Part shown: positions 1 to 64,000 of the stretch, piece by piece | Layout: every line of letters starts with the position of its first letter | Position numbering within the stretch: position 1 is the first letter of the stretch | Source of the DNA: Bacillus spizizenii TU-B-10 | GTDB taxonomy: Bacteria > Bacillota > Bacilli > Bacillales > Bacillaceae | Reading direction: 5' to 3' | DNA: 64,000 bases | Assembly: GCF_000227465.1 (NCBI RefSeq) | Contig: NC_016047.1 | Location: forward strand, 4,134,857 to 4,198,856 | Translations under genes and position numbers: made by a program | The notes under the pieces: model-generated | Seen by the model: the letters and a program-made list of their open reading frames with translations, nothing else | The model's database searches: none | What the model was told of the DNA's origin: nothing

Positions 1-660
1 GTCTATATCAATGCCTGCTTTCAGTAAAAATGCAGACCATAGGAGCTTCGAACAGTTTTTCGCGCCGTCATGGCCGGTATTTCTATTATTGACGAAGTTA
101 AATGAGTATGGGTCGCCGACTCTTGATACCGCCCAGTCGGCAGCGGATGTTTTCTGTGAAGAAGTGACATTGACTGTCTGTACGATGGAGTTATCTTCCA
201 CGTCTCTGGCATTATAAGCGATCTGCCTGACGCCGTCGCTCGGAACAGATTCAACAATTTTGTCAGCGGCGGAGTACATGCCGACGTGGCCATGATTGTA
301 GTAGGCTGTGTAGGAGTTGGTGTAATAGATATTGCCTTTCGCGCTTGTCGGGAGTTTTTTCGTGCCGGATGAGCCGCCCATGATAGACATGCCGCTTTCC
401 TTGGCGAGTCTATCGCCTTCTGCTTTATCTGCTGTGATTTCTTTATAGAACTGTTTCAGAATAACGTCTTGCTTTACGTGCTGCTGTTTGGCAATCTGGC
501 TGGCGGACTTCATGATTTCCTCTGGTGTCGTGTCTGGCTGCAGTGCGGCGATTTCTTCAGCATAATTTGTGGTCTTTACGGCTTTGGCGGGAGAAACAAA
601 CAGGCCGCCACACATTGTAAGCGCTACCAAAAACATTGACAACCGTTTCTTCAACTTCAT
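1..660 (-). CDS. yycO: YycO, secreted NlpC/P60-like (YiiX-type) protein, 3' end outside window
   Basis: The reading frame starts at 660 and stays open for 220 codons to the left window edge, so the C-terminus is missing. The N-terminus is a signal peptide (MKLKKRL, then a hydrophobic run ending SPAKA), so the protein is probably exported. The later part reads GHVGMYSAADKIVESVP, DWAVSRVGDPYSFNF and KNCSKLLWSAF. These fit a papain-like NlpC/P60 (YiiX/YebB) fold with a His in GHVGMY and a candidate catalytic Cys in KNCSKL. The family cleaves amide bonds in peptidoglycan or lipid substrates; the substrate here is unknown. An RBS (AGGAGATG) precedes the start. Named from strong recall of B. subtilis YycO. 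Confidence 0.8.
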   Translation of the reverse strand, partial: MKLKKRLSMFLVALTMCGGLFVSPAKAVKTTNYAEEIAALQPDTTPEEIMKSASQIAKQQHVKQDVILKQFYKEITADKAEGDRLAKESGMSIMGGSSGTKKLPTSAKGNIYYTNSYTAYYNHGHVGMYSAADKIVESVPSDGVRQIAYNARDVEDNSIVQTVNVTSSQKTSAADWAVSRVGDPYSFNFVNNRNTGHDGAKNCSKLLWSAFLLKAGIDID

Positions 661-785
661 TACATCTCCTCTTTTCTTGTGAATGTAGGAAAGGTGATTT
701 CCTCACCCACATTATATTAGGGAAATAAGGAAAGTAACTAGGTGATTTACAGAATTTTTAGAAATCATTTACAGAAGTCTGTCCG

Positions 786-813
786 CAAAAAAAGGCCTTT
801 TTCAGGCCCTTTT
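786..813 (-). terminator. Rho-independent terminator of yycN
   Basis: Read on the minus strand, a GGCCT/AGGCC hairpin with an AAAA-type loop is followed by a run of seven T. It lies just after the yycN stop codon. Confidence 0.75.
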
Positions 814-815
814 TA

Positions 816-1286
816 TTAAAGCTTCTTGCTCATGACCACGTCCGTTTCTTGAAATCCGGTCCGCTCATATAGCTTCCGTGCTGTGTGATTATGGGCAAAG
901 ACGTGGAGGGACAGCTTCCGGATTCCCATGCTTCGTGCCGTTTGTTCTAAAGCCGTTAATGCTTGCTTTGCGTAGCCCTTGCCACGGTACGGTTCATATA
1001 ACCCGAAATCGTAAATAAACGCTTCCTGCTGCGGATGCTCCGGTTCAGCATGTATCCAGAGCCACCCAACGATTTCCTTTTCATTCAGCGTAAGGCTCCA
1101 TAAATGATGATGGGGTGTTTCCAGCCCTCTCGGAAGCAGATCAGAAAAGGTCTGCTTAGACAAAAGCAATGCGTCTTCAGGCAGCCATGTTCCCGCCTTC
1201 AACTTTTCTTCCGCGTAATGCTTGGCCGTGTATGTGAGGTAAGACCGAAATTCTTCTGTCTGCATAGGGGTCAGCATGATTGTCAT
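816..1286 (-). CDS. yycN: GNAT-family N-acetyltransferase YycN
   Basis: This 156-residue protein is a single GNAT acetyltransferase domain. The acetyl-CoA binding motif A is visible as LYEPYRGKGYAKQALTALE (about residues 96-114), after the beta-strand that ends in EAFIYDFG. The end, FAHNHTARKLYERTGFQETD, is the usual C-terminal GNAT motif. It should transfer an acetyl group from acetyl-CoA to an amine, but the substrate cannot be read from sequence. The ATG at 1286 is chosen because AAAGGAGAG lies at good spacing before it. It is monocistronic with its own terminator, between yycO and the divergent rapG. Confidence 0.85.
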   Translation of the reverse strand: MTIMLTPMQTEEFRSYLTYTAKHYAEEKLKAGTWLPEDALLLSKQTFSDLLPRGLETPHHHLWSLTLNEKEIVGWLWIHAEPEHPQQEAFIYDFGLYEPYRGKGYAKQALTALEQTARSMGIRKLSLHVFAHNHTARKLYERTGFQETDVVMSKKL

Positions 1287-1396
1287 CTCATCTCTCCTTT
1301 ATATATTGACTAGAGGATTTTACATAAAATAGAAAGAGGTGTTACTATCAGAATAAGCAACTGAGATTGATAAGTCACTAGAGAAAGGAGTTTCAA

Positions 1397-2494
1397 ATGA
1401 ATAAGATTGCACCCGCAGAAATCGCTAACATGCTCAACGATTGGTACCTTGCCATCAAGAAACATGAAGTTGAAGAGTCCTCCCGTTTATTTGAAGAAGT
1501 AAAGCCTTTATTGGATGACATGGAAGAGGATCAGGAGGTTCTTGCCTACTTCTCCTTGCTGGAACTGCGACACAAGGTTTTGCTTCACGAGGCGAGAGGA
1601 CAGGGCTTTCAGCATGAGGAGCCTTCTCATATGAATGCTACGTCTGACATGCTGAAATATTACTTTTTTCTGTTTGAAGGCATGTATGAGGCCTATAAGA
1701 ATAATTATGACATTGCCATTGGGCTGTATAAAGATGCAGAGCAGTATCTCGACAACATTCCCGATCCGATTGAGAAAGCCGAATTTCACCTGAAGGTCGG
1801 AAAGCTCTATTATAAGCTGGGACAAAATATTGTGTCCCTCAACCATACACGGCAAGCAGTTAAAACGTTCAGGGAAGAGACCGATTATAAAAAGAAACTG
1901 GCTTCAGCGCTGATCACCATGTCAGGCAATTTTACCGAGATTGGGCAGTTTGAAGAAGCTGAAACATATTTGGACGAAGCAATTCGGATCACGAGAGAAT
2001 TAGAGGATCATTTTTTTGAAGCCCAGCTTTTGCATAACTTCGGCCTTCTTCATGCGCAAAGCGGCAAGTCCGAAGAGGCGGTCTCTAAATTAGAAGAGGC
2101 CTTACAGAACGAAGAATACGCCTGCTCTGCCTATTACTATCATTCTGTCTACTTGCTCATACGAGAGCTGTTTAAGATCAAAAAGAAAGAACAGGCCTTA
2201 TCTTATTACCAAGATGTGAAGGAAAAATTGACTGCTGAGCCGAATAGAATATGTGAGGCAAAAATAGACATTTTGTATGCCATTTATGCAAAAGGAGGTC
2301 ATGCGGAAACGTTTCACTTATGCAAACAATATATGGATGATTTGGTGTCCGAGAAAGAGTATGACAGTGTAAGAGAACTTTCCATTTTGGCTGGAGAACG
2401 GTATAAGGAGCATGAGCTTTACAAAGAAGCTGCCCACTTTTTTTATGAAGCATTACAAATTGAAGAACTCATCAAACGAACGGAGGTTATATAA
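1397..2494 (+). CDS. rapG: RapG, TPR response-regulator aspartate phosphatase / DegU inhibitor
   Basis: A 365-residue Rap protein: an N-terminal three-helix bundle (about 1-70), then helix-turn-helix pairs of tetratricopeptide repeats, for example EKAEFHLKVGKLYYKLGQN and AEFEEAETYLDEAIRITRE-like segments. Rap proteins sense Phr pentapeptides on the concave TPR surface. In B. subtilis RapG is known to block DNA binding by DegU and to be antagonised by PhrG. GAGAAAGGAG precedes the ATG. The stop codon is immediately followed by the phrG start, the standard rap-phr cassette layout. No ComA box was seen in the short upstream region. Confidence 0.92.
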   Translation: MNKIAPAEIANMLNDWYLAIKKHEVEESSRLFEEVKPLLDDMEEDQEVLAYFSLLELRHKVLLHEARGQGFQHEEPSHMNATSDMLKYYFFLFEGMYEAYKNNYDIAIGLYKDAEQYLDNIPDPIEKAEFHLKVGKLYYKLGQNIVSLNHTRQAVKTFREETDYKKKLASALITMSGNFTEIGQFEEAETYLDEAIRITRELEDHFFEAQLLHNFGLLHAQSGKSEEAVSKLEEALQNEEYACSAYYYHSVYLLIRELFKIKKKEQALSYYQDVKEKLTAEPNRICEAKIDILYAIYAKGGHAETFHLCKQYMDDLVSEKEYDSVRELSILAGERYKEHELYKEAAHFFYEALQIEELIKRTEVI

Positions 2495-2611
2495 ATGAAA
2501 AAATTTCTGATTGGTGCAGGCGTCGCAGCGGTGATTTTATCAGGATGGTTTATTGCAGATCATCAAACCCATTCACAGGAGATGAAAGTCGCTGAGAAAA
2601 TGATTGGATAA
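2495..2611 (+). CDS. phrG: PhrG, secreted quorum-sensing pentapeptide precursor
   Basis: A 38-residue precursor too short for most ORF finders. It has a Lys-Lys start, a hydrophobic export segment (GAGVAAVILSGWFIA), a polar stretch and the C-terminal pentapeptide EKMIG, preceded by KVA. EKMIG is the mature PhrG signal known from B. subtilis. It is secreted, trimmed, re-imported by the Opp permease, and then inhibits RapG. The ATG directly abuts the rapG stop, so translation is probably coupled (GGAGG lies inside the end of rapG). Rap-phr pairs often also have a sigma-H promoter inside rap; I did not identify one with confidence. Confidence 0.92.
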   Translation: MKKFLIGAGVAAVILSGWFIADHQTHSQEMKVAEKMIG

Positions 2612-2614
2612 ATG

Positions 2615-2644
2615 AAAAACCCCCGCGGGATGCGGGGGTTTTCT
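2615..2644. terminator. Bidirectional terminator between phrG and rocF
   Basis: A CCCCCGC/GCGGGGG hairpin is flanked by A5 on the left and TTTTCTT on the right. It can end rapG-phrG on the plus strand and rocDEF on the minus strand. Confidence 0.85.
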
Positions 2645-2646
2645 TA

Positions 2647-3537
2647 TTACAGCAACTTTTTCCCTAGCAGGGATTCTACGAGCTCTACTGCTGTTTGGCC
2701 AGTCTTGTTTTCGTGATCAAGAATCGGGTTGACCTCAACGAATTCAGCTGAGGTAATGATACCTGCGTCATACAGCATTTCCATAGCCAGGTGGCTCTCC
2801 CGGTAGCTGATGCCGCCCACGACAGGGGTTCCGACACCCGGTGCGTCGTTTGGATCAAGTCCGTCCAGATCAAGGCTGAGATGGACGCCGTCACATGCTG
2901 ATAAATAATCAAGGGTTTCTTCGATCACCTTTGTCATGCCGAGACGGTCGATTTCGTGCATCGTGTACACCTTCATGCCGCTTTCCTTAATATACTTACG
3001 CTCCCCTTCATCAAGTGACCGGGCGCCGATGATGACGACGTTTTCCGGTTTGATTTTAGGTGCATAGCCTTCAAGCTTAACCAGTGACTCGTGGCCGATG
3101 CCGAGGCTGACGGCAAGCGGCATGCCGTGAATATTTCCTGATGGTGATGTTTCAAGTGTATTCAGGTCGCCGTGCGCGTCATACCAGATGACGCCGAGAT
3201 TATCGTAATGCTTCGCTGTGCCTGCCAGCGTGCCGATCGCAATACTGTGGTCGCCGCCCAGGACAAGCGGGAATTTTTTCTCTTCGATGACTTTGTTGAC
3301 CTTTTGAGCGAGCTTTTCATTTCCCGCCAATACGGAATTTAGGTTTTTTAATTCTTCATCGTTTTTGATCTTTTCGCGGCTGATCGGAATGTCACCGAGA
3401 TCTTCAACCGTATAGCCCATGTCTGACAGCCTCTCGATCAAATGGGCGTACCGGATGGCACTCGGGCCCATGTCCACTCCGCGTCGTGCTTGTCCTAAAT
3501 CCATTGGCATTCCAATAACCGAAATCGTTTTATCCAT
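2647..3537 (-). CDS. rocF: Arginase RocF
   Basis: Arginase hydrolyses L-arginine to ornithine and urea, the first step of the Roc pathway. The 296-residue ureohydrolase carries all manganese-ligand motifs: GGDHS (about 94-98), DAHGD (120-124) and SLDLDGLDP (221-229). The ATG at 3537 (MDKTISVIG) is chosen because it matches the known N-terminus; an in-frame start four codons upstream is less likely. It is the last gene of rocD-rocE-rocF and relies on the sigma-54 promoter upstream of rocD. The product ornithine feeds RocD and then proline or glutamate synthesis, supplying nitrogen and carbon. Confidence 0.96.
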   Translation of the reverse strand: MDKTISVIGMPMDLGQARRGVDMGPSAIRYAHLIERLSDMGYTVEDLGDIPISREKIKNDEELKNLNSVLAGNEKLAQKVNKVIEEKKFPLVLGGDHSIAIGTLAGTAKHYDNLGVIWYDAHGDLNTLETSPSGNIHGMPLAVSLGIGHESLVKLEGYAPKIKPENVVIIGARSLDEGERKYIKESGMKVYTMHEIDRLGMTKVIEETLDYLSACDGVHLSLDLDGLDPNDAPGVGTPVVGGISYRESHLAMEMLYDAGIITSAEFVEVNPILDHENKTGQTAVELVESLLGKKLL

Positions 3538-3610
3538 CTGTGATTCCACCTCAACATATAAGATAATGTCCTATGCGGGTTATAACAAAGATGACTTGCG
3601 GACAACGTTT

Positions 3611-5014
3611 TTAAAGCTCTAGCTGACGATTTGCCTGCTGGCGTTTTTTAATGACGACATGATAAATGATGTAGCAAATGACCATAAACGGTATGCCGCA
3701 ATACAGCGCGATACGCTGCTCTGGATCAAATGCAAGGCTGATGAGAACGACCGTATTTAACGTCAGGCCAACCAGCGGAAGCACCGGATACAGCGGTGTT
3801 TTGAATTTCAGGTCTTCTGTCTTGCCGCCTTCACGGATATATTTGCGTCTGAACATGATTTGGGAAAGCGAAATCGTAATCCAGCCGACCTGTGCGCTCA
3901 TGCCCGCCAATGATAATAGCACCATATATACGGTTTCAGCCTGCGCAAATTTTGTCAGAAGTGACAGGCAGGCCACAGCCATCGTTACGATTAACGAGTA
4001 CATCGGCACACCGCGTTGATTTGTTTTGCCCAGCGCTTTGAAGGCCTGTCCTTCATTCGCCATCGCGTACAGGATACGTGTCGATGCGTATAAACCTGAA
4101 TTCGCAACAGATAAGAGCGCAATCAATATAACAAAGTTCATGATATCAGCAGCATACGGGATTCCGATTTGCTCAAATACGACAACAAACGGACTTTCCA
4201 CGACTCCAGCCTGTTTCCACGGAATCATGCCGGCAATGACAACGATGGAAAGAACAAAGAAGACAAGTGTTCTCCATACTGTCTGTTTGATGGACCGCGG
4301 AATTGTTTTTTCAGGGTCTTCACTTTCTCCTGCTGCAACCCCGATCAGCTCAGTTCCCTGAAACGCAAAGTTCACGGTAATCATCGTAATCAGCATTGCC
4401 TTTATGCCGTTCGGAAATAACCCGTCTTCATAAAAATGTGTCAGAAACGGCGCCTGCTCTCCACCCTTCAGGTTAATCAGGCCAAACATGGCAGCTCCGC
4501 CGAGAATAATAAATAAAAGGATAATCAAGATTTTAATCCCGGAAAACCAAAATTCAGATTCTGCAAAGGCTTTCGCGGTTATCGCATTTAGTAAAAACAT
4601 CAGTGCCGCAAATACAAGACACCAAATCCAGACCTCCACATGCGGAAACCAACGCTGCATCAGCTGTCCCGCTGATAAGAATTCAATAGCGCATGTAACT
4701 GCCCAGCCGAGCCAGTACAGCCAGCCGAACGCAAACCCGAAGGCCGGGCTGATAAATTTTGTCGCATAGGTCTGAAAGGACCCCGACACAGGAAAGGCGA
4801 CCGCCAGCTCCCCTAAGCAAAGCATGGTCAAAAACATGATAAAGCCGCCCACTAAATAGGACAGAACCGCGCCGAGCGGTCCCGCCTGGTTAATGGTAAA
4901 TCCGGTTCCAAGGAAGAAACCGGTTCCGATCACTCCGCCCAATGAAATCATGAACAAGTGGCGTGATTTCATTGTCCGCTGGAGCTGATTTCCGTTATCT
5001 TGGTTTGTATTCAC
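3611..5014 (-). CDS. rocE: Arginine/ornithine permease RocE (APC family)
   Basis: A 467-residue amino-acid permease of the APC superfamily with about 12 membrane helices. The N-terminal signature HLFMISLGGVIGTGFFLG (TM1 with the unwound GxG segment) is characteristic of the AAT subgroup. It imports arginine and ornithine for the Roc pathway. The GTG at 5012-5014 is preferred: AAGGGGTG lies just upstream, and the 467-residue length fits the B. subtilis protein. An in-frame extension would add 26 non-hydrophobic residues. It lies between rocD and rocF in the operon; the 223-bp gap to rocD is unusually long and holds a possible extra promoter. Confidence 0.93.
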   Translation of the reverse strand: MNTNQDNGNQLQRTMKSRHLFMISLGGVIGTGFFLGTGFTINQAGPLGAVLSYLVGGFIMFLTMLCLGELAVAFPVSGSFQTYATKFISPAFGFAFGWLYWLGWAVTCAIEFLSAGQLMQRWFPHVEVWIWCLVFAALMFLLNAITAKAFAESEFWFSGIKILIILLFIILGGAAMFGLINLKGGEQAPFLTHFYEDGLFPNGIKAMLITMITVNFAFQGTELIGVAAGESEDPEKTIPRSIKQTVWRTLVFFVLSIVVIAGMIPWKQAGVVESPFVVVFEQIGIPYAADIMNFVILIALLSVANSGLYASTRILYAMANEGQAFKALGKTNQRGVPMYSLIVTMAVACLSLLTKFAQAETVYMVLLSLAGMSAQVGWITISLSQIMFRRKYIREGGKTEDLKFKTPLYPVLPLVGLTLNTVVLISLAFDPEQRIALYCGIPFMVICYIIYHVVIKKRQQANRQLEL

Positions 5015-5141
5015 ATTCTGCACCCCTTCAGCAACTTGTATTGGATCTAAGCTGGAACATCTACATGGTGCGTATCCCAGTTTGCTGTCCAAAGAGTCTC
5101 TATCTATTTAATATAAAATTCACTTCTTCTCATAAAGATAC

Positions 5142-5169
5142 ATTATACTAAAATACTGTAGCTGAGCAA
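5142..5169 (-). promoter_or_regulatory. Candidate sigma-A promoter upstream of rocE
   Basis: On the minus strand, TTGCTC is followed after 16 bases by a perfect TATAAT. It lies in the 223-bp rocD-rocE gap, about 130 bp before the rocE start. Function is inferred only; the known rocDEF control is through sigma-54. Confidence 0.4.
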
Positions 5170-5237
5170 ATAGGGAGTGCTTATTTTTCTGTTGTAAATT
5201 TATACAAACGAAGTGAATATCCCGCCATGGTGCGGAA

Positions 5238-6443
5238 TTATGCGTTTTGCAGCACGTGCTTAATTTTCTCTATCGCCCAATCTAAATCCTTTTTGGAAAT
5301 GATTAATGGCGGTGCAAAACGAATGACTGTATCATGCGTTTCCTTGCATAAAAGCCCTTCTTCCTTCAAACGCTCACAATAAGGGCGTGCGGCTTCTTTC
5401 AATTCCACACCGATAAACAGCCCTCTGCCGCGGACTTCTTTAATGATAGGGTTGTCAATGCTCTCAAGTTCGCTTTTAAAGTATTCGCCAAGCTCAAGAG
5501 AACGATCCGCCAGCTTTTCATCCTCCAGCACTTCCAATGAGGCGATAGACACTGCACAAGCAAGCGGGTTTCCGCCAAATGTGGAGCCGTGTGAGCCAGG
5601 GTTAAACACGCCTAAGATCTCGCGGTCCGCCGCAATGCAGGAGATCGGGAACACACCGCCGCCTAGCGCTTTACCCAAGATGTACATATCCGGAACAATG
5701 CCGTCCCAGTCACAGGCAAACGTCTTGCCTGTACGTCCAAGACCCGTCTGAATTTCATCAGCAATAAACAGAACATTCTCTTCCTTACAAATCGCCGCCG
5801 CTTCCTGCAAAAACCCTTCAGGCGGAATGACAATGCCCGCTTCGCCTTGAATCGGTTCGAACAAGTATGCCGCTGTATTCGGCGTAATCGCCTGACGAAG
5901 CGCTTCCGCATCTCCGTACGGAATTAATTTGATTCCCGGAAGCATCGGGCCGAATCCTCTTTTATATTCCTCTTCAGAAGAAAGAGATACCGCCAGCATC
6001 GTCCGGCCGTGGAAGTTCCCGACACATGCGATAATTTCCGCTTGATTGTCGGCTACGCCTTTCACTTCATAAGCCCAGCGTCTTGCCGCTTTCACCGCAG
6101 ATTCAACCGCTTCAGCTCCTGTATTCATCGGCAGAATCATCTCTTTGCCCGTTAGTTTAGCTGTTTTTTCGTAAAAAGGCCCAAGCTGATCGTTGTGAAA
6201 CGCGCGTGATGTGAGGGTGATTTTATCAGCCTGATCCTTCAATGCCTGAATAATTTTCGGGTGTCTGTGACCCTGGTTTACCGCAGAATAAGCACTCAGC
6301 ATATCCATATATTCATTGCCTTCCGGGTCCTTTACCCAAGCACCCAGCGCTTCAGAAATGACAATCGGGAGCGGGTGGTAATTGTTGGCTCCATAATGAG
6401 ACGTCTGATCAATAATTTCTTTGGATTTAGATAAAGCTGGCAT
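5238..6443 (-). CDS. rocD: Ornithine aminotransferase RocD
   Basis: A PLP enzyme of class III aminotransferases. It moves the delta-amino group of ornithine to 2-oxoglutarate, giving glutamate semialdehyde. Family marks: [17 protein letters not shown], the GNFHGRT cofactor segment, [12 protein letters not shown] with the pyridine-binding Asp, and the Schiff-base lysine in [11 protein letters not shown]. The length of 401 residues from the ATG at 6443 is typical, with a strong RBS (AAGGGGG). Longer in-frame starts at 6524 would overlap the promoter and are rejected. First gene of rocDEF, expressed when RocR is activated by arginine or ornithine. Confidence 0.95.
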
Positions 6444-6500
6444 ATTTGAATTCCCCCTTGTTTTCTGTTTCAACATGTTATCCTGCTTTCCCTTTTTATA

Positions 6501-6519
6501 AATGCAAGTTCTGTGCCAA
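6501..6519 (-). promoter_or_regulatory. Sigma-54 (SigL) -24/-12 promoter of rocDEF
   Basis: The minus strand reads TTGGCACAGAACTTGCATT. This is a near-consensus TTGGCAC-N5-TTGC sigma-54 element 58 bp upstream of the rocD start codon. It needs the activator RocR, encoded next door. Confidence 0.92.
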
Positions 6520-6601
6520 ATCAAGATTTCGTGTGTTTTCTACAAATTTCGTGGACAAGGTGCAAAAACATTCAGATATTTCGAGCAAAAATTTCAGCAA
6601 G

Positions 6602-6618
6602 TGCAAAATTCTTTTGCA
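6602..6618. promoter_or_regulatory. RocR upstream activating palindrome
   Basis: TGCAAAATTCTTTTGCA is a perfect 7-bp inverted repeat with a 3-bp centre, about 85 bp upstream of the sigma-54 promoter. RocR-type enhancer sites in B. subtilis have this form. A weaker TGCAAAA half site at about 6561 may be the second site. The palindrome also overlaps the rocR promoter region, which fits autoregulation. Confidence 0.8.
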
Positions 6619-6683
6619 TATCCTCTCCATTCTTTTATAAAATAGAAGCAATATTAAGAAAATAATTGAGGGAGGTTCATACA

Positions 6684-8072
6684 GTGGTCAAAGACAGCGA
6701 GTTCCTCACGTTAGTGTTTCAAAGCATTTTGGATGAAATCGATGTTGGCCTGCACGTGGTAGACGAGCACGGAAACACGATCGTTTATAACAATAAAATG
6801 ATGCAAATTGAAGATATGGAGAAGCATGACGTCCTGAATAAAAACCTGATGGATGTGTTTATGTTTTCAAAACAGCAGGACAGCACGCTTGTACAGGCCC
6901 TTCAGGAAGGCAAAACAATTAAAAACGTCAAACAGAGCTATTTCAATAATAAAGGGCAGGAAATAACGACGATTAATCATACATATCCCATCGTCAAGGA
7001 CGGCAAGATCAGGGGCGCAGTCGAAATTGCCAAGGATGTGACAAAGCTTGAACGGCTGATCAGGGAGAATATGAACAAAAAAGGCAACACAACCTATACG
7101 TTTGACAGCATTCTCGGCACCAGTCCGGCCATTCAAGACGTCATCGAAAACGCCAAGCGGGCAACGCGGACGTCATCATCTGTCCTTCTCGCAGGCGAAA
7201 CCGGCACTGGAAAAGAGCTGTTTGCGCAAAGTATCCACAACGGCAGCGATCGTTCAGGAGGCCCGTTTATTTCACAAAACTGCGCGGCACTGCCAGACAG
7301 CCTTGTGGAAAGCATTTTGTTTGGAACGAAAAAAGGCGCGTTTACCGGCGCTGTAGACCAGCCCGGCCTGTTTGAACAAGCGCATGGCGGCACGCTGCTG
7401 TTAGATGAAATCAACTCGCTGAATCTCAGTCTTCAGGCGAAGCTGCTGCGCGCCCTTCAAGAACGGAAAATCAGGCGCATTGGTTCGACAAAGGATACAC
7501 CGATTGACGTGCGTATTATTGCCACGATGAACGAAGACCCGATTGATGCGATTGCGGGCGAACGAATGCGGAAGGACTTGTATTACAGGCTGAGCGTCGT
7601 GACGCTCATTATCCCGCCGCTTCGGGAACGAAAGGAAGACATTTTGCTTCTCGCGTCGGAGTTCATTCAGAAAAACAACCACCTGTTCCAAATGAATGTC
7701 GAACACATCAGCGAAGATGTGAAGCAATTTTTCCTATCCTACGACTGGCCGGGAAATATACGTGAGCTTGAGCATATGATCGAAGGCGCAATGAATTTCA
7801 TGACGGACGAGCAAACGATTACGGCTTCTCATCTGCCCTATCAATACCGCATGAAAATCAAGCCGGCTGACATCCCGGAGCCTGAAACACCAAGACACCA
7901 GCCGGCCGCAGACTTAAAGGAAAAAATGGAGAGCTTCGAAAAATACGTGATTGAGAACGTGTTAAGAAAACACGGCCATAACATCTCGCAAGCTGCTCAG
8001 GAGCTTGGCATCAGCAGACAAAGCCTCCAATACAGGCTGAAGAAATTTTCTCAACCGCCTGCCGAATCATAA
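6684..8072 (+). CDS. rocR: RocR, sigma-54-dependent activator of arginine catabolism
   Basis: An NtrC/NifA-type enhancer-binding protein of 462 residues. It has an N-terminal PAS-like sensor (about 10-125), a central AAA+ domain with Walker A GETGTGKE, the sigma-54 contact loop GAFTGA and Walker B GGTLLLDEI, and a C-terminal Fis-type helix-turn-helix (NISQAAQELGISRQSLQYRL). It activates rocABC, rocDEF and rocG in response to ornithine or citrulline. GTG at 6684 is chosen over an upstream TTG because GGGAGG precedes it at 10 bp. The C-terminal tail after KKF reads SQPPAES, unlike the 168 tail as I recall it, just where the accessory island begins. Confidence 0.94.
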   Translation: MVKDSEFLTLVFQSILDEIDVGLHVVDEHGNTIVYNNKMMQIEDMEKHDVLNKNLMDVFMFSKQQDSTLVQALQEGKTIKNVKQSYFNNKGQEITTINHTYPIVKDGKIRGAVEIAKDVTKLERLIRENMNKKGNTTYTFDSILGTSPAIQDVIENAKRATRTSSSVLLAGETGTGKELFAQSIHNGSDRSGGPFISQNCAALPDSLVESILFGTKKGAFTGAVDQPGLFEQAHGGTLLLDEINSLNLSLQAKLLRALQERKIRRIGSTKDTPIDVRIIATMNEDPIDAIAGERMRKDLYYRLSVVTLIIPPLRERKEDILLLASEFIQKNNHLFQMNVEHISEDVKQFFLSYDWPGNIRELEHMIEGAMNFMTDEQTITASHLPYQYRMKIKPADIPEPETPRHQPAADLKEKMESFEKYVIENVLRKHGHNISQAAQELGISRQSLQYRLKKFSQPPAES

Positions 8073-8074
8073 CC

Positions 8075-9526
8075 CTATTCCGGCGCAGGAAGCCTGATCA
8101 GAAAAACAGTGCCTCTGCCGATTTCACTTTTTACTTCAATCGTCCCATTGTGGCTGTCGATAATCGACTTCGTAATGGCAAGCCCCAGTCCCGAACCTCC
8201 ATATTTTCGGGAGCGGGATGGGTCTGCCCTGTAAAACCGGTCAAATAAATGCGGCAAATGCTCCGGCGCGATGCCTGTGCCGTTGTCCGCTATCATCAGC
8301 ATAACGCCATCATGGTCTTTTTGCAGCGAGATGGTGATGGCGCCGGTTTTCTCATCTGTAAACTGCACCGCGTTGTAAACCACATTCAGAATGACCTGTT
8401 TCATCTTATCCCGGTCAAAAACGGCTTCAGCGTGATCCTCAAGCAGCAGCTGCAGTTTTCTTTCTTTCGCAAGCAGACTGAGCTGCGGCTCCATTTCCCT
8501 TATGAGCAAATCGAGATCGCCTCTCTTCATTTCAAAGCTCGGCACCCGATCGATTTTTGCCAGAAACAGCAGGTCCTCTATCAGCCGAGTGGCTCTCTTC
8601 GATTCTTCATACATACTATTCAACGCTCTATCTCTCTGCTCCGGCTGAAGCGCCGCGCCCCGCAGCAACACTTCGATAAAGCCATGTATGGACGTTAATG
8701 GCGTTCTCAGCTCATGCGAAGCGTCTGATACAAATTGGCGGATGCGCTCCCTCGCTTCTTTTTCTGCTTTAAATGATATTTCAATCCGCTCCAGCATGTG
8801 ATTAAATGAAATAGCCAGCGCATCGATTTCCATTTGTTTTCGATAAACAGGAAGCCTTTTATTCAAATTTCCCGCATTGATATGCCCCATCATATGTACT
8901 ATTTGTGATAACGGTTTAAGCGTATGTCGGACCACGGGCAAGAATGTAAAAAGCCCGAGCAGGAGCGCGACAAGCGAGAGCGTAGAGTAAATGCTGATTT
9001 GCCTGAGGAGCACGTCCTTCAGCGGTGATGTTAAAGCACTCATTTGGATCACGCCTGCTTCTTTTCCATCAATATTAATAGCCTGAAACACAACCAGTAC
9101 TTCTTCGCCAAATTCATTTTTTGTCATTCTGTAGTGCAAGGCCATCGTATCTTCCAACGCCTCATCATATACACTTTTTTTAAATGTTGGCGGTGCTCCC
9201 GCATATGGGTCTGTCGACAATACCGTGCGGACTTTTGTTTTTTTATCAATAAAAACGATTGTTACACCTGGATAAATAAAGGCGGGACGGACAGCACCAT
9301 CTGACTTGTCCGGGCTGTCGGAATTGCTTTTGTATCTTTTAATGTTTTTCCATATGGTCGGCTCCGTCGAGTTGATATAACTCTGAATGCTGACAGCGCG
9401 GTTTTCATATAAGAGGCGTTTTCCAAACACATATTGCATGGCGCCGACAAAAAACAATAGAAGAACGAGAATGCACAACGAGCGGAATAAAAGCTGAAAG
9501 CGCAGCGTTTTGAATCGTTTCTTCAT
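8075..9526 (-). CDS. Membrane sensor histidine kinase of the PepSY island
   Basis: A 483-residue classical sensor kinase. TM1 spans about residues 11-32, then an extracytoplasmic domain of about 145 residues, TM2 about 176-198, and a HAMP linker. The HisKA box contains SHELRTPL (phospho-accepting His), and HATPase_c has an N box (NVVYNAVQFT), G1 (ADNGTGIAPEH) and G2 (GGSGLGLAI). It overlaps the upstream response regulator by 4 bp (ATGA), so the two are translated together. It is likely to sense an envelope signal and phosphorylate that regulator. The closest pattern in B. subtilis is YkoH, next to the PepSY protein YkoI. It ends 2 bp from the rocR stop, with no terminator in between. Confidence 0.88.
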   Translation of the reverse strand: MKKRFKTLRFQLLFRSLCILVLLLFFVGAMQYVFGKRLLYENRAVSIQSYINSTEPTIWKNIKRYKSNSDSPDKSDGAVRPAFIYPGVTIVFIDKKTKVRTVLSTDPYAGAPPTFKKSVYDEALEDTMALHYRMTKNEFGEEVLVVFQAINIDGKEAGVIQMSALTSPLKDVLLRQISIYSTLSLVALLLGLFTFLPVVRHTLKPLSQIVHMMGHINAGNLNKRLPVYRKQMEIDALAISFNHMLERIEISFKAEKEARERIRQFVSDASHELRTPLTSIHGFIEVLLRGAALQPEQRDRALNSMYEESKRATRLIEDLLFLAKIDRVPSFEMKRGDLDLLIREMEPQLSLLAKERKLQLLLEDHAEAVFDRDKMKQVILNVVYNAVQFTDEKTGAITISLQKDHDGVMLMIADNGTGIAPEHLPHLFDRFYRADPSRSRKYGGSGLGLAITKSIIDSHNGTIEVKSEIGRGTVFLIRLPAPE

Positions 9527-10206
9527 TCAATATCCACCCGATAGCCCGCACCGCGTACAGTGCGGATCACTTCATGCGTTTTGTCATTCAATTTTTCCCG
9601 CAAGGAACGGATGTACACTTCGACAATATTTTCTTCGCCGTAAAAGTCATAGCCCCATACTTTATCCAGAATCCTCGCTTTACTGAGCACAAGGCCGTGA
9701 TTCAGCACCAACAATTTCAGCAGCTCATATTCTGTTGCCGAAAGCTTCAGCACCTCTTCCTGATAGCGGATTTCTCTGCGTCGGTCATCAATCCGAAACG
9801 GGCCGAGCGCGACTTCTTCGAACAGGTTAGGGAAGTGATCCCGAATTCTTGCATAAATACGCGCCAGCAGCTCTTCAAAGCTGAAGGGTTTGATCATATA
9901 GTCATCAGCACCCTCTGTCAGAGCTTTTACCCGAATCCCCACCTCATCCTTTGCCGTGAGCATAATAATGGCGGTATGGCCGTTTTTTTTCATCATTTTC
10001 GATACTTCCAGCCCATCCATTCCGGGCATCATCACATCCAGGATGGCCACATGCGGCTGAAATGTTTTTGCGGTGTTCATTGCTGTCATTCCGTCAGCCG
10101 CAGTCTTAACCTCAAAGCCTTCATTTTCAAGACCCATTGTCAAAAAATCTAATATTGCCGGTTCATCGTCCACGAGCAAAATCTTGATGCCTTTCATCCT
10201 ATTCAT
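9523..10206 (-). CDS. OmpR/PhoB-family response regulator of the PepSY island
   Basis: A 227-residue regulator. The receiver domain has the acidic pair DDE (13-15), phospho-acceptor Asp57 in VAILDVMMPGMDG, and the conserved LTAKDE and IKPF motifs. The winged-helix DNA-binding domain (about 130-225) ends with the OmpR signature YIRSLREKLNDK and IRTVRGAGYRV. The ATG at 10206 has AAGGAGAG before it; an internal ATG three codons later is possible. It is divergent from the PepSY genes and shares a 211-bp intergenic region with them, so these are probable targets along with itself. It resembles YkoG by type; no symbol is assigned. Confidence 0.88.
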   Translation of the reverse strand: MNRMKGIKILLVDDEPAILDFLTMGLENEGFEVKTAADGMTAMNTAKTFQPHVAILDVMMPGMDGLEVSKMMKKNGHTAIIMLTAKDEVGIRVKALTEGADDYMIKPFSFEELLARIYARIRDHFPNLFEEVALGPFRIDDRRREIRYQEEVLKLSATEYELLKLLVLNHGLVLSKARILDKVWGYDFYGEENIVEVYIRSLREKLNDKTHEVIRTVRGAGYRVDIE

Positions 10207-10279
10207 GCTGTGCTCTCTCCTTAGTTGGCATAAACCTCTGATTAGTTTTTTCCCTTCCCTTCCTATTATTCGTTTTTAT

Positions 10280-10371
10280 CTGAAAACCAACTGAATCTTC
10301 CCTAAAAATCAGCTGAATTCAGCAAGTTTTCAGCCAGCCCTCATTTGATTTTCAGCTTCGGCCTATACAAT
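10280..10371 (+). promoter_or_regulatory. Shared divergent control region with repeated TTTTCAGC boxes
   Basis: TTTTCAGC occurs at 10327-10334 and 10349-10356, exactly 22 bp (two helical turns) apart, with the inverted form CTGAAAA at 10280. A weak promoter, TTGATT (10345) and TACAAT (10366), follows. This spacing fits tandem OmpR-type half sites just upstream of the PepSY gene; binding is inferred. A GTTGG-TTCAG-CCAAC hairpin sits in the leader at 10379-10393. Confidence 0.45.
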
Positions 10372-10417
10372 AGCCTTAGTTGGTTCAGCCAACAATGAAA
10401 TAAAGGAGGAACATCAT

Positions 10418-11317
10418 ATGAATATCACTAAAGTTTTATCAGGAGCCGCGCTGGGAACCATTATCTCAATCAGTTCTTTCACTTCCGCCCATGCCGCTGT
10501 CATTCAGAAGGATGATGCATCAGCGAAGGTCGAGACGAAGCAGCAGGCTTCCATCACAATAGCAAAAGCAAAGCAAGTTGCTTTGAACAAATGCAAGGGT
10601 ACTGTTCAATCTGCCCAAATGAAGAAAGTGAACGGCACTTACGTATATGTAGTCAAAGTTCTCGGTGAGGACGGCAAACAGCATACGATGAACGTTAACT
10701 GCGACAGCGGTAAAGTTGTGAAACACGACGTTCAAAAGAAACAAAGCTACATCAGCAAATCAAAAGCTCATTCGCTCGCTTTGAAAAACTGCCAAGGCGC
10801 GGTTCAATCTTCTGAGCTGAAGAAAGAAAACGGTGTTTACGTTTATGTCGTGAAAGTATTGGGTGAAGATGGAAGCCTTCACTCGTTCCATATCAATGGA
10901 GAAAACGGCAAAGTGGCAAAACACGAGCAAAAGAAACAAGCACATCTTTCAAAAACAAAAGCGCATCAAATCGCACTGAACAAGTACAAAGGCGCAGTTC
11001 AATCTTCTGAACTGAAGAAAGAAAACGGCGTTTACATCTACCTTGTAAAAGTGCTGGGCGAAGATGGCAGCACCCATACAATCCATGTCAACTGTGACAG
11101 CGGTAAAATCGTAAAACAAGAAGTGCAAAAGAAAAACGCAGCCATTACGAAAACAAAAGCACATCAAATCGCGCTAAACAAATGCAAAGGCACAGTGAAA
11201 TCTTCTGCTTTGAAGAAAGAAAACGGTAAATACGTTTACGTGATTAAAATCACTGCCCAAAACCACACTGAGCAAACAGTGAAAGTGAACGCTGAAAACG
11301 GAAGCATTTGCAAATAA
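10418..11317 (+). CDS. Secreted four-repeat PepSY-like protein with paired cysteines
   Basis: This 299-residue protein has a signal peptide (cleavage after TSAHA, about residue 26) and four tandem repeats of about 62 residues. Each repeat reads like a PepSY domain: a helix (KAKQVALNKCKGTVQS), then YVYVVKVLGEDGKQH and VNCDSGKVV strands. Cysteines sit at two repeat positions (the 'C' of NKCKG and of VNC), but not evenly. Repeat 2 lacks the second and repeat 3 the first; the last has a terminal Cys instead. There are six in all, which suggests disulfides outside the cell. PepSY domains often inhibit peptidases or sit in sensors; the role here is unknown. A strong RBS AAAGGAGG precedes the ATG. 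Probably controlled by the divergent two-component system. Confidence 0.85.
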   Translation: MNITKVLSGAALGTIISISSFTSAHAAVIQKDDASAKVETKQQASITIAKAKQVALNKCKGTVQSAQMKKVNGTYVYVVKVLGEDGKQHTMNVNCDSGKVVKHDVQKKQSYISKSKAHSLALKNCQGAVQSSELKKENGVYVYVVKVLGEDGSLHSFHINGENGKVAKHEQKKQAHLSKTKAHQIALNKYKGAVQSSELKKENGVYIYLVKVLGEDGSTHTIHVNCDSGKIVKQEVQKKNAAITKTKAHQIALNKCKGTVKSSALKKENGKYVYVIKITAQNHTEQTVKVNAENGSICK

Positions 11318-11426
11318 AAATTGATACTTGCCAGCAGTGAAACAACTGCAATTCAACGTATAACACCAGTCTTGTTTTAACACGAAGTTCTAAGTTCATG
11401 TCTACCTTTTTCTAAATACTCTTTTA

Positions 11427-11460
11427 AACTGAACGTGCGTGACCCGCGTTCAGTTCTTTT
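11427..11460 (+). terminator. Terminator after the first PepSY gene
   Basis: AACTGAACG pairs with CGTTCAGTT around an 11-base loop, followed by CTTTT. A near copy follows the second PepSY gene, so gene and terminator appear duplicated together. Confidence 0.8.
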
Positions 11461-11488
11461 TACATCATCATCTAAGGAGGACGTAAAA

Positions 11489-11989
11489 ATGAATGTGAAA
11501 ATATTATCAGCAGCTGCTTTAGGCGCTGTCATCTCAATCAGTTCTTTATCTTCCACGCACGCGGCTGTTCTTCATAAAGAAGACACTGCTAAAGTCCAAA
11601 CACAGCAGCAGGCTTCTATTACGCTTTCCAAAGCGAAAACAATTGCATTACACAACTGCAACGGCGCGGTTCAATCGGCTCAAATGAAGAAAGTAAACGG
11701 GGTTTATGTCTATGTCATTAAGGTGCTCGGTGAAGACGGAAAAGTTCACACCTTCAACGTCAACTGCAGCAACGGAAAAGTCGTCAAGCATCACGTTGAC
11801 AACAAACAAGCCGCAGTCACAAAAGCAAAAGCACAAAGCATTGCGCTGAACAAATGCAAAGGTACAGTCAAGTCTTCTGCATTGAAGAAAGAGAACGGCA
11901 TCTATGTGTACATCATTAAAATCACAGCCAGCAACCACACAGTACAAACCATTAAAGTCAATGCTGAAAACGGAAGCATTTGCAGTTAA
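11489..11989 (+). CDS. Secreted two-repeat PepSY-like protein, paralog of the gene before it
   Basis: A 166-residue shorter paralog. It has a signal peptide ending in STHA and two PepSY-like repeats. The first resembles repeat 1 of the upstream gene (VQSAQMKKVNG, VKVLGEDGK-type strands), and the second resembles its repeat 4 (GTVKSSALKKENG ... VNAENGSIC). So it looks like the longer protein with repeats 2 and 3 removed. It has four cysteines (HNC, VNC, NKC, SIC). The ATG at 11489 follows CTAAGGAGG; an in-frame ATG at 11435 lies inside the preceding terminator and is rejected. Any promoter must lie within the 170 bp after the first gene, or transcription reads through its terminator. Confidence 0.83.
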   Translation: MNVKILSAAALGAVISISSLSSTHAAVLHKEDTAKVQTQQQASITLSKAKTIALHNCNGAVQSAQMKKVNGVYVYVIKVLGEDGKVHTFNVNCSNGKVVKHHVDNKQAAVTKAKAQSIALNKCKGTVKSSALKKENGIYVYIIKITASNHTVQTIKVNAENGSICS

Positions 11990-12003
11990 CAGGCATTGCC
12001 TGC

Positions 12004-12019
12004 TGTTTCACGTGTAACA
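12004..12019. promoter_or_regulatory. parS-like site in the PepSY island
   Basis: TGTTTCACGTGTAACA differs at one position from the B. subtilis parS consensus TGTTTCACGTGAAACA. It lies between the second PepSY stop and its terminator. Binding by Spo0J is plausible but unproven. Confidence 0.45.
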
Positions 12020-12060
12020 TCCATCTTGTATTTTTCTTCATATTCGATATATCCTTGTTC

Positions 12061-12094
12061 AACTGAACGGGCGTGACCCCCGTTCAGTTTTTTT
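12061..12094 (+). terminator. Terminator after the second PepSY gene
   Basis: AACTGAACGG pairs with CCGTTCAGTT, followed by T6. The stem is nearly identical to the terminator at 11427. Confidence 0.85.
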
Positions 12095-12100
12095 GCATAA

Positions 12101-12134
12101 AAAACAGTCTGGCAACGGTGCCAGACTGTTTTTA
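12101..12134 (-). terminator. Terminator of the walR-yyxA operon
   Basis: AACAGTCTGGCA pairs with TGCCAGACTGTT around ACGG. A-runs and T-runs on both sides make it bidirectional. It ends right at the yyxA stop codon. Confidence 0.85.
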
Positions 12135-12135
12135 A

Positions 12136-13341
12136 CTAACTTCCTAATTGATCTGCGGAGGAAAGCTTGATGTCAACGGATTTTTCTTTACCGCTGCGGT
12201 AAAACTTCACCTTCACCCGGTCACCGACTTTTTTCTGATAAAGCCGTTTCCGCAGATCAACAATATCATTTACTTTGTATCCGTCAAATTCCGTGATGAC
12301 ATCCAGTTCCTTCAGCCCTGCTTTTCCGGCAGGTGAGAAGGCATCTACACCCATCACAACCGCTCCATTGGTGACATCCTTAGGAAGCTTCAATGTTTCA
12401 TCCCAATGATAGCTTGCAATATCGCTTAGCGATTTCATCTCAATGCCAAGGAACGGACGTTTGACTTTGCCGTATTTCTCTAAATCCTCTATCACAGGGA
12501 TCACAAGCTTAGACGGAATCGACAGGCCAATCCCTTCAACCGCCGATTCGGCAATTTTCATTGAATTGATACCAATGACTTTCCCATCCATATTTAACAA
12601 AGCGCCGCCGCTGTTCCCAGGGTTAATGGCCGCATCTGTTTGCAGGACTTCTGCGTTCCAGTCAGGCTGTCCGTCATCGTTTGAATCCACAGGAATTGCC
12701 CTCTCCGTACCCGAGATGACGCCCTGTGTGACAGAACCTGCAAACTCAAGGCCTAACGGGTTCCCGATTGCGATAACCGGCTCACCAGATTGGACTTTAT
12801 CTGAATTACCGAAGTCGGCGACTGCTTTAATTTTATCGCTTTTCACCCGTAAAACGGCAAGATCCATCAGCTGGTCACTGCCGACAAGTTCAGCCGCTAC
12901 ACGCGAGCCGTCTTTCAAGCTGATTTCAATTTGGGAAGCGCCCTCGATGACATGATGGTTGGTCACGACATAAGCAGAGTTGTCATTTTTCTTATAGATG
13001 ACGCCGGAGCCGCTCCCAGCCTCACCGCTCTCTCCCCAAATGTCTGATTTTTGGATGTTCACAACGCCGACAACGGCAGGCGACACATTGCTGACAATCT
13101 TGGTGACCGCATTGTTGACACTGACATTCACCGTCCTGATTGATTCCCGGCCATTGTTGTTGTTCTGCTGCTGATCTAAGGCACCCGTATCTAACCCTTC
13201 ATTTGAAAAGTACGGCATGAGAAACGCCATTAATACGGCACCGACAATCACGCCAATCAGACTAGAAAGAAAATATCCTTTTTTGCTTCTCTTTGGCTGT
13301 TCAGGAGTAGTATGTTCTTCCTCACGATCGTAATCCACCAT
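12136..13341 (-). CDS. yyxA: HtrA/DegP-type membrane serine protease YyxA (HtrC)
   Basis: A 401-residue HtrA-family protease. It has a short cytoplasmic tail, one membrane anchor (about 24-45), a Ser/Asn-rich linker with an N/Q stretch, a trypsin-like domain with His130 (NHHVIEG), Asp160 (MDLAVL) and Ser244 (GNSGGA), and one C-terminal PDZ domain (about 300-395). It should degrade or refold misfolded envelope proteins, the third family member beside HtrA and HtrB. It is the last gene of the wal cluster, 81 bp after walJ. Its position here, separated from rocR by the PepSY island, differs from 168 as I recall, where it adjoins rocR. Confidence 0.92.
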
Positions 13342-13422
13342 ATTCCATCCTTTCCAAGAACGTTAATATGGTTATATTGTGGGTTAGAAGCTCCTATAAT
13401 AGTCATGATTTACATAGAAAAA

Positions 13423-14217
13423 TTATACAGCGCAAAGCGGAGTGGCCTTCTTCGGATCGGTATCATACAAATCAAATGTCTCACCCGTCACAAATCCTTT
13501 AGTAGCCAATGTCTGCTGCACAGACATTCTCGCCAGCTCCTTCATGTTGTTGTCCTGGCTCAAATGCGCCAGGTATATACGAGACGTCTCGTCGCCAATG
13601 ACATCAGTCATCGCCAAGGCAGCATCTTCATTGGAAACGTGCCCGACGTCACTTAAAATCCGCCGCTTAATGCTCCATGGGTATCTTCCCATTTGCAGCA
13701 TCCCAACATCATGATTGCTTTCAAACACAAACACATTCGCTGAGCGGATGATGCCTTTCATCCGGTCGCTGACATATCCCGTATCTGTCATTAATGCGAG
13801 CTTTCGGCCGTTATAATGGAATACATAAAACATCGGTTCCGCTGCGTCGTGGGAGACGCCAAACGATTCGACATCAAGTCCGCCGAACGACTTCACCGTC
13901 TCCATCGGAAACACAAACTTTTGATCGGTGTCTATTTTGCCGATCTGATTCTCCATCGCTTTCCATGTCTTCTCATTCGCATAGATCGGAAGCTTGTACT
14001 TTCTGGCGACCACGCCGAGGCCCTTAATATGGTCACTATGCTCATGCGTCACAAAAATGCCGTCTACATCATCCAGCTTACGCCCGATTTGCGCCATTAG
14101 CCCGTCCATGGCTTTCCCGCTCAAACCGGCGTCCACCAAAAATGCGTGATCCTCTGTTTCAAGATAAAACGCATTTCCCGTACTCCCGCTCGCAAGTACG
14201 CTAAATTGCAAGCTCAT
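13423..14217 (-). CDS. walJ: WalJ (YycJ), metallo-beta-lactamase-fold hydrolase
   Basis: A 264-residue metallo-beta-lactamase superfamily protein with the metal-binding signature THEHSDH (57-63) and a later His/Asp set ([24 protein letters not shown]). It is conserved downstream of WalRK in low-GC Gram-positives; family work points to a role coordinating wall processes with DNA repair or replication, and RNase-Z-like exonuclease activity has been reported for relatives. The ATG at 14217 matches the usual N-terminus. It is 21 bp after walI, in the walRKHIJ operon. Confidence 0.92.
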
Positions 14218-14238
14218 GTTTGTCTCACTCCATTATTT

Positions 14239-15081
14239 TCATTGATCTGTATCTAAAATCGTACTCTCCAAAGCATTCACAGTAAAATACTCTTGTACTG
14301 TCTTTTTCTCGCCGTTCACTTTTTTATCGTACTCGACCGTAATTCTCCATACCGGCGCCAGCACCTGCGTACTTGTCAGCGGATATTGTGCAACGTAGCC
14401 GAATTTACAGCTCTTCACAGTGCTGTATTCTTTTAATTGATTTTGATAGTACAATAGCTCAACCGCATCCATTTCAGTAATTAAGCTTTCTTTCTGAATT
14501 TGCTTGAACGTCTCGAGCGTTGTCTGATCGTATGACACAACCTCGTTTTTAGCGTTTAAGTGCAACACCACTTGTCCGATCATATTAGAAGAATTATCGG
14601 TCTTCTGGTATATATAATCGCCTTCATACGTTTGGAAGAAAATAATTTCTTTCTTCGATTTGTCAACCTTCCAAAGCTTATATTTTTCACCATCTTGGAT
14701 TTTCGAAGAAACAAGTGCCTGGGCATCGTCCTCGATATTCTTCTTTGATAGGGCGATCGGATTCGTAAACTTCATTTTCAGGCTCGTTACTTTATGATCA
14801 TCACTAGGCATGTCCATCAAAGGCTTTTGATCCTTGAGTGCCTCAATTTCCTCCTTGGTAAAGGCCTTTTGATTTGCTGTGATCCGGTAGCCTTCTATTG
14901 CATCCTTATTCAGGCCTTCATACGTGATATGGTCGGCTTTCATGTCATGCTCGACATCATTTTTAATGACTTCATATTCTTTGCTGGTAGCCTGCCATTT
15001 TTGAAAAAACTGATAGCCTAAGAATATATCTAAAATGAGGAAGGCAACGATGAAGATTGATTTTGTCTTATTCCACTCCAC
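14239..15081 (-). CDS. walI: WalI (YycI), membrane regulator of the WalK kinase
   Basis: A 280-residue protein with one N-terminal membrane helix (about 7-25) and a large external domain with the YycH/YycI fold. WalI and WalH form a ternary complex with WalK in the membrane and restrain its activity. The start is a GTG at 15081 with a strong RBS (AAGGAGGGG). It overlaps the end of walH by 14 bp, so translation is probably coupled and stoichiometric. Confidence 0.92.
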
Positions 15082-16435
15082 TGTTTGCCCCCTCCTTCGT
15101 CAATAAGTCCTTTGTAATAGGCACCATTTTTCCGTTTATTTTCATCGCCCAAACTGGTTCAAGCTCAACTAGAGGGTCATCATTAGTTGATGTTGATACC
15201 AATTGATAAGCAAGGAAGATCTGATCAATTTTGTCCATATCATATTTGGTTTGTTTAGAAAGCAGCATCTTCACTTCGCTGCCGCTCATCAGCTCTGTCT
15301 CGCTTGTTTTGATCGGATTCGTTCCGAGACTGTAATTCGGCCGCTTATAACTAAGAATATCATCGTTCGCCCATTGCACCGTAATCGCCGATGTCGCTCC
15401 GAACGGTTTGGCGGTGCTGTTAATGACCGGCATCTGATCCATAAAGATATAGAAGCTCAGCTGCTGGCTGTCATTGATATTGAAAAATTGATAATTATCC
15501 GTCCAGCTTCCCGTATCCTCTAGGTATTTTTGGCTCTTTTTGATTAACTCACCTGTTTGATAAGATGTGCTCTGGACTAAATTGCGCTGCTGGAATTGCA
15601 CCTGGCGCTGGCTTAGATTCACATCTAAACGGCTGATCCCATCTGTCAGTACATTTCTGTTGTTGTAATTCGAATCTTCCCTTACAATGCTCGGATCGCT
15701 GAACAAAGCCTGCTTAAAGGTGTTTGTTTTAATCGATTCTGTGACAAACTCTTTTTTGTCCATCGTAAGCGGTTTGTTCGGCAGCAGGAACTCTTTCTTT
15801 GAGCCGATTGAGAACAAACTGTACGCCGGCATGTTTGATTGCCTGTTTTTCAAGTCGTTCATAATGTTCCGGTAGTTTGCCGATTCAACGGTCACTTCCA
15901 GAATGAGCTGTTTGCTGTAAGACACCAAATAAATTTTCTTGTTCGCTTTTGTTTCATTGAACGGAATCAGAATATGATCAAACGAACTGTATTCAAACGA
16001 TTGATTGGACCATTTAAACAGCGTTTGGAAAATATCAATCGGAATCGTGTCATTGAATTGCAAATCAAGCTTCGCTTCATAACCGCCTATTCCATAAAAC
16101 CAGCTCTTGAATCCAACCTTGTCATACTGATCAGAAATATCTTTAATTCCTTTTACATCCCAATGCGGCAAGTCAGACCAGACTTCTTCATAGAGGGTTT
16201 CATCACCCACTTTGTAATGAGCGCCGTCATCATGGATAAACATGTCCCTCGGCCTTACCGTTTCAGACAACTTCTGGGTATTTTTTTCGATTTTATGTTT
16301 CTCACGCACAGTAGACTCTGTTGATGATGAGCCTTCAGAAAAGTTTGGCTGGAACGTCCATATCCCCCACGTAAACACAAGACTGATGATGACGAGTACC
16401 GTAAGTAATATCGTTTTTATATTTTCACGCTTCAT
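15068..16435 (-). CDS. walH: WalH (YycH), membrane regulator of the WalK kinase
   Basis: A 455-residue protein with one N-terminal transmembrane helix (about 7-27; [15 protein letters not shown]) and a long extracytoplasmic domain. It partners WalI to inhibit WalK autokinase activity. ATG at 16435 (MKRENIK) is preferred over a start three codons upstream because it gives the usual N-terminus. It overlaps the walK stop by 11 bp, a tightly coupled operon arrangement. Confidence 0.92.
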
Positions 16436-18260
16436 CCCAATCATCCTCTTGTTCCTCTTTATATGGAAGAGTAAATGTAATCGTCGTGCCTTTTCCTTCT
16501 ATGCTGTCCGCCCAAATATCTCCGCCGTGCGCCTGAACCATTTCCCTGGCAATCGCCAATCCCAGACCGGTGCCGCCGAGCTTTCTCGTTCTCGCTTTAT
16601 CAACCCTGTAGAAGCGGTCAAAGACTTTTTCGACATCCTTTTTCGGAATTCCAATCCCTTCATCCTTGACGCTGATATAGAGGAGTTCTTCCTCTTCATT
16701 GACATCAATTGAGAATGTGACATGTCCGCCTTCCGGTGAGTATTTTAAAGCGTTGGAAATAATATTATCGAGTACCTGCGTAATTTTATCCTGGTCAATC
16801 TCGACGTACAGATTTCTGTCCGGCAGATTTCTGATAAATTCCACATGCTGCTCTTTTGTCATTTCAAAACGGTCAATAATAAGCGACATAAACCGGACAA
16901 TCTGAATCCATTCCCGGTTAAATTGATAATCCTTGCTGTCAAATTTCGAAAGCTGAAGCAGATCATTGACAAGCCGGATCATACGCTCTGTTTCATTTTG
17001 CGTCACCATTAAGAAACGCGGGGCAATGTCTTTATTTTCCCACGCGCCTTCAGCTAACGCCTCTAAATAACTGCGCATTGTCGTGAGCGGCGTCCGCAGC
17101 TCGTGTGATACATTCGCAACGAATTCTCTGCGTTCTTGATCCATTTTCTCTTGCTCGGTTACATCGTAAATGACAGCGATTAAACCATCGATTTTGCCAT
17201 GTTCCCTTTGGATCACAGAGAAATTCACGCGAAGCACCGTTAGTTGATCATCGCGCTTAATCTCAAGCAGCATAGAATCCTGCTGCTCCACTAAATCTTC
17301 AAACGTATAATTCTCTTGAATCCCCAGCAAGCTCGTAATCGGCATTTCTAAGGCTGTTTCACGTGAAACGTTCAACAGCTCCAGCGCCGGGCTGTTTAAG
17401 AGAATAATCGCTCCGTTTCGGTTTGTGGCGATAACGCCGTCTGTCATATAGGCAATAACGGAGGCAAGCTTTCTGCGCTCTCCTTCTGTCATCGCCTGGG
17501 CATCTTCAAGCTCTCTCGTTAAGTGATTAAACGTAGTGGCGAGCTGCCCAATTTCATCATGCCCGTACTTTTTAACCTTCCTCGAGAAATTCCCTTTCGC
17601 AAGCTCCATCGCCTGCTTTCTCATATCCGAAAGCGGATGGGTAATGGTTCTTGCCAGAAAAATACCGAGAAGGGCCGTCAAAACAAGTGCCAAACCTGTG
17701 CCGGATGCCAGTATCGTGTTGATCGTCTTCATTTGGTTAAAGACATCTTCCATACTCGCGACAACATAGATCGCGCCGACAACCTCTTGGTTTTCAGTCA
17801 TGACGGGCTTCGCGGAAATGAGAACTCTGATTTTGCTTTTCGGGTCATAATACTTTCTTAAATACGATTGTTTAGTAGAAAAAATTCTTTTAAAGATCAG
17901 ATCGGTCGTTTGTTTCCCTGCCACTTCCTCACCATACGGTTTTGAAGAACCGACCACTTCATAGCTCTTATCTACAAAACTAATTTCCCGAACCTCATCA
18001 CTTTTCGTGAAGTCATTCAAAATACGGCTGACGTCATCCTTGATAACAGTGCTGTCGTTATCACTTTTATATTCTTGTTCGATATAGTAAGAAAGGTTGT
18101 CGATTCGCTGATTCAACGATTGTTCATACGAGCTGATCAGCGACTTCTCTACCTGATTGACAAAATACACACCAATGATTTGCATTGCAATGATAATCAA
18201 AAGCACATAAATCAAGGTAATCTTAAATTGGATCGACCGAAAAAAACCAACCTTATTCAT
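16425..18260 (-). CDS. walK: WalK (YycG), essential cell-wall sensor histidine kinase
   Basis: A 611-residue kinase. TM1 (about 10-32) and TM2 (about 183-205) flank an extracellular sensor domain of roughly 150 residues. HAMP, PAS, HisKA (SHELRTPL) and HATPase_c domains follow, with DEGIGIPKKD and GGTGLGLAI boxes. WalK phosphorylates WalR to adjust autolysin synthesis to wall growth, and localises to the division septum. It starts 7 bp after walR. The gene also contains a parS-like sequence in its coding region. Confidence 0.96.
   Translation of the reverse strand: MNKVGFFRSIQFKITLIYVLLIIIAMQIIGVYFVNQVEKSLISSYEQSLNQRIDNLSYYIEQEYKSDNDSTVIKDDVSRILNDFTKSDEVREISFVDKSYEVVGSSKPYGEEVAGKQTTDLIFKRIFSTKQSYLRKYYDPKSKIRVLISAKPVMTENQEVVGAIYVVASMEDVFNQMKTINTILASGTGLALVLTALLGIFLARTITHPLSDMRKQAMELAKGNFSRKVKKYGHDEIGQLATTFNHLTRELEDAQAMTEGERRKLASVIAYMTDGVIATNRNGAIILLNSPALELLNVSRETALEMPITSLLGIQENYTFEDLVEQQDSMLLEIKRDDQLTVLRVNFSVIQREHGKIDGLIAVIYDVTEQEKMDQERREFVANVSHELRTPLTTMRSYLEALAEGAWENKDIAPRFLMVTQNETERMIRLVNDLLQLSKFDSKDYQFNREWIQIVRFMSLIIDRFEMTKEQHVEFIRNLPDRNLYVEIDQDKITQVLDNIISNALKYSPEGGHVTFSIDVNEEEELLYISVKDEGIGIPKKDVEKVFDRFYRVDKARTRKLGGTGLGLAIAREMVQAHGGDIWADSIEGKGTTITFTLPYKEEQEDDWDEA
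17355..17370. promoter_or_regulatory. parS-like site inside walK
   Basis: TGTTTCACGTGAAACG matches parS at 15 of 16 positions (last base G instead of A). B. subtilis is known to have a cluster of parS sites around the origin, including within this operon, where Spo0J nucleates. Confidence 0.8.
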
Positions 18261-18267
18261 AGGGGCA

Positions 18268-18975
18268 TTAGTCCTGTTCTGGGTTTCTCAAGTAATAACC
18301 TACGCCGCGGCGTGTGACAATCCAATTTGGATGGCTCGGGTTGTCCTCGATTTTTTCACGAAGCCGGCGGACTGTTACGTCAACCGTTCTGACATCGCCG
18401 AAGTAATCATAGCCCCAAACAGTTTGAAGCAAATGTTCACGGGTCATCACTTGTCCGATATGTTTTGCTAAATAATGAAGCAATTCGAACTCACGATGAG
18501 TCAACTCAATTGTTTCATCTCTTTTTGATACGACGTACGCGTCAGGGAAGATGACGAGAGAGCCGATATGAATCTCGTTAGAGGACGGCTCTTCCTCCGC
18601 CGGCGCTGTTGTCAGCTGGCGGCGCAGGTTCGCTTTTACACGTGCCAGGAGCTCGCGTGTGCTGAAAGGTTTTGTGACATAGTCATCAGCACCGATTTCA
18701 AGCCCGATGACCTTGTCAATTTCTGAATCCTTAGCCGTCAGCATAATGATCGGCATATCGTATTTCTTTCTGACTTCACGGCACACTTCAACACCGTCTT
18801 TATTAGGAAGCATGATATCTAAAAGAATTAAATCAGGCTGAAGCTCTTCTACCATTTCAACGGCTTCGTTTCCGTCGTGGGCACAGTGCACTTCATAGCC
18901 TTCTTTTCTTAAGTTAAATTCCAATATATCTGCAATCGGTTTTTCATCATCCACTACAAGGATCTTTTTATCCAT
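18268..18975 (-). CDS. walR: WalR (YycF), essential OmpR-family response regulator
   Basis: A 235-residue regulator. The receiver domain has DDE (9-11 region), phospho-acceptor Asp in [13 protein letters not shown] (about residue 53), LTAKDS and VTKPF. The winged-helix domain ends [10 protein letters not shown] and [10 protein letters not shown]. It controls autolysin and wall-modification genes (yocH, lytE, cwlO, iseA). AGGAGG lies 9 bp before an ATG at 18978 and 12 bp before the ATG at 18975. The second gives the usual [11 protein letters not shown] start and is used here. First gene of walRKHIJ-yyxA. Confidence 0.95.
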
Positions 18976-19068
18976 CATTTTGATTTTCCTCCTGCCGAAT
19001 AACTTCATTTCATCTATATAACATTCGTTTCATCATTTATGGCCCATGTAAACAATGGGTCCTTGTCT

Positions 19069-19074
19069 ATTATA
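19069..19074 (-). promoter_or_regulatory. Candidate -10 box of the wal operon
   Basis: A perfect TATAAT on the minus strand, 94 bp upstream of walR. No good -35 lies at 17 bp, so only the -10 is called. A GGnCCCAT-type inverted repeat overlaps the start region at about 19041-19062. Confidence 0.4.
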
Positions 19075-19321
19075 ACGGTTTAAGGTCAAAAGATAAAAAA
19101 AATAAAGGTTTGGAAAAAAACACATATTTCACCTTTATCCGCCCATTGTTTATCTTTTGTCATGCTGGTCAACTTTTTTTAAAATAGTTAACTTTACTGA
19201 AACCTCCCCTCACCGGAGTGCGTCTTTATCAATGACGTCTTCTTCTTTGAACCGGCCGCAGGGCCGGTTCTCCCTTTTTCTTCTATTATAACACTCTTCA
19301 TGTTTGCCTTTTTCCTAAAAG

Positions 19322-19350
19322 AAAAAACGCACCTACGATTGCAGATGCGT
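19322..19350 (-). terminator. Terminator of the tRNA operon
   Basis: On the minus strand, ACGCATCTGC pairs with GTAGGTGCGT around AATC and is followed by TTTTTT. It lies 9 bp beyond tRNA-Phe. A second GC-rich hairpin (GAACCGGCC/GGCCGGTTC) at 19247-19270 lies further on, without a T-run on this strand. Confidence 0.8.
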
Positions 19351-19358
19351 TTGGTAAG

Positions 19359-19431
<73 letters not shown>

Positions 19432-19466
19432 AAATGTTTTATTTTTCTCTACTAAGTAAAGTAAAA

Positions 19467-19543
19467 TGGCGGTCCGGACGGGACTCGAACCCGCGACCTC
19501 CTGCGTGACAGGCAGGCATTCTAACCAACTGAACTACCGGACC
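19467..19543 (-). tRNA. trnY-Asp: tRNA-Asp (GTC)
   Basis: A 77-nt cloverleaf including encoded CCA. Acceptor GGTCCGG/CCGGACC with discriminator G, anticodon GTC in CTGTCAC, T-loop GGTTCGAGTCC. Confidence 0.97.
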
Positions 19544-19625
19544 TTACAGTAATTTGCCGCGAGAGCTGTCGTGTCAGCCCTCGCAGACAAATAAGGAATT
19601 TAGCAATAACGCTAAAGTAAATCAA

Positions 19626-19697
19626 TGACCCGTACGGGATTCGAACCCGTGTTACCGCCGTGAAAGGGCGGTGTCTTAACCGCTTGACCAACGGGCC
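19626..19697 (-). tRNA. trnY-Glu: tRNA-Glu (TTC)
   Basis: A 72-nt cloverleaf without encoded CCA. Acceptor GGCCCGT pairs with ACGGGTC (one G-T pair), anticodon TTC in CTTTCAC, T-loop GGTTCGAATCC. Confidence 0.97.
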
Positions 19698-19706
19698 TTC
19701 ACGAAA

Positions 19707-19782
19707 TGGTGAGCCATGAAGGACTCGAACCTTCGACCCTCTGATTAAAAGTCAGATGCTCTACCAACTGAGCTAATGGCTC
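19707..19782 (-). tRNA. trnY-Lys: tRNA-Lys (TTT)
   Basis: A 76-nt cloverleaf with encoded CCA. Acceptor GAGCCAT/ATGGCTC, anticodon TTT in CTTTTAA, T-loop GGTTCGAGTCC. First tRNA of the Lys-Glu-Asp-Phe operon downstream of purA. Confidence 0.97.
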
Positions 19783-19961
19783 TTAAGATGTCGGAATTTC
19801 CATAGAGCAAACGACTTGGAACAAGTTCTATCTTGTACTCTATTGAAGCAGTTTCCGTAACAACGAGATTTATAATATCACGAACAAATAGAAGTGGCAA
19901 TAACTTTTTTGGTTTTTTTTCATATTTTTTTCTCAGACCAACTTATATGCGGCTTTCAAAC

Positions 19962-19990
19962 AAAAAATAAGCCCCTGAATTAGGGGCTTA
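19962..19990 (-). terminator. Terminator of purA
   Basis: AGCCCCT pairs with AGGGGCT around a 6-base loop. On the minus strand it is followed by a T-run. Confidence 0.85.
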
Positions 19991-20004
19991 TAAGCAAATT
20001 CTAT

Positions 20005-21312
<1,308 letters not shown>

Positions 21313-21379
21313 TTAACCTTTCAAAACGATTCTATTCAAACAAATCAAGTTTATCAGTGAAGAAACAGAAAGTCAATTG

Positions 21380-21424
21380 TAAATCCGAACATTAAATTAA
21401 TGTAAATCTATATTCGTTCGCTTC
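21380..21424 (-). promoter_or_regulatory. Candidate PurBox pair upstream of purA
   Basis: AAATCCGAACATT at 21380-21392 fits the PurR box core CCGAAC with A/T flanks. An inverted, weaker copy (CGAACGAAT on the minus strand) follows at about 21410-21420. Paired inverted PurBoxes are the known PurR target layout. Confidence 0.6.
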
Positions 21425-21505
21425 CATTCATTTTATAAGCGTTTTCTCATCGCTTCGCCATAAAAAGCTTGTGAAACTTTTGTCCTTTAGCATGAAAAAG
21501 AGTTG

Positions 21506-21922
21506 CTAGCCGGATATCCCTTTTGTATTCATAAAAACGACTCGCCAGCCGTCCGGATCCTCTATCGTCACGCCTCCATGGCTCCAGTACGGGTTCTCAG
21601 ATTCAACCTCTTGATAGCCCATGCGTTTTAGCTTTGAAGTGATTGCTGTCAGTTCATCTGCATTCGGCACATAAAAAACGAGGAGACTGTCGGGATGGGG
21701 AACGGGAGCAGTACTTTCCCCCTCATACTGGGTGAATTCCAAATGATAATCGGCATGAGGGAGTCCGAACATGACACCGTCATACCCGTTATGCTGCGAA
21801 AATTCTCCAATTCGTTTCAAGCCCAGTCCCTCTTCGTAAAAACGAATGATCTTATTGAGCTGGCCTGTAGGCCGCGCAATCCGGATTTGCGCTGCGTGAA
21901 ATAATGAAAAAGGGTTTCCCAT
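21506..21922 (-). CDS. yycE: Glyoxalase/VOC-family protein YycE
   Basis: A 139-residue vicinal-oxygen-chelate protein. Two beta-alpha-beta-beta-beta halves are visible: IRIARPTGQLNKIIRFYEEG near the start and YWSHGGVTIEDPDGWRVVF at the end. His and Glu residues at the usual metal positions (HAAQIRIAR, HLEFTQ, GGVTIEDPDG) suggest a metal site. The substrate is unknown; relatives act in glyoxal detoxification or antibiotic resistance. The ATG at 21922 is selected because AAGGAGATGG precedes it; an earlier in-frame start lacks one. Confidence 0.85.
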   Translation of the reverse strand: MGNPFSLFHAAQIRIARPTGQLNKIIRFYEEGLGLKRIGEFSQHNGYDGVMFGLPHADYHLEFTQYEGESTAPVPHPDSLLVFYVPNADELTAITSKLKRMGYQEVESENPYWSHGGVTIEDPDGWRVVFMNTKGISG

Positions 21923-22010
21923 GTTACCATCTCCTTTTTGCACCATTTTATTAAAACGCTTTCAAATTTACATCCGCTGAGCGAACGGTATTTTTTCCAT
22001 CTTTCGAATG

Positions 22011-22040
22011 AAAAAACCCCAAGATCAGCTCTTGGGGTTT
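22011..22040 (-). terminator. Terminator of dnaC
   Basis: On the minus strand, ACCCCAAGAGC-type stem pairs with its complement and is followed by T6. It overlaps the dnaC stop codon. Confidence 0.85.
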
Positions 22041-23403
22041 ATGCGCCGGGCGGAACACCTGCGTCATCAAAACGCCGTTCCAGGTTGACGAATTTATTGT
22101 ATTCTTTTACGAACGCAAGAGACACGGTTCCTACCGGGCCGTTACGCTGTTTGGCAATAATGATTTCGATAATATTTTTATTCTCGGTTTCTTTGTCATA
22201 GTAGTCATCACGATAAAGGAACGCGACAATATCCGCGTCCTGCTCGATACTTCCTGATTCCCGGATATCAGACATCATCGGACGCTTATCCTGACGCTGC
22301 TCAACACCCCGGGAAAGCTGAGAAAGCGCGATAACAGGGACTTGCAGCTCCCTGGCGATCGCCTTCAGTTCACGGGAAATTTCTGATACTTCCTGCTGAC
22401 GGTTATCCTTTGAACGTCCGCTTCCCTGAATCAATTGCAGGTAGTCGATCAAAATCATGCCGAGACCGCTTTCCTGCTTCAAGCGGCGGCACTTGGCTCG
22501 GATTTCACTCACGCGGATACCCGGTGTATCATCGATGTAAATCCCGCTGTTTGACAGGCTTCCCATCGCCATCGTCAGCTTGCCCCAATCCTCTTCCGTC
22601 AGGTTACCGGTACGAAGATTTTGGGCATTGATGTTTCCTTCGGCACAGAGCATACGCATAACGAGCTGCTCTGCACCCATCTCAAGACTGAAAATCGCTA
22701 CGCTTTCGTCGGTCTTGGTCGCCACGTTTTGTGCGATATTCAGGGCAAAGGCCGTTTTCCCCACTGACGGACGGGCAGCCACAATGATCAAGTCGTTGCG
22801 CTGGAACCCGGCAGTCATCCGGTCAAGCTCTGTAAACCCTGTCGGAATTCCCGTAATATCGCCTTTTCGATTGTGAAGCTGTTCGATATTGTCATAGGTT
22901 TGGACAAGGACGTCCTTAATATTTTGGAAGGCACTCGTGTTTTTGCGCTGCGCCACTTCCATAATCGTTTTTTCAGCTTCACTGAGTAAATCCTCGACCT
23001 CATCCTCACGGGTATACCCGTCTTGAGCGATGGTTGTCGCTGTTCTGATTAATCGGCGAAGAATTGATTTTTCCTCTACGATTTTCGCGTAATATTCTAT
23101 GTTAGCCGCTGTCGGCACCGAGTTTGCGATATCTGTCAGATACGAAATGCCACCCACTTCTTCCAGCAGGTCTGTATTCGCAAGCTCTGACGTTACCGTC
23201 ACTAGATCAACCGGTTCACCTCGGTCACCGAGCACCAGCATCGCATTATAGATTTTTTGGTGGGACATTCTATAGAAATCATCTGGAATCAATACTTCTG
23301 AAGCCAGTGTTAAAGCAGACGGCTGCAAAAAAATAGCGCCTAACACGGCTTGTTCGGCTTCTATATTTTGCGGAGGAAGCCGATCATTCAGAACGTCTGT
23401 CAT
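22039..23403 (-). CDS. dnaC: Replicative DNA helicase DnaC (DnaB-type)
   Basis: The hexameric replication-fork helicase of B. subtilis, called DnaC there but homologous to E. coli DnaB. The 454-residue protein has an N-terminal DnaB domain (about 8-110, ending in AEKTIMEVAQ linker), then a RecA-like domain with Walker A ARPSVGKTAF (about 207-216), Walker B MILIDYLQLIQG and the RNGPVG C-terminal motif. ATG at 23403 (MTDVLNDRLPP) is used; GAGGAC lies 11 bp before it, and the GTG three codons upstream is too close to the RBS. Loaded by DnaB-DnaD-DnaI at the nearby origin. Confidence 0.96.
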   Translation of the reverse strand: MTDVLNDRLPPQNIEAEQAVLGAIFLQPSALTLASEVLIPDDFYRMSHQKIYNAMLVLGDRGEPVDLVTVTSELANTDLLEEVGGISYLTDIANSVPTAANIEYYAKIVEEKSILRRLIRTATTIAQDGYTREDEVEDLLSEAEKTIMEVAQRKNTSAFQNIKDVLVQTYDNIEQLHNRKGDITGIPTGFTELDRMTAGFQRNDLIIVAARPSVGKTAFALNIAQNVATKTDESVAIFSLEMGAEQLVMRMLCAEGNINAQNLRTGNLTEEDWGKLTMAMGSLSNSGIYIDDTPGIRVSEIRAKCRRLKQESGLGMILIDYLQLIQGSGRSKDNRQQEVSEISRELKAIARELQVPVIALSQLSRGVEQRQDKRPMMSDIRESGSIEQDADIVAFLYRDDYYDKETENKNIIEIIIAKQRNGPVGTVSLAFVKEYNKFVNLERRFDDAGVPPGA

Positions 23404-23569
23404 GCTAAGCACCGTCCTCTCATTAAAAAATCTCCAAACTCCATTCTACCATTTCTGCAGAAAAAAAATAGAAAAATTGTCTATTTCCTGTTTTTTTCAG
23501 CTAGCCGATTGGATCGTTTCGGACAGTAACTAGGCGGGAAAAATGCAATAAAACTTGAGGGAGGAATGA

Positions 23570-23773
23570 ATGATGATGAAAAAATATGCAGTTACACCTA
23601 ATGTTGATGCGGACGGCTGGTTTATTAAGGTGGAGAATGTGGCGCCGACAGCTTTGTATACATCTAAAGACGCCGCAATTGAAAAAGCCAAACAGGTGGC
23701 AGAAGAAAACAGTCCAGCAAAGCTTGTGATTTATGACCAGTTTAAAAATGTGGAAGAAGAATACTCATTTTAA
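23570..23773 (+). CDS. yycD: YycD, small DUF2188-like protein
   Basis: A 67-residue acidic-basic protein reading MMMKKYAVTPNVDADGWFIK, then KDAAIEKAKQVAEENSPAKLVIYDQFKNVEEE. The pattern of a short beta-hairpin, a helix, and an end strand with LVIYDQ resembles the DUF2188 family of small cytoplasmic proteins that occur in Bacillus spores and stress genes. GGGAGGAATGA precedes a cluster of three ATG codons, so the exact start could be any of them. Convergent with a small minus-strand gene across a hairpin terminator. No function known. Confidence 0.75.
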   Translation: MMMKKYAVTPNVDADGWFIKVENVAPTALYTSKDAAIEKAKQVAEENSPAKLVIYDQFKNVEEEYSF

Positions 23774-23778
23774 CGAAT

Positions 23779-23807
23779 GAAACCCTTCGCTGCAGCGGGG
23801 GGTTTTT
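23779..23807 (+). terminator. Terminator of yycD
   Basis: AAACCC and GGGGTTT arms enclose an inner CGCTGCAGCG stem, followed by TTTTT, right after the yycD stop. Confidence 0.7.
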
Positions 23808-23818
23808 GGCGGATCGGC

Positions 23819-24022
23819 TTATTTCATCCATTGGAAGCTTGTGTGCATCATCAGATCCGCCGCTTTTTGATACAGATCCCACTCCTCAAACGAAGCAAAT
23901 TTCCCCATCAGCTCCTGAAGTTTCAGCCTCACAGCTATATACTCCTCAAAGGTGACAGCTTTCTCAGTTTCTTTCTGATGCTCAGTCAGCATTTGTTTTA
24001 ATAATGACAGCGGTGCGTGCAT
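23819..24022 (-). CDS. Small hypothetical helical protein
   Basis: A 67-residue reading frame starting at 24022 with GAAAGGAGGG before the ATG, which supports translation. The sequence (LLKQMLTEHQKETEKAVTFEEY, then VRLKLQELMGKFASFEEWDLYQ) is rich in amphipathic helix and has no membrane segment or signal peptide. It converges on yycD. I do not recognise the family. A start 11 codons upstream is possible but has no RBS. Confidence 0.6.
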   Translation of the reverse strand: MHAPLSLLKQMLTEHQKETEKAVTFEEYIAVRLKLQELMGKFASFEEWDLYQKAADLMMHTSFQWMK

Positions 24023-24142
24023 AAGAACCCTCCTTTCCTCTTTTATAACGGGCATTTACGGATTGCTCCATTCCTTTGTGACATCTTCTTACATTTCACA
24101 TCTGATTCTTGTACAATGGACAGAAGAGAGGAGGGATCTTTT

Positions 24143-24283
24143 GTGAGACCTTTGCAAATTTCTGCTGAAACTGCCCAAAAGCTTGCAGAGTCCTTAAATC
24201 TGCCGCTTGAACAGATCATGCATATGCCTCAGCATATTCTGCTTGCCAAAATGGCTGAATTGCAAAAAGAGGACAAATCATAG
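24143..24283 (+). CDS. yycC: YycC, 46-residue conserved small protein
   Basis: A 46-residue protein with a GTG start at 24143 behind a very strong RBS (GAGGAGGG). It reads RPLQISAETAQKLAESLNLP and then EQIMHMPQHILLAKMAELQK, two short amphipathic helices with a His-Met-rich turn. It matches B. subtilis YycC as I recall it. Function unknown; the family is conserved in Bacillus. It stands alone between the small minus-strand gene and yycB, with about 70 bp on the downstream side. Confidence 0.75.
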   Translation: MRPLQISAETAQKLAESLNLPLEQIMHMPQHILLAKMAELQKEDKS

Positions 24284-24355
24284 CCTTCATTCACATACTT
24301 GCTTACCTGTTTCGGGATAATATGATGTATATGTTAGAAAAAAGGAGTAACTGCT

Positions 24356-25564
24356 TTGCCACATCCACAAAATAAAAAAATCCAATCGTTTTGGCTGATC
24401 GCCGGCATTATCTTTATCGCGTTTAACTTACGGCCCGCGATTACTTCAGTCGGTCCGGTCATCAGCTCTATCCGGGCAGAGCTGCACATGTCCAATGGGG
24501 CAGCCGGTTTTTTGACAGCACTGCCGCTGCTTTCGTTTGCAGTTCTTTCTCCGCTTGCGCCTAAGCTCGGACAGCGCCTCGGAAATGAGCGAACCTTATG
24601 GCTTGGTCTCCTGATACTGTTTATCGGCGTTTTGATTCGTTCTGCCGGCTACACTGCCGCTTTGTTTTTCGGAACGGCACTCATCGGAGTTGGAATTGCG
24701 ATCGGAAACGTTCTATTGCCAAGCTTAATCAAACATAAATACCCTGAAAAGTCAGGAATCATGATCAGCCTGTATACGACATCAATGAATATATTCGCTG
24801 CTTTGGCATCGGGTGTCAGCGTACCCCTGGCCGCACAGATGGGAGGCGGATGGAAGCAAGCCTTTCTCTTATGGGGCGGGCTGGCGTTACTTGCATTGCT
24901 GATCTGGATACCTCAGCTGCGCCACCGGGATACAGCAAACAAGGCGGTGAAGCTTCAAAACAGTTCCATTTGGGCTTCCAAAATGGCATGGTTTGTCACC
25001 ATCTTTATGGGACTGCAATCATTTTTATTTTACAGCAGCATCGCTTGGTTTCCTGAAATTCTCCGTTCACACGGGATTGATACATCAACAGCCGGATGGA
25101 TGGTGTCACTCATGCAATTTGCGAGTCTGCCTTCCACTTTTCTGACACCGGTTTTAGCTGACCGTGTGAAACAGCAGCGCGTTATCGTTGCGGCGCTGGC
25201 CGCAGTCTATCTGATCGGCCTATGCGGATTATTAGCGGGCGGCAGCCATACAATGCTTGCCATCTGGATGGTGATTATCGGTATCGGACAAGGCTCCAGC
25301 ATTAGTTTGGCACTCGCTCTTATCGGTCTCCGCAGTGAAAATGCACAGCAGGCCGCTGCGCTGTCAGGCATGTCTCAGTCATTCGGCTATCTGCTTGCAG
25401 CCGTCGGTCCAATCTTTGTCGGCTATCTCTTTGACCAGACACATTCATGGACAACACCGATTGTGCTTCTTATTGCTGCCCTGATCGTAATGGGAGCAGC
25501 CGGACTGGGAGCCGGACGAGATCGATACATTCTTCAGTCAGCGAAACAAAGAAACTCAGCATAA
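24356..25564 (+). CDS. yycB: YycB, MFS transporter of the CynX/NimT type
   Basis: A 402-residue transporter with about 12 membrane helices. The N-terminal FNLRPAITSVGPVISSIR is the signature of the cyanate/2-nitroimidazole (CynX/NimT) branch of the major facilitator superfamily. Likely exports or imports a small anion or aromatic compound; the substrate is unknown. The start is TTG at 24356, with AAAGGAG 8 bp upstream. The C-terminus is cytoplasmic and basic. A hairpin terminator follows directly. Confidence 0.88.
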   Translation: MPHPQNKKIQSFWLIAGIIFIAFNLRPAITSVGPVISSIRAELHMSNGAAGFLTALPLLSFAVLSPLAPKLGQRLGNERTLWLGLLILFIGVLIRSAGYTAALFFGTALIGVGIAIGNVLLPSLIKHKYPEKSGIMISLYTTSMNIFAALASGVSVPLAAQMGGGWKQAFLLWGGLALLALLIWIPQLRHRDTANKAVKLQNSSIWASKMAWFVTIFMGLQSFLFYSSIAWFPEILRSHGIDTSTAGWMVSLMQFASLPSTFLTPVLADRVKQQRVIVAALAAVYLIGLCGLLAGGSHTMLAIWMVIIGIGQGSSISLALALIGLRSENAQQAAALSGMSQSFGYLLAAVGPIFVGYLFDQTHSWTTPIVLLIAALIVMGAAGLGAGRDRYILQSAKQRNSA

Positions 25565-25592
25565 AAAGCGGGGAAGATATCTCCGCTTTTTT
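25563..25592 (+). terminator. Terminator of yycB
   Basis: AAAAAGCGG(GGA) pairs with (TCT)CCGCTTTTT, followed by T-rich sequence directly at the yycB stop. Confidence 0.8.
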
Positions 25593-25680
25593 CTTTGAAA
25601 TTCTTCGAATATTTATGGTTTATTCATAAGTTTTTCATATTTGTTTTTTACAATTAAACATCATAAAGAGGTGAAAAACG

Positions 25681-27792
25681 ATGAAAACCAAACGATTCGA
25701 CGTAGTCCTTATTCTCATTTTGCTTACAGCGGCTTTTCTGAATGCGTATAACATTTGGCAGGATGACACAGCGAACCAATACTATTTGGCGGCTGTGAAA
25801 AGCATGACGCAAAGCTTCCACAATTTCTTTTATGCATCATTTGACCCTTCTGGATTTGTGACAGTAGATAAGCCGCCTGTTGTGTTATGGATTCAAACGA
25901 TTTTCGCACTGATTTTCGGCGTTCACACATGGAGTGTAATCCTTCCCCAGGCTCTCGCTGGAGTTGGATCTGTATTCCTTCTCTACAGAATGATCAAACC
26001 GACTTTTGGAATTGGAGCGGCCCGCATTGCCGCACTTGTCATGACACTGACGCCTATCGCAGTAGCCGTCAGCCGGACAAACAATATTGACAGCATGCTT
26101 GTCTTTACCTTATTGCTCGGTTCAGCTTGCCTGCTTCGGGCCGTGAAACAAGGCAAGCTGGTTTGGCTCCTGACGGCATTTGCCCTGATAGGACTCGCCT
26201 TTAATATGAAGATGATGCAAGCGTTTATGGTATTGCCTGCATTTGTGTTATTCTACCTGATTGCATCTCAGGTTTCTCTGAAGAAAAAAATCGGGTCTCT
26301 GATTCTGTCTCTTGTCCTACTGACAGGCCTTTCCCTCTCATGGGCGGTTGTGGTGGATTCGGCCTCATCCTCCAGCCGGCCTTATGTAGGAAGCAGCCAG
26401 ACCAACTCAGTGTTAGAACTGGCCTTCGGCTACAACGGCACAGAGCGGCTGCTTGGACAAACCACCGGCCTTGCAAGGAGTGATATGAATGCCGCTGGCG
26501 GCCGTAACATGCAGAATCATAGCACCATGCAACCGCCAAACAGCAACGGATCATCTTCTGACGGAAACAGCAAGTCTGACGGAAGTGCCGCCAATCAAAA
26601 CGGCAATCAATCATTCGGAAACAATTCACAGGGGCCTCAGCCGCCTAACGGACAAAACGGCGCTTTAAATGGAGGCGGAGGCACACCTCCAGCAGGCAAC
26701 GGAACTGGAAACGGCGGGCCTGGCGGCGGAAATGGAGGACCTGGCGGTAGCGGCGGAAAAAACATGAATATGTTCGGCACCGGCGATGCAGGACCGCTTC
26801 GTCTCTTCCAATCGGCACTTTCCGGCCAAATCAGCTGGATGCTTCCATTCGCATTGATCGGATTGCTGGGCGGAATCGTCAGCTGGTACCGTGATCGCCG
26901 CGGACAGGCTGCTGAAATGAAAGAAACGCTATTCTGGACGGCATGGCTCGTTCCGGTCGCTGGTTTCTTCAGCGTTGCAGGATTCTTCCACCAGTATTAT
27001 TTAATTATGCTGGCACCTCCGATTGCCGCACTTTCCGGTATCGGATGGTACACAATGTACCGTTTATACAAAAACAATAAAGACTGGGCCAGCTATCTTC
27101 TGCCGGCAGCCGTTCTAATCACAGCCGCGTTCCAGGTTTATATTCTGAGCGCTTATACAAGCCAAATCGGCAGTGTATGGATGTACGTACTAGGACTCTT
27201 AGGACTCGTCATCACCCTTGCGCTTCTGATGCTTAAACGCAGCCATCCATTCAGCAAGCAGCTGACGATCATCAGCTTATGTGTTCTGCTGCTCACACCA
27301 GTCTACTGGTCAGCAACGCCGCTTCTATACGGAGGCAACAGCGTCCTTCCTGAATCCGGCCCGCAGCTTAATAGCTCAGCAAACGGCGGAAACATGTTCT
27401 CTTCAGAGGTCGACACCGGACTCCTGTCCTATCTGAGAAAGCATAATACCGGCGAAGAGTATCTATTTGCTACTTTGACAACCGTAACGGCTGCGCCATA
27501 CATCATTAATGAAAATGAATCTGTTATGGCAATGGGCGGATTTAACGGCACAGATCCAATTCTGACTGTGTCCGAACTGAAAAAACTGGTCAAAGAAGGC
27601 AAAGTAAAATACTTCCTTCTGTCAGGAAATAACTCAGGCAACAGCGAACTTGTTTCCTGGATTAAGAAAAACGGAAAAGAAATAACATCTGACGAATATA
27701 GCAGTTCTTCCAGCAGCACAAACAGCAGCCTGCAAAGCATGAGAGGAGGACCTGGCGGAGAAAGCCAGCAAACTCTTTATCTCGTGGAATAA
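25681..27792 (+). CDS. yycA: YycA, GT-C membrane glycosyltransferase (ArnT/PMT-like)
   Basis: A 703-residue polytopic glycosyltransferase. The first extracytoplasmic loop has WQDDTANQYY, with the acidic pair typical of ArnT/PMT enzymes that use polyprenyl-phosphate sugars, and KPPVVLWIQ follows. About 8-10 membrane helices lie in residues 1-240 and 370-540, and a C-terminal external domain begins near 560. A low-complexity stretch of roughly 100 residues (about 270-360) rich in Gly, Asn, Ser and Pro separates the halves. The protein is somewhat longer than I recall for 168, probably because of this stretch. Probable role: sugar transfer to a wall or lipid acceptor. Confidence 0.85.
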   Translation: MKTKRFDVVLILILLTAAFLNAYNIWQDDTANQYYLAAVKSMTQSFHNFFYASFDPSGFVTVDKPPVVLWIQTIFALIFGVHTWSVILPQALAGVGSVFLLYRMIKPTFGIGAARIAALVMTLTPIAVAVSRTNNIDSMLVFTLLLGSACLLRAVKQGKLVWLLTAFALIGLAFNMKMMQAFMVLPAFVLFYLIASQVSLKKKIGSLILSLVLLTGLSLSWAVVVDSASSSSRPYVGSSQTNSVLELAFGYNGTERLLGQTTGLARSDMNAAGGRNMQNHSTMQPPNSNGSSSDGNSKSDGSAANQNGNQSFGNNSQGPQPPNGQNGALNGGGGTPPAGNGTGNGGPGGGNGGPGGSGGKNMNMFGTGDAGPLRLFQSALSGQISWMLPFALIGLLGGIVSWYRDRRGQAAEMKETLFWTAWLVPVAGFFSVAGFFHQYYLIMLAPPIAALSGIGWYTMYRLYKNNKDWASYLLPAAVLITAAFQVYILSAYTSQIGSVWMYVLGLLGLVITLALLMLKRSHPFSKQLTIISLCVLLLTPVYWSATPLLYGGNSVLPESGPQLNSSANGGNMFSSEVDTGLLSYLRKHNTGEEYLFATLTTVTAAPYIINENESVMAMGGFNGTDPILTVSELKKLVKEGKVKYFLLSGNNSGNSELVSWIKKNGKEITSDEYSSSSSSTNSSLQSMRGGPGGESQQTLYLVE

Positions 27793-27793
27793 A

Positions 27794-27825
27794 AAAAGAG
27801 GCTTGGATTGCTCCAAGCCTCTTTT
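27794..27825. terminator. Bidirectional terminator between yycA and rplI
   Basis: AAAAGAGGCTTGG pairs with CCAAGCCTCTTTT around a short loop. It serves both converging genes. Confidence 0.9.
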
Positions 27826-27828
27826 CTA

Positions 27829-28278
27829 TTAAACTTCTTCTTTCACATGTACCTTTAACACAGCCTGCACCTCAGGATGCAGCTTCACAGGCACGTTTGT
27901 ATATCCTAATGCACGAATGCCGTCCGGCAGTTCAAGCTTCCGCTTATCTACTTTAATCTTATGGTCTTTTTGGAGCTGTTCAGTAATTTGCTTGCTTGTC
28001 ACAGAACCAAATAAACGGCCGCCTTCCCCTGATTTCGCGCTGAGCTCAACTGTCAGTTTTTCTAATGTTTCTTTTAAGCTCTTTGCTTGCTCAAGCTCGG
28101 CAATAGCTTCTTTTTTCTCTTTTTGTTTTTGTCCGTTCAGCGCGCTGATGTTTGACGCGTTCGCTTCAACCGCGAGGCCTTTTTTAATTAGAAAGTTATG
28201 CGCATAACCGTCTGCTACGTTTTTGACTTCGCCTTTTTTTCCTTTTCCTTTTACATCTTGTAAGAAAATAACCTTCAT
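27829..28278 (-). CDS. rplI: Ribosomal protein L9
   Basis: A 149-residue L9. The N-terminal rRNA-binding domain starts [21 protein letters not shown] (shown in part), followed by GYAHNFLI; a long connecting helix and a C-terminal domain follow. It binds 23S rRNA near the L1 stalk base and affects frame maintenance. The ATG overlaps the gdpP stop by 4 bp (ATGA), so translation of rplI is coupled to gdpP in the yybS-gdpP-rplI operon. Both start and length are standard. Confidence 0.97.
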
Positions 28279-30254
28279 CTCTGTACGCCTCCCTCAAAAT
28301 ACTCATCTATGGCGTGCTTCAGCCGTTCCAGCGCTTCAGAAACTGAAATGCCGGACAACTGAGTCGCCGCATTTGTTAAATGCCCTCCGCCTTCCAGCGC
28401 CTCCATGATGATCTGAACATTGACCTCGCCAAGTGACCGCGCACTGATACAAACGGTTTGTTCATCCCGTCTCGCCACCGCAAATGAAGCCTCAACTTCA
28501 CTCATCGACAGCAGCGAATCGGCCGCCTGCGCAATGAGCACTTGATCGAAGTATTCCTCCTCATTTTCAGGAAGAGAAGCAATCGCAATGTTCTCTTTAT
28601 AGAGGGCTGTATGCTGGATCAGCTTCGCCCGTTTAATATAGGAATCAACGGTTTCTTTCAGGAACTTCTGCACAAGCACCGTGTCGGCGCCTTTTGCCCT
28701 TAAATAAGAAGCCGCATCAAAAGTCCGCGAGCCCGTGCGGAGAGAAAAGCTCTTTGTATCCACTATTATACCAGCTAATAGGGCTGTTGCTTCAATCATA
28801 TTGATTTTTAAGCGCTTCGGCTGATATTCAAGCAGTTCTGTCACCAATTCCGCTGTCGAAGAAGCGTACGGCTCCATATAAACGAGCAGCGGGTCTCTGA
28901 TAAACTCCTCACCCCTGCGGTGATGGTCGATAACCACGATATGTTCAATTTTATTGACCAGCCGTTCCTCCATAACAAGTGACGGTTTATGTGTATCAAC
29001 GATCACAAGCAGCGTGTCATCATTGGAGATTTCCATCGCTTCTTCAGGCGTAATAAACCTTGACCACAGCTCTTCATATTTTTTGATTTCCTCAATCAAA
29101 CGCTGCACACTTGATCCGATTTGATTTGGATCAATGACGATAAAACCATCTTTGTTATTTGCCTGAGCCACCTTTAAAATCCCGATCGCTGCGCCGATAG
29201 AATCCATGTCAGGGAATTTATGCCCCATGATAATCACATTGCTGCTTTCAGAGACGATTTCCTTTAAGGCATGAGAAATGACGCGGGCCCGCACCCTTGT
29301 TCGTTTCTCCATCGGGTTTGTTTTACCTCCGTAAAACTTCACCTTGCCGTTCGGCAGCTTAATGGCTACTTGGTCTCCGCCGCGCCCCAACGCTAAGTCC
29401 AAGCTGGATTGCGCCAAATCGCCAAGTTCTTTCAGCGAGGAGACTGACGCCCCTACACCAACGCTTAACGTCAGTGCTACACCGTCAAATGAGGTTTTTT
29501 CCCGCACCTCATCTAGAATCGAAAACTTCGAATTTTCGAGTTCAGTTAAGATGTGTTCATTAAGTACAGCAATAAACCGTTCTGAAGACGTCCTTTTCAG
29601 GAAGATCCCGTACTCCTGCGCCCAGGCGTTCAGCAAAGATGTTACCTGGCTGTTCATCGTGCTTCTCGTCTGGTCATCCAATCCTTGGGTCACATCATCA
29701 TAGTTATCAAGGAAAATATACGCCAGCACGGTTCTTTCGTTTTCATATAGCTTTTCAATCTGGATTTGTTCCGTTATATCAAAGAAATACAGCAGGCGCT
29801 CATCCCGTTTGATGACAACCTTAAACTTACGGTCGTTCAATGTAACCGTTTCCGATTCCACCTCTTGTTTGATGAGCGGCACAACCGACTCACAAGTATC
29901 GTAAAGGGACCTCCCCACTAATGTGCTTTCATTAAAGCAAGAAGAAAGAAACGGATTTGCCCATTCTATATAATATTGGTCATTAAAAAGCATGATGCCG
30001 ATCGGCATTTCCATCAATGCCTCTTCACCGACTTTTTTCAACCTGTAGGATAACGTAGAAATATAAGCATCAATCTCTTTTCGAATAAGAGAATCAGCAC
30101 GTTTAATAAAAAACAAAATAACTGCGAGCAGCAGTACTTCGACGGTTCCTAATATCCAGTTAAAATAAAAGCTGATGAGGATTGTAATGATTGACAGAGC
30201 AATCAATGCATAGATGGGATACCGAAACAGCGGTTTTTCATAAAAGCTTGGCAT
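28275..30254 (-). CDS. gdpP: GdpP (YybT), cyclic-di-AMP phosphodiesterase
   Basis: A 659-residue membrane enzyme that hydrolyses c-di-AMP to pApA and so controls osmolyte transport and wall homeostasis. Order: two TM helices (about 10-55), a PAS-like heme-binding domain (about 75-170), a degenerate GGDEF domain (about 170-300), and a DHH-DHHA1 phosphodiesterase domain with GHKFPDMDS and VIDHHRRG motifs (manganese ligands) and the GGGHLTNAA end motif. The ATG at 30254 (MPSFYEKP) has GGGGAGTG upstream; an ATG-like start three codons earlier is less likely. Middle gene of yybS-gdpP-rplI. Confidence 0.95.
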
Positions 30255-30291
30255 TTCTATCACTCCCCACCATGTGAGTAAAACTTCATGT

Positions 30292-31221
30292 TCACTTCAC
30301 CTTATTCCTTATATTAAAGCCCATATCTATAACGCCTAAAATGCGAATGGCTGCCATAAAGATCGGATGTATAAACCCAAGAATCACTGCAATTACAGCC
30401 GCAGCCTTCGGATATTGTTTCTTATGGCAATAGAAAAAGATAAATGATAAACCTTGGATAAAAATCAGAAACCCGAGTATAAACTCCCCATTTAAAGCGA
30501 TAGAGTACAGCATTTGGCCTTTTTCTAAAGGCAAAAATGAAAGTATGACGATCATTAAATACAGCACTACAACACTTTGCGGAAACTTCAACTCTCTAAA
30601 AGGCTTTAGATTAGGAATATCGGGGGAGAATCGCCTTAAGAGCGGCTTAGCGATAAGGTAACTGAGGAAAGAAAAAATAGCTCCTACCATCACAATAGCT
30701 GTTGGAAAAAGATATTGAACGATACCCAATTGTTCTTCCATCAGTTTCAATTGCTTCTCAAGCTGTTCAGCATTGCCCGACTGCTTCACTACAGTTTCTA
30801 CAATATCAAGAGATTGCCGGTATTGTGTCATCGCTTCATCAATGATATTGATACCCAAAAACTGAATGCTTATCACAAAATAGAAGACAATACAAAGCAT
30901 ATAAATAAGAGCGCCCGAAATAATGGCGTGCCCGGGTTCTTTCTTTTTGAAATAGTGCCCCATGGCAATGCCGGCGCAAGCTGACATAAAAGCTACAATA
31001 AGCCCGGTAAAGGACCCAACAATAAAAACAACCGGAAGACTGACAATGCCCATCCATATCCCTAACTTCAATCCATGTCTAATCGTATACAGGATCATGG
31101 GCAGCGGCAGTGCAAATAACAGAATTGTTCCAATCACAGGAACATAAACGACCAAAAGCGTGATGATCGCAAACAGACTGATTAAAATAGCACCTTCCAT
31201 TAATGCTCTCGTTTGTTTCAC
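30292..31221 (-). CDS. yybS: YybS, DUF2232 membrane protein
   Basis: A 309-residue polytopic protein with about eight membrane helices and a hydrophilic central segment (MEEQLGIV-containing, about 130-165). It belongs to the DUF2232/YybS family, conserved in front of gdpP in Bacilli; the fold resembles ECF/energy-coupling S-component-like proteins, but no substrate is known. The start is GTG at 31221 with GAGGTGA before it. First gene of the yybS-gdpP-rplI operon. Confidence 0.85.
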   Translation of the reverse strand: MKQTRALMEGAILISLFAIITLLVVYVPVIGTILLFALPLPMILYTIRHGLKLGIWMGIVSLPVVFIVGSFTGLIVAFMSACAGIAMGHYFKKKEPGHAIISGALIYMLCIVFYFVISIQFLGINIIDEAMTQYRQSLDIVETVVKQSGNAEQLEKQLKLMEEQLGIVQYLFPTAIVMVGAIFSFLSYLIAKPLLRRFSPDIPNLKPFRELKFPQSVVVLYLMIVILSFLPLEKGQMLYSIALNGEFILGFLIFIQGLSFIFFYCHKKQYPKAAAVIAVILGFIHPIFMAAIRILGVIDMGFNIRNKVK

Positions 31222-31258
31222 TTAGTCACCTCGTATCATCCTGAACATACGAATAGAA

Positions 31259-31287
31259 AAGAGCAGCATAAACGACTGCTCTTTTTT
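31259..31287. terminator. Hairpin terminator upstream of yybS
   Basis: AAGAGCAG pairs with CTGCTCTT. It is followed by T6 on the plus strand and T4 on the minus strand. On the minus strand it would stop the small membrane-protein transcript before yybS. Confidence 0.65.
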
Positions 31288-31389
31288 CATCGCTGCAACA
31301 TGCTTTGCACCGAATGTTTTTTTATATCATCTCTAAATTTTACTTTTATATTTTAACATAAGTCCAAATCGCAAGTAAAATGACGCCAA

Positions 31390-31405
31390 TGTTTCATGTG
31401 AAACA
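31390..31405. promoter_or_regulatory. parS-like site upstream of cotF
   Basis: TGTTTCATGTGAAACA is a near-perfect palindrome with one change from the parS consensus (central CG to TG). A Spo0J site near cotF is known in B. subtilis. Confidence 0.8.
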
Positions 31406-31413
31406 TTGCAAAT

Positions 31414-31439
31414 GAAAAGACATTCTTTGAAAAGAATGC
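31414..31439 (-). terminator. Terminator of the 49-residue membrane protein gene
   Basis: CATTCTTT pairs with AAAGAATG across two bases, followed by TTTTC on the minus strand. Confidence 0.65.
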
Positions 31440-31448
31440 CCATCACGG

Positions 31449-31598
31449 TTAATGTTTATCATCCATAAAGCCAGAAGATTCCTTGTTTTTCTTTTTCGTT
31501 TTTCTGACATACATAAAAATTAAGATCACCAGTAAAAGCGTTGTTGCTTGCAGAACGCCGCTGCTAAACAAGAAAAAGTTCTTTATCATCTCCCACAT
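31449..31598 (-). CDS. 49-residue single-pass membrane protein
   Basis: A short frame starting ATG at 31598 behind AAGAGGTGA. It encodes MWEMIKNFFLFSSGVLQATT, then a hydrophobic helix (LLLVILIFMYV) and a strongly basic tail RKTKKKNKESSG before FMDDKH. A single N-out or N-in helix with a Lys-rich cytosolic end fits small membrane modulators in Bacillus. The gene has its own RBS and terminator, and no longer frame overlaps it. Function unknown; I could not assign a name. Confidence 0.65.
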   Translation of the reverse strand: MWEMIKNFFLFSSGVLQATTLLLVILIFMYVRKTKKKNKESSGFMDDKH

Positions 31599-31743
31599 CG
31601 TGTTTCACCTCTTTTTGCATGTTCTCAACCCGTATCCTATATAAGGTGAATTTCCCTTTTTAAAAACTTCAAAACATCATGAACAACATTGAGCGTTGGG
31701 CATATGCTGATATGGAATCTGATTGATAAAGGAGAATTGTTAC

Positions 31744-32226
31744 ATGGATGAACGCAGAACATTGGCTTGGCATGAAACATTAGAAATGCACGAGCTGGTT
31801 GCTTTTCAATCAAATGGACTCATTAGGCTGAAGAAAATGATAAGAGAAGTAAAAGACCCTCAGCTCAGACAGCTTTATAGTGTGTCTATTCAGGCTGTTG
31901 AGCAAAATCTAAGAGAGCTTCTTCCATTCTTTCCGCAGGCGCCGCACAGAGAGGATGAGGAAGAAGAACGCGCGGATAACCCATTTTACAGCGGTGATCT
32001 TCTCGGGTTTGCCAAAACGTCTGTCCGCAGCTATGCCATCGCGATTACAGAAACAGCAACACCTCAATTAAGAAACGTACTGGTCAAGCAGCTGAATGCT
32101 GCCATCCAGTTGCATGCACAAGTTTATCGATACATGTATCAGCATGGATACTATCCGTCTTACAACCTTTCTGAACTGTTGAAAAATGACGTCAGAAACG
32201 CCAACAGAGCCCTTTCAATGAAATAA
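31744..32226 (+). CDS. cotF: Spore coat protein CotF precursor
   Basis: A 160-residue coat protein, known to be processed into 5- and 8-kDa fragments. It reads [20 protein letters not shown] near the start, and has an acidic linker ([12 protein letters not shown]) near residue 75 that fits the cleavage zone, then a helical C-terminal part ([20 protein letters not shown]-type) of the Coat_F/DUF2383 ferritin-like family. Expected to be made late in the mother cell. ATG at 31744 with AAAGGAG upstream. Confidence 0.93.
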
Positions 32227-32229
32227 AAC

Positions 32230-32256
32230 AAGCAGCAAAGGAGTTCCCTTTGCTGC
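32230..32256. terminator. Bidirectional terminator between cotF and yybR
   Basis: AGCAGCAAAGG pairs with CCTTTGCTGCT around a 5-base loop. It touches the yybR stop. Confidence 0.75.
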
Positions 32257-32633
32257 TATTTCTGCTGATCCTTCAGCAAGCCGTTCGACCGATAAGATTC
32301 CAGCACATCTCTGTTGGATTCTCCCCATTCTTTCATTTGCAAAACAATCGGTTCAAGCGTTCGACCAAATTCCGTCAGAGAGTATTCAACCTTGGGCGGC
32401 ACCTGATGGTAAACCTCACGATGCACGATGCCGTCCGCTTCCAGCTCCCGAAGCTGAAGGGTGAGCATTCTTTGGGTGATACTCGGGCAAATTCGACGAA
32501 ACTCATTAAACCGTTTCTTGCCATCTATCATGTGATAAAGAAGAATCCCTTTCCACTTTCCGCCAATCACATCTAGTGTAAATTCAACTGGACAGCCTTC
32601 TTTGTTCGGGTATATATTCTTTTTTTCACTCAT
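32256..32633 (-). CDS. yybR: HxlR-family transcriptional regulator YybR
   Basis: A 125-residue winged-helix regulator of the HxlR (MarR-like) family. Marks: CPVEFTLDVIGGKWKGILLYH with the family cysteine near residue 14, then ITQRMLTLQLRELEADGIVHR (helix-turn-helix and wing) and PPKVEYSLTEFGRTLEP. The cysteine senses electrophiles or oxidants in relatives (HypR is the name used for YybR, which responds to disulfide and hypochlorite stress). GGAGGG precedes the ATG. Convergent with cotF, divergent from ppaC. Confidence 0.9.
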   Translation of the reverse strand: MSEKKNIYPNKEGCPVEFTLDVIGGKWKGILLYHMIDGKKRFNEFRRICPSITQRMLTLQLRELEADGIVHREVYHQVPPKVEYSLTEFGRTLEPIVLQMKEWGESNRDVLESYRSNGLLKDQQK

Positions 32634-32839
32634 TCTTGACCCTCCAATAGTACCTTTTTTGATACTACATCACATTTCGCAACTAATCTACCCAGTATTT
32701 TACACACCTTTTCTTCTCAGCTCAAAGAAAATGCTTCTTATTCACATCAATTTTTACGGGTTTGTATGATTACACCTGCAGCAAGACGTGTTAAACTATA
32801 TAAAGATTACACTACTTAAAAAATAGATAAGGAGCTATC

Positions 32840-33769
32840 ATGGAAAAAATACTTATTTTCGGACACCAAAACCCAGACACAGATACGATTTGTTCTGCGA
32901 TTGCTTATGCTCATTTGAAAAACAAACTCGGCTTTAATGCTGAGCCAGTCCGTCTTGGACAAGTCAACGGCGAAACACAATACGCGCTTGACTATTTCAA
33001 ACAAGAAAGCCCGCGTCTTGTTGAAACAGCCGCAAACGAAGTAAACGGCGTTATCTTGGTTGACCATAACGAACGCCAGCAAAGCATCAAGGACATTGAA
33101 GATGTTCAGGTTCTAGAAGTGATCGACCACCACCGCATCGCTAACTTTGAAACAGCTGAGCCGCTTTACTATCGTGCTGAGCCTGTAGGCTGTACGGCTA
33201 CAATCTTAAACAAAATGTATAAAGAAAATAACGTGAAAATCGAGAAAGAAATTGCCGGCCTGATGCTGTCTGCGATCATTTCTGACTCACTGTTATTCAA
33301 ATCTCCAACTTGCACAGACCAAGACGTAGCGGCAGCAAAAGAGCTTGCGGAAATCGCCGGCGTAGATGCTGAAGAATACGGCTTGAACATGCTGAAAGCT
33401 GGCGCTGATTTAAGCAAAAAAACAGTGGAAGAGCTGATTTCTCTTGATGCGAAAGAATTTACACTCGGCAGCAAAAAAGTCGAAATCGCACAAGTGAACA
33501 CAGTAGACATTGAAGATGTAAAAAAACGCCAAGCTGAATTAGAAGCTGTGATTTCTAACGTTGTGGCTGAGAAGAACCTTGACCTGTTCCTTCTTGTCAT
33601 CACAGACATCTTAGAAAATGATTCACTTGCCCTTGCGATCGGTAACGAAGCAGCGAAAGTGGAAAAAGCGTTCAACGTTACATTAGAAAACAACACGGCC
33701 CTCTTAAAAGGCGTTGTTTCCCGTAAAAAACAAGTCGTTCCTGTCTTAACTGACGCAATGGCTGAATAA
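32840..33769 (+). CDS. ppaC: Manganese-dependent inorganic pyrophosphatase PpaC
   Basis: A 309-residue family II pyrophosphatase that hydrolyses PPi to phosphate and pulls biosynthetic reactions forward. DHH-type metal ligands are visible as GHQNPDTDT (His9, Asp13, Asp15) and VIDHHR (about 92-100). The C-terminal domain carries the substrate-binding SRKKQVVP motif. AAGGAG lies before the ATG. It is a single gene with hairpins downstream and is normally essential. Confidence 0.96.
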
Positions 33770-33774
33770 TAAAA

Positions 33775-33798
33775 AAGCATCCCGTCGTCGGGATGCTT
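33775..33798 (-). terminator. Terminator hairpin, copy 1, facing the minus strand
   Basis: A 10-bp CCCG-rich stem AAGCATCCCG/CGGGATGCTT. Its T-run lies on the minus-strand side (A6 on the left), and no T-run follows on the plus strand. It is a near-exact copy of the hairpin at 33976. Confidence 0.75.
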
Positions 33799-33806
33799 CA
33801 TATTAC

Positions 33807-33977
33807 TGACAACATCCTAAAACGGTTTATCGTTTTAGGATGTTGTCATCTTTTCAGCGTGATTGAAAACCCTTGAAGTCTAGGAAGGACGAGCATCGGA
33901 GCACAGCGAATGTTGGAATTCGTGAGCACTGAAGCGCAGGCCTGACAACGAATGCGAGGGTTTGTCGACACGCTGAA
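33807..33977. repeat. Structured palindromic element of about 170 bp
   Basis: It begins with a perfect 18-bp stem and 6-base loop (33807-33848; arms start TGACAACATCC). Next, TTCAGCGTG at 33853 pairs with CACGCTGAA at 33969, and AAACCCT at 33867 pairs with AGGGTTT at 33957, enclosing an unpaired core. There is no open frame with an RBS. It may be one of the roughly 190-bp repeats described in the B. subtilis genome paper; this is from memory and unverified. It is flanked by two copies of a terminator hairpin. Confidence 0.65.
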
Positions 33978-34003
33978 GCATCCCGTCATCGGGATGCTTT
34001 TTC
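33976..34003 (+). terminator. Terminator hairpin, copy 2, facing the plus strand
   Basis: The same stem as at 33775 with one base changed in the loop, followed by TTTTTCTT on the plus strand. It is correctly oriented for ppaC transcripts that pass through the element. Confidence 0.75.
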
Positions 34004-34450
34004 TTATTCGCCCAGCTTTTCAATCTGGCCCATCACATCAGTAATTTGCTTTGCGTTTTGGACAAGGTCTAACTGCTCCCATTCTTCAAGCGATACCTTG
34101 CCTTCCTCCACTTGTTTCAACACATCTTCAGCACTTTTTTGCAAGGTTTCGTTATGCTCCTGAACGGTTTGATGAATCTCCGCCGCAGCATCAGGCGGTG
34201 TTAATTCATTAAAATCAGCGGCAGCCTGCTGAATCGACTCAAGCTGTGCTTCAAGTTTTTCTTTCGCCTCAGTGTCATTTACAGCTTGCTCAGCCAATTC
34301 AGGCGCATCCTCTGCAAATGTCTTCACCTTCTCCACATAGCCGGCGGCTTCACTTGTATAATTCAATCCGTCATTCACCTGATCAAGCATGCCGCATCCG
34401 CCTGCACTCAAAAGCCCCACTCCGCCAAGAACAGTCAAAATGATTTTCAT
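34004..34450 (-). CDS. yybP: YybP, lipoprotein of the DUF6376 type
   Basis: A 148-residue lipoprotein. The signal sequence reads MKIILTVLGGVGLL and ends in the lipobox SAGGC; the mature part is an alpha-helical, acidic chain (YVEKVKTFAEDAPELAEQAV) like a four-helix bundle. In B. subtilis its leader is the prototype yybP-ykoY riboswitch. The ATG at 34450 is the right start because AGGAGG, inside the end of the small upstream gene, precedes it. Starts at 34465 and 34555 are in frame but lack an RBS. Function unknown; manganese control points to metal homeostasis. Confidence 0.83.
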   Translation of the reverse strand: MKIILTVLGGVGLLSAGGCGMLDQVNDGLNYTSEAAGYVEKVKTFAEDAPELAEQAVNDTEAKEKLEAQLESIQQAAADFNELTPPDAAAEIHQTVQEHNETLQKSAEDVLKQVEEGKVSLEEWEQLDLVQNAKQITDVMGQIEKLGE

Positions 34451-34461
34451 CGTCAGCCTCC

Positions 34462-34572
34462 TCATCGCTTCTTCTTCATTTTTTCTTTTAAGATCGGGAT
34501 CAATTTCTCTTTTGCTAACGGCAGCCCTTTCCTCACCAATTCTCGCTTCAGCCACTTTTTCAGCTTAGACAT
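34462..34572 (-). CDS. 36-residue basic peptide gene upstream of yybP
   Basis: Starts ATG at 34572 with AGAGGAG before it. It encodes MSKLKKWLKRELVRKGLPLA then KEKLIPILKEKMKKKR: highly basic, amphipathic, no membrane segment. Its stop (TGA) overlaps the RBS of yybP, a strong sign of translational coupling. It lies between the riboswitch terminators and yybP. I do not recognise it in any family. Confidence 0.6.
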   Translation of the reverse strand: MSKLKKWLKRELVRKGLPLAKEKLIPILKEKMKKKR

Positions 34573-34604
34573 CCTGACGCTCCTCTCCCTTTTTGATAAA
34601 AATG

Positions 34605-34631
34605 AAAAAACTCCACCGACTTGGTGAAGTT
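34605..34631 (-). terminator. Second terminator in the yybP leader
   Basis: On the minus strand, AACTTCACC pairs with GGTGGAGTT and is followed by T6. Its left arm can also pair with the right arm of the terminator next to the aptamer. Confidence 0.75.
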
Positions 34632-34638
34632 CCGAAAC

Positions 34639-34674
34639 AAAAAGACCTTCACCAAATCAGATTTGGCAAAGGTC
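34639..34674 (-). terminator. First (aptamer-proximal) terminator in the yybP leader
   Basis: On the minus strand, a 15-bp stem (GACCTTTGCCAAATC and its complement with two G-T pairs) is followed by T5. It lies directly after the riboswitch aptamer. Confidence 0.85.
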
Positions 34675-34764
34675 TCGCTAACAATTAGATTGCCAGCAAA
34701 GCCGAGGGCATCTTGCCCCGTAATGACGACTTTACTGTGAAAGCTACTCCCCTTTGGAGTGTTC
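34675..34764 (-). ncRNA. yybP-ykoY manganese riboswitch aptamer
   Basis: On the minus strand the leader reads AAAGGGGAGTAGC, then TCGTCATTACGGGGC and CCCTCGGCTTTGCTGGC. These are the conserved loop and helix segments of the yybP-ykoY family, which binds Mn2+. It sits about 190 bp upstream of the small basic ORF and yybP, next to a strong terminator. Metal binding should let transcription continue. Confidence 0.92.
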
Positions 34765-34906
34765 ATTTTTATTACTTTCATTCTAAAGCACCGGGCTTTT
34801 CCAGTCAAATTCCTGCTGTCCGTTTACACAAAAGTCCACTGTGGTATTTAAAATTTGAATGGTATTTCCATCAGGAGATCATGCTATGACAGAGGAGGTT
34901 TTCATC

Positions 34907-36196
34907 ATGAGTCAAGAGCGCGTGAAACGGCCTGGACATACCAGATGGTACATATCTTCGTTACTCAGCGGCATTATTATTCTTAATTATTTTGACCGAG
35001 TGGCCATCTCTGTAGCGGCCCCTGCGATACAAGATTCGTTTCACCTTACAGCAACCGAACTCGGCATCGTGTTTTCCATTTACACCTATTCCTATACACT
35101 GATGCAGCTGCCTGTCGGAAGTTTGCTGGACCGGTTTGGCGTGGCGTGGGTCACGAGGATTGGAATGACGATATGGAGCTTATTAACGATCCTTCTTGCT
35201 TTTTTGCAAGGAAAATTGCTGCTGTATTTGTTCCGGTTTCTCATTGGGCTGACGAGCGCCTCTGCGTTCCCTGCCGCCTCCAAGGCAACCGCACTATGGT
35301 TTCCTCCAAGTGAGCGGGGATTGGCAAACTCACTGTTCGACTCGGCCGCCAAATTTTCAAACGTAATCGGCGCGCCATTGGTCGCCTTTCTTGTCACAAC
35401 TTTTGACTGGCGTGTCGCTTTTTTGACGATTGGATGCATCAATGTGCTGTTTACGATCTTTTTCTGGCAGTATTATGAGCAGCCTGAACGGCACAAACGC
35501 ATTTCCAAAAGTGAGCTAAACTATATTCAAAGACACAATTCAATTACAACAGAGCAAATCCCTTACAAAACGGGTCCGCTTTTAAAAAAGCTTTTCTCCA
35601 ACCGGAAAGTATGGGGCTTAATGATCGGATTTACAGGGTACGGCTATACATTCAACCTGCTGCTCACCTGGCTTCCGACTTTCTTTAAACATACATACGG
35701 AATGGATCTCATGTCGTCCGGTTTATTTACAGCCGTGCCATGGCTGATCTCAACCATTTCCGGAATTGTAGTCGGGGGATGGCTCGTCGATTACTTTATT
35801 AAGAAAGGTTATCCTAACACCAAGGTATACCGAACCGTAATCATTGTTGGAATGAGCTTCGGCTTTTTCTTTTTAGGCTCCATTCTGACGAACAATATCA
35901 CCATCGCGATTATCTGTATTTCAATCGGCCTTGCCGGTATTTCTGCAACCGCTCCAGTCGGCTGGTCCATCTCCGCAGAGCTGGCGCCGATCGGTTCCGT
36001 ATCCATGCTAAGCTCCATGGTGAACCTGGCAAACAACCTGTTCGGAGGCATTATTGCCGCTTCACTGACGGGGTATTTGTTTGATGTGACAGGCTCCTTT
36101 ACGCTCAGCTTTCTGGTAGCTGGTTTTGTGCTGTTGCTGGGATTGGTTTTTTATGTGTTTGTGTTAGGGGATGTAAAACGAATTAAGCTGGAATAA
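34907..36196 (+). CDS. yybO: YybO, MFS transporter of the anion/cation symporter family
   Basis: A 429-residue transporter with 12 predicted helices. The LNYFDRVAISVAAPAIQDSF motif (TM1) and LLDRFG loop are those of the ACS family (ExuT/GarP/tartrate-like sugar-acid symporters). AGAGGAGG stands 8 bp before the ATG at 34907; longer frames from 34859 or 34886 have weaker sites, though the 168 annotation may start at 34886. Substrate unknown, perhaps a hexuronate or related acid. Divergent from the yybP leader and followed by a terminator. Confidence 0.86.
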   Translation: MSQERVKRPGHTRWYISSLLSGIIILNYFDRVAISVAAPAIQDSFHLTATELGIVFSIYTYSYTLMQLPVGSLLDRFGVAWVTRIGMTIWSLLTILLAFLQGKLLLYLFRFLIGLTSASAFPAASKATALWFPPSERGLANSLFDSAAKFSNVIGAPLVAFLVTTFDWRVAFLTIGCINVLFTIFFWQYYEQPERHKRISKSELNYIQRHNSITTEQIPYKTGPLLKKLFSNRKVWGLMIGFTGYGYTFNLLLTWLPTFFKHTYGMDLMSSGLFTAVPWLISTISGIVVGGWLVDYFIKKGYPNTKVYRTVIIVGMSFGFFFLGSILTNNITIAIICISIGLAGISATAPVGWSISAELAPIGSVSMLSSMVNLANNLFGGIIAASLTGYLFDVTGSFTLSFLVAGFVLLLGLVFYVFVLGDVKRIKLE

Positions 36197-36225
36197 AGAG
36201 TGCTTGCTGAAAGCACTCTTTTTTG
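36195..36225 (+). terminator. Terminator of yybO
   Basis: AAAGAGTGCTT pairs with AAGCACTCTTT, followed by T-run, at the yybO stop. Confidence 0.85.
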
Positions 36226-36428
36226 ATCATAAATAAGAAGCGGCCAGCTTTTGAACGGCTTCTCAGGATTATTTCAATCTAGGGCGTGCCACTTGTTTAG
36301 TGATTCAAATAAAACTTCTCCCATATTCACCGATATTCTATTCTCTCCGGACGCCAATACCACCATTTTATCCTTGACTCCAACCAAAGGTAAGGCCTCA
36401 TAGTGAAAGAAGAAGGAGGAATTGGATT

Positions 36429-37163
36429 GTGAAATTAACAGTAAAAGAATTATCCCACATTGCGAACGTGACAATCAAAACGCTTTATCATTACCACAAA
36501 ATCGGCCTGCTGGCTCCAAAAGAAATAAGTGAAGCCGGATATCGGTACTATGGTGCTGACGAACTAAAAAGACTGCAGGAAATCCTTTTTTACAAAGAAT
36601 TAGATATTCCTTTATCAGAAATAAAAACATTATTAGATAAGGATGCTGAAAGAACTAGTACATTAGAAAAACAAAAAAAGCTGTTTGAAAAGAAAATTGA
36701 AAAGTATCAGCGCCTCATTCAAACAGCCAACACGTCTTTAGAATACACGAGAAAAGGTGAGAATATGGATCATAAGGTCATGTTTAAAGGATTTGAAAGC
36801 GCGGAAGAGTGGAAACAATCTTTAGCAGAACAAAATGGCTATTTAAAAGATCATTACAATTTTGAATTAGATACTCATGCGATCAATGTAGATGAAATGA
36901 ACAAAATGGCGATAGAAGCAAAACATTTTCTTGATGGAATGGCTGATTTTTTAAGGAGCGGCGTGACGTATCATGACCCTGCCGTGCAAGAGCATGTCAT
37001 AAATCATCTTAAGTTCCTAAATCAGAACGGGCATCCGACAAGTAAAGAAGATTACGTAAAACAAACGCGATTTTTTGTGCAAGATGATTTCCATAGAGGA
37101 ATGCTAGAAGAGCAGCAAACAGGTTTATCTTATTATTTGACCGTCGTTGCAGAACACCTGTAA
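36429..37163 (+). CDS. MerR-family regulator with C-terminal TipAS domain
   Basis: A 244-residue protein. Residues 1-70 form the MerR winged helix (VKELSHIANVTIKTLYHYHK, then GLLAPKEISEAGYRYYGADE). A coiled-coil dimerisation helix (about 75-110) is followed by a TipAS-like drug-sensing domain (about 115-240; HFLDGMADFLRSGVTYHDP and HRGMLEEQQTGLSYYLTVVA). Such proteins (Mta, TipAL, SkgA) activate multidrug efflux genes. The GTG at 36429 follows AAGGAGG. Here it takes the place of yybJ-yybN of 168 as I recall that map. The sequence is AT-rich compared with its neighbours, suggesting acquisition. Confidence 0.83.
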   Translation: MKLTVKELSHIANVTIKTLYHYHKIGLLAPKEISEAGYRYYGADELKRLQEILFYKELDIPLSEIKTLLDKDAERTSTLEKQKKLFEKKIEKYQRLIQTANTSLEYTRKGENMDHKVMFKGFESAEEWKQSLAEQNGYLKDHYNFELDTHAINVDEMNKMAIEAKHFLDGMADFLRSGVTYHDPAVQEHVINHLKFLNQNGHPTSKEDYVKQTRFFVQDDFHRGMLEEQQTGLSYYLTVVAEHL

Positions 37164-37184
37164 CGTGAGTCTTTGTCACTCTAT

Positions 37185-37994
37185 CTAGGGAGACAGCCTT
37201 CGTGATGACGAGACAGCACCGCCAACAATTGATACATTCTGCCGGTCAACGGCAAAATTCCGCCCGTTCCATTTCAATACGGTTTGAACATATCCCAGCG
37301 AGTCAGCGTTATACCTCCCGGCGATCCGCTGATACGCCACAAGTTCGTATGTGCCGTCTCTGTCAAAATCAACCGGATACAGGCCAGACAAAGGATTGAC
37401 CCAGCCTTCTATCGGCATTTTTAACACACCCTGGCTGGTATAAATCTCATTCAAATATTCCCTGCCCTTGTAAGTAAGATCGAGGATATACGTTTCATTC
37501 TGATGATGGCTGATGACACTTGCTTTATATTGATTTTGATAGCTCACACTGTACTTAAATTCATCATTAAACACATCCGAGTTAAAAATCTGTCGGAACT
37601 GCCGATTTAGATAGGCAAAAATATACGCATATATAGTGCCGCCGCTTCCCCCAGTGTCTATTACCACTGCCACATCATCAATCTTGTCGCCTGTCATATC
37701 CCCCAGAAAAAGTGACGGATTGTATCCCAGATTGTTTTGGAGCTGGATTCGCTGTTCCTGATGGGTTCTGCCGTCACGGATTACCAATGTGATATTTCTC
37801 CATAAAGGGCTGCCAGTCATTTGGCTGCCAGTGAGAAAGACTTCGTCAATTACGCCGTCTCCCGTTACATCCCCGCGGGCTGATGCAATGATTGCACGAG
37901 AGGAGACAGGCTGCCGAAAAACGTATGGATGTGGAACAAGTCCTCTGCCTTCATAAAACCAATAAGGAGCCATTCTGATGTCATACAGATTCAT
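37185..37994 (-). CDS. yybI: YybI, spore coat-associated FG-GAP-like protein
   Basis: A 269-residue protein with no signal peptide. It has three calcium-binding-type FG-GAP repeats seen as DVTGDGVIDEV, DMTGDKIDDVA and DFDRDGTYELV. B. subtilis YybI is listed as an inner spore coat protein made under mother-cell control. The ATG at 37994 follows GGAAGGTGACG; a start three codons earlier has no better site. It converges on the MerR gene. Confidence 0.78.
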   Translation of the reverse strand: MNLYDIRMAPYWFYEGRGLVPHPYVFRQPVSSRAIIASARGDVTGDGVIDEVFLTGSQMTGSPLWRNITLVIRDGRTHQEQRIQLQNNLGYNPSLFLGDMTGDKIDDVAVVIDTGGSGGTIYAYIFAYLNRQFRQIFNSDVFNDEFKYSVSYQNQYKASVISHHQNETYILDLTYKGREYLNEIYTSQGVLKMPIEGWVNPLSGLYPVDFDRDGTYELVAYQRIAGRYNADSLGYVQTVLKWNGRNFAVDRQNVSIVGGAVSSSRRLSP

Positions 37995-38058
37995 TGGCGT
38001 CACCTTCCCTATTCAGCTGAATGAATTATTATATGCAGGAATGGCACATCGAAGGACG

Positions 38059-38448
38059 CTAAACACCAATTAAATCCGTACCATATGAATTATCGATTGC
38101 ACAAAGCCACTCGCCTTGCGCATTCTTCTTAAATACATAGGTCGCTCTTCTTTCCATCGCATACTCGGAATTCTTTTTATCCGAATCAAGCAGTGTCTGA
38201 GAAAGGACGAGTACAGTGTCACCTGCTTCCAACATGATCATTTCCCCTTGTGTCGGGACAATACGATGATTGAAATAGTTCGCGATCTTGATAAATGCTT
38301 TCTTGATTTCTTCTTTGCCTCGCGCGATCATGCCAGGCTTCACAACTAAAATGGCATCTTCCGTGTAGTACGTCATCAGTGTATCAAAATCTTCATTTTG
38401 GATTGCCAAATCACACGCAGAGATAATGTCTTTAATTTGCTGTTCCAA
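38059..38448 (-). CDS. yybH: YybH, SnoaL-like/NTF2-fold protein
   Basis: A 129-residue protein of the SnoaL/DUF4440 NTF2-like family. It opens with a long helix pair ([20 protein letters not shown]) and continues with [13 protein letters not shown] and [12 protein letters not shown], all family hallmarks. Such proteins are often isomerases or ligand binders. TTG at 38448 is the favoured start: GGAGGG stands 8 bp before it and it gives the family length. An ATG 14 codons upstream has no RBS. Substrate unknown. Confidence 0.8.
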
Positions 38449-38595
38449 GAGGGGTCCCTCCCAATCATCATGATTGGATATATTATACATCGTTTGACCC
38501 GCTGAAACCGTAAAAACAAAATGAAAAGTATTCCTATTTCCTATATAATCAAATAGATATATTTAACAAAGTACCCAGTGAAGGGGTGGACAATA

Positions 38596-39435
38596 TTGTC
38601 TGCGGAAGTAACGTTACATGACAATATACATCATGATTTACGTGCGGATTGCCAGCATTGTTTTGGCCTGTGCTGTGTCGCCTTGCCTTATGCGAAATCA
38701 GCGGATTTTGCTTTTGATAAAGACGGGGGCACGCCTTGCCGCAACTTACAATCAAACTATCAATGTTCTATACATAAAGATCTCAGAGAAAAAGGATTTC
38801 GAGGCTGTTCTGCATATGAATGCTTTGGCGCCGGCCAGAAGGTATCCCAAATCACTTATGAGGGAAAGGATTGGCGAAATAACCCGGAAACAGCCAACGA
38901 GATGTTTGACGTTTTTCCCATCATGCAGCAGCTGCACGAAATGCTCTGGTATTTATATGAAGCTCTTTCTATAGATATAGCCAAGCCGATTCATCCTGAA
39001 CTGAGAACCAGTTTCGAAAAAATAGAAAGGCTCACCAGACTCAGCAAAGAACGCTTGCTGACACTGCAGGTGGACGAGCATCGAGCTGAGGTCAATGAAT
39101 GGCTGTTAAAAACTAGTGAGCTGGTGCGTGCCCAAGCCCGCAATCCAAAACTCCCGAAAAAAATCAGCCGGGGAAGTGTTCTAATCGGCGCGAAACTGAA
39201 AGGGCTTGATTTGCGAGGAGCAAACCTAAGAGGGGCGCTGCTCATAGCCGCCGATCTGAGAAATGCTGATCTGAGAATGACAGACTTTATCGGTGCAGAT
39301 GTGAGAGACGCTGGTCTCAGCGGCGCCGACCTGACCGGCAGCATCTTTCTGACGCAGGCACAGGTGAATGCCGCAAACGGCGATTCAAACACAAAACTTC
39401 CACCGTCTCTGCAAACCCCTGCCCATTGGAAATAA
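38596..39435 (+). CDS. yybG: YybG, pentapeptide-repeat protein with Cys-rich N-terminus
   Basis: A 279-residue protein. The first half is Cys-rich: DCQHCFGLCCVALP, PCRNL, QCSIHKDLREKGFRGCSAYECFG, a CxxC and CC pattern like YkgJ-type metal-binding modules. The second half (about 195-260) is a right-handed pentapeptide-repeat helix with repeats such as GLDLRGANLRGA and ADLRNADL. TTG at 38596 is used: AAGGGGTGG sits upstream and the length fits YybG. Function unknown; pentapeptide proteins can mimic DNA and protect gyrase. Confidence 0.82.
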   Translation: MSAEVTLHDNIHHDLRADCQHCFGLCCVALPYAKSADFAFDKDGGTPCRNLQSNYQCSIHKDLREKGFRGCSAYECFGAGQKVSQITYEGKDWRNNPETANEMFDVFPIMQQLHEMLWYLYEALSIDIAKPIHPELRTSFEKIERLTRLSKERLLTLQVDEHRAEVNEWLLKTSELVRAQARNPKLPKKISRGSVLIGAKLKGLDLRGANLRGALLIAADLRNADLRMTDFIGADVRDAGLSGADLTGSIFLTQAQVNAANGDSNTKLPPSLQTPAHWK

Positions 39436-39464
39436 AAAAGGACCCGCCTGCGGTCCTTTTTTTT
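39434..39464 (+). terminator. Terminator of yybG
   Basis: AAAAAAGGACCGC-type arm (GGACCCGC/GCGGTCC with one bulge) is followed by T8. Confidence 0.8.
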
Positions 39465-39562
39465 GCTGCCATCATTCATCTTTAACAGCAGTTGGTGAAA
39501 ATGAGTAGTGCTAATCTTATAGTTACCTTTTATTCTGTGAAATGTCGGGTACCAAACATCAG

Positions 39563-40762
39563 TCATAATGCTTTATCCGGCATTTTCACACTTTTAGCCA
39601 AGTATCCCGACAGCCATAACGCAGCCAGCAGCATGAAGGTGATCATACCGATGACGCCCAGCCAGTGAAAAGCAGACCAGAATAGCCCGCCGACTGTTCC
39701 GCAAATACTTGAACCGGCGTAATAAAAGAACAAATACAGCGATGACGCCTGCGCTTTGTTATGAAGCACTCTCCTGCCCACCCAGCTGCTGGCGACTGAG
39801 TGCCCGCCGAAGAAGCCGAAGGTAAAGAGGGCAATCCCCAGAATTTTCACTGCTAACCCACTGTTTATCGTTAACAAAGCACCCGTGATGACGATGAAAA
39901 TATTCATCACCAGTATTTTCGGATAGCCATATTGATCAACCATTCTTCCAATGAAAGACGAGCTGAAAATCCCTACAATCATCACAATAAAAATCCAGCT
40001 GACAAACGCTTTATTAAACGAATATGGCGGTCCCAACAGCACATACGCAATGTAGTTAAACAATGCAACATTGCTTCCGAGCAGCAAAAAACCAATGAGG
40101 AACAAGCTTAATAGTCTCCGGTCCTTCAAGTGGCTGATGAGAGACATTCCCAATTGCCCGAGCTCCAATTTTCTCGGCGTGAAGTGCCTGGATGGAGGCA
40201 AATTTATAAAAAATATAATACTTGCGATCAAACTAATCACACCAATTGACCCCATCGCCATATGCCAAGTAAAGTACTCGCTCAGGAGCCCTGACACGAT
40301 CCTTCCAAAAACGGCGCCGATCGCGTTTCCGCTAATATACAGCCCCATCGCCGATCCAAGGCTTCCGGGTTCAATTTCTTCTCCGAGATAAGCCATCGCA
40401 ATAGAAGGAAGGCCAGCGAGCGCAATCCCTTGAATGGTTCTCAATACGAGCAGCGTATGAAAGTTCGGGCTGAAGGCCGACGCCAGACAAAGAACGGATG
40501 CGGCCAACATGGATACAGCCATAATCGGCTTGCGTCCCCACACCTCGGACAATGAACCAAAGACAAGCATACTCACAGCTAACAGCATTGTTGTAACGGA
40601 TAAAGAAAGACTCGCCGCAGTAGGTGTCACATGAAATTCCCGCGTGAATTCCTCCAGAAGCGGCTGTACGCAATAAAGAATTGCAAATGTATTGAAACCC
40701 GCGGCAAAGAAAGCAAACGTAATTTTCCGAAAAACCGGTGTGCCTTTTTGAATGTATGTCAT
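39563..40762 (-). CDS. yybF: YybF, MFS efflux transporter
   Basis: A 399-residue MFS transporter with 12 predicted helices. The LSEVWGRKPIM loop (motif A, about 72-82) and SIAMAYLGEEIEPG (motif C region) fit the DHA1/YnfM-like efflux branch. It is divergent from LysR gene yybE, the usual layout of a regulator with its target transporter. The ATG at 40762 is the first after an in-frame stop and has only a distant AAGGGA; a GGGAC-GTCCC hairpin lies right before the start, which could limit translation. Confidence 0.84.
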   Translation of the reverse strand: MTYIQKGTPVFRKITFAFFAAGFNTFAILYCVQPLLEEFTREFHVTPTAASLSLSVTTMLLAVSMLVFGSLSEVWGRKPIMAVSMLAASVLCLASAFSPNFHTLLVLRTIQGIALAGLPSIAMAYLGEEIEPGSLGSAMGLYISGNAIGAVFGRIVSGLLSEYFTWHMAMGSIGVISLIASIIFFINLPPSRHFTPRKLELGQLGMSLISHLKDRRLLSLFLIGFLLLGSNVALFNYIAYVLLGPPYSFNKAFVSWIFIVMIVGIFSSSFIGRMVDQYGYPKILVMNIFIVITGALLTINSGLAVKILGIALFTFGFFGGHSVASSWVGRRVLHNKAQASSLYLFFYYAGSSICGTVGGLFWSAFHWLGVIGMITFMLLAALWLSGYLAKSVKMPDKAL

Positions 40763-40763
40763 C

Positions 40764-40780
40764 GGGACTTTATCGGTCCC
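40764..40780 (-). promoter_or_regulatory. Hairpin in the yybF ribosome-binding region
   Basis: On the minus strand GGGAC-CGATAAA-GTCCC ends one base before the yybF ATG and contains the only purine-rich candidate RBS. It may occlude initiation. Confidence 0.4.
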
Positions 40781-40949
40781 TTAGCATGTTGTTGAGCACT
40801 GCCATTCATAAACAACCATCCTTTATTTCTTACGAATTCAAACATCCTCGAGTCTGTTTATACATTTATCTTAGCACCGTTAATATATGTTGTATAATGC
40901 ATATAAAATATCCTTTTCATGCTTATATGTAATTTAGGAGGGATGAGGG

Positions 40950-41828
40950 TTGGAATGGGAACAACTTGAATATTTTCAAACACTGGCCCAGATGCAGCAC
41001 GTGACGAAGGCGGCAAAAAGCCTCTCCATCACACAGCCTGCGCTTTCACGCTCTATCGCCAGACTGGAAAACCATTTAGGCGTCCCGCTATTCGACAGGC
41101 ACGGACGATCCATTACCTTAAATAAATATGGGCACATCTTTTTACGGAGGGTAGAGGCGATGACGAAGGAGTACACCGAGGGAAAACAGGAAATCCAAGC
41201 CTTATTAAAGCCAGACCAAGGCGAAGTATCTCTCGGCTTTTTGCATACTTTAGGGACAACGCTCGTGCCCGATCTCATCGGCTCCTTCCAGCAGGAATAC
41301 CCCAACATTTCCTTCCAGCTGAAACAAAACCATTCCTATTGGCTGCTTGAACGATTAAAATCCGGAGATCTGGACCTCTGCCTCCTCGCTTCGATCAAGC
41401 CTGAAAAGCCGATCCAATGGATCAAGCTGTGGAGTGAAGAACTTTTTGTATTTGTGCCAAACGATCACCCATTAGCCAATCGTGAAAGCATTACCCTGAG
41501 TGAGATTGCCGGGGAGCGTTTTATTTTATTGAAAAAAGGCTACGCACTTCGGATGACAGTCGATGAGCTGTTTGAGAAAGCCGATATACAGCCAAACATT
41601 ATGTTTGAAGGGGAAGAAGCCGCCACCGCAGCAGGTTTTGTCGCTGCCGGGCTCGGCATATCCATTCTGCCCGATCTGAAAGGCTTAGACCAAAGCAAAA
41701 TTACAAAAATCCGCGTCAGCTGGCCAGAATGTCAGCGTGTCATAGGAATCGCCTGGATAAAAGGCCGATTTTTATCACCGGTTGCTGAGACCTTTAAACA
41801 ATATGTCATCAGCCATTTTTCTGAGTAA
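40950..41828 (+). CDS. yybE: YybE, LysR-family regulator
   Basis: A 292-residue LysR-type regulator. The N-terminal winged helix (TLAQMQHVTKAAKSLSITQP, then ALSRSIARLENHLGVPLFDR) and the periplasmic-binding-like effector domain (about 90-290, with GEVSLGFLHTLGTTLVPDLI and AAGFVAAGLGISILP) are complete. It likely controls the divergent MFS gene yybF, with the operator in the 187-bp gap. TTG at 40950 follows GGAGGGATGAGGG. Confidence 0.88.
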   Translation: MEWEQLEYFQTLAQMQHVTKAAKSLSITQPALSRSIARLENHLGVPLFDRHGRSITLNKYGHIFLRRVEAMTKEYTEGKQEIQALLKPDQGEVSLGFLHTLGTTLVPDLIGSFQQEYPNISFQLKQNHSYWLLERLKSGDLDLCLLASIKPEKPIQWIKLWSEELFVFVPNDHPLANRESITLSEIAGERFILLKKGYALRMTVDELFEKADIQPNIMFEGEEAATAAGFVAAGLGISILPDLKGLDQSKITKIRVSWPECQRVIGIAWIKGRFLSPVAETFKQYVISHFSE

Positions 41829-41842
41829 GGGAGGATCACATC

Positions 41843-42286
41843 GTGAATGTGAAAAAAATAACGTCAGAACATGATTTACATATCGCGTTTGATATCAGAA
41901 AGGCAGTATTTGTAGAGGAACAAGGCTGTCCTGTTTCCGACGAATTCGATGAGTTCGATACACTCCGCGAAGATTGCCGGCACATCTTGGTTTATCATGA
42001 GAATGAGCCCGTTGGCACAGCCCGTGTCCGTATCGTTGATCACGCGGGAAAACTGGAAAGAATCTGCATTCTGAAGCCCTATCGCAAATTCGGGCTGGGC
42101 ATAGTGATGGTCGATGCGTTAGAACGCATTGTGAAAGAACAAGGCATTTCTGCCTTCAAATTGCACGGCCAGACACAGGCGGCAGGCTTTTATGAAAAGC
42201 TCGGCTATCAGACAGCATCAGAAGAATTTATACTGGACGGCATTCCGCATGTGCTGATGACAAAAAAAGACAGCTTCGCCCTATAA
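41843..42286 (+). CDS. yybD: YybD, GNAT acetyltransferase (ElaA-like)
   Basis: A 147-residue GNAT enzyme. It reads DIRKAVFVEEQGCPVSDEFD (start of the ElaA-type fold), then ICILKPYRKFGLGIVMVDAL (acetyl-CoA motif) and KLHGQTQAAGFYEKLGYQ. It is 14 bp downstream of yybE in the same direction. It is closely related to the second GNAT at 45070; see findings. The start is GTG at 41843 with AGGGAGGATC before it. Substrate unknown. Confidence 0.85.
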   Translation: MNVKKITSEHDLHIAFDIRKAVFVEEQGCPVSDEFDEFDTLREDCRHILVYHENEPVGTARVRIVDHAGKLERICILKPYRKFGLGIVMVDALERIVKEQGISAFKLHGQTQAAGFYEKLGYQTASEEFILDGIPHVLMTKKDSFAL

Positions 42287-42367
42287 AAGTTCACAAATTT
42301 GTCACTTATGAGCATGAGTGGTTCATTGGTATACTAATCACCGATTATGGAGAGAAGGATTGATTGT

Positions 42368-42847
42368 ATGCCAACAAATAAAAAAGAAGGTCTTATATTT
42401 GGCGTGATGATGTGCTTTGGAATGGTCTGCATCATGTCGATTTACAATGCCATCATCAACGGAGCCATACATGATTTTTCATTGGTGACAGCTTTTGAAA
42501 TGGTCATCGGTTTTATGGTCGCCCTGCTGTTAGATTTACTGTTAGTGGGTCCCCTTGCCAAAAAGATTGCATTCAGCATGCCGTTCGACAAGTCTAAGAA
42601 ATTATATGTCATCCTCGCCATGTCTACGTGTATGGTGATCGGCATGGTGCTTTGTATGTCTGTGTTCGGTTTAGTGACAGCCGCTTTATCAAATGGAATT
42701 AACGGGGACAGCCTCTTCAGCACTTACCTGATGATTGTATTGAAAAATTTCATCTTAGCTTATCCCTTGCAATTACTGATTATGGGTCCATTAGTCAGAG
42801 GGGTTTTTATGAAATTTGTAAAACCGAAGCTCACAGCTGCTGTTTAA
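42368..42847 (+). CDS. yybC: YybC, DUF2798 membrane protein
   Basis: A 159-residue protein with four membrane helices in two similar halves, each with a motif like LLDLLLVGPLAKKI and LLIMGPLVRGVF. This repeated VGPLxK/MGPLxR pattern is typical of the DUF2798 family. Role unknown. ATG at 42368 is used (AGAAGGA upstream); an ATG seven codons earlier is possible. A hairpin terminator follows. Confidence 0.82.
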   Translation: MPTNKKEGLIFGVMMCFGMVCIMSIYNAIINGAIHDFSLVTAFEMVIGFMVALLLDLLLVGPLAKKIAFSMPFDKSKKLYVILAMSTCMVIGMVLCMSVFGLVTAALSNGINGDSLFSTYLMIVLKNFILAYPLQLLIMGPLVRGVFMKFVKPKLTAAV

Positions 42848-42851
42848 ATAG

Positions 42852-42884
42852 AAAAGGAGTGAGCGTTACACCCACTCCTTTTCC
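42852..42884 (+). terminator. Terminator of yybC
   Basis: AAAAGGAGTG pairs with CACTCCTTTT around GTTACAC-type loop, directly after the stop. The sequence is symmetric, so it may work in both directions. Confidence 0.75.
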
Positions 42885-42893
42885 CAATGATTT

Positions 42894-43097
42894 TCAGCAC
42901 ACCGCCTCACAAATCGAATGTAAAACAAGCTCCGCAAAAGCCTCCGCGGCAGGCAGCTGCCATTTTTTCTTTGTGATTAACATATGAGAGTAAAGCGGAT
43001 CAAAGGTTTCAGCATGATGAAGGATTTTCAGCTTCCCCGCCTCCACTTCTTCTTTCACTGTGATATAAGGCAAAACAGAAAATCGGGATCTGCCGAT
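42894..43097 (-). pseudogene. Truncated LysR-type regulator remnant
   Basis: Read on the minus strand, the frame from 43097 to the stop at 42894 is IGRSRFSVLPYITVKEEVEA, then GKLKILHHAETFDPLYSHML and ITKKKWQLPAAEAFAELVLH. This is the end of a LysR effector domain (GISVLPxxxVxxEVxxGxL and HMLxTKKxW...PAAxAFxELV patterns). No HTH part remains: a stop lies directly upstream at 43098-43100. No start codon with an RBS was seen. So about two thirds of the gene is gone. Confidence 0.8.
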
Positions 43098-43214
43098 TTA
43101 TGTTTGATCTCTGATGAGCCTATTAATATCAGAAGCTCATTGAGATATCTGAGTATCTTTAAATTTCTCTCAAAACATATCAATATTTGTTTGGTATGTT
43201 TTTTCTTACTTCAA

Positions 43215-43877
43215 TTAATCCCTATACCTTAACACATAGTTTTTATACAATTCTTTGTTATAAAGAATTTCTTCGCCATGTGAAGAGCAAATGAGCGCTG
43301 GTTTGATTTGATCTATGATTGCACCGCTATCGATGTTCTCATTCATATTAATGCTGAATTTTCTGATAGGGGGATGTAAATCCTCCTTGCTTGTGATAAA
43401 AAGGTCTCCTGTTAATAGGGTACGATCGATTTCATGATGATACACGACATGCCCCGGGGAATGTCCGGGTGTTAAATAGTATTGCAAAGGCAAGTGAGCC
43501 AGCGTTTGCGCCGTCAGCGGCTGGACAATATGAGCCACCCCTGTGTTCTCCACTTCATCTTTGTTCGGATAAGGCGCTTCCCCATTGATATACACTAGCT
43601 CTTTTTCATGGGCATAAATCGGAATATCAAATCTCTCTAACCATTTTGATGCACCTCCGATATGATCACTGTGGCCATGGGTAAGCAAGATGGCTTTTGG
43701 ATTGCCGATCGCTAACGCTGCCCTAATTTGAGCATCAGCAAAACGTTCTATTCCCGTATCAATGATATAAACATCATCACCATCTTTGATAAACCAAATA
43801 TGAACCGGAATACGAAGAGGCACATCAAGCTCAAATTCACATTGAAAGACATGTTCTGATAGTTGTCTCAAGTTCAT
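43215..43877 (-). CDS. yybB: YybB, metallo-beta-lactamase-fold hydrolase
   Basis: A 220-residue MBL-fold protein with the metal motif LTHGHSDHIGG (about 77-87), PGHSPGHVVY, LTGDLF and CSSHGEE. All zinc ligands look present. Likely hydrolyses a small ester, thioester or lactone; substrate not known. The ATG at 43877 follows AAAGGGAGTGG; a start three codons upstream is in frame. Divergent from an HxlR regulator that may control it. Confidence 0.86.
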   Translation of the reverse strand: MNLRQLSEHVFQCEFELDVPLRIPVHIWFIKDGDDVYIIDTGIERFADAQIRAALAIGNPKAILLTHGHSDHIGGASKWLERFDIPIYAHEKELVYINGEAPYPNKDEVENTGVAHIVQPLTAQTLAHLPLQYYLTPGHSPGHVVYHHEIDRTLLTGDLFITSKEDLHPPIRKFSINMNENIDSGAIIDQIKPALICSSHGEEILYNKELYKNYVLRYRD

Positions 43878-43981
43878 GCAAACCACTCCCTTTGGAAATT
43901 TTTGATATCATTACTATAATACATCTGAGTTAGATATGTAATGACGCACATTTTTGTAACTTACATTGTGAGGTGACAAAG

Positions 43982-44335
43982 ATGGGAAACCGGTTAAATG
44001 GATTTGGCGCTTGCAGTGCAGAAGTAGAAAAGGCTTGTCCCGTGGAAATGACGCTGCATATTATCTACGGGAAATGGAAAGGAATCATCATCGATATCCT
44101 GTCTCACAAATCAGTCCGGTTTAATGAGCTGAAACGGACCATACCAGGCATTACACAAAGAATGCTGACACTGCAGCTGAGAGAACTGGAAGCAGATGGT
44201 GTTGTGAAGAGAAATGTAGAGAACACTGTCCCCAAGAAGGTGGAGTATTCTTTGACAGAACTAGGTGAAAAGCTTTCTCCTATTATTGCATCCATGAGGC
44301 TGTGGGGGAATGAGTATATGAGTAAAAATGAGTGA
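43982..44335 (+). CDS. HxlR-family regulator divergent from yybB
   Basis: A 117-residue winged-helix protein: CPVEMTLHIIYGKWKGIIID, then GITQRMLTLQLRELEADGVV and PKKVEYSLTELGEKLSPIIA. This is the same pattern as YybR, with a conserved Cys near residue 19 that can be a redox switch, and a second Cys (GACSAEVEKAC). It is a likely controller of yybB across the short divergent gap. GAGGTGA precedes the ATG at 43982. I do not remember this gene at this position in 168. Confidence 0.85.
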   Translation: MGNRLNGFGACSAEVEKACPVEMTLHIIYGKWKGIIIDILSHKSVRFNELKRTIPGITQRMLTLQLRELEADGVVKRNVENTVPKKVEYSLTELGEKLSPIIASMRLWGNEYMSKNE

Positions 44336-44387
44336 AAATGACTTTAAAGATTTTACAGAAAACAGAAGGGTTTCCTTTTAAGTGAAC

Positions 44388-44424
44388 GGAACATTTTCAA
44401 GGCAGATTATCTTGAAAATGTTCC
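44388..44424. terminator. Long hairpin between the HxlR gene and yybA
   Basis: GGAACATTTTCAAG pairs perfectly with CTTGAAAATGTTCC (14 bp, 9-base loop). No T-run follows on either strand, so its role as a terminator is uncertain. Confidence 0.5.
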
Positions 44425-44497
44425 CACAATGCAGCAGACTGGTATTCTTGAGAATCAGAAGCAGGGTTCTCGCCAGCTTGGCTCGACTTGTTGTCCA

Positions 44498-44950
44498 TTA
44501 ATAATCCCTTTTGTTCCCCTTCTTCACATATTCCCAATCACGTTCTATATTTTTCCTGACTCTGTGAACGAGTTTAAAAATGGTTTCCTTTTCCTCAGGC
44601 GTAAAACCAGACAAGGCCACTTCCATGGAATGTTCTCCTTCTCTTCTTAACAATGGATACACCTTTTTTCCTTTCTCAGTCGGGAACAGTTTTTTTATTT
44701 TTTTATTTTGCTCATCCGGCTGTTTTTGAATAAATCCCTGCATTTCTAATTTCTTAATGGCCCGCGCAGCCGTTGTTCGGTCCACTTTTATCATTTCCGC
44801 CAATTTTTCTTGAATAATTCCCGGATTTTCGTATATACGTACGAGATAGAGATACTGCCCTCTTGTTAAGTCGAAATCTTTAAATTCAATATTGCTTATG
44901 GAATCCAACGCTCTTGCTATCATGCCGATCTCACGCAAAATGTCATTCAT
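44498..44950 (-). CDS. yybA: YybA, MarR-family regulator
   Basis: A 150-residue MarR protein with the winged helix at about 45-100: IIQEKLAEMIKVDRTTAARA, then IKKLEMQGFIQKQPDEQNKK. MarR proteins typically repress efflux or detoxification genes and are released by phenolic ligands. It is divergent from the GNAT/membrane-protein pair yyaT-yyaS; an AT-rich gap of 119 bp between them, with CAATTACAACAAAATTGTTT near 44980-45000 as a palindromic operator candidate, supports control of these genes. No better function can be given. Confidence 0.87.
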   Translation of the reverse strand: MNDILREIGMIARALDSISNIEFKDFDLTRGQYLYLVRIYENPGIIQEKLAEMIKVDRTTAARAIKKLEMQGFIQKQPDEQNKKIKKLFPTEKGKKVYPLLRREGEHSMEVALSGFTPEEKETIFKLVHRVRKNIERDWEYVKKGNKRDY

Positions 44951-44975
44951 TCCTAAAACCCCTCACGTATTTTTG

Positions 44976-45000
44976 TTGCAATTACAACAAAATTGTTTTA
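44976..45000. promoter_or_regulatory. Candidate MarR-type operator between yybA and yyaT
   Basis: The segment TTGCAATTACAACAAAATTG-like includes TTGTTGCAATTACAACAA, an inverted repeat (TTGTTG...CAACAA) centred near 44982. Paired inverted repeats in a divergent gap are typical of MarR sites. Binding is inferred. Confidence 0.45.
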
Positions 45001-45069
45001 ACCTTACTATTATAAGACCACATGCATGCTGTACAGTCCAGACTAATATCAGAAAAGGATTGATCAATT

Positions 45070-45498
45070 ATGAATATAAAAAGAATAACAACAGAAAATG
45101 ATTTACATGTTGCTCTAGATATTAGAAGAATGGTATTCATTGAGGAGCAGCATGTATCTGAATCGGATGAGTTCGATGAATTTGATACGCTCCAAGAACA
45201 ATGCCAGCATATTTTGGTATATCATGAAAATCAGCCCGTTGGCACAGGTCGTGTGCGCATCGTTGACCATACAGCAAAGCTGGAAAGAATCTGCATTCTA
45301 AAACCTTACCGTAAGTACGGATTGGGGAAAGTCATCATAAGAGGATTAGAAGAAATCATGAAAGAAAAAGGAATGACTGCATTTAAGCTGCATGGGCAAA
45401 CACAAGCAGCAGGCTTTTATAAAAAACTGGGCTATCAGATTGCCTCACAGGAATTTATGGAAGACGGCATCCCGCACGTCTTGATGACAAAAGAATGA
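45070..45498 (+). CDS. yyaT: YyaT, GNAT acetyltransferase (ElaA-like), paralog of YybD
   Basis: A 142-residue GNAT protein. It reads DIRRMVFIEEQHVSESDEFD, ICILKPYRKYGLGKVIIRGL and KLHGQTQAAGFYKKLGYQ, almost the same as YybD over the whole length. It overlaps yyaS by 4 bp, so the two are coupled. Probably under the divergent MarR regulator YybA. RBS AAAAGGA before the ATG is modest. Substrate unknown. Confidence 0.84.
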   Translation: MNIKRITTENDLHVALDIRRMVFIEEQHVSESDEFDEFDTLQEQCQHILVYHENQPVGTGRVRIVDHTAKLERICILKPYRKYGLGKVIIRGLEEIMKEKGMTAFKLHGQTQAAGFYKKLGYQIASQEFMEDGIPHVLMTKE

Positions 45499-46106
45499 TC
45501 ACGAATAAAATGAAATATGTTTATTACGTGTTAGGTATCCTCATATTAAGTTTAGGCATTTCTTTAACGATACAATCAGGATTAGGCACATCGCCCTTCG
45601 ATGCCCTTTTGGTTGGCCTTTCAAAAGAAGTCGGTCTTACCGTGGGAAGCTGGGAGGTCCTTATTTCTGTGATCCTCTTAATCTGTAACTCTATATTAAC
45701 GAGAAAAAAGCCTATGTTGCTGGGGTTGGTTACAGCATTCATTACTGGGATAGGCATTGACCTATGGTTGTTTGTTGTAAAAAATACCATTTATCTAAAC
45801 GCGTTGTTAAGCAAACTGATTTGTTTCGGAATTGGTTTGGTGTTCATCGGTCTTGGAACAGCCATCTATCTTCAGACGAAATTTGCATCAACTCCTATCG
45901 ATCATTTAACACTCATCATCCGAGATATCTCCAAAAGAACGATCTTATTTTCAAGAACATTGGTATATGCTCTTTTCTTCGTATTAGCTATTATATGTAA
46001 AGGCCCTATCGGCATCGGAACGCTTTTAACTGTTTGTTTAGGAGGAATAATCCTTCACTTTTTTATGCCTTTTGTTGAAAGACGCTTCTTATCCTCAAAA
46101 ATGTAA
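45495..46106 (+). CDS. yyaS: YyaS, YczE-family membrane protein
   Basis: A 203-residue protein with five predicted helices, of the YczE/YyaS/YitT-like family. The first helix with GISLTIQSGLGTSPFDALLV and the second half YLQTKFASTPIDHLTLIIRD show a repeated G-(T/A)-S/T-P-(F/I)-D motif that marks this family. Relatives affect surfactin or bacillaene synthesis (YczE), so regulation of membrane-associated enzymes is one option. Translationally coupled to yyaT. Confidence 0.83.
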   Translation: MITNKMKYVYYVLGILILSLGISLTIQSGLGTSPFDALLVGLSKEVGLTVGSWEVLISVILLICNSILTRKKPMLLGLVTAFITGIGIDLWLFVVKNTIYLNALLSKLICFGIGLVFIGLGTAIYLQTKFASTPIDHLTLIIRDISKRTILFSRTLVYALFFVLAIICKGPIGIGTLLTVCLGGIILHFFMPFVERRFLSSKM

Positions 46107-46146
46107 ATTGATGGTTGAATACCAGTTTCTTATAAAAAAAAGAAAA

Positions 46147-46169
46147 GAAGAGGTTAAAAAAACCTCTTC
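46147..46169. terminator. Hairpin between yyaS and the small-transporter pair
   Basis: GAAGAGGTT pairs with AACCTCTTC. It has a clear T-rich tail on the minus strand (A-rich left flank) and none on the plus strand. It would end the ArsR/transporter transcript. Confidence 0.7.
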
Positions 46170-46271
46170 GTCTTCAAAAACCTTGCTATCATTAATGCTG
46201 CTGAGGAGATGGGAGTTGAACCTCTACCTCCGTCTATTAGATCCCCAATCAAGAGGAAGCCATCTTGTTTT

Positions 46272-46745
46272 TTAAGCTTTCTGTGTTTGTGCTTCCTTGC
46301 TTGAACGCTTATTCCCCTTATAGATAAAATAAAGGGAAATAATCATAAATAGCAATGCGAAGACACGTTTAATATCTAGTTCTATGACTAAACTATTAAA
46401 CCATCCAAAATGATCAATCATTACCCCAATTACAAGTTGGCCAGCTATACCAGCAATATTAGTTGCAATAACCCCTATTCTTGGAACGGCTATGACAGTT
46501 AGCAGCAAATATGCCGTACCCAAAAATGCTGCACTTAATTGCCATTTAGGCGCTTCTAGAAGTCCAAGTACATTTCCGCTGCCAAAAAATAAAATGAAAA
46601 TAGTAAGAAACATTGTTCCAGTGAGAAAGGTTAAAAATGTTGTTTCAATTGTTCCAGCTTTCCTACTAAATGTACCATTAATAGATGATTGTGCGCTTAA
46701 TGTGACACCGCCAATCAATGTGAATAAAATCATAAATAGCCCCAT
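46272..46745 (-). CDS. Small DMT/YdcZ-family (DUF606) membrane protein, subunit B
   Basis: A 157-residue protein with five predicted helices. It belongs to the YdcZ/DUF606 branch of the drug/metabolite transporter clan: an N-terminal GGVTLSAQSSINGTFSRKAG and the motif GIAGQLVIGVMIDHFGW. The same G-QLV-HFGW motif recurs in the gene 13 bp upstream, so the two probably form a heterodimeric or antiparallel pair like paired SMR proteins. Substrate unknown. Start is ATG at 46745 (or near), behind AGGAGG. Not part of this locus in 168 as I recall. Confidence 0.8.
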   Translation of the reverse strand: MGLFMILFTLIGGVTLSAQSSINGTFSRKAGTIETTFLTFLTGTMFLTIFILFFGSGNVLGLLEAPKWQLSAAFLGTAYLLLTVIAVPRIGVIATNIAGIAGQLVIGVMIDHFGWFNSLVIELDIKRVFALLFMIISLYFIYKGNKRSSKEAQTQKA

Positions 46746-46758
46746 TATTAAAGACCTC

Positions 46759-47187
46759 CTAGTTTATTAATATAAGTGCAATAATCATTGAAATTACGGC
46801 AAAAATCTTTTCTTTATTAACCCTCGTTTTCTTACTTCCAAGCCATCCAAAATGTTCAATAACCATACTCATTACCAATTGCCCGATAATGACAGCAACC
46901 ATGGTGATACCAACACCAACGAATGGAACACTTACAACGATTGAGGTTAAATAAACAACACCCATGACACCACCAAGTAATGACCATTTAGGTGCTTTCA
47001 ATGTATAGGAAAGCTCTCCTTTTCCAAAAAAGAGCCACAATAGCCCCAAAATAATTGAGCCCATAAAGAAGTTATAAAAACTAGTTTCTATTTGTCCAAT
47101 TGTTTTTCCCAGTTCAGCATAAATAGCCCCTTCAAAGCTAAGTGCTGCTCCAGCAAATAGAGCAAGTAAATAAGATATAAAGCGCAT
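46759..47187 (-). CDS. Small DMT/YdcZ-family (DUF606) membrane protein, subunit A
   Basis: A 142-residue protein with five helices. It shares with its neighbour the GAALSFEGAIYAELGKTIGQ start and the IIGQLVMSMVIEHFGWLGSK motif. Paired short DUF606 genes behave like two-component efflux pumps; direction and substrate are unknown. It starts ATG at 47187, with AGGAG before it. It follows the ArsR gene by 81 bp, across a palindromic operator, and both appear AT-rich compared with the surrounding core genes. Confidence 0.8.
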   Translation of the reverse strand: MRFISYLLALFAGAALSFEGAIYAELGKTIGQIETSFYNFFMGSIILGLLWLFFGKGELSYTLKAPKWSLLGGVMGVVYLTSIVVSVPFVGVGITMVAVIIGQLVMSMVIEHFGWLGSKKTRVNKEKIFAVISMIIALILIN

Positions 47188-47214
47188 ATATAATATCTCC
47201 TTTTTCGAATAATT

Positions 47215-47238
47215 AAATATCTAGAATATTAGATATTT
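47215..47238. promoter_or_regulatory. Palindromic operator between arsR-type gene and transporter pair
   Basis: AAATATCTA at 47215 and TAGATATTT at 47230 form a 9-bp inverted repeat with a 6-bp centre. It shares the core ATATCTA with the palindrome upstream of the regulator gene. Confidence 0.75.
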
Positions 47239-47268
47239 GCTGGTAAAAAAACAGAAACCAACATAAAA

Positions 47269-47583
47269 TTAGATCTCTGTTTTAAAATATTTAGCTAACT
47301 GTTGAATAAATTCTTCGTTACGCCTGTAGTAAGTCCATTGGCCATGACGGATTGATTCAAGCAGACCAGCTTTTTGCATCATGCTTAAGTAGCTAGAAAT
47401 TGTTGATTGAGAAACTTTGGCTTTTTCTTGAATATCCCCAACACATACTCCGCCTTTGTAACTTACCTCCTTTGGCAGGTGAGCGCCTTGTTTCGGGAAA
47501 TGTTTCTCGGGTTCCTTCAGCCACTCTAGGATATTAAGTCTTGTTTCATTGGATAACGCTTTGAATACGTTAATAGGTTCCAT
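47269..47583 (-). CDS. ArsR-family regulator of the small-transporter cassette
   Basis: A 104-residue winged helix: ETRLNILEWLKEPEKHFPKQ, then VCVGDIQEKAKVSQSTISSY and LSMMQKAGLLESIRHGQWTY. The motif pattern is ArsR/SmtB. The cysteine lies in GVCVGD, at the place where ArsR has CxC but with only one Cys, so metal sensing through a standard alpha-3 site is doubtful. It starts at ATG 47583 and precedes the two transporter genes. It likely represses the whole cassette through the palindromes on either side. Confidence 0.85.
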   Translation of the reverse strand: MEPINVFKALSNETRLNILEWLKEPEKHFPKQGAHLPKEVSYKGGVCVGDIQEKAKVSQSTISSYLSMMQKAGLLESIRHGQWTYYRRNEEFIQQLAKYFKTEI

Positions 47584-47593
47584 GGCTGCAATT

Positions 47594-47609
47594 GTATATC
47601 TAGATATAC
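47594..47609. promoter_or_regulatory. Palindromic operator upstream of the ArsR-type gene
   Basis: GTATATCTAGATATAC is a perfect 16-bp palindrome 11 bp before the start codon of the regulator. It shares ATATCTA with the site at 47215, so autoregulation is very likely. Confidence 0.8.
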
Positions 47610-47746
47610 CGATATGTCAAGTTGAATAAAAAATACGATAAATGTATAAATCATTAACAAAGACAATGAGATTCTGACTTGAAATCGATGGCTCGTCGGA
47701 ATACTTTAGATAAAAATAAAAGATGTACTATAAACTATCCATTCCA

Positions 47747-47792
47747 AATACTTTAGTTAACCCTATAGACTATAGACTAAGGTATTTTTTTT
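47747..47792 (+). terminator. Orphan plus-strand terminator before yyaL
   Basis: AATACTTTAG pairs with CTAAGGTATT (one G-T pair), followed by T8. No plus-strand gene lies before it in this window, so it is a leftover or an attenuator for yyaL. Confidence 0.6.
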
Positions 47793-47859
47793 ATTATCTG
47801 TGGTAAGGTTAAATATGTTATCAAGTTTATAAAAGAAAAACACGAAAGAAGGTGATCCC

Positions 47860-49929
47860 ATGCCAAATAACAATAAACCCAATAGATTAATCAATGAGAA
47901 GTCTCCTTACTTACTCCAACACGCCCACAACCCCGTAGACTGGTTCCCTTGGGGAGAAGAAGCCTTCGAAAAAGCAAAACGCGAAAACAAGCCGGTTCTT
48001 GTCAGCATCGGCTATTCCACATGCCATTGGTGCCACGTCATGGCCCACGAAAGCTTTGAAGATGAAGAAATCGCGCGTCTTCTCAATGAACGGTTTGTGG
48101 CGATTAAAGTCGACCGGGAAGAGCGGCCGGATGTAGATTCTGTTTATATGAGAATCTGCCAGCTGATGACCGGACAGGGCGGCTGGCCGCTGAATGTGTT
48201 TATCACGCCTGATCAGAAGCCATTTTACGCGGGTACATATTTTCCAAAGACGAGTAAATTCAATCGTCCCGGTTTCGTTGATGTCCTTGAGCATCTGTCT
48301 GAGACGTTTGCGAACGATCGCGAGCATGTCGAAGATATTGCAGAGAATGCCGCTAAACATTTGCAGACCAAAACAGCCGCAAAATCAGGCGAAGGCCTTA
48401 GCGAGTCAGCGATTCACCGGACATTCCAGCAGCTTGCCAACGGGTTTGATACGATCTACGGCGGTTTCGGGCAGGCGCCGAAATTTCCGATGCCCCATAT
48501 GCTGATGTATTTGCTTCGTTATCATCACAATACGGAGCAGGAAAATGCTTTATACAACGTGACGAAAACGCTGGACAGCATGGCAAATGGCGGCATTTAT
48601 GATCATATCGGCTATGGATTCGCCCGCTACTCGACCGATGAAGAGTGGCTCGTTCCTCACTTTGAAAAAATGCTGTACGACAATGCGCTGCTGCTCACTG
48701 CTTATACAGAAGCCTATCAGGTTACGCAAAACAGCAGGTATAAAGAGATTTGCGAGCAGATCATCACGTTCATACAGCGGGAAATGACCCATGAAGACGG
48801 AAGCTTTTTCTCCGCTTTAGACGCAGATACAGAAGGAGAAGAAGGAAAGTACTACGTGTGGTCAAAGGAAGAGATTCTGAGAACGCTCGGAGACGATCTC
48901 GGAACGCTGTATTGCCAAGTGTATGACATCACTGAAGAAGGAAACTTTGAAGGCAAAAATATTCCTAACCTCATTCACACAAAGCGGAAACAGATTAAAG
49001 CTGATGCCGGGTTAACCGAGGAAGAGCTCAGCCTCAAGCTTGAGGGCGCAAGACAACTGCTCTTGAAGACTCGCGAAGAAAGAACCTATCCGCATGTCGA
49101 TGATAAAGTGCTGACCTCATGGAACGCGCTGATGATCGCAGGTCTCGCCAAAGCGGCAAAGGTATATCAGGAACCGAAATATCTCAGCTTAGCGAAAGAC
49201 GCCATCACATTTATTGAAAACCATTTAATCATCGACGGCCGTGTGATGGTTCGGTATCGGGACGGCGAAGTGAAAAACAAAGGCTTCATCGATGATTATG
49301 CTTTTCTCCTATGGGCTTATCTGGATCTCTATGAAGCTTCGTTTGATCTTTCTTATTTACAAAAAGCGAAGAAACTGACGGACGATATGATCGGCTTATT
49401 TTGGGATGAGGAGCATGGCGGATTCTATTTCACCGGACACGATGCTGAAGCCTTAATCGTCCGGGAAAAAGAAGTGTACGACGGCGCCGTGCCTTCCGGA
49501 AACAGTGTGGCAGCCGTTCAGCTCTTGCGTCTCGGACAGGTCACAGGCGACTTATCGCTCATTGAAAAAGCAGAAACGATGTTTTCTGTGTTTAAGCCGG
49601 ATATCGATGCGTATCCGAGCGGCCATGCTTTCTTTATGCAAAGCGTGTTAAAACACGTGATGCCTAAAAAGGAAATCGTTATTTTTGGCAGCGCAGACGA
49701 TCCAGCCAGAAAACAAATCATCACTGCACTTCAAAAAGCCTTTAAGCCCAACGACTCCATTTTGGTGGCAGAGCATCCTGATCAATGCAAAGACATAGCA
49801 CCATTTGCAGCAGACTACCGCATCATAGACGGCAAAACAACTGTGTATATTTGTGAAAACTTCGCCTGCCAGCAGCCGACAACAAATATCGAAGAAGCCC
49901 TCCAAACGTTAATAAGCAGCAGGGATTAA
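47860..49929 (+). CDS. yyaL: YyaL, thioredoxin-like (DUF255) / glycosidase-like protein
   Basis: A 689-residue cytosolic protein of the spermatogenesis-associated 20 family. Residues 1-170 form a thioredoxin-like DUF255 domain with Cys55-His-Trp-Cys58 ([14 protein letters not shown]) and [13 protein letters not shown]. The rest (about 200-680) is an alpha/alpha toroid like N-acylglucosamine epimerases and glycosidases ([51 protein letters not shown]). Function is unsettled; relatives are linked to redox or sugar metabolism. Starts ATG at 47860 with GAAAGAAGGTGATC upstream. It converges with yyaK with a 4-bp overlap of the stops. Confidence 0.88.
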
Positions 49930-50825
49930 GACCCCTGCTGCTTACTTTGTGATTTCTTATGGTACCATAAAGCGATGCCCGCAAAAACAAGATTGACCGC
50001 TATCGTAAATAAAGCCTCCCACATCGGGTTCCCCCGCGTAACCGTAAATAAAGAAGGAATTCCTCCATACACACTGTTTTTTTCTGTGATAAACATACAC
50101 AAAAACATATTATTCGCGGCATGGGCGCCAAGTGATATTTCAATACTGCCAGTTTTAATCGTGTAATAGGTCCACACAAAACCAAATGTTAAGTACTCAA
50201 TTCCTGCCCAGACAGCGCCATTGTTCATTTCTGGATTAGCAAAATGCAATACGCCAAACAAGCCCCCGACAATCAATGTCAAGATAAGTGGATTTTTCGT
50301 TAATCTCCCGAAAGCTTGAAGCAAAAATCCTCTAAAAAACAATTCTTCCGCTGATGTTTGAAACGGAACCAAAATGAGGGCCGCCGCTAGCAGCCATATA
50401 AACCGTGAAGCATCAACATCTTGCATTGAATAGCTGTCAGGATGGATCGCAAAATCAATCAATTGTACGGCGATCATCAGCAGGAAATAAGCAATAAAGC
50501 CAAAGAAAATTCTCCGCCAATTGATCTTTGCATTCGGCGTAATGACCGTTCGAAAAGGCCGCTTTAGAATAAAGCGCACAGCCAGCCATACTCCTGGAAT
50601 CGCAAATAAATAAATGACATGAGACAAATAAAGATCTACCAGAGGATCACTCAGCACAGCTTCATCCAAATCAAACGTGATATCGGGATTCACAATAACC
50701 GTAAACAGTATAGCGAAAAGGTAAGCAATATTCCCGAATACATATAAACCTACCATCACCAAAAAGGCGAAAAAGTATCTCCACAACGTATTGTTTCCTT
50801 CTATAGGACGGATAAATGGATTCAT
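49926..50825 (-). CDS. yyaK: YyaK, CPBP/CAAX-type intramembrane metalloprotease
   Basis: A 299-residue polytopic protein with about eight helices. The Abi/CPBP motifs EELFFRGFL (EExxxR, about 185), HFAN and HAANN (metal ligands) are all present. These are membrane metalloproteases involved in prenyl-protein or bacteriocin self-immunity processing. An ATG at 50825 is used; a TTG eight codons upstream is the alternative. It overlaps the convergent yyaL stop by 4 bp. Confidence 0.86.
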
Positions 50826-51051
50826 TCCTTCTATGTCTCTTCCTTTCAATGAGAATATTACTATATATTTGCATAAATTGGTCTATGAATCTACTGTTTT
50901 GGAAATCTTTTATGCAAAATTAAAATATAAAGTGTGAATTTAGTTCTTCCATCTAGTGATTTGAACTCTGTCACCAATGAATCAAGATACTTATAATATT
51001 CCCAAGAGGGGAGTTTTCAGTCTTTTCTTACTACTTAAAAGGGGGTTTTTT

Positions 51052-52407
51052 ATGAATACGATCTTCAAACAGAAAAACACACATCCTTTCTCAAACGCAG
51101 CGAATCGTTTAGACCGCCTTCCGATTTCTCGCGTTCACTTCCAAGTATTAACCGCTCTCGGCATTGTTTATTTCTTTGATCTTGCAGATTTATTTACCCT
51201 CAGCAATGTAGCGCCGGCACTGATCGAGCATTGGGGCATCCCGCTTTCAACCATTGCCAATGTAACGGCGGCTTCGTTTTTAGGCATGTTTTTAGGCGCA
51301 TCACTGGGTGGAAGGCTGTCCGATCGAATTGGCCGCAAAAGAGCCTTAAATCTATTTGTGTTTGTTTTCTCAATCGCATCGCTATGCAATGCCACGGCAT
51401 GGGACATCCCGTCTTTAATGACATTCCGTTTTCTTACCGGATTTGGTGTCGCAGCGGCCATGGTCATTACCAATAGCTATCTGGCAGAATTTTTTCCTTC
51501 CAGTGTCCGCGGGAAATATATTTCTTTCTGTGCCATGATTGGATTGATCGGCGTTCCGATCACCAATATTGTGTCTGCCTTTGTCATTCCGCTCGGTTCA
51601 TGGGGATGGAGGCTTGTATTTGTATGGGGTGCCGTCGGCCTTATTTATTTTTTCTTTATCCGCCGTCTCGAAGAGTCACCTCGCTTGCACGAAAATCGCG
51701 GTGAATATGCGAAAGCTGATGCGATCCTCAACAGAATTGAGGCGCAGGTTGAACAAGAGAAAGGCCCGCTTCCGGCACCAGCTCAGCCTAAAGCAAACAG
51801 TATCGTTCAGAAGCATGCCGGTTATGCAGGGTTATTGAAAGGAAGAAACCTTAAAATCACCATTGTGTTATCTGCTGTATGGATTTTTGAAACGTTTGGA
51901 TTTTACGGATTTGCCTCATGGGTTCCCAGCCTGTTAAAAAGCAATGGAGTCTCCATGGAAAATACATTGTGGTATAACGTATTGCACTCCGTCGGCGCTC
52001 CGCTTGGCGCATTGCTCGGTTCCATGATTTCTGAAAGATTTCAGAGAAAGTGGATTTTAGCCGCCAGCGCATTTTTGACAGCCATCGCCGGTCTCTTATA
52101 TGGCATGACTTTTATTCCGATCATGATCATTGTGTTTGGTTTTATCGTGAATATCACGGAACGGGTTTTCACCTCGAACTTATACGCCTATACGTCTGAA
52201 CCTTATCCGACTGAATACCGTTCGTCTGGCAGTGGTTTAGCCTACGGCCTCGGCCGCTTTTCAAACATTTTTGGCTCATTGCTCGTCGGATTTATCGCCG
52301 TTCAGCTCGGCTATGTCAGCGTCTTCTTATTTATCGGCGGCTGCTGGCTCGCATGCTCCGTGCTGTTAATCTGCTTCGGCCCTAAAACGAATGCGAAACA
52401 GATTTAA
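51052..52407 (+). CDS. yyaJ: YyaJ, MFS transporter of the metabolite:H+ symporter type
   Basis: A 451-residue transporter with 12 helices. The VYFFDLADLFTLSNVAPAL start and GGRLSDRIGRKRAL loop resemble the sugar/aromatic acid (NiaP, YceI) symporters. Substrate may be a nicotinate-like or aromatic acid. AAGGGGG before the ATG at 51052; the in-frame upstream start at 50977 is within a poor context and rejected. A terminator-like hairpin with the T-run on the other strand follows and serves maa. Confidence 0.85.
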   Translation: MNTIFKQKNTHPFSNAANRLDRLPISRVHFQVLTALGIVYFFDLADLFTLSNVAPALIEHWGIPLSTIANVTAASFLGMFLGASLGGRLSDRIGRKRALNLFVFVFSIASLCNATAWDIPSLMTFRFLTGFGVAAAMVITNSYLAEFFPSSVRGKYISFCAMIGLIGVPITNIVSAFVIPLGSWGWRLVFVWGAVGLIYFFFIRRLEESPRLHENRGEYAKADAILNRIEAQVEQEKGPLPAPAQPKANSIVQKHAGYAGLLKGRNLKITIVLSAVWIFETFGFYGFASWVPSLLKSNGVSMENTLWYNVLHSVGAPLGALLGSMISERFQRKWILAASAFLTAIAGLLYGMTFIPIMIIVFGFIVNITERVFTSNLYAYTSEPYPTEYRSSGSGLAYGLGRFSNIFGSLLVGFIAVQLGYVSVFLFIGGCWLACSVLLICFGPKTNAKQI

Positions 52408-52410
52408 AAA

Positions 52411-52437
52411 AGTCAGTGCGGATCTGCCGCACTGATT
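52411..52437 (-). terminator. Terminator of maa
   Basis: CAGTGCGG pairs with CCGCACTG. On the minus strand it ends in ACTTTTTT. Confidence 0.75.
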
Positions 52438-52995
52438 TCATTTCAATTCCTTCAACATCCTCGCAGGGTTTCCGCCTACAACCGTATTAGCAGGTACATC
52501 CTTAGTCACAACAGACCCTGATGCGATCACTGCGTTATCGCCGATCGTCACTCCCGGGTTAATCACTGCCCGGCCTCCGATCCAAACATGATCTCCAATT
52601 GTCACAGGCTTACCGAACTCCTGCCCGGACTTCCTTTCAATCGGATCAAGAGGATGACCGGCCGTATAGATATGTACACCTGGCGCAATCAAACAATGAC
52701 GTCCGATACGCACTTCACACACATCTAAAATGACACAGTCAAAATTAACAAATGTATGGTCTCCAATATGAATGTGATAGCCATAATCACAGCGAAATGT
52801 CGGCAAAATCGTGACTTGATCACCAATCGAACCGAGCAGCTCCTTCAAAAACTCCGTCCGCACTGTATCATCTTCTGGTGTTTCGTTATATTGTCTAGTC
52901 AGCTGTCTCGCATGTTTGCGTTCTAGTAGCAGTTGTTGATCTTCCGGATTGTATAATTCTCCGGCTGCCATTTTTTCTTTTTCTGTCCTCAGCAT
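52438..52995 (-). CDS. maa: Maltose O-acetyltransferase Maa
   Basis: A 185-residue left-handed beta-helix acetyltransferase. It has the Maa/LacA N-terminal cap ([17 protein letters not shown]) and hexapeptide repeats ([20 protein letters not shown], then [20 protein letters not shown] and [19 protein letters not shown]), with the catalytic His in [12 protein letters not shown]. It transfers acetyl from acetyl-CoA to the C6 hydroxyl of maltose or glucose. Downstream of yyaH by about 17 bp, so these may be co-transcribed. Confidence 0.92.
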
Positions 52996-53012
52996 TCAAG
53001 TCACTCCAGATG

Positions 53013-53393
53013 TCAGATTGTAATCTCGATCAAATTTCCTTCATCATCTTCAATCACACTTTCATAGTAGCCGTCTCCTGTTGTCCGCGGACCGTTTACT
53101 ACTGCGAAACCATCCTTCTTCAATTGATCAGTCAGTTCATCAACCTTCTCCCGGCTTCCAACGGAAAAGGCAATATGGGCCCAGCCTGTCATCGTTTGTG
53201 AAGGCGGATCAGTCACATTTCCTTTTTTCATAATTTCCAGCCTTGCTCCGGAATCAAACGTAATAAAATAAGACTTAAAATCTTTTTTCTCATTATGGTA
53301 TAGATCATTCGCTTTGCCGTTAAAATACGTTTCATAAAAAGCCTTCATTCGCTCTAAATCGTTGACCCAGATCGCTGTATGTTCAATCCGCAT
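53013..53393 (-). CDS. yyaH: YyaH, VOC/lactoylglutathione lyase-like protein
   Basis: A 126-residue glyoxalase-fold protein: [20 protein letters not shown], then LEIMKKGN and [20 protein letters not shown] and [19 protein letters not shown]. The metal-ligand set His5, Glu, His, Glu is complete. The ATG at 53393 follows GAAGGAGGAGG; upstream in-frame codons extend into ccpB and are not used. Likely a metal-dependent lyase or antibiotic-modifying relative. Confidence 0.85.
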
Positions 53394-53448
53394 TTCTTCC
53401 TCCTCCTTCACCTTCAATGAAGTTATAAAGTATGAAATGCATTTCAGT

Positions 53449-54384
53449 TCAAGCTTTTTTCTCGAATTGATGCTGAATTTTGATATCAATGGGTTCATCC
53501 TGCATAAATAGAGAGAATGCTGCGATGCCGAGTTGCTCAAGATTCAAATCAAGCGACGGAAAACCAAGAACACGGCTGATAGAAGAATTCCCCTCGCCAA
53601 TGATTTCAACATCCCATTTATTCTTTTGGGCAAATACATAAATTCCAGCTGCCACTTCATCACTATTTGCATAAATAGCAGTCGGAACCCGCTCGCTCGT
53701 ATAATAATGTTCAGCTGCCCGCGCACCGTCATTCATCCCATTGCAACCAGACAGCATATGACGGTCTTCCAGCCTCCCGTAAACGGCTTTATAGGCCGCA
53801 GCTTTATCAGACGTGCTCGGACTCCTGTCGGCTTCTCTGACGCACGTAAAAGCAATATTTTCATGCCCACGGCTCTTTAGATAGCGAAAGCTTTCTGTAT
53901 AAGCAGCTTTTCTGTCATTGTACGCACATGGGACATCAATGTCTCCGGTATCCTCACAAGCGATGATCGGCCCATACTCCTGATAAGCGATAATGCTGTT
54001 CCAGTCATTGGCGCGGGATGTAATGATGAGACCGTCTATTTTCTTCGTTCTTAACAGCTCTAGATATTTGATTTCAATAGCGGGGTTATAATTGGTGGGG
54101 AGGAGGGTCGTTGCATACTCTTGCTGAAACGCCGCCTTAGTGATTCCATTTACGATTTTATCAAAGCAGGGATGATCGCTATAAGGCAGGATCACACCGA
54201 CCGTATGGGTTTTCCCGCGAATGAGATCGATTGCGGTTCGATTTGGTGTGTAATCTAATTCCTTCATGACTTGATGAACAAGCTTTCTCTTTTCTTCAGA
54301 CACATATGGATGATGATTCAACACACGCGAAACAGTCGAAACAGATACATTGGCCAGTCTTGCAATCTCTTTTATGTTCGCCAT
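53449..54384 (-). CDS. ccpB: CcpB, LacI-family carbon-catabolite regulator
   Basis: A 311-residue LacI-type repressor. The N-terminal HTH reads [20 protein letters not shown], with hinge [18 protein letters not shown], and the sugar-binding domain spans about 60-305. CcpB is known to assist CcpA in repression of gluconate and xylose genes under shaking culture. The ATG at 54384 has AAAGGAG before it. It precedes exoA in the opposite order on the same strand, and exoA ends with its own terminator. Confidence 0.9.
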
Positions 54385-54409
54385 CTCTTTCTCCTTTTTC
54401 ATATAAAAA

Positions 54410-54436
54410 AGCAGTAAGTGTAAATTCCTTACTGCT
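54410..54436 (-). terminator. Terminator of exoA
   Basis: AGCAGTAAG pairs with CTTACTGCT; on the minus strand a T6 run follows. Confidence 0.8.
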
Positions 54437-54442
54437 ATCTCA

Positions 54443-55201
54443 TCATATATTGATCATAAGTTCAACAGGACAATGGTCAGAACCCATGACGTCCGCTGAT
54501 ATGCTGGCATCCTCAATCTGTTCCTTAAGCCTTTCGGACACAACAAAATAATCGAGACGCCATCCGATATTTCTGTCCCGGGCCCCGGCACGATACGACC
54601 ACCAGGAATAAGCGCCTTCAAGATCAGGATAGACGTGGCGGAATGAGTCAACAAAGCCTGCTTCTAAGAAACGAGTGAATGCTCCTCTTTCTTGCTCAGA
54701 AAATCCGGCGTTATTTCGGTTCGCCTTTGGATTTTTCAAATCGATCTCCTGATGGGCTACATTCAAATCGCCGCATAAAATGACCGGCTTTTTCTTATCC
54801 AATTCAAGAATATAAGATAATAAAGCCTCTTCCCATTGCATCCGATAATCGATTCGCTCCAATCCTCTTTTGGAATTGGGCGTGTAAACGGTCATCACAA
54901 ACAAGTTTTCAAATTCCAGCGTAATCACTCTGCCTTCTTGGTCATGCTCTTCTATTCCGATACCGTACATGACATGCAGCGGCTTTTGTTTTGAAAAAAC
55001 AGCTGTGCCGGAATATCCTTTTTTCACTGCATAATTCCAATACACATGATAGCCTTCAGGCTGGAGATCAACCTGGCCGTCCTGTATCTTTGTTTCCTGA
55101 AGACATATAATATCTGCATCCTCTTCTTTCAGATAAGAGAGGAAATCCATCTTTCTCATGACAGCCCGCAGGCCGTTTACATTCCAAGAAATCAGCTTCA
55201 T
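54443..55201 (-). CDS. exoA: ExoA, AP endonuclease / exonuclease III
   Basis: A 252-residue EEP-family DNA repair enzyme that cuts 5' of abasic sites. The conserved pattern is complete: SWNVNGLRA (Asn7), QETKIQ (metal Glu), [35 protein letters not shown] and SDHCPVEL (catalytic His). It lies between ccpB and the rpsR operon, each with a terminator. The gene is expressed in spores in B. subtilis under SigG; no promoter was searched in detail. Confidence 0.94.
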
Positions 55202-55217
55202 GTTTCATCCCCCTATA

Positions 55218-55252
55218 AAAAAGAGCAAGAACCCGAAGGTCCTTGCTCTTTA
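55218..55252 (-). terminator. Terminator of rpsF-ssbA-rpsR
   Basis: AAAGAGCAAGgACC arms pair across a short loop (AGAGCAAG/CTTGCTCT), with T6 on the minus strand. Confidence 0.85.
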
Positions 55253-55261
55253 CGTATCAGC

Positions 55262-55528
<267 letters not shown>

Positions 55529-55544
55529 TTAGGTGATAATCTCA

Positions 55545-56063
55545 TTAGAATGGAAGATCGTCATCCGAGATGTCAATCGGTTTGCCGTCGTTGGCAAATG
55601 GGTCATCATTAAAGCTGTTCCCCTGATTGCGTTTCTGGTTGTTTTGATTTCCCCCGAATGGATTATCATTTTGGCCTCCGCCAAAGTACTGGCCTCCGCC
55701 GCTATTTCCTTCGTTGTATCCACCTGAACCAGAACCGCCGCCGTTTTTCGGCTCAAGAAATTGAACACTTTCAGCTTGGACCTCAGTCACGAAGACACGC
55801 TGTCCTTGCTGGTTTTCATAGTTTCTTGTTTGTAAACGGCCATCTACGCCTGCAAGGCTTCCTTTTTTCAGGAAGTTTGCAACGTTTTCGGCTTGTCTTC
55901 TCCAAGTGACACAATTAATGAAATCGGCCTCACGTTCTCCGGACTGGTTCGTAAATGTACGATTCACAGCAAGAGTAAACGTAGCAACAGCCGCACCGTT
56001 TGGCGTATAACGAAGCTCTGGGTCTTTTGTCAGTCTTCCGACTAATACAACTCGGTTAAGCAT
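55545..56063 (-). CDS. ssbA: Single-strand DNA-binding protein SsbA
   Basis: A 172-residue SSB. The OB fold covers about 1-105 ([20 protein letters not shown] start, with [20 protein letters not shown]), then a flexible Gly/Asn/Gln-rich linker, and the acidic tail DISDDDLPF that recruits PriA, RecO, RecG and others. The ATG at 56063 is used; an upstream in-frame start at 56075 is possible. Middle gene between rpsF and rpsR. Confidence 0.97.
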
Positions 56064-56103
56064 AAGAAAGACCACCTTTTACCATTATATATTTCAAAAT
56101 TGC

Positions 56104-56445
<342 letters not shown>

Positions 56446-56465
56446 TCTATTACTCACAATTTTAT

Positions 56466-56494
56466 ATTATACCAAAGCTCTTGTCCCTTTACAA
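56466..56494 (-). promoter_or_regulatory. Sigma-A promoter of rpsF-ssbA-rpsR
   Basis: On the minus strand: -35 TTGTAA, 17-bp spacer, -10 TATAAT, about 75 bp before rpsF. Confidence 0.75.
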
Positions 56495-56501
56495 CTGCAT
56501 C

Positions 56502-57603
56502 CTATACATTAAATCGGAAATGAATAACGTCTCCGTCTTGAACAACGTACTCTTTTCCTTCGAGACGGACTTTTCCTGCTTCTTTCGCTCCTGTCATACC
56601 GCCGCCCGCAAGAAGATCCTCATAAGCAACAGTTTCAGCACGAATGAAGCCGCGCTCAAAGTCACTATGAATAATTCCTGCACACTCAGGGGCTTTCATG
56701 CCTTTTTTGAATGTCCAAGCTCTGACTTCCTGTTCTCCGGCTGTGAAATATGTTGCAAGGCCAAGAAGGGAGTATGATGCTTTGATCAACTGATCAAGCC
56801 CTGATTCTTCAATGCCAAGCTCTTCAAGGAACATTTGCTTTTCATCGCCTTCAAGCTCGGCGATTTCGGATTCGATTTTCGCACAAACAACGATAACTTC
56901 TGCATTTTCGCCGGCAGCGTACTCGCGAATCTTCGCTACATTTTCATTGCCAGACGGATCAGCTACTTCATCTTCACTTACGTTTGCAACGTACAAAATA
57001 GGCTTCGAAGTCAGTAAATGAAGCTGCTTCACAAGCTTTTGCTGCTCTTCAGTGAACTCAACAGAACGAGCAGGCTTTTCACTTTCAAACGCTTCTTTCA
57101 GTTTAGACAGAATCTCAAACTCAAATACAGCTTCTTTATCTTTTTGCTTCGCAAGTTTGCTGACGCGTGTAATCCGCTTTTCAACTGTTTCCATATCAGC
57201 GAGGATCAGCTCAAGGTTGATCGTTTCAATGTCATCAATCGGATCAACTTTTCCAGAAACGTGTGTAATGTTGTCATCAGAAAAAGCACGGACAACGTGG
57301 CAAATTGCATCAACCTGGCGAATGTGAGAAAGGAATTTGTTACCGAGTCCTTCTCCTTTAGACGCACCTTTTACGATCCCTGCAATATCAGTGAATTCAA
57401 AAGCAGTCGGCACAGTCTTCTTCGGTTTGACCAGCTCAGTCAGCTTTTGCAGACGATCATCAGGTACTTTCTACAATTCCCACGTTCGGATCAATTGTAC
57501 AGAACGGGTAGTTGGCTGATTCGGCACCGGCCTGTGTAATTGCGTTAAATAGCGTTGATTTCCCGACGTTTGGCAAACCAACAATTCCAGCTGTTAAAGC
57601 CAT
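56502..57603 (-). pseudogene. ychF: ychF (engD/yyaF) GTPase gene with a +1 frameshift
   Basis: The OBG/YchF-type ribosome-associated ATPase of 366 residues is split. The 5' part, from ATG 57603 ([20 protein letters not shown], Walker A), runs to the stop TGA after GIVEST near 57460. The 3' part resumes in another frame (from about LQKLTELVKP through VPTAFEFTDIAGIVKGASKG). A single extra base in the run TTT at 57468-57470 (AAA on the minus strand) explains it; total length 1102 equals 1101+1. With it removed, [12 protein letters not shown] is restored. Either the strain has lost the protein or the base call is wrong. The remaining protein looks fully intact, so a recent change or sequencing error is favoured. 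Confidence 0.9.
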
Positions 57604-57729
57604 TCTTTCATCTCCTCTATATAAAACCGTCATTGTATAAACGTATTTTGAACCTAGAGCAATTATAAGGAGGTTCACTGGAAAAGACAAGCTGACAAAA
57701 AAGCATTTTCAGCCTGCCAATCCCTTTGG

Positions 57730-59733
57730 TTACGCTTTTTTCAAGCCTACTAAACAGTCAAAAAGCGTGCTTCCCATTCCATTATCAGAATTTGTATCAT
57801 TTGTCAGTGCATTGACTGAACCTCCAAAAGCCGCCCACATGCCTTCATCTATATTAATCGTCTTCGGGTGAGCCTGCTTCATCACTTTCACCTTGCCCGT
57901 CAAGCGCCCGCGGTCATTAAAGATGGCAACCTCGTCTCCGTCCTGAAGGTTCTGCTCCACCGCTATGTCTGGAGAAATATCGACTTGAATATGCTGAAGC
58001 TTTTCAATAAACGGCACATGCTGAGAATGATTAGAACGCTGTGGATGAATGGACAACAGCGTGTAAGGATACTTTCCAGCTAAATCCTCATTATGGAAAG
58101 CAGATTCTTCGGGCACATTTAATTGAAGCAAGCCGCTAAACCCTTTTTCCTCAGCTAGCGACGAAGTAAATTCAAATTTTCCGCTCGGCGTCAAAAACTG
58201 ATAGTCATCCCACGGCACTTGCTTGACTGGAAGAGGGAGATGGCCTTTTTCTTTCAGTCGCTCTAGCGTCACATCCTCTGCCTCCAATGAAGAAAGCCCC
58301 ATTTCCAAAAATTCTTCAGTGCTGTGTTCAAACAACTCGCCAAATCCAAGGCGTTTTGCAAGCTCTGACCAGATCCAGCTGTCCGACTTCGCTTCACCCT
58401 GCGGCTCCACAAGCTTTTTCCCGTATTGAACGTAATGGTGATACATGCTGGAATAGTAGATATCCTCTTCTTCAAAAACAGTGGCTGTCGGCAAAACATA
58501 GTCACATAGCTTTGCCGTATCCGTCATGATAGAATCAATCGCTACCGTCATCGGAACCTTTTCAAACGCTTGTCTCACTTTATGTGTGTTTGGCACCTGG
58601 GTCAACGGGTTTCCGCACGTCACGATAATCATCTCGATCGCTGGATCAGCAGCCGTTAGTACCTCTTCAGCCTGCGTCATCATTGAAAACGAACGTGATG
58701 TTGTTTTTAACTCCGGGAGCGTCAGCTTCGTTTTCGCAAAGCTCTCACCTATTTGGACATTCCCGAAATTCGCGCCGCCACCTTTAATTCCGACATTTCC
58801 GCTTGCCGCAACGAGTGCATCAATCCAGCGAATCGTTCCGCCCCCGTTTTTATAGCGCTGCATACCAAGCCCCATAAAAGTAGACACCGGGCCATCGGCA
58901 TACAAACCGGCCAGATACTCCAGCTCCTCCATAGAAGTTTCTGTTTTTACAATAAACTCTTCTAGAGAAACGGTGTTCAAAAGCTCTTTTACATCATCAA
59001 AACCGACAGAGTGCTCAGAAATAAATGTCTCATCCGTTCTCCCTGTCTCAATCAGAACCTTCAAAACAGCTGCCGCAAGCCAGCCATCCATTCCCGGCTT
59101 TACAGAGATATAGCGGTCTGCAAGCTTGGCAGTCGGATTGAAGATCGGGTCAATCACAGTAATTGTGGCGCCCTTTTTCTTCACCTGCTGCAAGTGATGG
59201 TATAAGTGCATATTCGTTCTGGATACATTTCTTCCCCACACAACAACATGTTTGCTGTTGTAAATATCAAGCGGGCCGTGCCCATACGAACGGCCGAAAT
59301 CCCAGCTTTGTGCCTCGATACCGGAGCCCCAGCATATGCTTCCGACGATTTCAGTCACGCCGCCATACCCATTAAAAAAACGCTGGTCTAGCGCTTTTAA
59401 CAAACCGTTATTCGCATAATCGTGGCTGTGCAAAACAGCAGTTGTCTCCGATTTTTCCTTGATCTCCCGAAGTTTGCCGGCAATTTCATCAAGTGCCTGA
59501 TTCCAGGAAATTCGCACAAACTCGCCATTTTGTTTTTTCATCGGATAGCGGAGCCGCTGAGGCGAATTTGTTTTTGTCTCAAGCATTCTGCCGCGGCCGC
59601 AGATTTTGCCTTCCGTAATCGGATGGTTCGGATCTCCGTCCACCTTTGTTACCTTTCCGTCTTCAACAGTCACCAAAAAGCCGCAGCTGTCCCAGCAATT
59701 CAGCGGACATGCTGACTGATGCACTTTGCTCAT
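57730..59733 (-). CDS. yyaE: YyaE, molybdopterin-dependent oxidoreductase
   Basis: A 667-residue enzyme of the DMSO-reductase/formate-dehydrogenase superfamily. The [4Fe-4S] motif CPLNCWDSC (Cys9, 13, 17) plus CGRGR is at the N-terminus. MGD cofactor-binding segments follow (RISWNQALDEI, GSICWGSGIEAQ with a Ser at the molybdenum place or nearby, IVTCGNPLTQVPNT). The C-terminal domain has the SIHPQRSNHSQH pattern. Substrate unknown. The ATG at 59733 (MSKVHQSACP) is used; an in-frame start 12 codons upstream is less likely. Confidence 0.85.
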   Translation of the reverse strand: MSKVHQSACPLNCWDSCGFLVTVEDGKVTKVDGDPNHPITEGKICGRGRMLETKTNSPQRLRYPMKKQNGEFVRISWNQALDEIAGKLREIKEKSETTAVLHSHDYANNGLLKALDQRFFNGYGGVTEIVGSICWGSGIEAQSWDFGRSYGHGPLDIYNSKHVVVWGRNVSRTNMHLYHHLQQVKKKGATITVIDPIFNPTAKLADRYISVKPGMDGWLAAAVLKVLIETGRTDETFISEHSVGFDDVKELLNTVSLEEFIVKTETSMEELEYLAGLYADGPVSTFMGLGMQRYKNGGGTIRWIDALVAASGNVGIKGGGANFGNVQIGESFAKTKLTLPELKTTSRSFSMMTQAEEVLTAADPAIEMIIVTCGNPLTQVPNTHKVRQAFEKVPMTVAIDSIMTDTAKLCDYVLPTATVFEEEDIYYSSMYHHYVQYGKKLVEPQGEAKSDSWIWSELAKRLGFGELFEHSTEEFLEMGLSSLEAEDVTLERLKEKGHLPLPVKQVPWDDYQFLTPSGKFEFTSSLAEEKGFSGLLQLNVPEESAFHNEDLAGKYPYTLLSIHPQRSNHSQHVPFIEKLQHIQVDISPDIAVEQNLQDGDEVAIFNDRGRLTGKVKVMKQAHPKTINIDEGMWAAFGGSVNALTNDTNSDNGMGSTLFDCLVGLKKA

Positions 59734-59783
59734 CGCCGTCTTCTCCTTACCTTCTATATGAAAAAGCATGAGTGCCGGCCTTT

Positions 59784-59990
59784 TTACGAAGTAGGCTCCT
59801 CATGCTTGACAAGTACTTTTTTTAGTTTTCTTTCAAATTCTTTTCTCGGAATCATTACACTGTGAGAACATCCCTCACACTTAATTCGAATATCCATTCC
59901 CATGCGTATAATTTTCCAGCTGTTCGCTCCGCATGGATGCGGTTTTTTCATTTCTACGATATCATTCAGGCCAAAGTCTTTATCCGCCAA
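59784..59990 (-). CDS. yyzM: DUF951 zinc-binding small protein
   Basis: A 68-residue protein: MADKDFGLNDIVEMKKPHPC, then GANSWKIIRMGMDIRIKCEG and CSHSVMIPRKEFERKLKKVL. This is the complete DUF951 pattern, with Cys20, Cys38 and Cys41 and His18 forming a probable zinc site. It lies 50 bp upstream of yyaE on the same strand. The gene name is from memory for this family in Bacillus and not fully certain. Function unknown. Confidence 0.8.
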   Translation of the reverse strand: MADKDFGLNDIVEMKKPHPCGANSWKIIRMGMDIRIKCEGCSHSVMIPRKEFERKLKKVLVKHEEPTS

Positions 59991-60083
59991 GACCCTTCAC
60001 CTCTTTTCATAAACTGCTGTATCTATTGTACAAAAAAACTGATCATAAGAGCAATCAAGATATCTGAAAAGAAAGGTATCCTC

Positions 60084-61100
60084 TTATTTCCATTTACTCA
60101 AAATAGGATATAACAGCAGACAAACTAACAAATATAAATTCAGCATCCCGTATATCGGATACAAGAACGCGATCAAATCAGAAAACCCGAAAGAGGTAAA
60201 TGGCACCATTAACACTAACAGAATCAACACAATCATCCATCTTGGCATATGAACAAACGCCATCAACCGGCTGGACAGCCCCAGCAAACCAGCTACCGTC
60301 GTCGTGTAAATCGCCAGACAAAGCACCGCCGTCATACATAAAAAAAGGAGATAAGGCGCCCCCTCCAAAACGGCAAACAACGGTATTTCAAACTGGGAAA
60401 GGGAGCCCGCCAACTCCACTAACGTTTCATTATAAACAAAAGAGATCACACCAAAAATAAGTCCGCTTGCCACACTGGCGATTTTCGCTTCTCCGAGTCC
60501 TTTCATTTCTTTCCCAACGGAGGATAAAATCGCGACAACTGAAAGAATGTTTAAAGAGGTAAACGTAATGCTCGCAGGCCAGTTATACTGCCGAGTCAAA
60601 TCAATCGTCCACGTATGATGATGGGTGCTCTGAAAGGAGATCAGCGCATACAGCAGCCCTGCTACTAAAACAGGTATTAAAAAACCATTTACTGATAATA
60701 TTCCTTTCACATCCCAGAAAAACAAACACACGGTCACGATACAAATCAGCGCGATTCCCCACCAGAAAGGAAGCTTGTACATTTGCAAGGTCACACCGCC
60801 TCCGGCAATCATCACCATAGTCGTCGAAAACAAATAAAAAACGATGAGGACATCATAAATTTTCGCCAGCCATGGTCCCATCAAATGTTCCAGAACCGGC
60901 AGAAAATGAGTGGATTGAACCTTAAAACTGATTTTCATCACAATATAAGACGAGAAAATGAACATGATTGTAAACAGCACAATAGCAAGTCCGCTTTCCG
61001 CCCCAAAAAACTGCCATATCTCCTGACCGCTCGCATATCCGGCCCCGATCAGGCTCCCTAATATGAGCAGCATCCACTTCATTCCGGCTCTCCACAACAT
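60084..61100 (-). CDS. yyaD: YyaD, membrane protein of the YkvI type
   Basis: A 338-residue polytopic protein with 10 or more helices. The start WMLLILGSLIGAGYASGQEI, with the GAGYASGQE motif, matches the YkvI/amino-acid permease-related family. B. subtilis YyaD is reported to be needed for normal outer spore-layer maturation. Three ATG/GTG codons lie close together (61106, 61103, 61100); a further ATG at 61082 (MKWMLL) has the best RBS (TGGAGAG). So the true N-terminus is uncertain. Divergent from yyaC. Confidence 0.8.
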   Translation of the reverse strand: MLWRAGMKWMLLILGSLIGAGYASGQEIWQFFGAESGLAIVLFTIMFIFSSYIVMKISFKVQSTHFLPVLEHLMGPWLAKIYDVLIVFYLFSTTMVMIAGGGVTLQMYKLPFWWGIALICIVTVCLFFWDVKGILSVNGFLIPVLVAGLLYALISFQSTHHHTWTIDLTRQYNWPASITFTSLNILSVVAILSSVGKEMKGLGEAKIASVASGLIFGVISFVYNETLVELAGSLSQFEIPLFAVLEGAPYLLFLCMTAVLCLAIYTTTVAGLLGLSSRLMAFVHMPRWMIVLILLVLMVPFTSFGFSDLIAFLYPIYGMLNLYLLVCLLLYPILSKWK

Positions 61101-61106
61101 CATCAC

Positions 61107-61660
61107 CTCATAGCACAGAGTTCAGCTTTTTCCCGTTATTGTTACTATATAAATAACTGAAAGCAAACATGCCATATTTTCATAGACATTGACCACAAGG
61201 TAAAATTATCATACGAAATACACATAAAAAAGACTGCCAATGAAGGCAGTCTAAAACAAGATATTAGTTTGGCCGCGGAAATAAGGAAAGAACCTCTGTA
61301 TGCATCTTCACCCCGATATCCTATACTGCCGAAATAGATAATGTATTGTATGACAAGAAACAGACGGATTGAAATCACTTCTGATCCCAGAATCCTAAAC
61401 TTTGTCGGTATTGCCCTTCCAATGTAGACATCTATGCATTTTCAACTGTTTTGTAAGCAGACCACAGCTTGATCATAATAGAGGCATTGGAGCACAATAC
61501 TTATAACCAACCCCTCTAAGCACTCATATCAATCCTCTATTTTTGAAAATATCCGGTGTCTACACAAAGCATAAAAAATCATACTGCTGGATATACTGTA
61601 AACAACCTTACATAACTAGGCACACACCATAGCAATTCTGTTACCTACTATAACAAGGAA
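61107..61660. other. yyaD-yyaC intergenic region, no gene seen
   Basis: About 550 bp without a convincing gene. The longest minus-strand frame (77 codons from 61378) has no RBS and runs through a terminator hairpin, so it is not called. The region holds that hairpin (61231-61252) and probably the promoters of yyaD and yyaC. Confidence 0.6.
61225..61252 (-). terminator. Terminator without an assigned gene, upstream of yyaD
   Basis: AGACTGCC pairs with GGCAGTCT around 6 bases; on the minus strand T6 follows. It lies within a gap with no called gene, so it may end a small RNA that starts around 61300-61600. Confidence 0.65.
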
Positions 61661-61669
61661 GTGAAACCT

Positions 61670-62287
61670 ATGAATCGAAAAGGCGGGCTTTTTTCCTCTC
61701 AGGAACGAGTAAAGCAATATGTTTCACATACAGATGCAGCAGCAGCAAAACAAATCCAAACCATCCTTTCTTCATCCTTACGTAAAGCTGCCGGCAAACC
61801 AATTGTCGTGGTTTGTATCGGAACAGACCGTTCAACCGGTGATTCATTAGGCCCGCTCGTAGGAATGAAACTCAAACAAATGCCACTCACCAGATTCCAT
61901 GTCTATGGAACCCTATCTGATCCCGTCCATGCTGTGAACATGAAGGATAAAATCAATGACATTCAAAAATTACATAAAAACCCATTTATTATAGCGGTCG
62001 ATGCATGCTTAGGACGCGTTAAAAGTGTAGGATCGTTTCAAATCGGAGAAGGGCCATTAAAGCCTGGGGCTGGTGTGCAAAAAGACCTTCCTGAAGTGGG
62101 AGATCTTCATATTAACGGAATTGTGAATGTGAGTGGTTTTATGGAATACTTTGTATTGCAAAATACAAGGCTACACTTAGTCATGAATATGGCAAATGTT
62201 CTTGCAGAAGGATTGAGTTTAACAGATCGAACAGAGTGGAGGCAGGAACGCCTTAACCCGCTGCAAAGGCTCACTGGACGAATATAA
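61670..62287 (+). CDS. yyaC: YyaC, sporulation protein related to the GPR germination protease
   Basis: A 205-residue protein of the YyaC/GPR-related family: VVVCIGTDRSTGDSLGPLVG, then NPFIIAVDACLGRVKSVGSF and GPLKPGAGVQKDLPEVGDLH with NGIVNVSGFMEYFVLQNTRL. The TDRSTGDSLGP and VDACLG motifs mirror GPR peptidase active-site regions. It is made under sporulation control in B. subtilis; its exact substrate is unsettled. The ATG at 61670 follows AAGGAAGTGAAA; a start three codons earlier is in frame. Confidence 0.87.
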   Translation: MNRKGGLFSSQERVKQYVSHTDAAAAKQIQTILSSSLRKAAGKPIVVVCIGTDRSTGDSLGPLVGMKLKQMPLTRFHVYGTLSDPVHAVNMKDKINDIQKLHKNPFIIAVDACLGRVKSVGSFQIGEGPLKPGAGVQKDLPEVGDLHINGIVNVSGFMEYFVLQNTRLHLVMNMANVLAEGLSLTDRTEWRQERLNPLQRLTGRI

Positions 62288-62292
62288 AACAA

Positions 62293-62320
62293 AAACCATC
62301 TTCGCTTGAAAGATGGTTTC
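62293..62320. terminator. Bidirectional terminator between yyaC and spo0J
   Basis: AACCATCTT(T) pairs with (A)AAGATGGTT with T-rich tails on both strands. Confidence 0.75.
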
Positions 62321-62325
62321 TTTAT

Positions 62326-63174
62326 TTATGATTCTCGTTCAGACAAAAGTTCTAAAATCCGGTCAAGATCTTCATTAGAGAAAAATTCGATTTCGATTTT
62401 ACCTTTTTTCTTTTGTCTTTTAATATTAACCGTTGTTCCAAAATAATTTTGGAGATAAGATTCCCGTTCTTTTAGAACCGCGTCTTTCACAGGTTCTTTT
62501 TTCTTTGTTTCACGTGAAACATTCTCATTTAACTGCTGAATCAGCTGCTCAAGCTGGCGAACATTGAGCTGCTCCGCAATCACTTTTTGTACAAGCGGTT
62601 CAAGCTTATTTTTGTTTTTCAGGCCAAGAAGCGTGCGTCCATGCCCCATGGAAAGCGTACCATCGGCAATAAGCTGCTGAATGTTTTCTGGCAATGTCAG
62701 CAATCTTAAATGATTCGCAATATGCGGTCTGCTTTTCCCAAGACGTTTGGCAAGCTGTTCTTGCGTGAGATCTAAGTGTTTCAGCAAGGAGTCATAGGCC
62801 TGAGCCTCTTCAAGCGGCGATAAATCTTCACGCTGAAGGTTTTCCAATAAAGCAATTTCTCTCATTAAAGCCTCTGATAATTCACGGACAATCGCCGGAA
62901 CTGTGTCTAAACCCGCCAGCTTTGCCGCTCGAAAACGCCGTTCCCCCGCAACAATATCATAGCCTTTTAAAGATTTTCTGACGATAAGAGGCTGAAGAAT
63001 GCCATGCTGCAGCACAGATTCTTTTAGTTCAGCTAATGCCTCGTCGTCAAAGTGTTTTCTTGGCTGATAAGGATTAGGGCGTAAATCGGCAACTTTAATT
63101 TCTTCAACTGTCTCTTCAGACAAATCGACCTGATTAAACAACGCATTAATCCCTTTTCCAAGGCCTTTAGCCAT
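62326..63174 (-). CDS. spo0J: Spo0J (ParB), chromosome partition protein
   Basis: A 282-residue ParB. The CTPase/ParB N-terminal domain has the arginine patch GERRFR (77-82). The HTH domain (about 130-190; [20 protein letters not shown]) reads parS, and a C-terminal dimerisation leucine-rich part ends the protein. It loads SMC condensin at the origin and, with Soj, controls DnaA activity. The gene contains a perfect parS. It overlaps soj by 8 bp. Confidence 0.96.
62506..62521. promoter_or_regulatory. parS site inside spo0J
   Basis: TGTTTCACGTGAAACA is a perfect match to the B. subtilis parS consensus, located in the spo0J coding region as in 168. Confidence 0.97.
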
Positions 63175-63928
63175 TCGCAGCCACTTCCTTTGCTAAATCT
63201 AAATATACTTCCGCACCTCTTGACCGCGGATCGTATAAAATGATGGGTTTTCCGTGACTCGGTGCCTCGCTCAGACGGACATTACGCGGAATAACCGTCT
63301 TATATACTTTATCTCTAAAATATTTTTTAACCTCTTCAATGACTTGAATACCGAGATTCGTCCGGGCATCAAGCATTGTCAGCAATACACCTTCAATCAT
63401 TAAATCAGTATTCAAATGCTTTTGCACAAGACGTACTGTATTTAATAACTGGCTGAGCCCCTCCAGGGCGTAATATTCGCACTGTACAGGAATCACAACG
63501 GAATCTGAGGCAGTAAGCGCGTTAATCGTCAGCAACCCCAATGACGGCGGACAATCAATGATAATATAATCATAATTCTGCTTTACTGCTTCAAGCGCCC
63601 TCTTCAGTCTCACTTCTCTTGAAATCGTCGGAACCAACTCGATTTCAGCTCCGGCAAGCTGAATGGTCGCAGGAATCACGTCCAAGTTCTCTACTGTCGT
63701 TGCTTTAATAATATCTATTACATCTGCATCATCTACTAAAATATCGTACACACACTGCTCTACATCGGCTTTTTCAATCCCTAATCCGCTTGTCGCATTC
63801 CCCTGCGGATCAATATCTACCAGCAGAACCCTTTTCCCTATGTAAGCTAAGCATGCCCCAAGGTTGACAGACGTCGTTGTTTTGCCCACTCCGCCTTTTT
63901 GGTTCGTAATTGCTATGATTTTTCCCAC
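63167..63928 (-). CDS. soj: Soj (ParA), Walker-type ATPase
   Basis: A 253-residue ParA. It has a deviant Walker A KGGVGKTT (residues 11-18), the ParA motif [11 protein letters not shown] and Walker [13 protein letters not shown]. The dimeric ATP form binds DNA and activates DnaA; Spo0J stimulates ATP hydrolysis. The GTG at 63928 is chosen because GTAGGTGACATC precedes it and gives the usual start; an upstream GTG at 63946 is in frame. Followed by spo0J with an 8-bp overlap. Confidence 0.96.
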
Positions 63929-64000
63929 GATGTCACCTACTTTCACATGAACATGTACTATCTTGCTTCTATTCTATCAAAAAAAGATTAAAGCGTTTCA

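Follow-up and report, generated by a model that had tools for sequence, protein, structure and literature searches.

The window analysed here is a stretch of 64,000 nucleotides from the genome of Bacillus spizizenii TU-B-10, which consists of a single contig of 4,207,222 bases. Between rocR and htrC (yyxA) it carries a compact group of four genes, in which a histidine kinase and a response regulator are transcribed divergently from two genes for exported PepSY-repeat proteins, here called PepSY1 and PepSY2. Coordinates and strands agree with the initial annotation, which had described a 4-bp overlap of the first two genes and their divergence from two secreted PepSY genes. A literature search returned no publication that was recognised as dealing with a module at the rocR-yyxA locus. 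The names walR, phoP and walJ and those of the yko genes are presumptive, having been assigned by position or layout. The features, in window coordinates, are as follows.

6666..8072, + strand: flanking gene rocR
8075..9526, - strand: sensor histidine kinase gene, 483 aa (open reading frame and domain search)
9523..10206, - strand: OmpR/PhoB-type response regulator gene, 227 aa, overlapping the kinase gene by 4 bp
10280..10317, - strand: predicted operator array toward the regulator-kinase promoter; four 11-bp repeats, with CTGAA at 10280, 10291 and 10313 and a degenerate copy at 10302
10318..10355, + strand: predicted operator array toward the PepSY1 promoter; TTCAG at 10318, 10329 and 10351 and a degenerate copy at 10340
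10366..10371, + strand: -10-like TACAAT with a poor -35, 10 nt past the last half-site (read from the sequence and an alignment)
10418..11317, + strand: PepSY1 gene, 299 aa, a signal peptide followed by four PepSY repeats
11427..11455, + strand: terminator-like hairpin in the gap between PepSY1 and PepSY2 (read from the sequence)
11489..11989, + strand: PepSY2 gene, 166 aa, a signal peptide followed by two PepSY repeats
12061..12089, + strand: terminator-like hairpin 3' of PepSY2, near-identical to that at 11427..11455 and retained in the strain-168 scar described below
12136..13341, - strand: flanking gene htrC/yyxA

Profile searches place HAMP, HisKA and HATPase_c domains in the kinase and Response_reg and Trans_reg_C domains in the regulator, so that a receiver and winged-helix regulator adjoins a HisKA/HATPase kinase, as in OmpR/PhoB two-component systems. 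Two membrane segments can be read in the kinase sequence; its extracytoplasmic sensor (approximately residues 36-178) matches PAS/PDC-like folds weakly, and for this reason no ligand is claimed. A domain search of the PepSY genes, which the initial annotation had recommended, recovered four PepSY stretches in PepSY1 (E 6e-36) and two in PepSY2 (E 2e-17), scoring 122.9 and 63.8 bits against the PF03413 cut-off of 24 bits, and the PepSY fold is accordingly assigned to both. Each consists of a signal peptide and PepSY repeats, and both are lysine-only polycations with recurrent cysteines. Mature PepSY1 has 47 lysines, no arginine, six cysteines, a net charge of +25 and a pI of 9.7, and mature PepSY2 has a net charge of +13 and likewise no arginine. 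Bacillus orthologues range from +12 to +28 with at most one arginine (0 or 1), and the four PepSY proteins computed from the more distant genomes designated f44 range from -5 to +10. In an alignment of the repeats, cysteine recurs at two positions in most of them, which is consistent with disulfides within repeats. A sequence search of the PDB with the PepSY profile returned 9vy3 and 4exr only, with E values up to 1.

The divergent promoter region (10280-10355) is occupied by two back-to-back arrays of four repeats with an 11-bp step, one array per promoter, and these repeats are conserved in an alignment of seven genomes. The spacing between the -10-like hexamer and the half-site is constant in the seven, the hexamer being TAGAAT in the genome labelled G041. 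Since TACAAT begins 10 nt past the last half-site, the array covers the place of the poor -35 element, and activators of the PhoB type have their operator at the -35 place. The pattern TTCAG-N6-TTCAG-N17-TTCAG has one exact match in the source genome, which is this locus, and two more with one mismatch, one of which is the opposite array; a search of the whole strain-168 genome (4,215,606 bases, presumably that of strain 168) gave none within one mismatch. Among the matches listed, those with two mismatches are about tenfold in excess over a reversed control in genomes with or without the regulator gene, and because this excess is independent of the regulator they are left out of the argument. 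The looser pattern TTCAGBWWRNYTTCAG is present in seven of eight genomes that have no regulator, so single matches to it mean little. Seven additional matches were inspected, three within long open reading frames and four intergenic or in a doubtful open reading frame; the latter four comprise the MacB-type operon of G423, sites before the same amino-acid permease in G312 and G265, and one in the source genome. The permease may be a second target of the regulator in G312 and G265.

A further count comes from the regulator's relatives. Of 43 loci, 33 have a TTCAG or CTGAA pair spaced by 11 bp within a 360-bp stretch spanning the regulator start, whereas 31 of the 3803 control windows taken from these loci do (L343 and B. 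siamensis, where no regulator open reading frame was placed, were excluded). The 33 loci are not independent because they are related; nevertheless, their neighbour genes differ completely between groups. In all four f44 genomes a second PepSY gene, which faces the 3' end of the kinase gene, has its own array of four TTCAG repeats upstream. In G423, where a YkcB operon forms the divergently transcribed output, a second full operator lies upstream of an operon encoding HlyD, an ABC ATPase and MacB/FtsX. Counting against a link of operator to output is the divergent PepSY gene of the f44 genomes, which has a single TTCAG on its own side while the array faces the regulator. Taken together, the sequence evidence for the predicted link from operator to output is strong, and it suggests that the PepSY genes are controlled by the adjoining regulator. 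The proposal that this is a self-contained module whose regulator switches on exported PepSY genes is thus supported at the sequence level by the 11-bp arrays toward both promoters and by the second array in four distant genomes.

The kinase was found in eight of 44 genomes of the genus at 1e-60, and a search of 397 genomes of the order with its sensor profile gave matches in 13 that do not belong to the genus. The regulator was found in 20 of the 397 order genomes, always with at least 64% identity, and in 80 of 398 genomes of the class at 1e-70, comprising 73 at 60% identity or more and seven at 52-54% that may represent another group. Neighbourhoods were read for 44 kinase/regulator pairs chosen as representatives: 11 have PepSY genes, ten have YkcB-type, GT2 or GtrA genes (divergent in five, with GT2 one open reading frame away in G512, and co-directional in four), seven have an FtsX-type permease with an ABC ATPase, and in 16 the neighbours are of other kinds or none was recognised. 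In a tree of the pairs rooted with YkoGH, all 11 PepSY-linked pairs group together in a single clade (UFBoot 95), the deeper nodes being weak. Judged from these searches, the regulator group is widespread in Bacilli and partly stands beside other surface-related genes, and PepSY neighbours belong to one clade. In each of the four f44 genomes, no more than about 5 kb separates the module from htrC, so its placement near htrC is old. The YkcB/GT2/GtrA and MacB-like neighbours would remodel or defend the surface through wall-polymer glycosylation and export.

The reading that we consider probable is an autoregulated cell-envelope two-component module, in which the regulator would activate its own operon together with PepSY1 and PepSY2, and the PepSY proteins would be wall-acting effectors with possible damping of the kinase. 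The extracytoplasmic domain of the kinase would sense a perturbation of membrane or wall and the kinase would phosphorylate the OmpR-type regulator, which, as the sequence of the promoter region strongly indicates, would bind the tandem 11-bp repeats and activate its own operon and PepSY1; PepSY2 would be transcribed by read-through past the hairpin. Once exported, the two proteins could settle on the anionic wall and there shield, sequester or inhibit something harmful, and they may also damp the kinase, as DbfQ does in Vibrio cholerae. The envelope nature of the signal is suggested by the genes beside relatives of the pair, with the control of envelope functions by YrkP, HexR and YkoG as a parallel.

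The DbfQRS system of V. cholerae is the closest point of reference for another reading. As there, exported PepSY protein stands beside an overlapping regulator/kinase pair, and the present module has a PepSY gene within four genes of both. DbfQ binds the DbfS sensor with a Kd of 30 nM and can hold the kinase in phosphatase mode, PepSY genes are found near two-component genes at over 60 times the chance frequency, some of them on opposite strands, and modules of this kind include positive feedback, cases with two PepSY genes and opposite-strand layouts (PMC12714742). PepSY1 and PepSY2 might therefore be mainly ligands of the kinase, which bind its sensor, hold it in phosphatase mode and are removed by stress, with an effector role secondary or absent. 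The kinases of the PepSY-linked f44 pairs also fit the source sensor profile best (E about 1e-34, against 1e-21 to 2e-7 for the others found), as co-evolution would give, although the closer sensors may merely follow the species tree. The module here differs from DbfQRS, however, in having multi-repeat, basic proteins from two PepSY genes and a divergent promoter with a readable predicted operator, and its kinase group mostly lacks a PepSY neighbour. By the repeat profile, the stretch read around the pair lacks a PepSY gene in 33 of 44 cases, so PepSY is no obligatory partner of this kinase group, and several repeats in two genes (4+2 here, 5+4 in f44) look like bulk output. The ligand role is hence regarded as possible but rather unlikely, and we lean toward PepSY as an effector with possible feedback on the kinase. 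No evidence emerged for the action on cell-wall proteases that the initial annotation had also suggested.

Tandem PepSY domains outside the cytoplasm are also found in UipA of Microbacterium and LanP of Methylobacillus, whose metal binding has been attributed in reviews to acidic residues. By analogy, PepSY1 and PepSY2 could bind a metal ion, as UipA does uranium and iron and LanP lanthanides, and the kinase could sense metal. Such a metal-tolerance system is improbable, chiefly on grounds of charge: the sites of UipA and LanP are acidic, whereas the Bacillus proteins are, by overall charge, strongly basic, lysine-rich polycations. Against the TIGR01386/TIGR01387 pair of heavy-metal models, the kinase scores 239.6 bits, below the cut-off of 292.55, and the regulator 184.2 bits, below 279.2. 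Metal- or redox-related genes stand beside the pair in L326 (CsoR-like) and L296 (Alicyclobacillus) only, among the neighbours scanned.

Two further comparisons lie within Bacillota. The initial annotation had pointed to ykoG-ykoH-ykoI, and the resemblance holds for layout, since YkoGH-YkoI-YkoJ of B. subtilis (at approximately 1500-1504 kb in the source genome) also combines an OmpR-type regulator, a kinase and two PepSY genes, even though its genes are co-directional. It does not extend to the sensor domain, the charge of the PepSY proteins or the operator. The BLASTP alignment of the module kinase with YkoH is confined to the catalytic core (residues 233-479, 34% identity), nothing significant being found outside those residues; net charges are -25 for YkoJ and -2 for YkoI against +25 for PepSY1; and no 11-bp TTCAG/CTGAA pair is listed before ykoG or ykoI in the strain-168 genome. 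Regulator paralogues in the source genome reach at most 42% identity, and the product of its separate ykoG locus, at 39%, is no closer than two other paralogues. Orthology with YkoG and a paralogous relation to YkoGH were both ruled out on these grounds. The ykoST operon, which encodes glycosyltransferase functions, is reported to be under YkoGH control (PMC5836110). Small regulons of membrane or envelope genes are likewise a feature of two other two-component systems, B. subtilis YrkPQ and Clostridioides difficile HexRK; YrkP reportedly controls ykcBC, which is related to the neighbours of some relatives of the module regulator, a HexRK reporter was induced neither by daptomycin nor by bacitracin, and in the available extract of that source, unlike the module here, no PepSY gene is named for either system (PMC10128005). 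The 42% ceiling, set by the regulator paralogues of the source genome, makes a close relation to YrkP unlikely.

Of the 44 genomes of the genus, 17 (the source and 16 others) had their rocR-htrC interval read, a comparison across the B. subtilis group that the initial annotation had called for. The module is intact in five, decaying in two and missing from ten. Both PepSY genes are kept in the source genome and B. inaquosorum, and a single one in B. nakamurai, G002 (which we take to be DSM 7) and B. velezensis. Bacillus sp. ISL-51 retains kinase and regulator with a PepSY1 that lacks its signal peptide and first part, and B. siamensis retains the kinase with a regulator reduced to scraps. In the stretches read at the htrC loci of G041 and G022, neither rocR nor the module stands beside htrC; G041 has the module at another site. 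That strain 168 lacks the module, with rocR and yyxA as neighbours, is borne out in the genome taken to be that strain. The further suggestion that the genes had been inserted between rocR and yyxA is not, as the strain-168 gap is a deletion scar of the same module. Its last 57 kinase codons (427-483, 93% identical) adjoin the last 40 codons of PepSY2 (127-166) on the other strand, the PepSY2 remnant being 80-91% identical with one frameshift, and the deletion is equivalent to 8246-11866 of the window.

Coding fragments were recovered by tblastn in seven of the ten module-less genomes, of the kinase in strain 168, G005 and N13C7 and of PepSY in strain 168, G036, G039, B. halotolerans and B. 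atrophaeus. In blastn alignments of nine module-less genomes (B. atrophaeus was left out), the left-hand match to the source breaks off at positions from 8052, which is within rocR, to 8269; on the right it is regained at positions from 11736 to 12065, inside PepSY2 or the adjoining 3' flank. Breakpoints vary among scars. In a tree of rocR, htrC and walJ, the clade that holds the source genome excludes both B. atrophaeus and the mojavensis/halotolerans pair (support 100), the inner clade being poorly resolved (28-81). With losses outside that clade, at least one inside and two decays in the amyloliquefaciens group, at least five events of loss or decay would be required, on the assumption that the module was never re-acquired; copies could have been restored by transformation. 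These patterns indicate that the module is old and was later deleted repeatedly, including in strain 168. A recent horizontal insertion, with strain 168 as the original state, would account for the adjacency of rocR and htrC in ten of the 17 genomes, strain 168 among them (with a cluster of genes spanning 6 kb between the two in B. atrophaeus), but is extremely improbable and was ruled out by scars and synteny, given kinase or PepSY fragments at the site in strain 168 and six others, intact copies that share this position throughout the group or, in another family, lie near htrC, and similar synonymous divergence from B. inaquosorum in the module (0.16-0.29) and in its flanks (0.24-0.29).

Between the source genome and B. 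inaquosorum, dN/dS of the four module genes is 0.05-0.13, and thus they are not chance open reading frames; with the G002-velezensis comparison included, intact module genes range from 0.05 to 0.17. The regulator gives 0.16 in the nakamurai/ISL-51 pair, and the lone kinase of B. siamensis 0.19-0.25 against 0.05-0.07 for its htrC. By these estimates, the module is under purifying selection in B. inaquosorum, the source strain and the B. velezensis/amyloliquefaciens representatives.

Although PepSY domains occur widely, there is no settled view of their function; to our knowledge, no two-component system stands beside the PepSY domains of YpmB and YpeB. The module is a variant of a PepSY two-component kind already known, and its exchangeable outputs are the more surprising part. 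We tentatively propose, while rating it as rather doubtful, that sensor, regulator and operator form a class-wide chassis whose output has been exchanged between glycosylation, MacB/FtsX export and PepSY repeats, the last gained once as a lysine-only wall shield against cationic attack. Were this so, PepSY repeats would act as a direct effector of envelope defence and not only as regulators of proteases or kinases. Strain 168 cannot reveal such a shield because the module is deleted there, and the fact that it keeps only a scar would account for the system having escaped studies of B. subtilis 168. With one regulator group and a readable operator, the substitutes of PepSY in relatives, such as glycosyltransferases and exporters, can be compared, which yields a conjecture on function and signal that is open to testing.

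A minor observation concerns the PepSY1 signal peptide, which is more conserved than the mature protein, with identities of 85% versus 51% to G041 and 50-58% versus 32-35% to f44; in the YkoJ control the figures are 42% versus 51%. A cruder ranking of signal peptides put a doubtful open reading frame above PepSY1. Between the source genome and G002, PepSY1 ranks first in the excess of signal-peptide over mature identity (+0.24, median -0.16) in a small sample of 18 signal-peptide-bearing pairs, the next proteins reaching +0.16 and +0.13. The codons of the PepSY1 signal peptide show ordinary synonymous change.

In PepSY1 and its orthologues, the amino-acid sequence of the signal peptide is more highly conserved than that of the mature protein, across both species and families, and synonymous change within the signal peptide is normal.

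Window 10418-10501: PepSY1 signal peptide (compared with orthologues)

At the yko loci (gene names by position or layout), ykoGH is followed by two PepSY genes, one product having an N-terminal membrane segment and the other being secreted. In the genome taken as strain 168 the secreted protein is strongly acidic, a charge opposite to that of the PepSY pair in the window. In genome G007, a short PepSY-like stretch is approximately 49% identical to the PepSY1 repeats; the module kinase was not found there at 1e-60.

L152 4005-5289; L153 5238-6542: yko loci
L141 5613-5941: short PepSY-like stretch, G007

Regulator-kinase pairs also have other neighbours. On an Alicyclobacillus fastidiosus plasmid, the pair is divergent from genes for a peptidoglycan-binding protein, an FMN transferase, and a ferric-reductase-like protein, possibly an additional output type. 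In G494, a CsoR-like metal-sensitive repressor gene is divergent from the regulator, and a YkcB gene follows the kinase. G312 and G265 share an amino-acid permease gene that has an operator-like site on its 5' side and may be a second regulator target in that group.

L296 3214-9178: A. fastidiosus plasmid locus
L326 5381-5662: CsoR-like repressor gene, G494
L377 4125-4140; L378 4092-4107: operator-like site before the permease gene

As read from ORFs, a five-gene cluster separates rocR from the module or its scar in the velezensis and atrophaeus genomes, and G002 (taken as DSM 7) and nakamurai carry the MFS gene without the other four.

L125 3412-9438; L124 7792-8982; L123 6630-7838; L139 2807-8779: rocR-side cluster or its MFS gene (ORFs)

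Pfam assignments, made for L125 only, give a ThiF-type enzyme, an SBP-like protein, an MFS transporter, an ABC-F-like ATPase, and a JmjC/cupin protein. The cluster looks like one for a modified-peptide antibiotic of the microcin C-like type.
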